32,254 nucleotides of DNA from Thermodesulfobacteriota bacterium (GCA_028282925.1 JANQGV010000234.1:1-32254), one strand, 5' to 3'. Positions 1-32,254 are shown, counted from the stretch's first letter. Notes: a model not told the origin generated them from the sequence alone. A program made the numbers and translations.

Positions 1-124
1 AAAGGATAGATCTGCTGATAGAAGGCTGATACTATAGATTGTCCTCTCTTGTAATGGCTTATAAAAAGGACTTGCTTTTTTACATAGAGGGAATGAGGCC
101 TCCTGCTCGTCAACGGCCTTTTAT

Positions 125-1243
125 ATGGGTGCTGATAAAAATGAGTACCAGTACCGGGCAACCGACATGCTCAACAAACTCGGCATCAATGTCCTTGAGG
201 CGCATTATACTCTTGAATACCTGCGCGGCCTGCACAAAGAAGGGGTGGTGGGGCCGGGAAAAACAATAGACTGCCCGCTGGACTTTGACGATTACGGAAG
301 CCTTGAGTTTGTGGAGCAGTATCTGAACCTGATCGCCTACCGCAGCGACGGACTGGGCAGCGACCATGAATTCGGCAATACGCTGGCCGAGGGCGTGGTC
401 AGGGCGGCTGCGAAGTGGGGACGGCTTGATGAAGACCTTGGCACGGGCAATCTTCCCTATCCGTACTGGGGCTATCCGTTTCACTACGATCCGCGGGCCC
501 AGCTCGAGTGGGGCTACGGATCGATACTTGGCGACCGCGACATAAACGAGCACTGTTTCTATAACGTGTACCGCTGCAGTAGCTCCCAGTATTACGCCGG
601 CGCGAAAAAACTGACGCCCGGGGAAGTGGCGGGCAGGGTGATGGATAAAATGATCCCCTTTCAGGACGACCGTGCAATGCTTGATTACAGCGCGGACAAT
701 ATGTATTCGGAGCACATGGCAAAGCTGGTTGCCTGGCACCGGTACTATACGCGGTTCTGGAAGCAGTCTATTCTTTTCTGTGACAACCGCTGGCCCGGCT
801 TTATCAACCCCTATGCTCCGGACATGATCGGATCGACCGGGGAGGCCGAGCCCACATCCTTCAATGCCGTAACCGGTAACGCTCTAACCTTTGAGGACGG
901 TATTGAGCTGGGCCGCAAGATCTGGAACCTCGACCAGGCCATCTGGACCCTGCAGGGCCGTCATCGTGATATGGTGCAGTTTCCGGAGTATATCTATACC
1001 GTGCCCTTCTCCACGACGGACAAAAAATGGATCGGTAAAGAAGACGGGCAGTGGACGTTTCTGAATGTGAGTGGCAGGTATGTGGACAAGGACAGCTTCG
1101 AGACGTTCAAGACCCGCTATTACCAGCTGGAGGGCTGGGACACTGCATCCGGTTATCCTTTCCGGAGTACTCTGTCGGATCTCGGTCTGGATTATGTTGC
1201 CGACGAGCTTGAGGCGAAAGGTGTTTTGGGGCAGGAGGATTAA
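125..1243 (+). pseudogene. Aldehyde:ferredoxin oxidoreductase (AOR/BamB-like), 5'-truncated
   Basis: The 372 residues match the C-terminal domains of tungsten-dependent AOR-family enzymes, closest in style to BamB-like paralogues of anaerobes. Visible family blocks are LAEG near residue 87, WGYGSILGDRDINEH around 129-143, LVAWHRYYTRFWKQ around 201-214, WNLDQAIWTLQGRHRDMV around 267-284 and YYQLEGWD near 332. Cys219 (SILFCDNRWP) sits where the fourth [4Fe-4S] ligand is expected. Family members are about 600-700 residues. The N-terminal pterin-binding domain and the CxxCxxxC ligands are absent, and an in-frame TAA at 62-64 closes the frame, so this is not caused by the window edge. No Shine-Dalgarno precedes the ATG at 125. 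I infer a broken gene. It could instead be a frameshift or assembly error near 60-125. Confidence 0.8.
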
Positions 1244-1381
1244 AGGTGTATTAGATTGATACATAATGGTCGAATTGTTGCACAGACAATCAGGATTTTC
1301 TGCCTACTGTTGTAACGGCAATCAAGAGTGCAGTTTAATTGTGATACCTGCCGTGCTTATCTGAAATACCCTGCTAAAGCA

Positions 1382-1410
1382 TTGACAAGTGAAGACAAAT
1401 TTCTTACTTT
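1382..1410 (+). promoter_or_regulatory. Candidate sigma-70 promoter for the 1434 lipoprotein gene
   Basis: A perfect -35 TTGACA (1382-1387) is followed after 17 bases by TACTTT (1405-1410), a weak -10. It lies just upstream of the AAGGTG ribosome-binding site at 1421-1426. The rest of 1244-1433 shows no gene. Confidence 0.3.
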
Positions 1411-1433
1411 TGTATCGATAAAGGTGCTATTAC

Positions 1434-2468
1434 ATGCAGGGTCTTTTGAAAGAGTACGGAATTATGGTGAAAAGAAAGATATATGGAGTTTGCTGCGTGT
1501 GTTTATGCTGGGCCATGCTGTTTCCGGCATGCCAGACCAAAACCCGGGTGCAGGATGGGGCACAGCACGCTGTCGGTAACGATTTCGAGCAGCAGAAGGC
1601 GGAAGCCGCCCGGCGGGGAACCCTCTGGCTGATATCGCAAAAAGATGTAATTCCCCATAATTTTGCCCTGGTGACTTTTCGCAAGCTGTATCGGGTTGCA
1701 GCGGATGAACAACTGCGGGCAGCCCTGCTGAATGTATTGCGTGAAAAGGAAGCCCAGGTTCAGCCGAAGGATATTGTTTTTGACGGTACCGACGAGCGGT
1801 ATTTGAACTGGTATGTCCTGCGCCCGGTTGTGGTGGACCTGCTGAACAAGAAGTGTGCCGGTGAAGCGTATGCTTCAGAGGCCAACAAGATCGTGCAGTT
1901 GCTTAAAAAGCATGGGAAAACAATTCTGAACGAGAAGATGATCTTGTCACAAAGGCTGGTGGCGGCCTACCTGTTGTGCGAGCTTGGGGTTGCCGACAAA
2001 AGGCTTTACCGGCAGATGGTTGCCGAGATCAGACGTCAGGTGCGGGCGATGAAAAACCCGCCGGAGAGCCGGTTTTTTTTCAACCTGTATGCCCTGACCC
2101 ATATTGTATTCACCTCATCGGGCTATTACGACCGGTATCTGAATAAAGACGCATTTGCCCTGGAAATAACCGTGTTTCGAAAAGCGCTCCGGCATTATAC
2201 CGCAGCCCCGGAAATGAACCCGAAGATAGCCGACCTGCTTTCCGAGATCCTCATCTGCTACAAACTGCTGGGTGTTGAGCCGGGAGAGCCTGGCAAGAAG
2301 ATGTACCGCATACTGCTGGACCAGCAGAACGCCGACGGCAGCTGGGGAAATGGCGAGCAGACCGACAGCGCCAAGGTGCATCACACCGTGGTGGCGACCC
2401 TGGCGCTGATGGAGTTTGTGCCGGAGTTTCGCGGCCGGGATATACACTGTATGGTTACAAAGAGATAG
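1434..2468 (+). CDS. Putative lipoprotein with C-terminal alpha/alpha-toroid-like repeat
   Basis: This 344-residue protein has a basic N-terminus, a hydrophobic stretch (about 17-32) and Cys33 in the setting LFPAC, a non-canonical lipobox, so it is probably lipid-anchored. The body is helical. Near the end, QNADGSWG (298-305) followed by HHTVVATLALMEF resembles one repeat of the prenyltransferase/squalene-cyclase toroid, a fold also found in non-enzymatic exported proteins. No catalytic motif is seen and the function is unknown. ATG 1434 has AAGGTG seven bases upstream. ATG 1464 (MVKRK) is an alternative that gives a more typical signal peptide. The gene ends inside the stem of a strong terminator and is probably monocistronic. 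Confidence 0.7.
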   Translation: MQGLLKEYGIMVKRKIYGVCCVCLCWAMLFPACQTKTRVQDGAQHAVGNDFEQQKAEAARRGTLWLISQKDVIPHNFALVTFRKLYRVAADEQLRAALLNVLREKEAQVQPKDIVFDGTDERYLNWYVLRPVVVDLLNKKCAGEAYASEANKIVQLLKKHGKTILNEKMILSQRLVAAYLLCELGVADKRLYRQMVAEIRRQVRAMKNPPESRFFFNLYALTHIVFTSSGYYDRYLNKDAFALEITVFRKALRHYTAAPEMNPKIADLLSEILICYKLLGVEPGEPGKKMYRILLDQQNADGSWGNGEQTDSAKVHHTVVATLALMEFVPEFRGRDIHCMVTKR

Positions 2469-2505
2469 GCCCGGCAGGTTCCTGCCGGGCCTATCCCCCT
2501 TTTTT
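2464..2505 (+). terminator. Rho-independent terminator containing the stop codon
   Basis: A perfect 15-bp inverted repeat, GATAGGCCCGGCAGG (2464-2478) with its complement at 2481-2495, is followed by CCCC and six T (2500-2505). The TAG stop of the lipoprotein gene lies within the left arm. On the minus strand the tail is poor in T, so it mainly serves the plus-strand gene. Confidence 0.9.
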
Positions 2506-2522
2506 GTTCCGGTGGTGAGATG

Positions 2523-4877
2523 CTACAGTGAAAGAGTTAGAGTGATGCGGGCCGGTTTGTTGTCAGAAGGGGCTGGAAACGATATCTTTTTCAGGACGAC
2601 GGTCAGGCACTCCCGGTGCTTTTTCGACAGTATTTTTTTTCCTTTTACAAACGTTACTTTCACAACCTGTCCCGAGGAATCGAGTTTCAACTCTACGGTA
2701 AAGGGTGTTCCGGCCGGCGGTACAGGTGCAGTATGAAGGCATTGGGAGAGGTGCGACAGGTGTGCCAGCAGAGCCTTTTCAATCGCGCCTTTTGACAGCG
2801 TGCCGGTGACGGAAATGTTTTCAATGGTGCATACCGGGCCGAAAACCGCCGGCTCCGGAGCCCCTTCGTCTTTAACGGCATCGACTTCTTCTGTTTCCCT
2901 GAGCTTGCTGAACAGCCTGCCAACAGGCGGCGCGCCGGGGGGCTGTGAATATCGAAATGCTGATTTCTGCATTTCAGCGCCGACGGCGTAATCGGAAACC
3001 CCCTGGGGAAGGGGCAAGGGTTGCTTGACGGTTACGGCTTTGCCGTTTTTGACCCGGATCTGTTTGTCGATGGCCACAAAGGAGGTATAGGCTGTGAGCA
3101 GGTTATAGTCCAGCCCCAGCCGGGTGATTTCCTTCACGCGTTTATCGTTTTTATTCAGCTTGTTGTAATCGCCCAGAACAGCAATGCGGTGCCGGGCCCA
3201 GAGGTATTTCAGGGCTTTGTTATCTTTAGACTGTTTGGAATCGGCAACTCTGATTTTTTTATGATACTTCCTTTTGCCGGTAACACCCTCAATGGTTATG
3301 GTACCGCGGGGTTTGCCGCGCCACTTGCCGAAGACAATTACCGGTCGCTCTGCCAGAACATCCGGCACCGAGGGGGGCTCAACGTTGTAGACATCGAATT
3401 TTCCAAAATCGATGCTGATATTGGCGAGCACCGGCGACTGGATGATTTTCCTGAAAGCTTCGGCGCGGGCTTCGGCCTCTTCCGGTTTGGTTATTACAAA
3501 GGGCTCACCCATACCGACCCGGGCCATGCCTTCGATTAAATGACGGTTGACACTGGACCCGATGCCGAAAGCAAACATGTTGGCCTCTCCCAGGCGGTTG
3601 CGAATAAGATCGAAAGCCTCTTCTTCCACGGCTACATATCCGTCGGTAACAATAACAATTGAGCGGGAGCAGCCTTCGGTTCGGGGCAGGGCAAGGGAGC
3701 GCTTCAGGGCCGGAAGCAGCCGGGTGCTGCCGCCGCCCTGCTGACGGTCAATGATATCGAAGGCTTTGCGGATATTGCCGGCGGTAGCAGGAAGTGAGCG
3801 CTCGGCCATTACGGTTGATCCCCCGGCAAACAGGAGAATGTTGAACGTGTCGGAAGGGCGCAAATTGCCGATTAAATTCTTGAGCAGCTTTTTTGAAATG
3901 TCCAGGGGAAAGCCGTACATGGAGCCGGACACATCTACAATAAAGATATATTCCCGGGCGGGGATGTGTTCAGGGGTGACCCGTTTGGGAGGTTGTGCCA
4001 TCAGGAGAAAAAAGTTTTCTTTTTCGCCTTCGTGCAGCAGTAATCCGGACTGGACCTGATTTCCGGAAAGGCGGTATTTCAGTATAAAATCGCGGTTACC
4101 GCCCTGTTTTTCCGAATCGGCCAGATCCACCAGGGCCCGGGCTTTGCCCCGGTAGCTTACGTCAACCTGATGGGTGGAGCAGGTTATCTTTTGAATAGGA
4201 ACCCCACCGTTCAGAGAAACATCGATATCAAATCCGTACGGTGCTTTTTCTCCCTGGTGCAGGTAAGGATTTTCAAGCCAATGCTCTGAATCAGGTGTCG
4301 AGCCCGCTTTCTTTTCTGAGTAGCGCGGGCCCACAACCGTGGGGTAGACAAACTCGTATATGCCGCTGGTGGGGACCAGAAGCTCTGTATAATTCAATTC
4401 CACCTTGATCACATCACCGGGCAGAATGTTGGCAACGTTCATCTGAAATACGTTGGGACGCTGCTGCTCCAGCAGCGATGCGCTCTGACCGTTGTCGCGG
4501 GCCTGCTCGTAGTCGCGCCGGGCCTGCCCGCGCTCTTTTACTTCTGCCTCAATGGTCCGCTCACCGATGGTCATGCGCATGGCATACACTGCGGCCCTTG
4601 TTGACGCCGGGAATACATAGATGGCTTCCAGAGGTTTTTGGCCCTGGTTTTTATAGACCTGGGTTACTTTTACATCGGCGATAACCCCGGCAATGTCCAC
4701 ATCGGCCCGGGTCCTCTGGAGGGGCAGGCAGTCAACTTCGGGGTCGTCGCTTTTTACGAAAAAGTAGGGTGAAAGGGTTTTATCTGCCTGCCCCTGCAGG
4801 GCATCTGCGGGAAGTGGCGCACCAAAGGATGCTGCCAGTAAAACAATACATGCTGCCAGGTTTCTGATGCTTTTCAT
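2523..4877 (-). CDS. Exported VIT-vWA protein with AgmX/PglI-type C-terminal tail
   Basis: This 784-residue protein starts with a signal peptide (MKSIRNLAAC..., cleavage near 26). A VIT (inter-alpha-trypsin inhibitor) domain follows at about 40-170. The vWA domain at about 308-480 has an intact MIDAS site: DVSGS 315-319, Thr385 in GGGST, and Asp412 in VTDG. The last ~99 residues (686-784), with Cys713, Cys757 and SFPAP near 766, resemble the TonB-like AgmX/PglI tail known from myxobacterial envelope proteins. VIT-vWA proteins are usually metal-dependent adhesion or assembly factors, and a periplasmic or surface role is inferred. The start at 4877 is supported by AAGGAGG seven bases upstream; the frame stays open further upstream but without such a site. 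A shared ECF-type promoter lies upstream. Confidence 0.85.
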   Translation of the reverse strand: MKSIRNLAACIVLLAASFGAPLPADALQGQADKTLSPYFFVKSDDPEVDCLPLQRTRADVDIAGVIADVKVTQVYKNQGQKPLEAIYVFPASTRAAVYAMRMTIGERTIEAEVKERGQARRDYEQARDNGQSASLLEQQRPNVFQMNVANILPGDVIKVELNYTELLVPTSGIYEFVYPTVVGPRYSEKKAGSTPDSEHWLENPYLHQGEKAPYGFDIDVSLNGGVPIQKITCSTHQVDVSYRGKARALVDLADSEKQGGNRDFILKYRLSGNQVQSGLLLHEGEKENFFLLMAQPPKRVTPEHIPAREYIFIVDVSGSMYGFPLDISKKLLKNLIGNLRPSDTFNILLFAGGSTVMAERSLPATAGNIRKAFDIIDRQQGGGSTRLLPALKRSLALPRTEGCSRSIVIVTDGYVAVEEEAFDLIRNRLGEANMFAFGIGSSVNRHLIEGMARVGMGEPFVITKPEEAEARAEAFRKIIQSPVLANISIDFGKFDVYNVEPPSVPDVLAERPVIVFGKWRGKPRGTITIEGVTGKRKYHKKIRVADSKQSKDNKALKYLWARHRIAVLGDYNKLNKNDKRVKEITRLGLDYNLLTAYTSFVAIDKQIRVKNGKAVTVKQPLPLPQGVSDYAVGAEMQKSAFRYSQPPGAPPVGRLFSKLRETEEVDAVKDEGAPEPAVFGPVCTIENISVTGTLSKGAIEKALLAHLSHLSQCLHTAPVPPAGTPFTVELKLDSSGQVVKVTFVKGKKILSKKHRECLTVVLKKISFPAPSDNKPARITLTLSL

Positions 4878-4938
4878 GATTGTGCCTCCTTGTAAGCTTT
4901 GTTGTTTGTTTTTGGGCCCGTTTTCCCGGTTTTGTCTT

Positions 4939-4967
4939 TTAGACAGGGGCGGAGGCAAAAAAGTTCC
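4939..4967 (-). promoter_or_regulatory. ECF-type promoter of the VIT-vWA gene
   Basis: On the minus strand CCGGGAACT (core GGAACT at 4962-4967) is followed by exactly 18 bases and TCTAA (4939-4943). This matches the RpoE-like pattern GGAACTT/TCTGA. The same motif with the same spacing occurs before the ECF sigma gene at 6734-6762. It would give a leader of about 55 bases ending at the strong ribosome-binding site. Confidence 0.65.
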
Positions 4968-5037
4968 CGGATTTTGAAAAATAATGTTCAAATGTGTAAC
5001 TGTCTGATAAAACGTTGGAATTTTAGGCAAACGGGTG

Positions 5038-6126
5038 CTACCGGGTTTTTATCTTAATGTGCAGGCGGATGGTGTCGGTGTCTTGCGTGGTCCGGGCTGA
5101 TTCCTTAACGTCTCCCAGGTTCTGCAAATGGCGGAGGAAGGCGGTATAGGATTTCACAGGCAGTTCGGCCACAATTTCCTGTTCATCCGCATCTTTTTCA
5201 TCAGGGAGGGGAAGTATGCGTGCGCCGAGGTTTTCAAGGTGGCGGGTGATTTGTTGCCGGTAGCTGGTTTCGCCGGCTTTGCTCTGGGCGACAGGAGCAG
5301 GTTCTTCACCGTAGGCAAGGGGTTGTATGGGTGGTATTTTGAGGGTCAGGGTAACCAGCTGCGGTTCCTGCTCCACGTCCTGCGGGGCGAATGCGGCCGA
5401 TTCCATCAGGCTGTCTGCCTCTGTCACCTCGGAGTGCATAGCCCGCTCTTCTTCGCGCAGAGATTCCTGACCGGCCAGTCCCAGGAGCGGTGCACGTGGC
5501 GGGGCCTTCTTTGCAACCCGGGCTTTTTTCTTAGACGTAGTTTTTGGTTGTTCGGCTTTCATCTGCGGGGCAACGGCCGAAGATTTCAGAGCGGTCTGCA
5601 AATCCGCGTTTTCGGGGCGTTTGGCGGAAAAAACGCCCTGGTTTTGTGCTTCGGGAAGTGCTCGTGCAGCACCTGCCGGGCTCTGCCGGATTTTTTCTTT
5701 TGTTGGAACAGGGACCTGTTTCTCAATTGCCGCCGGTGCGGGTTCTGCCGCCCGTTTTTCTTTTTGCAGGTAAGCCTGTTCAGCTTCATGCATGGGTTGA
5801 TAAAAGCGGGCAATGGCAAACCCGATGAGCACCACGGCCACAGTGGCGGTCAGCCGGAGGGGCAGTTTTTGAGTAAAGCATGACTGAAAAAAGCGTTTCA
5901 GACCGGAGCCGCTTTCAATGCGCCGATGTACCTGCTCCAGGAAATCGGCCGGGGGCGAAACCTCGATCAGGGAATCAAGGCGGACCTTGTAGGCCTGAAG
6001 GTCGGCAAGCTTCAAGGAGCACCCGGAGCAGGTTTGCAGATGTTTTTTAATGAGCAGGTGCTGCTGCTCATCAAGGGAGCCTTCAAGATATTCGTCTAAA
6101 AGGTCGCGAATGTCGTTGCAGTTCAT
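5038..6126 (-). CDS. Zinc-finger anti-sigma factor (membrane-anchored)
   Basis: This 362-residue protein has an N-terminal anti-sigma zinc-finger: Cys3, then His29-x3-Cys33-x2-Cys36 (HLQTCSGC), the zf-HC2/ZAS pattern that holds ECF sigma factors. A single membrane span lies at about 89-107. A long Ala/Pro/Lys/Glu-rich periplasmic linker follows, and then a C-terminal alpha/beta region (about 285-362, HLENLGARILPLPDE...) that may be the sensor. The gene starts one base after the sigma stop codon, implying translational coupling and a 1:1 partner. Release of the sigma factor probably follows an envelope signal. The signal itself cannot be read from the sequence. Confidence 0.85.
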   Translation of the reverse strand: MNCNDIRDLLDEYLEGSLDEQQHLLIKKHLQTCSGCSLKLADLQAYKVRLDSLIEVSPPADFLEQVHRRIESGSGLKRFFQSCFTQKLPLRLTATVAVVLIGFAIARFYQPMHEAEQAYLQKEKRAAEPAPAAIEKQVPVPTKEKIRQSPAGAARALPEAQNQGVFSAKRPENADLQTALKSSAVAPQMKAEQPKTTSKKKARVAKKAPPRAPLLGLAGQESLREEERAMHSEVTEADSLMESAAFAPQDVEQEPQLVTLTLKIPPIQPLAYGEEPAPVAQSKAGETSYRQQITRHLENLGARILPLPDEKDADEQEIVAELPVKSYTAFLRHLQNLGDVKESARTTQDTDTIRLHIKIKTR

Positions 6127-6127
6127 G

Positions 6128-6733
6128 TTACACCAGGTTTTTCAGTTTTTCTTTCAGCTTTGTCCTCCCCCGGGCAAGCCGGGACTTCACGGTGCCGGGT
6201 GCTGTATTCAGTATGGAGCCGATTTCCTCATAGGGAAGCTTTTCAATGTCGCGCAAAATTACCACTGTCTTTTGCTCGTCCGGCAGCGCGGCAATGGCGT
6301 TCATGATGGCATCCCGGACTTCCCGGCGCTCGGATACCGTCTGTGGCGACCGGCTGTCATCGGCGATATCGATGCCTTCGTTTTCGTCGTTGCTTTTAGC
6401 TCCCGTAATGCGAAGCATCTTTTTCCTGATGCGATAGGCCAAAGACTGCTGCTTGTTTTTGCAGGTGTTGACCGCAATGCGAAAGAGCCAGGTTGAAAAA
6501 GCCGCGTCGTGCCGGAAACTTCCCAGGGATTTGTATGCTTTCACAAATGTTTCCTGGGCGGTATCGTCGGCATCATCATAGTCTCCCATATATCGATAAC
6601 AGAGGTTGAACACCCGGTTCCGGTATGTGATAACCAGCCTGTCAAAGGCGTGCTTATCGCCTTTTGTGGCGGCGCGCGCCAGCGTGCTGTCTTCATCCGG
6701 AGTGGATGTTGTTTTTACGTTCTCTCTGTTCAT
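6128..6733 (-). CDS. ECF (RpoE-type) RNA polymerase sigma factor
   Basis: This 201-residue protein has sigma region 2 at about 29-92 (FDRLVITYRNRVFNLCYRY, with DDADDTAQETF binding core polymerase) and region 4 at about 149-197 (LPDEQKTVVILRDIEKLPYEEIG, then a helix-turn-helix with GTVKSRLARGR). Size and domains are typical of group IV sigma factors. It is followed directly by its anti-sigma gene. The ATG at 6733 lacks a Shine-Dalgarno and abuts the TCTAA of an ECF-like promoter, so the autoregulated transcript would begin inside the first codons. The true start may be downstream (for example CTG at codon 18), or transcription may also come from farther upstream. Confidence 0.92.
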   Translation of the reverse strand: MNRENVKTTSTPDEDSTLARAATKGDKHAFDRLVITYRNRVFNLCYRYMGDYDDADDTAQETFVKAYKSLGSFRHDAAFSTWLFRIAVNTCKNKQQSLAYRIRKKMLRITGAKSNDENEGIDIADDSRSPQTVSERREVRDAIMNAIAALPDEQKTVVILRDIEKLPYEEIGSILNTAPGTVKSRLARGRTKLKEKLKNLV

Positions 6734-6762
6734 TTAGACAAATAGAACCGCTATTTAGTTCC
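6734..6762 (-). promoter_or_regulatory. ECF-type promoter upstream of the sigma factor gene
   Basis: CCGGGAACT (GGAACT at 6757-6762), 18 bases, then TCTAA (6734-6738) on the minus strand. The motif and spacing are identical to those before the VIT-vWA gene, while the spacer sequences are unrelated, which argues against simple duplication. This suggests autoregulation. The -10 element touches the annotated ATG. Confidence 0.6.
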
Positions 6763-6966
6763 CGGGAAATAGATTATTTTCTGTAAACTGGGCAAAGTAT
6801 AGGGCGAATACCGGTTGTGTGTCAACAATAACAGTTTTGCAGGCTTTTCGATGCGCTTTTGTAACAGGCCGAATAAACTTCTTTTTGTGCCTTAAAAACA
6901 GTGTTTTCTCTCCGTCTATTACATGATATAGTAACCCAAAGAAAAAACAAAGGGGAGTTGCAGCTT

Positions 6967-9165
6967 ATGAAAAGGGGTGATGCAATGGTAAAGCAACTGA
7001 TAATGGTTTTGCTGCTGGCGGGCTTTCTAGCCGGCGGGTGCGACCGGACAACGGATGATATCGAAGAAGACATTAAAAACGCAGAAGATGTAGGAGAGTG
7101 GATCGACGCCCTTGCCGCACGCCCCGACAATTACGAGCCTCCCACGGTCACCTCTTCCAACCAGCTTATTGAGGCGGATTACAAAAACGGCACTATTACC
7201 CTGGACCAATACTACGAGCTGAAGCTGACAGCCGCCCTTGACCACGACAACTTGGACAAGGAGTATAAAGCAACGTTTGATAATGCAACGGACATTACCT
7301 CTCTTCTGCGTTTGCTCAGTAACGATTTCGATCGTCTCTCGGAGGAAACCCGGAGCAAGCTGCAGCCCTACCTGCTTTCATTCGATGATCCCCAAAGCGC
7401 CTGGTACGAGGAAGGACATCCCACGGCCGAGGATGTTTTGCAACAACGGCAAGCCCTGATTAAAGGCCCTTTGCCGGATATGGAGCGGCCCAGCATCCTG
7501 GGAGAGTATTTTCTGGTTACCGGTCAGGCGGGTACGGAGCGGCAGCAGGAAATCGTGCTGGGAGCCCTGCAGGATTCCTATGACACGTTTAAAGATCTTG
7601 GATTTCCCGAGCCGACCGACTGGATACGGGTGCGGGTAATGGATCGGCCCGGCGGCAATAATAGAAACTACGACGGTGTTGAGTACTTTCAGGAACTGCT
7701 TGGCCGGGATCGCTGTCATATCGATATCAAGTTGAGCCTGGCTACCGCAACCATGAAAGCCACCACGGCCCATGAGCTGTTTCACTGTTTCCAGGAATAT
7801 ATGGGCGACAACTTCAGCCTGACCAGTCCGGCATGGGTATGGGAATCAACAGCGGTGTGGGCAGAAGAGTTTGTCTACCCCACCGCCAACGAAGAGCATA
7901 TCAGGGACGCGGGCCATTTTTCCCAACTCGACTGGACCCTGCTTTCCTCGAATTCGCTGCATGATTATAATTCATATTTATTCTGGTTTTACTATTATCA
8001 GAAAAACGGTAAAACCGGTACCCAGGTAAAGAGCATGCTGGGTGATATTTATGAAAACCATAATACGGCCCAAACGTTGATGCAGCGTCCCGACTTTTAT
8101 AACGAGTTTAAGGAATACGCCCTGTGGAATTTCAACCAGAAGCCCTTTAAGTTTTTTATCGACACCGATAATGAACCGACGATACGGCCGTTCGGGTCGT
8201 CGGTGAGCCACCGCCGTATAACCGGCAACACCCAGGATGTTGACTCGGTTATTTTACCGGCCGGCGGCATTGTCCTCTATGTCTATACCTTCGGCCCGCT
8301 GGTGGATAAAGTGGTTTTTGATTTAACCGAGATTCAAAAGGACGAAGACAACCATAACGGCGTTCAGGTTATTTATGAGGTGGACGAGCGCTTTACCTAT
8401 GAAGATGTTTCCTATCGTGACGAGCTGGCCTTCTGCCGCTCGCGCACGAGCGAGGAGGTCTCATCGGTTGTTTTTATTATATCCAACGGAAATCTGGACG
8501 AGTCTGATAACGGATCGCTTCTTTCTGCAAGTTTGCCTATAGACGCAACGGGCATTTGTGTGCCGGAATGGCGCGGTTATGTCGACTACACCTGGAGTTC
8601 AAGCGGATCGGGCGACGGCCGGACTGATGACATGTTTATCCTGGGCAACTATGAGTCAAACGGGCATACCCGGGTGGAAGAGAAGCTGTTTTTTGATTCC
8701 TACGAAAAAGAGTTTTACGCAACAGAGCAGTATGTAACCCATTCTTCACACTACAGCTGGATGGTGGAGTATGCGGAGCCGGACACGGGCGGAGCCGGGT
8801 CGTGGACGGCCTGGGAGAAGAAGCAGGAAACCAAGCAGGGTAGCACGCTTCTTACCTATGATGTGCCGGACGACTGCCCAGAGTTCAGCTGCACCGGTAT
8901 TCCGAAGGCTATCAAACCGTATGGCGACAACGAGACCCTGTATGTGCATCGAACCTTTAATTTCAGGGACCTGGGTACGTATACTTCAAAGCATGAGATT
9001 ATGTGGGTACCGCAAGGATTGTGGCTGAACGAAGTCGAGCATACCCTCAATGTTTCCTGCCCTCCCGATGCAATGCTGCTGAGGATGTCGGACAACGGCA
9101 CGCGGATGTATGGGGAGTATTCTACGGAGAGTGGGATAATAATCGCTGAATTTACCTACGAATAG
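6967..9165 (+). CDS. Lipoprotein with gluzincin-type metallopeptidase motif
   Basis: This 732-residue protein has a short basic start, a hydrophobic core and FLAGGC, giving a lipidated Cys25. The zinc-protease motif HELFH (269-273) is followed 19 residues later by Glu293 in WVWESTAVWAEE, the HExxH-x19-E spacing of thermolysin-like gluzincins, so catalysis is plausible. The region after about 400 looks like beta-sandwich modules, with many Asp/Gly/Ser and aromatic residues. I cannot assign a named peptidase family. ATG 6967 has AGGGGAG nine bases upstream. ATG 6985, with its own AGGGGTG, is an alternative and would remove six residues. The gene is divergent from the sigma factor operon and shares the 6734-6966 spacer, in which I see no convincing promoter for it. 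It is likely an outer-membrane or periplasmic surface lipoprotein. Confidence 0.75.
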   Translation: MKRGDAMVKQLIMVLLLAGFLAGGCDRTTDDIEEDIKNAEDVGEWIDALAARPDNYEPPTVTSSNQLIEADYKNGTITLDQYYELKLTAALDHDNLDKEYKATFDNATDITSLLRLLSNDFDRLSEETRSKLQPYLLSFDDPQSAWYEEGHPTAEDVLQQRQALIKGPLPDMERPSILGEYFLVTGQAGTERQQEIVLGALQDSYDTFKDLGFPEPTDWIRVRVMDRPGGNNRNYDGVEYFQELLGRDRCHIDIKLSLATATMKATTAHELFHCFQEYMGDNFSLTSPAWVWESTAVWAEEFVYPTANEEHIRDAGHFSQLDWTLLSSNSLHDYNSYLFWFYYYQKNGKTGTQVKSMLGDIYENHNTAQTLMQRPDFYNEFKEYALWNFNQKPFKFFIDTDNEPTIRPFGSSVSHRRITGNTQDVDSVILPAGGIVLYVYTFGPLVDKVVFDLTEIQKDEDNHNGVQVIYEVDERFTYEDVSYRDELAFCRSRTSEEVSSVVFIISNGNLDESDNGSLLSASLPIDATGICVPEWRGYVDYTWSSSGSGDGRTDDMFILGNYESNGHTRVEEKLFFDSYEKEFYATEQYVTHSSHYSWMVEYAEPDTGGAGSWTAWEKKQETKQGSTLLTYDVPDDCPEFSCTGIPKAIKPYGDNETLYVHRTFNFRDLGTYTSKHEIMWVPQGLWLNEVEHTLNVSCPPDAMLLRMSDNGTRMYGEYSTESGIIIAEFTYE

Positions 9166-9170
9166 GGGGG

Positions 9171-9472
9171 AGGCGGCCCTATAACGCCCATCTGCTGTGT
9201 TGCGCTCACCCTTCGTCACTGCAGCGTACTTGTTAGTCCCAAACCAAGCGAAGAGTTCTGCTGCGGTTGCTATAATGCCCGAATCTACCGGCTGTACTCC
9301 CTACAGCCTCATCAACGTACAAAAAAGTACGCTTCTTCGGCTTCCGGTCTGTGCAACCTGAATCTCCGGGCATTCTAACGCCCTCGCGACGAACCCTCGC
9401 TTGATTTGGGACTAATGCGCCTCACTCCCAAGGATTTCGCGCGCCTTGTATCTGAACATTCTCCAACAGCCT
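9171..9472. repeat. Dispersed palindromic repeat, copy interrupted by a nested element
   Basis: The outer parts (9171-9230 and 9416-9472) match the compact copy at 24888-25010: AACGCCCATCTGCTGTG, CCTTCGTCACTGC, TTTCGCGCGCCTTGTATCTG and CAACAGCCT. The loop of the repeat, between GCGTA and TGCGCC, holds a 183-bp insertion. No open reading frame of interest is present. Confidence 0.75.
9233..9415. repeat. 183-bp nested element with terminal inverted repeats
   Basis: The ends are perfect 11-bp inverted repeats, TTAGTCCCAAA at 9233 and TTTGGGACTAA ending at 9415. They extend with one mismatch to 19 bp (TTAGTCCCAAACCAAGCGA). The interior continues as an imperfect palindrome to a GTAC-AAAAAA-GTAC centre near 9317-9330. 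It encodes no protein. It resembles a small MITE or long hairpin. Confidence 0.7.
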
Positions 9473-9516
9473 CCCACTTTCATGTAGTTAATCAAATGTT
9501 TCCAGAATTGTCGGAT

Positions 9517-9539
9517 AACATCCATCTGCGGCGTTGTGC
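9517..9539. repeat. Fragment of the dispersed palindromic repeat
   Basis: AACATCCATCTGCGGCGTTG resembles the left arm of the repeat (AACGCCCATCTGCTGTGTTG) with a few changes. It is too short to be certain. Confidence 0.35.
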
Positions 9540-9599
9540 ATATATGGCCAATACATAACGGCAGCAGTGTTTCCCTGGAATTTTCAATGCACTCTCATC

Positions 9600-9628
9600 T
9601 TGACAACAATATCGATTTTTCGCATAAT
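9600..9628 (+). promoter_or_regulatory. Promoter of tRNA-Leu
   Basis: A perfect TTGACA (9600-9605), a 17-base spacer and CATAAT (9623-9628), which is one mismatch from TATAAT, lie about 40 bases before the tRNA. This promoter is not present at the degenerate copies. Confidence 0.7.
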
Positions 9629-9666
9629 AGAGAACTTCAAGTTACTTCATATAGTTAGTCAAGTGT

Positions 9667-9754
9667 GCCGGTGTGGTGGAATTGGTAGACGCAGGGGACT
9701 CAAAATCCCCCGGGCCTCGCGCCCTTGTGAGTTCGAGTCTCACCACCGGCACCA
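9667..9754 (+). tRNA. tRNA-Leu (anticodon CAA), CCA encoded
   Basis: The acceptor stem GCCGGTG pairs with CACCGGC. The anticodon stem GGGGA/TCCCC encloses CTCAAAA, giving anticodon CAA at 9701-9703, which reads UUG. The long variable arm GGGC-CTCGC-GCCC marks a class II tRNA (Leu). The T arm is GTGAG-TTCGAGT-CTCAC. The 3' end is A plus encoded CCA. The gene has its own promoter and terminator. Parts of it are duplicated at 15877-16008 and 17105-17191, so it probably served as an integration or recombination site. Confidence 0.97.
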
Positions 9755-9762
9755 GATAATTC

Positions 9763-9794
9763 AAGGAGTTGCCCAATCGGGCAGCTCCTTTTTT
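9763..9794 (+). terminator. Rho-independent terminator of tRNA-Leu
   Basis: GGAGTTGCCC-AATC-GGGCAGCTCC forms a ten-pair stem (one T-G pair) followed by six T. The same structure with one base change recurs at 15977-16008. Confidence 0.92.
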
Positions 9795-10071
9795 GTTTCG
9801 CGAGCCCGCGTGTTCAACATTTCAAAAACAGTTGACTACACTTACTACATTGTATATTCTTCGCAGCAGGCAGACACCATACGCCTAAAAAATCGACGTA
9901 CTTTTTGGATGGATTCGGAAGCTGGCCTTTAAAAAATACGGCCGCCTCCTGTTAATGGATGGCAAAAAACTGTTCAACGGCAAAATCCTTGAACAGACGA
10001 TGCCAGCAGCGTAACTGTCAATGACACGCCGGGAGGTCTGGCCACTGTCAAGTCAGGCACTATTAAGAAAC
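9795..10071. other. Gene-free spacer after tRNA-Leu
   Basis: This stretch has no supported gene. A short open stretch (about 9889-10014 in frame 1) ends in TAA and encodes roughly 41 residues with no recognised family and no start signal. It may be debris from an older insertion next to the tRNA. Confidence 0.4.
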
Positions 10072-10533
10072 ATGCAAGCAATCCAACCCAAAATCAAGCT
10101 TCCCCTAAAGCATTCCTGCCGCCCGGCAGTCAGTCTGCTTCTATGCCTGATCGCCGCTATCATTCAAAGCAATGTCTCGACATTATGCTTTTTTCATTCA
10201 AGCGAAACCAGCTCGTTTCATAATTCTGACGTATGCACTAAATCGCATGAAACAAGGGATAATCCGGTATGTAGTTCCGGTGACACGCATAAACAACACC
10301 CGGAACCCAAAAGGCATGACCACAGCGGCCAAACGCATGATCATTCAGGATGTTCTATATGTTATGTGATTCACTGCTTATACGCCGTACATATATCCGC
10401 TTTCTATAATTTTCTACAATATGCCAGTCCACTTTTTGAATTCAGCGCAGATGATCAAACGTCAACATCTGTTTTTATTGCCTTCCTTTATCACAGCCGC
10501 GCGCCCCCCGCTGTTTTTGCAAGCCATACATAA
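10072..10533 (+). CDS. His/Cys-rich DUF2946-like small membrane protein
   Basis: This 153-residue protein has a hydrophobic N-terminal segment (about 19-40), a polar middle rich in His, Cys and Ser, the motif HDHSGQTHDHSGCSIC (82-97), a second hydrophobic stretch (98-116) and an end reading SRAPPAVFA. This order, with CxxC next to a His cluster and a terminal RAPP, is typical of DUF2946-like proteins found beside metal-transport genes. A metal-binding or accessory role in the inner membrane is inferred. The start is uncertain: ATG 10072 lacks a good ribosome-binding site, and ATG 10021 in the same frame would add 17 residues. It precedes the zinc operon in the same direction. Confidence 0.6.
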   Translation: MQAIQPKIKLPLKHSCRPAVSLLLCLIAAIIQSNVSTLCFFHSSETSSFHNSDVCTKSHETRDNPVCSSGDTHKQHPEPKRHDHSGQTHDHSGCSICYVIHCLYAVHISAFYNFLQYASPLFEFSADDQTSTSVFIAFLYHSRAPPAVFASHT

Positions 10534-10809
10534 TCTTATACCGCCCTGCTATTCTGGATTTATTCATCAGGAATCGAAACGAGGTGCCGATCACAGCTCC
10601 CGGTTATTTCGGAGAAGCCAAAGGACACTTCCGGCCGCCTTTCGGCAACCTCACGGCTGGCGCTAGATACGTGGTGAATAATCCGGACTAGATGCTTTCG
10701 GTCTTTTTTATGGAATAAGCTCACAGCATCATGATACTGCTGCATTTGTGGCAGTACAAATATGTGATGCTCTATATGCTCAGATGGATTCTTTGTGGGA
10801 GGTTTATCG
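10534..10809. promoter_or_regulatory. Zinc-operon leader with nested inverted repeats
   Basis: No gene is supported here. Just before the porin gene, an outer pair AGCATCA (10725-10731)/TGATGCT (10765-10771) encloses an inner pair TACTGC (10735-10740)/GCAGTA (10751-10756). The block could be an operator for a Zur-like repressor or a leader RNA hairpin. It does not match a riboswitch class that I recognise. GGGAGG at 10797-10802 is the ribosome-binding site of the next gene. Confidence 0.4.
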
Positions 10810-12309
10810 ATGAACAAATATTTGCGCGCACAATATATATACCTATTATGCCTGCCATTCCTTCTTTTCGATCTGACAGCAATACCGGTTTACGCAGCCG
10901 AAGTCAGCCAGGAGGAGCGTATCCGAAAACTTGAAAAGCAGGTCGAGCTGCTTTTTCAGCATGTAGAACAAAAAGATGAGGAAATCCAAAAATTGAAGAG
11001 TCGTCTTGAGCAGTTCGGCCAGCAATCCGCTACACAGGAAGCATCGGCTTTATCTCCGCAAGAAGAGCTCGACGCAATGGTTCAGGAAGTAGAGAACCGG
11101 CCGGAGTCAAAAGAACGCTCACTGCTGTCAAGTAATGCCGGAAACATGAACCTGCGGCTGATTGACGTTTCTGCAATAATCAATGTTTCCGGCGGCAGCT
11201 CGACGGCCAATAGTGATGAGATAGAAAAGCTGCAGGGAGGCGGTCACGACCCCAAACGCCGGGGATTCACCTTTCAGCAACTGGAGCTCTCGGTTGCCGG
11301 TGCAGTAGATCCCTACTTTGTGGCTGAAGCGCATATGATATGGACGGAAGAACATACCGAGCTTGAAGAGGCTTTTGCAACAACGACCTGCCTGCCATGG
11401 GGCCTACAGTTGGAAGCCGGTCTTTTCCTGACTGAATTCGGCAGAATCAACCCAACACATCCCCATACGTGGTACTGGCTGGATCAGCCTGTTGTCAATA
11501 CGCGTATGTTCGGTGCCGACGGTATGCGCGGAACAGGCTTCAGGCTCGGCTGGCTGACACCACTGCCGTGGTTCAGCGAACTTCACTTTGGCATTCAGGA
11601 CCCCCGGGGCGCTGCAATGCCGAGCTTTAATGGTCAAGGGCTGGAACACAGCCACGATCACGGCCATGGAGGCGGTCAAGGCATAGCCGGTCGAACAACG
11701 GTTGATCGCGACGTTAGAAAATTTAAAGACCTGGTTTATCTGATGCGATGGACCAACGGCTTTGACCTATCCGATACGCTTTCGGTTCAGCTGGGGGGCT
11801 CCATGCTGTACGGTCCGAACAATACCGGCTCCGATGGTGATACCTGGATTTACGGAGCTGATTTAGTGGTCAAGTGGCGGCCGCACAGTCACAAGCGCGG
11901 ATGGCCTTTTATAAGCTGGCAAACCGAGATCATAAAACGTGATTATTACGCAGACCACTTCTTCTCCCGGAATGTTCCCCGTGACTCACACACGCTGCAC
12001 GACTGGGGGATGTATACACAGCTGATGGTCGGGCTGCGCAGGCCGTGGGCCGCCGGAGTCCGTTTTGAGTACGCCACCGGACAGGGTAAGGGGTTTGAAG
12101 ACGGCAGGTTTATCGACCACGATCATGATCCGTTCAGGGATGAGCGCTGTCGGATTTCGCCTCTGCTGATGTGGCAGGCCACCGAATTTTCACGTATTCG
12201 CTTACAGTACAACTATGATTGGGCAGAGCACATTAAGGGCCATGACGAACACTCGGTCTGGTGCGGCCTTGAATTTCTTTTCGGCAGTCATCCTGCTCAC
12301 AACTTTTAA
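10810..12309 (+). CDS. Outer-membrane beta-barrel (porin-like) with His-rich loop
   Basis: This 499-residue protein begins with a signal peptide (MNKYLRAQYIYL..., cleavage near Ala29-Ala30). A coiled coil follows at about 33-70 (IRKLEKQVELLFQHVEQ), as in many trimeric or periplasmically anchored porins. The remainder alternates short amphipathic strands and ends with an aromatic-rich stretch terminating in Phe, as expected for a barrel. A loop at 280-289 reads HSHDHGHGGG, and more His clusters occur (THPHTWYW, DHDHDPF), suggesting metal capture at the surface. Neighbouring zinc-type ABC genes support a metal-uptake porin. ATG 10810 was chosen because GGGAGG lies seven bases upstream. I cannot name the exact family. 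Confidence 0.75.
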   Translation: MNKYLRAQYIYLLCLPFLLFDLTAIPVYAAEVSQEERIRKLEKQVELLFQHVEQKDEEIQKLKSRLEQFGQQSATQEASALSPQEELDAMVQEVENRPESKERSLLSSNAGNMNLRLIDVSAIINVSGGSSTANSDEIEKLQGGGHDPKRRGFTFQQLELSVAGAVDPYFVAEAHMIWTEEHTELEEAFATTTCLPWGLQLEAGLFLTEFGRINPTHPHTWYWLDQPVVNTRMFGADGMRGTGFRLGWLTPLPWFSELHFGIQDPRGAAMPSFNGQGLEHSHDHGHGGGQGIAGRTTVDRDVRKFKDLVYLMRWTNGFDLSDTLSVQLGGSMLYGPNNTGSDGDTWIYGADLVVKWRPHSHKRGWPFISWQTEIIKRDYYADHFFSRNVPRDSHTLHDWGMYTQLMVGLRRPWAAGVRFEYATGQGKGFEDGRFIDHDHDPFRDERCRISPLLMWQATEFSRIRLQYNYDWAEHIKGHDEHSVWCGLEFLFGSHPAHNF

Positions 12310-12325
12310 AAGAAAGGATAAAAAC

Positions 12326-12877
12326 ATGAAAACAAAAAAAGCAACCATGGTACTCATCATTGTGTTACTCCTGTGCGCTGCACCTGCAGCTTCTGCAGAC
12401 GATCGTTTGGTCATTTTGAATCCGGGAGACGAGATTCAAAGGGAATTCTATCTGCAGGACACATTTGACTTCTTTCCGCTCGGCCCTATTGAAAGTTATT
12501 TTGTTGTTGCTGCAGGTGCCGCTCAAGACCTTAAAATTGAGCTCACCGCAGACCCGGATCTTAAGTTTGGAGAAAGCGTTGTTTTTGGATTTTTGACTGC
12601 TGGTTTCAGTTCCGGGACAGGCCTGATATCTGTGTTCGAAAGGGGCGAGACGCCTGGCTCCGCTGAAGCAGACATTCATCTGCATTCAAGTTTTGGTTAT
12701 GTAATCGTCAGTGCGTTGATTATCAGCAAAGACAACGGTGTGCCAACACCGATACCCTGCACAATATCATTCTTACTGTCTACAGACGACCACGACCATG
12801 ATGATGACGACCACGACGATGACGATCATGACGATGACCATGACGACCACGACCATGATGATGACCATGACCATTAG
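12326..12877 (+). CDS. Exported protein with 30-residue Asp/His-only tail
   Basis: This 183-residue protein has a clear signal peptide (cleavage after ASA, residue 24). The mature part is a beta-rich domain (about 25-150) with no family that I recognise. The last 30 residues (154-183) are only Asp (21) and His (9), for example DDHDHDDDDHDD. Such a tail should bind several divalent metal ions, probably zinc, as a periplasmic buffer or relay. It sits between the His-loop barrel and the ZnuA-like protein and is co-directional, with AAAGGA seven bases before the ATG. The coding DNA of the tail is a low-complexity GAY/CAY repeat, prone to length change. A role as metallochaperone is inference. It might instead be a structural surface protein. 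Confidence 0.8.
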   Translation: MKTKKATMVLIIVLLLCAAPAASADDRLVILNPGDEIQREFYLQDTFDFFPLGPIESYFVVAAGAAQDLKIELTADPDLKFGESVVFGFLTAGFSSGTGLISVFERGETPGSAEADIHLHSSFGYVIVSALIISKDNGVPTPIPCTISFLLSTDDHDHDDDDHDDDDHDDDHDDHDHDDDHDH

Positions 12878-12925
12878 AGCGTTAAATATCAAAATGCATT
12901 TTCCATCTCTTCGTAAGGAGGAAAA

Positions 12926-13966
12926 ATGTTGAAAAAAAACAAGATCATGATCGTTTTTATCAGCGTTGTTTTATCAGCTGTACTGGCTTTGCCCGTTTAT
13001 GCCGAACCGCTGATCGTCTGCACGACCATACCCGATCTGGGAGACCTGACAAAACAAATCGGAGGGAAGGAAGTCGAGGTTACGGTATTTGTCAAGGGCA
13101 GCGAAGATCCGCACTTTCTTGAGGCACGGCCAAGTTTTATTAAACGGCTCAGCCGGGCCGATCTGTACATTGAAGCCGGTCTGGAGTTGGAAATAAGCTG
13201 GGCACCTGTGTTGCTGTTGAATTCCCGTAACAGCAATGTGCAGGTGGGCGGCCTGGGATACCTCGATGCCTCAGAAGTAATCGATGTAATGGAAATGCCC
13301 TCGGGCGTTATTGACAGATCGCTCGGCGACGTGCATCCCATGGGCAACCCGCACTATCTGATGGACCCCGTTTGCGGTCTTAAGGTTGCTGCGGCCATCC
13401 TTGAAAAACTGATCATGCTGCGGCCGGAAAAGAGAAAACTGTTCGAGAACGGCTACGAGAACTTCCGGCACAGGCTGTCCGCAAAGATGATCGGTGAAGG
13501 GCTGGCCGGGCGCTATGATCCGGAAAAAATGGCTGTTCTCTATGCGCACGGAAAGCTGAAAGAATTTCTAAATAAGACCGGCGAATTGCAGAGACTGGGC
13601 GGCTGGATGGGCATGATGATGCCCCTGCGCGGAGTCAAGGTCGTGGCAGACCATAATCTCTGGCCCTACTTTGCCGACAGGTTCGGGCTCAATGTGGTTG
13701 CCTACCTTGAACCGAAACCTGGCATGCAGCCGACGACACGGCACCTGCGCAAAGTCATTGGTCTGATCAAAGCAAAGAACATCGATATTATTCTGAGTGC
13801 CGCCTATTTCCCGGGACGGCACTCGAAATTTGTGGCTGAAAAAACCGGGGCAACAGTCCTGCAGATGGCCCACCAGGTGGGGGCCCGCCCGGAGGCGGAT
13901 AATTATCTGTCCATGGTTGATTACAACATCCGGCAAATTGTAACGGCTTTTGAATCTGCACAATAA
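12926..13966 (+). CDS. Zinc/manganese ABC transporter substrate-binding protein (ZnuA/TroA family)
   Basis: This 346-residue periplasmic protein has a signal peptide ending near Ala26. Cluster A-I metal-binding features are present: His63 (EDPHFLEARPS), His143 (NPHYLMDP) and His243 (DHNLWPYFADRFGL). At the position of the usual fourth ligand, Asp in LDPLG, this protein reads AHQVG, so His316 may complete an all-His site. The long His-rich loop of classical ZnuA is missing and may be replaced by the separate Asp/His protein encoded just upstream. TAAGGAGG precedes the ATG by six bases. It delivers metal to the permease encoded downstream. Zinc is more likely than manganese given the His sites and neighbours, but this is not proven. 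Confidence 0.9.
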   Translation: MLKKNKIMIVFISVVLSAVLALPVYAEPLIVCTTIPDLGDLTKQIGGKEVEVTVFVKGSEDPHFLEARPSFIKRLSRADLYIEAGLELEISWAPVLLLNSRNSNVQVGGLGYLDASEVIDVMEMPSGVIDRSLGDVHPMGNPHYLMDPVCGLKVAAAILEKLIMLRPEKRKLFENGYENFRHRLSAKMIGEGLAGRYDPEKMAVLYAHGKLKEFLNKTGELQRLGGWMGMMMPLRGVKVVADHNLWPYFADRFGLNVVAYLEPKPGMQPTTRHLRKVIGLIKAKNIDIILSAAYFPGRHSKFVAEKTGATVLQMAHQVGARPEADNYLSMVDYNIRQIVTAFESAQ

Positions 13967-14027
13967 TTGCCTGGGTCCGACAAAAAATTTTCCGGGCCGG
14001 GGCAAAACAATACGGGGAGGTTTTATT

Positions 14028-14786
14028 GTGGATACAACAAAGCCCGTGGATAACACGCTTGTTCAGCTCACAGATGTTGCGCTGGGATATGGTCGTTTTA
14101 CCGTTTTAAGGGCCGTGAACCTTCGGGTCAATACCGGACATTTCTGGTGTATTGTGGGAAGAAACGGCGAAGGCAAGACCACGCTGATCAACTCAATACT
14201 GGGAATGCTGAATCCCAGCGGGGGTTCCGTTTCTCTGGCACCGTCCTTGTCCGACAAAAAAAACATCGGTTTTGTGCCCCATCGGTGCGTTTTGTCACCG
14301 ACAATATCCACGACTGTACGAGAGTTTGTTTCTCTCGGCCTGATCAATCACCGCTGCCGCAAAACCGAACGCTCAGAACGTTTAAACTGGGCTCTTGACC
14401 AGATGGGTCTTTTCAAAAAAATAAAAGATAATTACTGGACTCTTTCAAGCGGCCAGCGCCAGCGTGCCCTGATCGCACGGGCACTGATTCGGCGGCCCAA
14501 GCTGATGATCCTGGACGAACCGACTACGGGACTTGATTTTTCAGTTGAACATTCACTGCTTGAATGTCTTCGTGAACTCAACACAAGACACGGTCTTGCC
14601 ATTATTCTGGTTACACATGACCTTGAAGTTGCTTTGCATTATTCCAGCCATCTGGCGGTGCTGTATGATGGGAATGTGCATGCCGGCCCCACGGCTGAAA
14701 TCAGCTCGCAAGACCACCTGATAAAGGTGTTCGGGGAAAAGAGGCTTTCACAAGTACGTGTCACATCTAAAGAAGCTGTTTCATAA
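14028..14786 (+). CDS. Metal ABC transporter ATP-binding protein (ZnuC-like)
   Basis: This 252-residue ATPase shows Walker A GRNGEGKT (44-51), signature LSSGQRQR (139-146), Walker B LMILDEP (159-165), D-loop TGLD and H-loop His197 (VTHD). At the Q-loop, where VPQR is usual, it reads VPHR with His85, an unusual change in a residue that couples ATP hydrolysis to the permease. The GTG start at 14028 has GGGGAGG about seven bases upstream. The frame is open upstream into the binding-protein gene, but the sequence there is not ABC-like. It forms the cytoplasmic motor with the permease encoded 14 bases downstream. Confidence 0.93.
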   Translation: MDTTKPVDNTLVQLTDVALGYGRFTVLRAVNLRVNTGHFWCIVGRNGEGKTTLINSILGMLNPSGGSVSLAPSLSDKKNIGFVPHRCVLSPTISTTVREFVSLGLINHRCRKTERSERLNWALDQMGLFKKIKDNYWTLSSGQRQRALIARALIRRPKLMILDEPTTGLDFSVEHSLLECLRELNTRHGLAIILVTHDLEVALHYSSHLAVLYDGNVHAGPTAEISSQDHLIKVFGEKRLSQVRVTSKEAVS

Positions 14787-14800
14787 AGGAGAGGGCTCTC

Positions 14801-15655
14801 ATGGTTCAGGAATTTATCGATTCATGGCCGCTGTTCGCCAATACGTATCTAGCAGGGTGGGCCATTGCAGTGCTTCTTTCCTGCGTGGGGTGGATGGTCA
14901 TAGCCCGCGACCAGATCTTTATCGGGGCGGCCGTTTCGCAGGCCTCCACGCTCGGTATTGCAGTTGCCCTTTTTCTCTCCTCCGCGCTGACCGGCCATGA
15001 TTTTAGCTGGATCAATACAGGATGGTTCACGGCCGCAATGGCTGTTTGTTTTTCCATTGCAGCCGCCCTCTTAACGAATTTCGGTGGCCAAACCGGGCGT
15101 CTCAGCCGTGAAGCCATAACCGGCTGGGTGTTTTTGGTTTCTTCAAGTTTTGCAGTTGTGCTGCTCTACCACACACCGATCGGGATGAAAGAGATACAGG
15201 AACGCCTCTCCTCGTCAATCATCGGCGCCGACCAGGGAGAAATCATTTTTTATGTTTGTCTGAGTTTAATAACAATTGCTGGAATGATGTTTACAAGGCG
15301 TGCGTGGATACTATTGGCAATGGATCCGCCTATGGCTGAGGCCGTGGGGCTTCGGCTATGGCGCTGGGAGTTGTCCTGGTCTTTGTGGCTTGGTCTGATC
15401 GTAGGGCTTTCAATCAGGTCAGGCGGCACGCTGTATACTTTTGGATGCCTGGTTTTGCCGCCGCTTGTTGCCAATCAGGTTTGCAAAGAAGTATCCAAAC
15501 TGATCATCGTATCGCCTTTAATTGGTCTTGTGTTTTCCATTGTTGGATTTATGGTGGCCAACTATTACGATTTGCCGCCAGCCCAGATAACCATTGCGCT
15601 GTTAAGCACTCTGTTGCTGATAGTCTGGCTCGGGCGCAGAATGGTTGCATTTTAA
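14801..15655 (+). CDS. Metal ABC transporter permease (ZnuB/ABC-3 family)
   Basis: This 284-residue integral membrane protein has about eight predicted membrane segments. The family regions include VIARDQIFIGAAVSQAS (33-49), which carries the early G-A/S-Q motif, and GSGGT-like SIRSGGTLYTFGCLVLPP (about 204-221). These match ABC-3 permeases for Zn/Mn. AAAGGAG lies shortly before the ATG, and the gene starts 14 bases after the ATPase stop. It is the last gene of the operon. The next structure downstream is a 13-bp inverted repeat that may end the transcript. Confidence 0.92.
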   Translation: MVQEFIDSWPLFANTYLAGWAIAVLLSCVGWMVIARDQIFIGAAVSQASTLGIAVALFLSSALTGHDFSWINTGWFTAAMAVCFSIAAALLTNFGGQTGRLSREAITGWVFLVSSSFAVVLLYHTPIGMKEIQERLSSSIIGADQGEIIFYVCLSLITIAGMMFTRRAWILLAMDPPMAEAVGLRLWRWELSWSLWLGLIVGLSIRSGGTLYTFGCLVLPPLVANQVCKEVSKLIIVSPLIGLVFSIVGFMVANYYDLPPAQITIALLSTLLLIVWLGRRMVAF

Positions 15656-15775
15656 ATAAAACGCAAAAAAGGGTTGTTTACATACCTGACCTTTGCTGCT
15701 CTGATAGGTACCGCTCATCTGTCGCGTGATGTAAAAGCACGATAGTATGGTGTGCTAAACTAGTGTGCACAAGAC

Positions 15776-15813
15776 TGCACCATATGTAACAAGAGGTAAC
15801 TACATATGGTGCA
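15776..15813 (+). terminator. Inverted repeat downstream of the zinc operon
   Basis: TGCACCATATGTA (15776-15788) is perfectly repeated inverted at 15801-15813 with a 12-base loop, followed by ATTTT. It may be a weak terminator or an operator. It lies 120 bases after the permease gene and 64 bases before the tRNA-derived copy. Confidence 0.45.
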
Positions 15814-15876
15814 ATTTTGGATGTATTTTCAATGGAATAGGGAAATCAGACCGAAAATCAAGAGCCTGCCGATCAT

Positions 15877-16011
15877 GCCGGTTTGGCTCTCAAAATCCCC
15901 CGGGCCTCGCGCCCTTGCGATGTGAGTTTATCCTGAGTGTAGCGCAGGGAGTCTCACCACCGGCACCAGATAATTCAAGGAGTTACCCAATCGGGCAGCT
16001 CCTTTTTTGTT
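15877..16011 (+). repeat. Degenerate tRNA-Leu copy plus terminator (putative att-like direct repeat)
   Basis: Positions 15889-15917 are identical to 9699-9727 of tRNA-Leu (anticodon loop through variable arm). Positions 15949-16011 match 9735-9797 (T arm, CCA end and terminator) with one mismatch. The D arm is lost. A short hairpin-like insert (TATCCTGAGTGTAGCGCAGG) splits the T arm, so this is not a working tRNA. Its orientation is direct relative to tRNA-Leu, and the metal operon lies between them. Confidence 0.9.
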
Positions 16012-16089
16012 GCTAAAATACTGCCTGGTTAACAGATTTGAAAAATTCTTATCAAATACCAACTGCAGGCTTCGAATTGAGGATTCAAA

Positions 16090-17040
16090 ATGCTTCGCAC
16101 GTTAATTTCAGGATGCAGTGTAGAATACCAAGGTGAGCCGGTCACCCGGACCATTACCGCCGGTACTTTTGAATTGCGCGGGGAAGCCCAGGACGAGGCG
16201 ACCATATCGATGAAGTATACGACTACCGGCGGCGGCAGCGTGTGCAGTATTCAGTATACTGCGCAGCTCACCCTCGACAGCGGTGTGGAGCTGTTTGAGA
16301 CCCTGGCCGAATTTGCCGCCGGCGATTTCCTCGAATCGGTCGAGCGCGACGAGCAGGGCAACACCTGGTTGACGAGTTACGGCCCAAGCGGTGCCGGGGT
16401 ATTTAAGATTCTCGATGACAGCGTTCCCAACGGCATCACCGCCGACATGGACGGAAACCTTTACGTTGCCGACAATGGCGCCGGACGGGTGTTTCTGCTC
16501 GAGGCCGGGGGCGACACCCCGGTGATCTGGGCTGAAGGCGGGCTGCTGGCCCCGCTCATAGGAGACATCCCGGGACCCAATGGTATCAAAGTTTACAACG
16601 GCTCTGTTTACGTTTCAAACATGTCCCAACTGTCTATAGTGCGTATTCCAATACTGGATGACGGCTCAGCAGGAAAGCCCGAGAAGATCGCGGACGGGAT
16701 AGTTGTGGATGACTTTGCTTTTGATGCCCAGGGCCGCATCTGGGCAACCACCCACCCCTTCAACAGCATCGTACTGATTCGTCCTGATGACGGCACCATT
16801 CGTCTGATGTATGACTACAAGGATGGCATCTGGGGGCCGTGCGACGTGATTTTCGGTGCCGACCCGAACGACGCCGGCACGCTCTATGTGGTTGGCGACG
16901 GCAATATCTATGGATCGGCGTGGTCACCGTGGTTCCAACAGTCTCCGGATGTGTTGCCCCCCAAAGTCTTGCGTATTGATGCAGGCGTAGAGGGAGCTCC
17001 CGTTCCGGGGGATGCGACCGTCTCAATCCAATCACCGTGA
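16090..17040 (+). CDS. SMP-30/NHL-like beta-propeller protein
   Basis: These 316 residues contain propeller-type blades: PNGITADMDGNLYVADNG (113-130), GDIPGPNGIKVYNGSVYVSN (about 154-173) and FAFDAQGRIWATTHP (about 205-219). This is the pattern of SMP-30/gluconolactonase or NHL sheets. There is no signal peptide. The N-terminal region (1-70) is beta-rich with two Cys, so the gene may be a 5'-truncated exported protein. GAGG lies eight bases before the ATG. No catalytic metal ligands can be confirmed, so the enzymatic role is unknown. It lies alone between two tRNA-Leu-derived repeats, suggesting cargo of a mobile or duplicated segment. Confidence 0.65.
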   Translation: MLRTLISGCSVEYQGEPVTRTITAGTFELRGEAQDEATISMKYTTTGGGSVCSIQYTAQLTLDSGVELFETLAEFAAGDFLESVERDEQGNTWLTSYGPSGAGVFKILDDSVPNGITADMDGNLYVADNGAGRVFLLEAGGDTPVIWAEGGLLAPLIGDIPGPNGIKVYNGSVYVSNMSQLSIVRIPILDDGSAGKPEKIADGIVVDDFAFDAQGRIWATTHPFNSIVLIRPDDGTIRLMYDYKDGIWGPCDVIFGADPNDAGTLYVVGDGNIYGSAWSPWFQQSPDVLPPKVLRIDAGVEGAPVPGDATVSIQSP

Positions 17041-17056
17041 ACTCATAAATATATAC

Positions 17057-17191
17057 TCAATGAAGCAGGAAAATCAGAGCGAATATCAATAACCTGTTAA
17101 TACTGTCGGTTTGGGACTAAAACCCCTTGGCCTCGAACCCCTGTGATGTGAGTTTCTCCTGAGTGCAGAGCAGGGAGTCTCCCCTCCGGCA
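17057..17191 (+). repeat. Second degenerate tRNA-Leu-derived copy
   Basis: The copy pairs with 15829-15960. Both share a diverged upstream stretch (TCAATG, AAATCAGA, CGGTTTGG), a tRNA-like core and the same insert in the T arm (here TCTCCTGAGTGCAGAGCAGG). The shared insert shows that one copy came from the other after the insert was gained. This copy has lost the terminator stem and is more degraded. Confidence 0.75.
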
Positions 17192-17354
17192 ACATTTTTT
17201 CTCCCTTCTGGTTTAGCCTTTTTCCTCAGATGGAAATGCTTCCTAACGATATGATTATACTCTTGCCTGCTATTACAATGAATGGCTTGTGTATCTTTCT
17301 GATATTTCAGCAGTTTATTCTTTTCTTGCGTGTTTACTTAAAATTAGCTATATC

Positions 17355-17384
17355 TTAACACTTTGTATGCTGTCTATCTATAAT
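17355..17384 (+). promoter_or_regulatory. Sigma-70 promoter upstream of the 17489 gene
   Basis: TTAACA (17355-17360), an 18-base spacer and a perfect TATAAT (17379-17384). A transcript from here would begin near 17391 and carry the hairpin at 17396-17424. Confidence 0.55.
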
Positions 17385-17395
17385 AAGTCTGATAT

Positions 17396-17424
17396 GCATA
17401 GGTCGTAACAAATACGACGTATGC
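17396..17424. promoter_or_regulatory. 12-bp inverted repeat at the expected transcript start
   Basis: GCATAGGTCGTA and TACGACGTATGC pair at 11 of 12 positions around ACAAA. The repeat lies directly after the TATAAT promoter and could be an operator or a 5' RNA hairpin. A second perfect palindrome, GAGAAAAA-G-TTTTTCTC, follows at 17442-17458. Confidence 0.5.
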
Positions 17425-17474
17425 GGGTTTTATATGATATGGAGAAAAAGTTTTTCTCATCTTCATGTATTTGC

Positions 17475-17488
17475 TATAAATACTATCT
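17475..17488 (+). promoter_or_regulatory. Extended -10 element directly before ATG 17489 (possible leaderless start)
   Basis: TGCTATAAA (TATAAA at 17475-17480) sits eight bases before ATG 17489, and no Shine-Dalgarno is present. A transcript starting at the ATG would be leaderless. The matching -35 is poor. Confidence 0.3.
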
Positions 17489-19138
17489 ATGAACCTCGCC
17501 GAGATTAAAACATCAGATATTCCCAAGCGCAAGCTGTTCCAGATTGAGCGCGCTATTATCCGGGAAGCGGTCAATCTCTGGTTTCAGGAGAAGGCCTATT
17601 TCAACACCAACTTCTCTGAAGAGGTGGAGGTGGAGTTCAAGGGCAAACGCATTGAGGTCTCTTTCAGCAACCGGGGAAAGATGCAGCATGGTGCCCCGGA
17701 AGCCACGGTTAACGACCTGATGCGCGGTCTGCTCTTAACCATGGTGACGGACCAGGCCACGGGAAAACTCGTAAAAAACTATGAGGGTATTATCGGTAAT
17801 ATCATTGATGTTTTTGTTCACCGCCTGAAAGAGTTCGGGGAGCGCAGATTCATTTTCCAGCGGTTGCAGTCGCTGGAGTTGGGGTTTGATGTGGCGTTTG
17901 GACTCAGCAGGGAATTTTACCCGATTAAAAAGGCCCGGCGTTACCTTGAGGAAGCCCTTACCGTTGCCAGCCTTTCAACCGCCGATGAAACCGCGGAAAC
18001 GCTCATCAACAATATGCTTGAAACCGAAACCCTGGGCGCAAAGGAGCATGGGGTAACTTTTCACATTTTTATGGCCCGTGACGATAAAGCCAGTTTTATC
18101 AGCCTGCCGCTGGGGGTAGAGCAGACCACGTATGTGTCGCTGTTGGGAACCCACACCCTGCGCTGCAATATCCTGGCTGACCTTGAGTCGCAGGCGAATA
18201 TAAAGCGGGGAATTCTCAAAATCGACGCCCCTTCCGATCCACTCAATTTTATCCGTCATAAGGGGATCGACCTGGATATTGAAGAGAATGAACTGATGGA
18301 TAAACTGCGTTCGGTAGAGAAACTGACTGTTGAGCGGTTTTCCGAAGATGAAATGGTATTTTTGAGGCTTCTTTTTAACGAGTATGTTTCGCTTGCACAT
18401 TACCTGTTGAGCAGCGGCTGTATCGACCCGGGGTTGCGTTTGCTGGTGATCTTTCCACGTATTAATATCTATGCTCTTTTGCACGGGGAAAATTCGGCAA
18501 TCCCTCCTGACGAGCCTCAGACCCTGGGTGAGCTGGCCGCCCTTTATGGCAACGTCTTTAAAATTCGTCAGCCGCCCGGAAGGAAAAAGAAGAAAAAATC
18601 GAGCCGTATATCCGAAAGAGTAATTCAGGAGAAAGTTTTTGAAACCATTTCCGCGCTGGCACGACATACCCTGCGCAATATTTACAAGCCGCTGAGCGAC
18701 ATAAAAAGAAACCTGCACTATTACACCCGGCAGGATTATGAGAAACAAGAGCTGCTTGATACGGTGAAGCAGCGGGTCGATGCCATTTCAGCATACCTGA
18801 AAAAATTCAACGCGTTTAAGCGCGTTGTACTTGTGCCCGGCACGCAGGATATTGATGTGGACGCCTCAATGCAAGAAATTCCCCGAGACGGCAAACTTGT
18901 GGCCCAGGATGAAATTATCCGCAATATCCAGGCCGCCGAGATTGAGCAGGTTAAAGACGTTATCGTTTCAAAAATGCTCGGCTATCTGTCCTTTATCACC
19001 CACCGGCTGGAACAACTGAATAAGGTTTCTTCTCCTTACATCAAGCAGGAAGTTGTTGCGGAAATGGAAGCCTACACCGCCACAATTATGCTCCAGGCCC
19101 GTTCATTTTACAAGCTGGTACGGGCCAGCGAACGGTAA
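17489..19138 (+). CDS. Protein of unknown function, 549 residues
   Basis: I do not recognise a family. The protein has no signal peptide or membrane span and looks cytoplasmic. The N-terminal third mixes helices and strands (VEVEFKGKRIEVSFS at 46-60). A Lys-rich linker (GRKKKKKSSR, 364-373) separates it from a long helical C-terminal part (about 380-549) with likely coiled-coil stretches. The base usage looks like that of its chromosomal neighbours. ATG 17489 has no Shine-Dalgarno, but the frame is closed soon upstream. It is convergent with uvrC, whose stop lies nine bases away. Regulation may involve the inverted repeats at 17396-17458. Confidence 0.75.
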   Translation: MNLAEIKTSDIPKRKLFQIERAIIREAVNLWFQEKAYFNTNFSEEVEVEFKGKRIEVSFSNRGKMQHGAPEATVNDLMRGLLLTMVTDQATGKLVKNYEGIIGNIIDVFVHRLKEFGERRFIFQRLQSLELGFDVAFGLSREFYPIKKARRYLEEALTVASLSTADETAETLINNMLETETLGAKEHGVTFHIFMARDDKASFISLPLGVEQTTYVSLLGTHTLRCNILADLESQANIKRGILKIDAPSDPLNFIRHKGIDLDIEENELMDKLRSVEKLTVERFSEDEMVFLRLLFNEYVSLAHYLLSSGCIDPGLRLLVIFPRINIYALLHGENSAIPPDEPQTLGELAALYGNVFKIRQPPGRKKKKKSSRISERVIQEKVFETISALARHTLRNIYKPLSDIKRNLHYYTRQDYEKQELLDTVKQRVDAISAYLKKFNAFKRVVLVPGTQDIDVDASMQEIPRDGKLVAQDEIIRNIQAAEIEQVKDVIVSKMLGYLSFITHRLEQLNKVSSPYIKQEVVAEMEAYTATIMLQARSFYKLVRASER

Positions 19139-19147
19139 CGCCTCCCG

Positions 19148-21001
19148 TCAATCTTCTTCAGGGTAATGAAAAAAATCGTAGATCAGTTCGGCCCGGGGTT
19201 TTGTAATGGAAGGGACGCGTTCAATCTCTTCCAGAGTCGCCCGCTTCACGACATCCAGGCTGCCGAAGTGCTTTAATACCGCCCTGGCCGTGCCTTTGCC
19301 GATGCCCGGCACATCTTCCAGAACCGAGGTCAGGTCCTGTTTTGTTTTGACCTTTTTGTGGTAGGAAACCGCAAAGCGGTGGGCCTCGTCCCTGACGCGC
19401 TGCAGCAGAAACAGAGCCGGGGAGTTTTTGGGAAAAACAACATGGTTTTTTCTGCCCGGCAAAAACAGTTTTTCTTCCTGAAGTTTTTTAGCTTTATCGC
19501 GGTCTTTGCCTTTTGCCAGCCCGGCCGCCCCGATGTCATCAAAACCATACTCTTCCAGGGCTTTGCACAGTACGGCCAACTGGCCTTTGCCGCCGTCGAC
19601 CACGATCAGGTCGGGTTTGGGTTCTCCGTTTTGTATACCCTCGAGGCGTCTGTCGATTACTTCCCGCATCATGGCGTAGTCGTCGGGCTGGTCGACGGTT
19701 TTGATGCGGTAGCGGCGGTAATCGTCCTTCAGAGGCAGGCCGTCATAAAAAACAACCAGTGAACCTACCGCCGCGCTTCCCATAATGTTGGAGATGTCGA
19801 AACACTCTATCCGCAAGGGAACCGTCTGCAGGTGCAGGCGCTGCTGAAGCTCTACCAGCATGTTTTCCGAGTCCCGGGCGGCCGAGCGTTTCTGGCTGTA
19901 AATGCTTTCGGCATTCTGGGCGGCCATGTCGAGAAGGTCTTTGCGCGCTCCGCGCTGTGCATGCACAATTTTTACGGGAGAGCCTTTTTTTTCGATGAGG
20001 AAATCCTGCAGTACTTCCTGTTCTTCCAGGGGGGTGGGAACGATGATTTCATCGGGAATAAATTCGCCCTGATGGTAGTACTGCGACAGGCAGGAAGCCA
20101 GGGCCTCTTCATCGCCGAGCCTCAGTTTCTTCAGGAAGAACGAGCGGCTGCCGATCATGCGTCCGCTACGGACAAACAGGGCGGTGATCACCATCTCCTG
20201 CTCCCGGCGAAAGAAGGAGAACACATCGCGGTCGATACAGTCGAGGCTGACGATTGTTTGCTTTGCCAGGGTTTTTTCAATGCCGGTTATTTGGTCCCGC
20301 AGTTGGGCGGCAAGCTCAAAGTTCAGGTCGGCCGAGGCCTGTTCCATGCGTTGCTTCAGTTCGGCAAGCACATCCCTGCTGCGGCCCTGGAGAAACATCT
20401 GCACGTCTTTGACCACCCGCCGGTAGTCTGCGGGGTCGGGGCTTTGGGAACAGGGGGCCAGGCACTGGCCGAGATCGTGGTAGAGGCAGGGGCGCGGTTT
20501 GGGAACCAGCTTGCCTTTGCATTTGCGCAGGGGGAACATTTTATGCATAACTTTCAGAGTGTCGCGGACCGCCTGGGCAGAAGCAAAAGGGCCGAAATAG
20601 ACAGAGCCGTCTTTTTTCGGTTTGCGCACCACCGTCAGATTGGGAAACGGCTCGGCCACCGACAGGCGCAGGTAGGGGTATTCCTTATCGTCCCGGAATA
20701 CAACATTGTACCGGGGGCGATACTTTTTGATCAGGGTGTTTTCAAGGATCAGGGCGTCTTTTTCGGTAGGGGTGATGATGGTTTCGATGTCGGCGATCTT
20801 TGAAACCATGATCCGTGTTTTGGGGTTCGTGTCCTGGAGACGCTGGAAGTAGGACCTGACCCGGTTCCGGAGAGCCTTGGCTTTGCCGATATACATAACA
20901 GAACCCTGGCGGTCCTTCATAAGGTAGACCCCAGGGTTCTGTGGTATGTTTGAAACTTTTTCAGTTATGTCCGCATGAACTGCGAATTCCTCTTTTTCCA
21001 T
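19148..21001 (-). CDS. uvrC: Excinuclease ABC subunit C
   Basis: UvrC makes the dual incisions flanking a DNA lesion in nucleotide excision repair, together with UvrA and UvrB. This 617-residue protein has the full layout. The GIY-YIG nuclease (about 20-100) has GVYLMKD, MYIGKAK and Glu87 (ALILENTLIKKYRP). A Cys-rich region includes CLYHDLGQCLAPC (about 172-184). The UVR domain binding UvrB lies around 205-240. The RNase H-like endonuclease shows ECFDISN and VVDGGKGQL. A C-terminal helix-hairpin-helix reads VPGIGKGTARAVLKHFGS. The start at 21001 lacks a clear Shine-Dalgarno. It lies 34 bases downstream of adk in the same direction and may be co-transcribed with it. Confidence 0.98.
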   Translation of the reverse strand: MEKEEFAVHADITEKVSNIPQNPGVYLMKDRQGSVMYIGKAKALRNRVRSYFQRLQDTNPKTRIMVSKIADIETIITPTEKDALILENTLIKKYRPRYNVVFRDDKEYPYLRLSVAEPFPNLTVVRKPKKDGSVYFGPFASAQAVRDTLKVMHKMFPLRKCKGKLVPKPRPCLYHDLGQCLAPCSQSPDPADYRRVVKDVQMFLQGRSRDVLAELKQRMEQASADLNFELAAQLRDQITGIEKTLAKQTIVSLDCIDRDVFSFFRREQEMVITALFVRSGRMIGSRSFFLKKLRLGDEEALASCLSQYYHQGEFIPDEIIVPTPLEEQEVLQDFLIEKKGSPVKIVHAQRGARKDLLDMAAQNAESIYSQKRSAARDSENMLVELQQRLHLQTVPLRIECFDISNIMGSAAVGSLVVFYDGLPLKDDYRRYRIKTVDQPDDYAMMREVIDRRLEGIQNGEPKPDLIVVDGGKGQLAVLCKALEEYGFDDIGAAGLAKGKDRDKAKKLQEEKLFLPGRKNHVVFPKNSPALFLLQRVRDEAHRFAVSYHKKVKTKQDLTSVLEDVPGIGKGTARAVLKHFGSLDVVKRATLEEIERVPSITKPRAELIYDFFHYPEED

Positions 21002-21035
21002 GGCGAATGTTCAGGATAAGAGGTTATGCTGCATG

Positions 21036-21677
21036 TTATAAGGCCGCCAGAATATCTTTCACTACTTCGTCGCTGCTGAGAGCCGCCGTGCTTTTGAGCA
21101 TGCCCTTCTGGTCGTAGTAGTCGATCAGGGGTGCGGTCTGGTTGTTGTAGGTCTCGAGCCGGTTCAGGATTGCTTCCTCGGTTTCATCGCTACGCTGGAT
21201 AACCGGGGAACCGCATTTGTCGCAAATGCCTTCCTGTTTGGGCGGCATGCTCTTGACATTATAAATCGCCTGGCAGGAAGCGTTGGAGCAGGTGCGGCGG
21301 GTGGTGAGCCGGTCCAGCACCACGTCTTTGCCGATGTCGAGGTTGATAACAACGTCAAGCTTCATGCCGATCTTGGAGAGCAGTTCGCCAAGCGCTTCGG
21401 CCTGGGGAATGGTGCGGGGAAAACCGTCGAACATAAAACCCTTCTGACAGTCGGGTTCTTTCAGGCGTTCTTCCATCATGTCGATAATCAGTGAATCGGG
21501 TACCAGATCACCACGGTCCATGTATTCTTTGGCCTTCTGGCCCAGGGGAGTGCCTTCCTTAACGGCGTTGCGCAGGATATCGCCGGTTGAGATATGCACG
21601 GATCCATCATGGTTTTTCAGCAGGTTTGAAACGGTTCCTTTTCCGGCTCCGGGAGGGCCTAATAATATAATTCTCAT
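21036..21677 (-). CDS. adk: Adenylate kinase
   Basis: Adenylate kinase converts ATP and AMP to two ADP in the cytoplasm. The 213-residue protein has the P-loop GPPGAGKGT (7-15) and the AMP-binding block DGFPRT. The LID domain carries four cysteines (CSNASC and CDKCGS), the zinc-binding form. The length is typical. AAAGGAG lies seven bases before the ATG. The neighbour uvrC follows closely. Confidence 0.98.
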   Translation of the reverse strand: MRIILLGPPGAGKGTVSNLLKNHDGSVHISTGDILRNAVKEGTPLGQKAKEYMDRGDLVPDSLIIDMMEERLKEPDCQKGFMFDGFPRTIPQAEALGELLSKIGMKLDVVINLDIGKDVVLDRLTTRRTCSNASCQAIYNVKSMPPKQEGICDKCGSPVIQRSDETEEAILNRLETYNNQTAPLIDYYDQKGMLKSTAALSSDEVVKDILAAL

Positions 21678-21820
21678 GTCTTCTCCTTTATCATTAAGGT
21701 TTACCGATAGCTGTTATAAGAAAAATACAGATTATAAAGGAATATCAGCTAAATGCAAGATTAATTTTTGGTTAAATGCACCGGGGGCTTTCAGGAAAGA
21801 ACAGTGGAAAAACCCCGCCC

Positions 21821-22543
21821 TTACAGGCGTTTATAGAGCCTCTCGGGAAGGAGTCGCATCAGCCATGCCACCAGGCGCCAGCGCCCGGTAATGTAGGCGC
21901 AGGACTTTTGCTTTTGAACGGCGTGGAATATGAGTTTGGCGGCCTTTTCCGGAGATGTAACCCAGAACATGTCTTTACGTCCCTGTACCATTTCCGTATC
22001 AACAAACCCGGGCCGGATATCTGTGATGAGCATAGGCTTTTTTTCCCGATGGACACGCTGCCGTAAGCCCTGGAGATAATGGCTTGCAAAGGCTTTGGAA
22101 GCACTGTAGGCTGGAGAGTGCCGATTACCCCTCACGGCCAGGACCGAAGATATGGCTACGATGTGGCCTCGGCCTCTTTCCGAAAAATAGTGATAGGCCC
22201 AATTGAGGATGGCGGTAAGACCGCTGACATTTACATCGATGATGTGCTGTTGGTTTTCCCACTGCATGCCCCCATGTTCTCCCCCCACCCCGGCCGCGAC
22301 AATGATGATATCCAAACCGCCGAGTTCCGCAACAAGCCGGTCAAGGGCCTGCAGGGCGGTATTCCTGTCGGCCACGTCCACCTGTTGAATTGCCAGGTCT
22401 TCTGAGAGTTGGCTGCGCAGGTCTTCCAGCAGGGGATATCGCCGGGCGCCTACCCCGACCCGGTAGCCTTGAGCGTGCAGCTCGCGAACCAGGGCTCGGC
22501 CGATTCCGGAACTGCCGCCGATAACGATAGCTCGTTTTTCCAT
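21821..22543 (-). CDS. Short-chain dehydrogenase/reductase
   Basis: This 240-residue classical SDR has the nucleotide-binding motif GGSSGIG (9-15), AAG near 83-85, Asn105, catalytic Ser133 and the YSASK motif with Tyr146 and Lys150. It should be an NAD(P)(H)-dependent oxidoreductase, and the substrate cannot be told. The C-terminal end is rich in Arg/Trp/Leu and may touch a membrane. ATG 22543 was preferred over an upstream ATG at 22594, because the Rossmann start immediately follows and AAAGG lies upstream. The longer frame would overlap the MgtC-like gene. Its gap to that gene is 13 bases, so the two probably form an operon. Confidence 0.92.
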   Translation of the reverse strand: MEKRAIVIGGSSGIGRALVRELHAQGYRVGVGARRYPLLEDLRSQLSEDLAIQQVDVADRNTALQALDRLVAELGGLDIIIVAAGVGGEHGGMQWENQQHIIDVNVSGLTAILNWAYHYFSERGRGHIVAISSVLAVRGNRHSPAYSASKAFASHYLQGLRQRVHREKKPMLITDIRPGFVDTEMVQGRKDMFWVTSPEKAAKLIFHAVQKQKSCAYITGRWRLVAWLMRLLPERLYKRL

Positions 22544-22556
22544 GAGCAGCCTTTTG

Positions 22557-23813
22557 CTAAATAAGGGTAAAAGATACCAGGAGTCCCGTAGCAATCATAA
22601 TGCAGAATATCGGGAGCGTATACCTGATGAGCTGTGGTGCGCCGGTAAAGGTGATCAGCATTTTAACAAACGTATTTGACAGAGCCGCCAAGGTGATGCC
22701 TTTCGCTGCTATTTCAGGCGATATTGTATCGCCTGCCAGGTTGGAAAGAGAAAGAGTAATGGGGTCAACATCGGACAGACCGGTAATAATACTGGAAAGA
22801 TAAATCCCCGACGTTCCAAAAAAGACCTGGGCGGCCTTGGCAACCAGCAGCACCAAACCGAACAGCAGGCCGAACAGGATCGCAGGCCACAGTTCAAAGG
22901 GGTTGCTGGCTTTGAGGTCTTCCTTTTGGGCTTTGCCGTCACCGTTCTTTGCCCGGTAGAACCACACAACGGCGCAGCAGATCAGGCCGACAATACCGGC
23001 ACAACTGATGGGAATCAGCAGTATCCGGCCGACGGCAGGGTTAACGGTGAATGCCTCAATCAGAACACGAATAAACATAATGGCGCAAGCCAGCACAATG
23101 CCCAGGGCAAACTCGGGAGCCAGGCCCGGCTCATTTTTGCTGCGGCGTGTAAAGCCGAGCGTTACGGCGGTGCTGGACCCGATGCCGCCCAGTACGCCGG
23201 TCAGGCCGATGCCGTGCCGGGCGCCCAGTACTTTTATCAGCACATATCCGATAAAATTTATTCCGGCAATGAGAACAACCATGAGCCAGATGGTATAGGG
23301 ATTGATGACATCCAGCGGGCCATACGTCTGATTGGGCAGGATAGGAAGCACGATAAGGGTAATAACGCCGAACTGGAGAGCGGCCACAATATCACTCTGC
23401 CCGATTTTGCGCGACAACCCTTCAAGGGGTTCCTTGCTGGCAAGCAGCAGCACGGTTACAACGGACAGGGCCGCCGCAAGAGCAGTCATTTCCCACCACA
23501 CCAGACCGCCAAACAGGAAACACAGGAAAGAGGCGATCTCGGTTGTAATGCCGCGCCGCACGGAAGGTGTATAGATATGGGCAATCAGTACAATGGCGCC
23601 AAGCGTTAGAAAAGCAACGGCGAAGGCCCAGGGGGCATACAGGTCATGAATCAGGGCCGCAGTGCAACCCATGAGCGAGATCAGGGGAAAGGTGCGTATG
23701 CCGGCAAAAGCCTGACTCTTTTCTTTTTCGCGTTCAATGCCGATGAGCAGGCCCAGCCCAAGGGCAATGCCGAATCGCTGAAATAGAATAAAAAGTTCGG
23801 GAATCTGCTCCAT
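22557..23813 (-). CDS. MgtC/SapB-type membrane protein with DUF4010
   Basis: This 418-residue integral membrane protein has an N-terminal MgtC-like region (GIALGLGLLIGIEREKE, 15-31). A C-terminal DUF4010 region follows with VLGGIGSSTAVTLGFTRRSK in mid-protein. About twelve membrane spans are likely. The two-domain form is widespread, and its transported or sensed ligand is not established. It is the first gene of a two-gene unit with the SDR. No clear promoter is visible in the 57-base gap behind batB. Confidence 0.88.
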   Translation of the reverse strand: MEQIPELFILFQRFGIALGLGLLIGIEREKEKSQAFAGIRTFPLISLMGCTAALIHDLYAPWAFAVAFLTLGAIVLIAHIYTPSVRRGITTEIASFLCFLFGGLVWWEMTALAAALSVVTVLLLASKEPLEGLSRKIGQSDIVAALQFGVITLIVLPILPNQTYGPLDVINPYTIWLMVVLIAGINFIGYVLIKVLGARHGIGLTGVLGGIGSSTAVTLGFTRRSKNEPGLAPEFALGIVLACAIMFIRVLIEAFTVNPAVGRILLIPISCAGIVGLICCAVVWFYRAKNGDGKAQKEDLKASNPFELWPAILFGLLFGLVLLVAKAAQVFFGTSGIYLSSIITGLSDVDPITLSLSNLAGDTISPEIAAKGITLAALSNTFVKMLITFTGAPQLIRYTLPIFCIMIATGLLVSFTLI

Positions 23814-23870
23814 GAAGTGCTTTCCCTTAGTACGATGCGCTTTTGTGTTTTATTCGGAATCTTCCTGTTT

Positions 23871-24863
23871 CTATTTGCGTTCCCGGATAAAAAATTCCGC
23901 CAGCAGCAACGCTATGCCTATAACTATAAACCATTGAAAGCGTTCTTCCCAACGTTTTTTTCTGGTGGATCGCAGCTCTTTCTGTTCGATGGTCCCGCGT
24001 ATTTCGTTCTGGTATATCTGCTCAAGGTCCATGTCACCGGTAACGGAGCGTACATAGGCACCCCCGGTTTCCAGGGCGATTTTCTGCAGGGTCTTTTCAT
24101 CGAGCTTGCTTAAAACAAGGTTTCCCTGGGCGTCCTTCAGGAATCCCCCGGACCCGTCGGCAGCCGGAATCGGCGTACCGCTGCTTTTGCCGATACCGAT
24201 GGTATACATTTTCACACCTTCTTTTTTTGCTTCCTGGGCGGCTTCCAGAGGGGAGCTTTCGTGGTCTTCGCCGTCGGTGATGATAATCAGGGCTTTGGAG
24301 GTGCGTTCCCGGCGACTGAACGATTCAGTAGCTTTGCGTATGGCGGCCCCCACGGCGGTGCCGGGGGTGGGGATCAGGTCGGGGGAAAGATGGTCGAGAA
24401 AAATGTGAAAGGCCCCATAGTCCAGGGTAAGGGGGCACTGCATAAAAGCCGAGCCCGCAAAAGCAATCAGCCCGATCCGGTCACCCTGCAGCATCTGACA
24501 CAGGTCGTAGACTTCACGTTTGGCGCGTTCCAGCCTGCTGGGTTTGACGTCCTCGGCCAGCATGCTCTTGGAGACATCCACGGCTACAATAATGTCGACA
24601 CCGACCCGTTTAATGTCTTCCCAGTGGAAGCCCCAGCGGGGACGGGCCAGGGCGATGATCAGGAAAAAAACGGCGATAATAACCAGGCAGGCTTTTAGCT
24701 TTTGCCTGCTTTTGCCCATGGGTGGTGTCAGTCGCGGGTAGAGCGTATTACCGCAAAACTGTTTTATCTGTTTGTCCTTTTTTAAAAAGGCATAGATGTA
24801 GAAGAACACCAAAACGGGGATGAGCCATAAAAGAAAAAAATAGGTTAGGTTACCAAACTGCAT
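23871..24863 (-). CDS. batB: BatB-like vWA membrane protein
   Basis: This 330-residue protein has two N-terminal membrane spans (about 7-27 and 59-73), a vWA domain with MIDAS residues DVSKS (96-100), Thr169 and Asp197 (ITDGED), and a C-terminal span. It is the typical BatB layout. Bat proteins are linked to oxygen or stress tolerance and work with MoxR-type AAA+ ATPases. Position 24863 was chosen because upstream codons lie inside the palindromic repeat. The ribosome-binding site is weak. It is the last gene of the bat cluster, and the 123-bp repeat separates it from batA. Confidence 0.9.
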   Translation of the reverse strand: MQFGNLTYFFLLWLIPVLVFFYIYAFLKKDKQIKQFCGNTLYPRLTPPMGKSRQKLKACLVIIAVFFLIIALARPRWGFHWEDIKRVGVDIIVAVDVSKSMLAEDVKPSRLERAKREVYDLCQMLQGDRIGLIAFAGSAFMQCPLTLDYGAFHIFLDHLSPDLIPTPGTAVGAAIRKATESFSRRERTSKALIIITDGEDHESSPLEAAQEAKKEGVKMYTIGIGKSSGTPIPAADGSGGFLKDAQGNLVLSKLDEKTLQKIALETGGAYVRSVTGDMDLEQIYQNEIRGTIEQKELRSTRKKRWEERFQWFIVIGIALLLAEFFIRERK

Positions 24864-24887
24864 TTTGTATTCTTTGTTTTTTTGTTG

Positions 24888-25010
24888 AGGCTGTTGAAAA
24901 ACGCCCATCTACTGTGTTGCGCTCAGCCTTCGTCACTGCGGCGTATAACTACATACGCCTCATTCCTCAGGCTTTCGCGCGCCTTGTATCTGGACATTTT
25001 TGAACAGCCT
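24888..25010. repeat. 123-bp imperfect palindromic repeat between batA and batB
   Basis: The ends AGGCTGTTGAAAA and TTTTTGAACAGCCT are inverted copies. The middle has a hairpin GGCGTA-TAACTACA-TACGCC. The outer parts match 9171-9230 and 9416-9472. It codes for no protein. It may fold in the bat transcript and modulate batB expression. Confidence 0.85.
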
Positions 25011-25072
25011 GTGGTTAACAGGTTTTTCTATGTTCTCACAATAGTATTACTGTTTTCTATAGCATCTTACAT

Positions 25073-26071
25073 TTACGGTATTTTCCTGAGCCGGGTGTTT
25101 GCCAGCAGCACTTCCAGCAGCAGGAGGCAAAGGCCCGGAATGAGAAAGTATATGAACAGCTCATTGTATTCCATATACTCTTTTATCTTCACTTCGGTCT
25201 TCTCCATGGCGTCAATCTGTTTGTAGATATCTTCAAGAGCCTTGGTGTTGGTCGCCCGGAAATACTTCCCGCCGGTTTTGGCGGCGATTTCGCGCAGGGT
25301 ATCCTCATCCAGGTCGACCTTCTGATACACATACTGCTTGCCGAAAAATGAGTCGACCAGAAAAGGCGCTTCCCCTTCGGTGCCGGCACCGATCGTGTAT
25401 ATTTTTATGTTATATGTTTTGGCAATATCGGCCGCGGTTGAAGGGGAGAGGGAGCCGCTGTTGTTTCGTCCGTCGGTCAGCAGGATGACGACCTTGGATT
25501 TGGATTCAAGGTCTTTAAGCCTCTTTACACAAATCCCCACGGCGGAGCCGATGGCGGTTGAATCGCCGCCGGCCATACCGATTTCCACGCTGTCGAGCAG
25601 ACTCAGCAGCACACCGTAGTCCAGAGTCTGGGGGCACTGGGTAAAGGCTTCCTGTCCGAAGACCACCATGCCGATACGGTCATTCTTGCGGCCTTTGATA
25701 AAGTCGCTGACGACCCGCTTTACCACGGAAAGCCGGTCGGTGTGCTTGCCTTGCTCTTTAAAGTCCAGGGCCTGCATGCTGCCGGAGGTGTCAAGACACA
25801 GCACGATATCGACGCCTTCGGTGGAGACTTCAGTCGATTTAATGCCCGACTGGGGCCGGGCCAGCGCCAGAATAAACAGTGCCAGCGCCAGACAGCGCAG
25901 GATTACAAGACCCTTTCTCAGCATGAGCGTGACCGGTCGCTTGAGCCTGCCGATAACCGCCAGGGACGAAAACCTGATCCGTCCGCTGCCCAGGTTTTTC
26001 AGCCCATAATAGAGCATCGGAGGTATGCTTATCAGTAATGTCAGTAACCAGGGGTCTTCAAATCGAAACAT
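25073..26071 (-). CDS. batA: BatA-like vWA membrane protein
   Basis: This 332-residue protein has N-terminal spans (about 7-24 and 53-71) and a vWA domain with a perfect MIDAS: DTSGS (94-98), Thr172 (DSTAIGS) and Asp200 (LLTDGRNN). A C-terminal span lies at about 305-325. It is the partner of BatB in the Bat complex. No good Shine-Dalgarno precedes the start at 26071. The gap to the upstream BatD-like gene is 42 bases. Confidence 0.92.
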   Translation of the reverse strand: MFRFEDPWLLTLLISIPPMLYYGLKNLGSGRIRFSSLAVIGRLKRPVTLMLRKGLVILRCLALALFILALARPQSGIKSTEVSTEGVDIVLCLDTSGSMQALDFKEQGKHTDRLSVVKRVVSDFIKGRKNDRIGMVVFGQEAFTQCPQTLDYGVLLSLLDSVEIGMAGGDSTAIGSAVGICVKRLKDLESKSKVVILLTDGRNNSGSLSPSTAADIAKTYNIKIYTIGAGTEGEAPFLVDSFFGKQYVYQKVDLDEDTLREIAAKTGGKYFRATNTKALEDIYKQIDAMEKTEVKIKEYMEYNELFIYFLIPGLCLLLLEVLLANTRLRKIP

Positions 26072-26113
26072 AATGCCGTCGTTCTACGCTTGCCTTCCGT
26101 TTTAAGGGAATTT

Positions 26114-27145
26114 TTACAGGCTCCTTGTATTATTTTTCGGGCTTGTCTGTTGCAGCCTGGGTTCACCTTTCTTCTCCACCTCCGGTTCTTCCTTGGTGGT
26201 GTTGATTACCTTGACGACATGCTGGTAGCTGCCGTCGATTTCTTCTCCGGAGGGTTTATGTTTAGCAAATTTTATAAGATCTGAATGCACGAGGAAGTCC
26301 CGAGAGGTTTTCTTGGTGGCGTCATCGATGTCCCGCCGATTTGTCAGCTCGGGAAGCAGTTCCTGGGTCGTCTGTTCAACCGCAGGAATGTAAAATCTGT
26401 TTTCGATATAGCGCCGGAAAATATCCGACAGACGGAAATAGTGTTCGCGAACGCCACCCTTTTCGATCAAATGCTCCTTTTGAAGCTTTTCCAGTTCTTC
26501 AAAAGCCAGAACATGGGCGGGTTTTGGGGGCTCCTGGGCGCGTTTTGTTCGTTTATTGATATAGAGGAGTATACCGATGGCGATAGTAATCAGAACAATA
26601 CAAGCGGAACCGCCGATAATATAAGGTGTGAGGTCCCTCTTGACTTCCTGCAGGGGCTTGATGTCGAGAATGTCCTGCAAGGCCTCTCCGTCTTCAGCGT
26701 TGATGGCTGATTTTATCTCGATAAAAATCTGGGGTGTTTTTATCTCTTTCTCAGAGGTGTCGGTATCGGTATATGTGACCGCCATGGACGGGATAATGAA
26801 TGCTCCGGTAATGTCGGACCGCAGGCGGTACCATTTTTTAAACTCCTGGCGGTTGTCGACTTCCCGGGGACCTTCTTCGCCGAAATCAACGATGCGCAGC
26901 CCGGCGATTTGAGAGCCTATTTCGGGAAACCGGACGTGCAGTTCATTTTCATAGCAGACGGTCAGGGTAAAGGTTATGTCGTCGGCAAGGGTGGCGGTTG
27001 TACGATCGGTATGGGCCGTGACTTCAACAGGAGAGCGTCCGCTGTCAGCCTGTGTGTTTTCGCCGTCCAGCGATGATTTTTCCTGGCGGCAGGCAAAAAG
27101 CAGTACTATACAAATCAAGAGAGCCGGGTAACGGGCGATTCTCAC
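26114..27145 (-). CDS. BatD/DUF4381-like lipoprotein
   Basis: This 343-residue protein has a signal peptide with LLFAC, giving a lipid-anchored Cys19, and a periplasmic beta domain (about 35-150). A membrane span at about 192-212 (PYIIGGSACIVLITIAIG) is followed by a cytoplasmic helical tail with HVLAFEELEKLQKE, the DUF4381 pattern. The layout fits BatD/DUF4381-type Bat components. It starts with GTG, overlapping the stop of the upstream PpiC/TPR gene by four bases (GTGA), a sign of coupling. It differs from the second BatD-like protein at 31223. Confidence 0.75.
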   Translation of the reverse strand: MRIARYPALLICIVLLFACRQEKSSLDGENTQADSGRSPVEVTAHTDRTTATLADDITFTLTVCYENELHVRFPEIGSQIAGLRIVDFGEEGPREVDNRQEFKKWYRLRSDITGAFIIPSMAVTYTDTDTSEKEIKTPQIFIEIKSAINAEDGEALQDILDIKPLQEVKRDLTPYIIGGSACIVLITIAIGILLYINKRTKRAQEPPKPAHVLAFEELEKLQKEHLIEKGGVREHYFRLSDIFRRYIENRFYIPAVEQTTQELLPELTNRRDIDDATKKTSRDFLVHSDLIKFAKHKPSGEEIDGSYQHVVKVINTTKEEPEVEKKGEPRLQQTSPKNNTRSL

Positions 27146-28398
27146 GATGACGTTTCTCCGGTAAACACTTCAGGGTGTATTTTTACTTCGGAACTCGACA
27201 GAATCTGATCGAGCAGTTTCTGGTAGGCGGCTTTCAGCTTTTCCATATAATAATCGTTCTGTACCCGCTCGGCAACTTCCTGAAACGAGGGCATTTTTGC
27301 GGCGCGTTTTTTATCGATCTTAAATATATAATAGTATCCACCGGCTTCGATCGGTTGGGTTATGGTGCCGGTTTCGGCGGCAAACAGAGCCTCAGACACC
27401 TTTTTAACATTGCCGATACCCAGGTCGTCTTCTCCCTTGCGCACCCAGCGTGTGTATCGGCCGCCGTTGGCTGCGGTTGCATTGTCAAGGGAGATGCTGC
27501 GGGCCATATCGTGAAAATCTTTTCCACCGCTGAGCTCTTCCATTATTTTATCGGCAACTTCCTTGAGCCCGGCCTTGATCAGGCTGACCTTGACGGCTGC
27601 TTTTTGAAGATAGCGGTCCTGGTGGGCTTTGAAGTAGTTTTGCAGGTCGGCTTTCTCTATTGTAATTTTATCTTTAAGCTCCTGTTCAACAACCTTGTTG
27701 ACCAGCATCTCCCGCTCTACTTTTTTCATCTGCTTGCGAACCGCGGGGTCTTTGTCGAATTCGAGTTTGATTGCCTTGCGGTGCAACAGTTCGTCGGCCA
27801 CGTATTTTCTTAGAAACTCGGCTTTGCGCTCACGGCTTTCGAACTGTTTGCGCATCCATTCAGGCATGCTGTCGATTGCCTCGTGGATGTCCTCGATATA
27901 TATTTTTTCACCTGCAACCTCGGCAACAACCTGGGTGCCGGTCTTACGGTCGGTCTTGTTGATGGACGTGCGCCTGCCAAGGGCATATTCGGCCGCATTG
28001 TATTTGCCCGAGCGCTCAAGGCAGTTGATTACTTTTGAGCCGAGTTCGGCTTTAAGGGGCGTTTGGGGGTCGGCGATTTCCGTCCGGTAAAACCAGCCCA
28101 GGGCTTTTTCATATTGTCCGCTGTCCATGTAGAGTTTGCCGATGGCATACGATACGTTGGCAAGCTGCTTGGGGTCAAGTTGAGCCGTGAGGGCATAGTG
28201 CTCGTAGGCCTCAATAGCCTCATTGGTCAACCCCTGGCTTTTCAGTTTATTTGCAAGAGTTCGCTGGTTTTCGGCAGACCAGGATGTTTGGGCTGCGGGC
28301 TGCTGCAGCGGGCCGCCGCCCAGTTTGTATCCCAGGAACACTACGCCAAGGGCCAGAAGCACACTGACGCAACTTAATATGAGTGCCGATCTATTCAT
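27142..28398 (-). CDS. PpiC-type peptidyl-prolyl isomerase with TPR region
   Basis: This 418-residue protein has an N-terminal signal anchor (about 5-25), TPR-like helices (about 45-140, including YAIGKLYMDSGQYEKALGWF), a SurA-like region (160-250) and a PpiC rotamase domain (about 255-360; GGKDFHDMARSISLD, then GGYYYIFKID). It should fold exported proteins in the periplasm. Its placement inside the Bat cluster between DUF58 and BatD is unusual, and the TPR part may stand in for BatC. It overlaps the DUF58 stop by four bases (ATGA). Confidence 0.87.
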   Translation of the reverse strand: MNRSALILSCVSVLLALGVVFLGYKLGGGPLQQPAAQTSWSAENQRTLANKLKSQGLTNEAIEAYEHYALTAQLDPKQLANVSYAIGKLYMDSGQYEKALGWFYRTEIADPQTPLKAELGSKVINCLERSGKYNAAEYALGRRTSINKTDRKTGTQVVAEVAGEKIYIEDIHEAIDSMPEWMRKQFESRERKAEFLRKYVADELLHRKAIKLEFDKDPAVRKQMKKVEREMLVNKVVEQELKDKITIEKADLQNYFKAHQDRYLQKAAVKVSLIKAGLKEVADKIMEELSGGKDFHDMARSISLDNATAANGGRYTRWVRKGEDDLGIGNVKKVSEALFAAETGTITQPIEAGGYYYIFKIDKKRAAKMPSFQEVAERVQNDYYMEKLKAAYQKLLDQILSSSEVKIHPEVFTGETSS

Positions 28399-29270
28399 AC
28401 TCTTTTCTCCCGCATTCTGAAAAATTTCATAATCGGATCACTATAGGGTACATCCGTGCGAATATCGATATAATCTACCCCGATGGAGCGAAACAGGTCA
28501 AAGCGGTCCTGCAGGGTTTTGTGTGCCAGAAGGCTGTAGCCTTTGCGAAAGTTTTTATCCGAGCTGTCTATCAGGATTGTCTCGCCGGACTCGGCATCCT
28601 GCAGTTCAACGATTCCCGCCGCCGGCAGTTCGAGTTCCCGGGGGTCGGTAATGCAGACGGATATCAGATCGTGCTTTTTATTGGTCGTTCTGAGAGCACG
28701 CTCATAGCTGTCGGCAATAAAGTCGGAAATGAGAAAGGTTACCACCTTTCGGCGGGCAACCTTGTTCAGATAGTTCAGCGCGGCCGGAATATCGGTTTTG
28801 GTTGCAATGGGCTGATGCTGCAGCACCTCCCTGATAACCCGCCATACGTGGTTTTTGCCTTTCTTGGGCGGAATAAATTTTTCAACGTGATCGCTGAAAA
28901 TAATAAGCCCGACTTTATCGTTGCTTTTTGTGGCCGCGAACGCCAAAACCGATGCCAGTTCAGCGGACAGCTCCTGCTTAAGCTGCTGCTGGGTGCCGAA
29001 CAGGCTTGACGAGCTTACATCAACGAGCAGCATAATGGTAAGCTCACGTTCCTCACGGTAAAGCTTGACGAAGGGGTGCCCGAAGCGGGCGGTGACGTTC
29101 CAGTCGATATCGCGCACATCGTCGCCGGGGGTGTACTCGCGAACCTCTTCAAACTCCATGCCGCGGCCCCGGAAGGCGCTTTCGTACTCGCCGGCAAAGA
29201 TATCATTAACGATATGGTTTGTCCGGATGTGTATTTTTTGTATTTTTTTTAGAATCTCTTTTGGGATCAT
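28395..29270 (-). CDS. DUF58 domain protein
   Basis: This 291-residue protein has the DUF58 core RGRGMEFEEVREYTPGDDVR (34-53), then DWNVTARFG and VDVSSSS (83-89), which is a vWA-like site. It is cytoplasmic and always found with MoxR, as here. The overlap with the downstream gene is ATGA. The ribosome-binding site is weak. Confidence 0.95.
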   Translation of the reverse strand: MIPKEILKKIQKIHIRTNHIVNDIFAGEYESAFRGRGMEFEEVREYTPGDDVRDIDWNVTARFGHPFVKLYREERELTIMLLVDVSSSSLFGTQQQLKQELSAELASVLAFAATKSNDKVGLIIFSDHVEKFIPPKKGKNHVWRVIREVLQHQPIATKTDIPAALNYLNKVARRKVVTFLISDFIADSYERALRTTNKKHDLISVCITDPRELELPAAGIVELQDAESGETILIDSSDKNFRKGYSLLAHKTLQDRFDLFRSIGVDYIDIRTDVPYSDPIMKFFRMREKRV

Positions 29271-29333
29271 GTTTTCGGCATATGTGTAAAAGCGTTGTTT
29301 GTAAACAGCAAAGGGGCGTACCCGCCGCCGGTA

Positions 29334-30320
29334 TTACGGCACTTCTACATGGTCGAAAATTCTGGTGATAATATCATCGGCGGTAAGATCTTCGGCCTCG
29401 GCTTCATAGCTCAAAAGGATACGGTGACGTAGTACATCAAACCCGATTGACTTAACATCCTGGGGAATAACATATCCCCGGCCCTGTAAAAATGCATATG
29501 CTTTAGCGGCCTGGTTCAAATAAATCGAAGCGCGGGGGGAGGCGCCGTACTGAATCAGGTCCTCTATGTCGATACCGAACACCTTCGGCTCCCGTGTGGC
29601 GAAGACGATCTCCACAATGTAATCGAGAAGTTTTTCGTCAATATAGATTTTGTCTACAACCTTTCGCGCCGCAATAATGTCGGACGGGGTTGCGACGGCC
29701 CGGATCTCCTCAGCGGCGGGAGCGGTTATGCGTTTTATGATTTCTTTTTCTTCGGCCTTGTTGGGATAGTCGATTTTAAGTTTCAGCATGAACCGGTCCA
29801 CCTGGGCTTCCGGCAGCGGGTACGTTCCTTCCTGCTCGATGGGGTTTTGGGTCGCCATAACAAGGAAGGGCTCTTCAAGCGGGAACGTTGTTTCGCTGAT
29901 GGTAACCTGCCTTTCCTGCATCGACTCAAGCAGGGCGCTTTGCACTTTTGCCGGTGCGCGGTTTATCTCGTCGGCAAGGATAATGTTGGAAAAGAGGGGG
30001 CCTTTTTTGATAGTGAACTCCCCGGATTTCGGTTCGTATATCTGGGTGCCGATGAGGTCGGCCGGGAGCAGGTCCGGCGTGAACTGAATTCTTTGAAAGC
30101 TGGTATCGATGGTTTTGGCCAGGTTTTTTACTGCGGTTGTTTTGGCCAGGCCCGGCACACCTTCAACCAGGATATGGCCGTCGGCAAGCATTCCGATAAG
30201 GAGCCGCTCAATAAGGTAGTCCTGCCCGACAATTATTTTTTTTACTTCAGCGGTTATGTTTGCCGAGACATGACTGTATTTTTCAACTTCTTTCGTTACT
30301 TCCTGGATGTTTGCCTGCAT
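29334..30320 (-). CDS. moxR: MoxR-family AAA+ ATPase
   Basis: This 328-residue protein has Walker A GVPGLAKT (54-61), Walker B ILADEINR (114-121) and the family block TQNPIEQEGTYPLPEAQVDR. MoxR ATPases act as chaperones for vWA proteins, which fits the downstream DUF58, batA and batB. ATG 30320 was chosen because GGAGG lies upstream; the frame stays open further but without ATPase-like sequence. It is the first gene of the bat cluster. Confidence 0.96.
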   Translation of the reverse strand: MQANIQEVTKEVEKYSHVSANITAEVKKIIVGQDYLIERLLIGMLADGHILVEGVPGLAKTTAVKNLAKTIDTSFQRIQFTPDLLPADLIGTQIYEPKSGEFTIKKGPLFSNIILADEINRAPAKVQSALLESMQERQVTISETTFPLEEPFLVMATQNPIEQEGTYPLPEAQVDRFMLKLKIDYPNKAEEKEIIKRITAPAAEEIRAVATPSDIIAARKVVDKIYIDEKLLDYIVEIVFATREPKVFGIDIEDLIQYGASPRASIYLNQAAKAYAFLQGRGYVIPQDVKSIGFDVLRHRILLSYEAEAEDLTADDIITRIFDHVEVP

Positions 30321-30784
30321 TCTTTTCCTCCAAACACGTATGCGTTGAAATTGATATGTCCGCCTTTTTCTGTATTTTGCCCAGGGGGCGTCAGTTAATT
30401 GAAATAAAAGGCTTTTCCGGTGCGCTGGATGATGTCGGCCCAAACGCAGTGGGCAGAGACTATTCGGCGTATATTAGCAAAAGGGGTGACTTTTTTACAG
30501 TAAAATTTTCTACACCGAGATTGCCGAAGTACGCTCGTTTCCGACAGTCTCCCAATAACAATAGGTGTAACAGCAGTTTGTTTGCTCCAAAACTTTTTTT
30601 AAATAAAAAATAAAAAGCATTATAAAAAAGTCAAGAGGGATTATTTTTTTGCAACAATTCTTTTTCTCATGTGTTGTTAGTACATAACAGCAGGGCGATA
30701 TACACTACCGATTGGATGTCCGGGGGAGGTGTTTCGGTACGGTATATGAAAACACCACAACTTTATTCATGGAGGTAGTTGCAG
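30321..30784. other. AT-rich spacer between moxR and the YwqK gene
   Basis: No gene is supported. On the minus strand, TATAAT lies within GACTTTTTTATAATGC near 30620, a candidate moxR -10 with a poor -35. Plus-strand GGAGG at 30771-30775 serves the next gene. Confidence 0.4.
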
Positions 30785-31168
30785 ATGTATGTAAAAAGAA
30801 TTTCAGGCGTATGTATTATTCTCTTGCTGCTGTTTGGCTGGACGTCTATGGCTGGGGCCGAAATCAAGCAAAAGTACCATGACAATGGAATAATCAAAAA
30901 AGAAATCCGGCTTAAAGACGGTAAAAAACACGGCATTGAAAAAAAATATAATCCGCAAGGACAATTGCTGCGGGAACTGCCTTATAAAAACGGTGCGCGC
31001 GAGGGGCTGGCCCGCTATTACCGGGACAGCGGCAAACTCTGGAAAGAGATTCCTTTCAAGGCAAATGAACGGCACGGCACAGGAAGGTATTATGATGAAA
31101 GCGGTAAGGTGTACAAGGAAGTACGCTATGAAAACGGGAAAAAGGTGGATGTTGTGAAAAAGAAGTGA
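30785..31168 (+). CDS. YwqK-family repeat protein, exported
   Basis: This 127-residue protein has a signal peptide (cleavage near Ala27) and about four MORN-like repeats of roughly 23 residues (KYHDNGIIKKEIRLKDGKKH, then YNPQGQLLREL, YRDSGKLWKEI and YDESGKVYKEV). Such repeats define the YwqK-type family, often labelled antitoxin. No toxin gene is adjacent, and export speaks against an antitoxin role, so a surface or periplasmic structural role is more likely. GGAGG lies nine bases before the ATG. Confidence 0.8.
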   Translation: MYVKRISGVCIILLLLFGWTSMAGAEIKQKYHDNGIIKKEIRLKDGKKHGIEKKYNPQGQLLRELPYKNGAREGLARYYRDSGKLWKEIPFKANERHGTGRYYDESGKVYKEVRYENGKKVDVVKKK

Positions 31169-31174
31169 TGTAAG

Positions 31175-31193
31175 GCCGTTGGTTTTTAACGGC
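31175..31193 (+). terminator. Weak hairpin between convergent genes
   Basis: GCCGTT-GGTTTTT-AACGGC can form a 6-bp stem. There is no T tract after it, so termination is uncertain. Confidence 0.3.
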
Positions 31194-31222
31194 AGGTCTA
31201 TAGCTGCACGTTGTGCACAGCC

Positions 31223-32080
31223 TTAATCCTTGCAATACTTTGCAATTTCAGCATCCCTGTTTTGTTTGTCCGAGGTTTCCTGTTCGACCGCCTTTTCCAG
31301 TTGCCTGAAAAGGCGGTCGATTTCGTGCGTGGGCGGCACCTGCCCGCCGAACTGCACTTTCTCGAGGGCTGCTTGCAGGGGTTCGAGGGCTGGAATGTCT
31401 TCCGGACTGAGCTGTTCGAAAAGGTTGAGGGCATGTTCGTAAAAACCCCGAAAGTCACCTTGCAGTTTGCACTCTTTACATTGAGAAAACGACTCGAGAA
31501 TGCTGTCGGCGTCTTGGGCACTGCCGGTGCCGGCACCCTTCTTTTTGTCAGCCCGGCGGTTGGTAATCAGGGCGATAACAAGTATTGCTGTAAGCAATGC
31601 GGCAGCGCCCCCGATAATATACCAGAAGATGTTGATGCCGCCTGCGGCAAGAAGCACTACTTCAAGGAGAGCTTCGTTGGTACGTAGTGAGCTTTCCTGG
31701 TCGGAGCCTTTTTCCCAGTAGGAAATTTTTAAGGGATCAATGGTATAGGAGCCTTTTTGAGCGGCTTTTAAAATGAAAGAGTAGGTGAGCAGATAGGCGT
31801 TGTCACCGGCGGACGAAAAGAACGATGACGATACGCTGGAAATGCCTTCCGGGAATTCCGGGGCGGGAGGTACAATGATGTATTCGTCGGCGCTGCCCTG
31901 CCAGGTAACGATCACCTGGTAGGTAAACTCTTTGTTCAGCGAAACGGTGTTCGGGTTGAGGACGGCCTCTGCCGTCAGGGACGCATGGACGGAAGCGGTG
32001 CAGCACAACAGTGCAACAGAGCCGAGAAAAGTGATGTGTTTAACTAAAAAGATTTTTGATAAAGCCCCGTCCCTTTTCAT
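31223..32080 (-). CDS. Second BatD-like membrane protein
   Basis: This 285-residue protein has a signal peptide (cleavage near residue 33-34), a periplasmic beta domain (about 35-145, [18 protein letters not shown]...), a membrane span (about 150-170) and a cytoplasmic helical tail with CKECK and HALNLFEQL. This is the BatD plan, but the sequence is unlike the 26114 gene. The ATG at 32080 overlaps the dnaJ frame by 41 bases, which is unusually long. No later ATG, GTG or TTG keeps the signal peptide whole. It is apparently co-transcribed with dnaJ and not with the bat cluster 0.9 kb away. Confidence 0.7.
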
Positions 32081-32254
32081 GTTCCTGGTCGGCCTCCGCG
32101 AGTTGACGAAACAGTTCTTCCTGTTGTTTGCTCAGCTTTTTAGGGGTTTTTACAAATACCTGCACTATCTGGTCGCCCTTGCCGTGTCCGTTGAGGTATG
32201 GGATGCCGACTCTTGAAGGCGAAGAGAAGTTGAACATACCGGCCGGAATACAGT
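32040..32254 (-). CDS. dnaJ: DnaJ chaperone, C-terminal part (5' end beyond the window)
   Basis: The 71 visible residues match the DnaJ C-terminal peptide-binding region: [30 protein letters not shown] and [18 protein letters not shown]. The rest (J domain, Gly/Phe and zinc region) lies upstream of the window's right edge, so this is incomplete rather than broken. An ATG at 32237 is internal. DnaJ is the co-chaperone that stimulates DnaK. Its 3' end overlaps the BatD-like gene. Confidence 0.9.

Follow-up and report, generated by a model that had tools for sequence, protein, structure and literature searches.

The small gene at the head of a zinc-import operon in a Thermodesulfobacteriota bacterium most likely encodes, by analogy with CruR, an upstream regulatory arrest peptide and not a transport component, and the best overall explanation of the locus is probably that this peptide responds to zinc and controls the operon. 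The operon lies in a 32,254-nucleotide stretch of DNA (GCA_028282925.1, JANQGV010000234.1:1-32254), hereafter the window, in which ORF calls recovered, all on one strand at 10072-15655, the six genes that a first-pass annotation had described as a co-directional zinc-acquisition cluster (Table 1); the gaps between them are short except for that between the first and second ORFs. Across genomes, the conserved unit is a small DUF2946 gene, a 16-stranded His-loop porin and ZnuA-(ZnuC)-ZnuB. Looking beyond the window, we lean slightly towards a wider family of zinc-sensing leaders, in which DUF2946 arrest switches bearing His and CxxC would sit on zinc importers in several phyla, 5' of a TonB-independent zinc porin and sometimes apparently in place of Zur.

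Table 1. Features of the operon and its flanks, in window coordinates.
Feature	Position	Strand	Remarks
tRNA-Leu (CAA)	9667..9754	+	ARAGORN; integration site, left island edge
Shorter left repeat	9699-9730	+	32 nt, 97% identity to right copy
Island-flanking repeat, left copy (tRNA 3' end and terminator)	9735..9797	+	63 nt, 98% identity to right copy
DUF2946/CruR-like uORF, predicted metal-responsive translation-arrest peptide	10072..10533	+	alternative start 10021
RAPP codons CGC GCG CCC CCC	10498..10509	+	predicted arrest motif
Intergenic leader between uORF and barrel, 276 nt	10534..10809	+	putative site of control over downstream genes
16-stranded porin-like outer-membrane barrel	10810..12309	+	N-terminal coiled coil, HxH, His-rich stretch
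Exported beta-sandwich protein with disordered Asp/His tail	12326..12877	+	tail 12785-12874; accessory here
ZnuA-like zinc-binding protein (predicted)	12926..13966	+	His63/His143/His243 kept; without His loop
ZnuC-like ATPase	14028..14786	+	family match
ZnuB-like (ABC-3) permease	14801..15655	+	family match
tRNA-Leu 3' repeat, right copy, and terminator	15889..16011	+	interrupted by about 24-28 nt; putative right attachment site

Gene content and conservation of the operon

Evaluating the six ORFs against Pfam, we found ZnuA (PF01297, 153 bits), ABC_tran and ABC-3 permease matches for the last three, and no informative family match for the barrel or the Asp/His protein. The ZnuA-like protein lacks a long His loop, as the first-pass annotation had it: this is seen in the alignment, and of two further ZnuA homologues in the genome (contigs C48 and C230) the one on C48 has such a loop, and its gene precedes those of ZnuC, ZnuB, a Fur-family-like regulator and COG0523. 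Three residues, His63, His143 and His243, are invariant in the binding-protein alignment and align with the solved Synechocystis zinc-binding protein (1pq4/2ov1). Because a His loop is not required for ZnuA-family membership, we file the system as a ZnuABC-type importer and not as an E. coli-type ZnuA.

The proposed outer-membrane barrel with a His-rich stretch likewise held up, its AlphaFold2 model having 16 strands and an N-terminal helix at moderate confidence (mean pLDDT 70), with OprP as the best PDB match in Foldseek; a sequence search of the PDB returned no relatives. The protein has an N-terminal coiled coil, an invariant HxH (His217, His219) and a His-rich stretch at residues 280-289 (window 11647-11676). 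Counting strands from a periplasmic N-terminus would assign the HxH to loop 3 and the His-rich stretch to loop 4, on the outside in either case, and loop 3 of porins is often the constriction loop. Since the barrel is 16-stranded and matches OprP best, uptake through it would be TonB-independent; a TonB-dependent receptor of the ZnuD type (22 strands plus plug) was rejected on the strand number in the model and on the lack of a Plug match. Few carriers for zinc passage across the outer membrane have, to our knowledge, been described, and the operon offers a candidate dedicated TonB-independent zinc porin.

Related loci were found from the barrel alone, which was run against related genomes, and with a four-barrel alignment run against a public genome collection; together these gave 80 loci with deltaproteobacterial, Binatota, Planctomycetota, Verrucomicrobiota, Myxococcota, Nitrospirota, Nitrospinota and other labels. 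A ZnuA homologue stands immediately after the barrel in 65 of the 73 loci in which the sequence extends 1200 nt or more past the barrel, mostly followed by ZnuC and ZnuB; the window is among the 73 and was scored negative because the Asp/His gene lies between barrel and ZnuA. One genome (G036) carries uORF, barrel, ZnuA, ZnuC and ZnuB at 49-56% identity without the Asp/His gene. Of the gene order put forward earlier, the pairing of barrel and ZnuA is thus widespread, whereas barrel, Asp/His protein and ZnuA in succession were seen in the window genome only.

The zinc-acquisition role that had been suggested for the operon is well supported by gene order across phyla, by Zur boxes, by Zur and COG0523 neighbours and by the three-His ligand set. 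A barrel-ZnuA-ZnuB locus in Vibrio campbellii has a Zur box, TGTTATAACATAACA, that matches the consensus used perfectly and lies 17 nt ahead of the barrel, and a Thiotrichaceae locus has one, TGTTACAATATAACA, with one mismatch 49 nt before the barrel; both loci are without a uORF. Equally without a strict uORF are four loci with regulator genes, two with Zur and COG0523 genes immediately 5' of the barrel (L072, L075), one with a Zur gene upstream of it (L078) and one with a Fur-family gene immediately downstream (L097). In three others (L198, L199 and L203) the order is Fur-family gene, uORF, ZnuA, ZnuC, ZnuB, the Fur-family identity being Pfam-confirmed in L198 and L203. No Zur box 5' of the window uORF scored above shuffles with the consensus forms used, and the palindrome of the genome's canonical znuA promoter, AATGCAATATATTTGCATT, an unproven regulator site, was absent from the window with up to 3 mismatches allowed.

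These sites and neighbours also bear on whether the operon might import manganese or another divalent metal instead of zinc, a reading that we hold to be improbable. The ZnuA family does include manganese transporters, and scores against the NCBIfam zinc subfamilies are all below cut-off (bits/cut-off: AztC 88/350, AztA 139/220, AztB 60/280), including AztC and AztA, the NCBIfam families that fit the binding protein and the ATPase best; the three His ligands, together with Zur sites or Zur genes beside homologous operons, nevertheless argue for zinc.

The small first gene

The window uORF runs from an N-terminal hydrophobic segment through a His-rich region to CSIC, 45 residues, RAPP, 7 residues and the stop. 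Its earlier DUF2946-like label stands for the family and falls short for the window protein itself, which scores 20.1 bits against PF11162 (cut-off 23.7) while 22 of 37 uORF orthologues match DUF2946 (best E 4.7e-10). By inspection, the export-type hydrophobic segment is visible in the window protein and in the orthologue alignment. Common to the small proteins 5' of barrels are a hydrophobic N-terminal helix with a nearly invariant His directly behind it, a His-rich part, CxxC and, at the C-terminus, R(A/G/S/P)PP. The earlier reading of the locus had included neither the C-terminal RAPP nor the tRNA-Leu repeats that flank the cluster.

This layout is that of CruR, the DUF2946 protein of the Bordetella pertussis bfrG operon, whose CxxC senses copper and whose RAPP arrests the ribosome, both motifs being needed and their 45-residue spacing being conserved and important (PMC9426467); arrest on RAPP has been confirmed in vitro (PMC12992588). 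When the arrest is relieved, Rho terminates transcription within a long intergenic region (PMC9426467). In the related copper leader CutF of Rhodobacter capsulatus, copper turns on the oxidase CutO through a stem-loop that masks the SD (PMC9973294).

To count the signature we defined a strict uORF by CxxC, 43-47 residues, [RQ]xPP and at most 12 residues to the stop, and evaluated 87 barrels preceded by 500 nt or more of sequence (L006 and L064 are one contig, counted twice). The signature occurs in 37 of the 87 upstream regions versus 3 of 4240 other forward frames, with a modal spacing of 45 residues (45 in 17 uORFs, 46 in 12, 44 in 6); in about half of the barrel operons no strict uORF could be recognised. 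Between uORF and following gene lie 276 nt in the window and 38-312 nt in the others, with one exception. Mean identity among the 37 aligned members is 17% and the only invariant positions are C, C, P and P, a drift elsewhere that is the pattern expected of a regulatory nascent chain. Together, the CruR-type CxxC-45-RAPP signature and this drift point to a regulatory leader and speak against the first-pass view of the protein as a component of the transport pathway. That it is a periplasmic zinc-binding chaperone in which RAPP is incidental is very improbable: it is His-rich and looks exported, but sequence drifts around CxxC, RAPP and their spacing, and a near-stop RAPP has been proven to arrest the ribosome in this very family.

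As for what a stall might act upon, the window leader is C-rich and G-poor (C/G 1.66, against 0.86-1.0 in other genes), and in 37 of 38 loci C/G in the last 80 uORF codons exceeds that of the barrel; such C-richness is compatible with Rho loading, and His, Pro and Ser codon use may equally explain it. The window's intergenic leader RNA is not more stable than shuffles (z -0.89), so a masking stem-loop at the SD is unsupported.

To avoid the circularity of a barrel-based search, we began a reverse search from the uORF. Among 148 genomes of the phylum, the Pfam DUF2946 model picked out three RxPP ORFs that are intact, all three heading barrel-ZnuA-ZnuB operons, and a uORF profile run over 297 genomes matched in 39. 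Twenty inspected loci, three of them those of the DUF2946 search, had been left out of profile building; here eight uORFs stand before barrel-ZnuA/B, three directly before ZnuACB, seven before TonB-dependent receptors (four called by Pfam, the rest from size and sequence start) and two in a downstream context that is not clear-cut. ZnuA/B importers therefore lie downstream in 11 of the 20 loci found from the uORF (at L190 the barrel and ZnuB were recognised, the ORF caller having merged the ZnuA region into a longer frame).

This genomic context points to zinc as the ligand, and it is here that the copper precedent has to be weighed, in that the leader may sense copper or another metal as CruR does, with the importer used for, or cross-regulated by, that metal. 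The described DUF2946 members CruR and CutF respond to copper and CxxC binds copper too (PMC9426467, PMC9973294), and TonB receptors follow some of the uORFs that carry this motif; the CutF study, for its part, had already proposed a lack of copper specificity for some CutF-like proteins (Ni/Co) (PMC9973294). We nonetheless consider a copper sensor unlikely, given ZnuA-type importers with three-His sites downstream, Zur boxes, Zur and COG0523 neighbours, the nearly invariant His after the helix, and the fact that no copper gene was recognised in the operons examined. Zinc-linked leaders carry more His residues before CxxC than receptor-linked ones do (p 0.028, n 11 vs 7), a modest difference and a weak distinction.

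The Asp/His-tail protein and the tRNA-Leu island

The third protein has a signal peptide and ends in 30 residues made up of 21 Asp and 9 His; in its model the domain is a confident beta-sandwich and the tail disordered. Its assignment to a conserved zinc pathway, made in the first-pass annotation, is rejected, the gene being found in 0 of 80 related barrel loci, and we therefore take it as a local addition. Relatives are confined to this bacterium's family and order, and most adjoin a porin or barrel gene, including Porin_5, with PstS-like genes nearby in two loci. The tail itself is present in the window copy and in a second copy (C294) only, other family members being tailless; at C294 a RAPP uORF without CxxC is accompanied by a barrel, the Asp/His protein, a ferrochelatase-like lipoprotein and MntP, and there is no znuA.

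It had also been suggested that this protein took over the metal capture of the missing ZnuA His loop, to which we give a low probability. The tail is rich in Asp and His and the gene adjoins znuA, but in the alignment the ZnuA loop is equally short in relatives without the Asp/His gene, and with the loop lacking regardless of that gene such a replacement is unsupported; the family moreover accompanies other porins, the second tailed copy lying beside a different barrel. We take the Asp/His-tail protein instead as a local accessory that goes with the porin and probably serves there as a metal buffer. Its sequence found no relatives in the PDB, and structural matches to various beta-sandwiches, including the copper protein CorA, are generic (TM <0.6) and were left unused for function. 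An AztD-like role was set aside because the protein is not conserved with the importer and is modelled as a beta-sandwich, AztD being a beta-propeller.

Turning to the flanks, the 3' half and terminator of the tRNA-Leu are repeated in direct orientation downstream, and the pair brackets exactly the zinc operon; no integrase was seen within 9755-15889. A 316-aa propeller-like ORF at 16090 falls outside the repeat-bounded stretch and is not counted as part of the system. In another genome of the same family (G003), partial tRNA repeats come next after the same tRNA-Leu, ahead of the window's two anchor genes (62% identity), and the genes between tRNA and anchors differ from those of the window, so the operon sits in a variable island slot. 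At that tRNA, G003 also has an ORF that resembles an integrase C-terminus by eye; a slightly misplaced fragment of this ORF had no Pfam match. The window barrel shares 55-58% identity with barrels from other families versus about 25-28% with same-family barrels, which is in line with horizontal gain of the operon.

Proposed control and comparison with known systems

Taking the first protein as a zinc-responsive arrest peptide, we infer that at low zinc the ribosome on the leader gene would stall at the C-terminal RAPP and thereby preserve the message beyond it for use, most likely by protecting it from termination by Rho, as the copper leader CruR does, such that the porin, the Asp/His protein and ZnuACB would be made. 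Zinc binding to the His and CxxC residues of the emerging leader peptide would then relieve the stall, the ribosome would leave and the importer would be turned off. Zinc itself would enter through the His-lined TonB-independent porin, with the Asp/His-tail protein as a putative metal buffer there, be captured by the ZnuA-like protein and be pumped in by ZnuBC.

Arrest-peptide switches are known for copper, and on zinc importers they appear to be undescribed. In the literature searched, which comprised few subscription papers and texts without figures, translation-arrest metal sensing was found for copper only. A survey of RAPP/RGPP small proteins reports Sec genes, TonB receptors, copper proteins and thiol-redox proteins downstream and, figures aside, does not mention zinc in its main text (PMC12992588). 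If the leaders respond to zinc, they would constitute, across many uncultured phyla, a second mode of zinc control without a transcription factor, and one could read from genome context which metal a DUF2946 leader is specific for.

Compared with known systems, the barrel shares its 16 strands with OprP/DcaP porins, which are among the top Foldseek matches, and DcaP likewise carries an N-terminal coiled coil; it differs in sequence (about 9-14% identity), in its His-rich stretch and conserved HxH, and in its linkage to zinc genes. AztABCD of Paracoccus likewise combines a zinc ABC importer with a further secreted metal protein, although AztD is a separate zinc chaperone, whereas the Asp/His protein is modelled as a beta-sandwich and has no conserved place in the operon. 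With E. coli-type ZnuABC under Zur control the operon shares the ZnuA, ZnuC and ZnuB families, yet its ZnuA has no His loop, a dedicated porin lies in the operon, and a uORF stands where a recognisable Zur site would be; contig C48 of the same genome carries a set of the canonical kind, in which ZnuA has its His loop and Zur and COG0523 are present. CutF-cutO has in common with the window a DUF2946-type leader, a metal motif, a C-terminal proline motif and control of the next gene (predicted here), while the window has an importer downstream and no significant leader RNA structure. Finally, CruR-bfrG and the window share a small exported first ORF, CxxC, the 45-residue spacing, C-terminal RAPP and a long intergenic region followed by an outer-membrane metal importer, and they part in what lies downstream (in the window a non-TonB porin and ZnuACB), in the N-terminal half of window-type leaders, which is richer in His and has one such residue nearly invariant behind the helix, and in the expected ligand, which would be zinc instead of copper.

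Island site and possible regulatory palindrome

A tRNA-Leu 3' end is repeated, in direct orientation, on both sides of the zinc cluster. This tRNA-Leu site is an island hot spot, because the corresponding position of a related genome (L219) has a different set of genes, placed between partial tRNA repeats and the anchor genes that the window also has. The right repeat is split by a short insert similar to a common palindromic repeat element. Separately, a perfect palindrome, AATGCAATATATTTGCATT, at the genome's canonical, His-loop znuA may be a regulator site of this organism's lineage.

Coordinates of the features discussed
Feature	Location	Strand	Context
tRNA-Leu 3'-end repeats	window 9667-9797 and 15889-16011
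Insert in right repeat	window 15921-15948
Second barrel and Asp/His-tail pair	L043 (G000:C294) 6825-10925 and upstream	minus	same genome as window
Palindrome	L047 2349-2367		5' of canonical znuA; Zur and COG0523 genes downstream

Leader peptides at other genes

CxxC-44-RAPP leaders also stand 5' of a receptor-like protein gene followed by ExbB-like genes (L196, L200). Same-family genomes hold lone barrel genes preceded by leaders with the RAPP end and no CxxC (L057, L058, L060, L061), possibly arrest peptides that sense something other than CxxC-bound metal. The second barrel and Asp/His-tail pair is likewise headed by a CxxC-less RAPP leader and is followed by genes for a ferrochelatase-like lipoprotein and MntP, a set that may serve another metal or porphyrin.

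Tailless relatives of the Asp/His protein

Genes for tailless relatives adjoin porin genes (L045, L051, L052, L053, L029, L035), the porins including Porin_5, with PstS-like genes nearby in two loci; these relatives are an uncharacterised porin-neighbour family.
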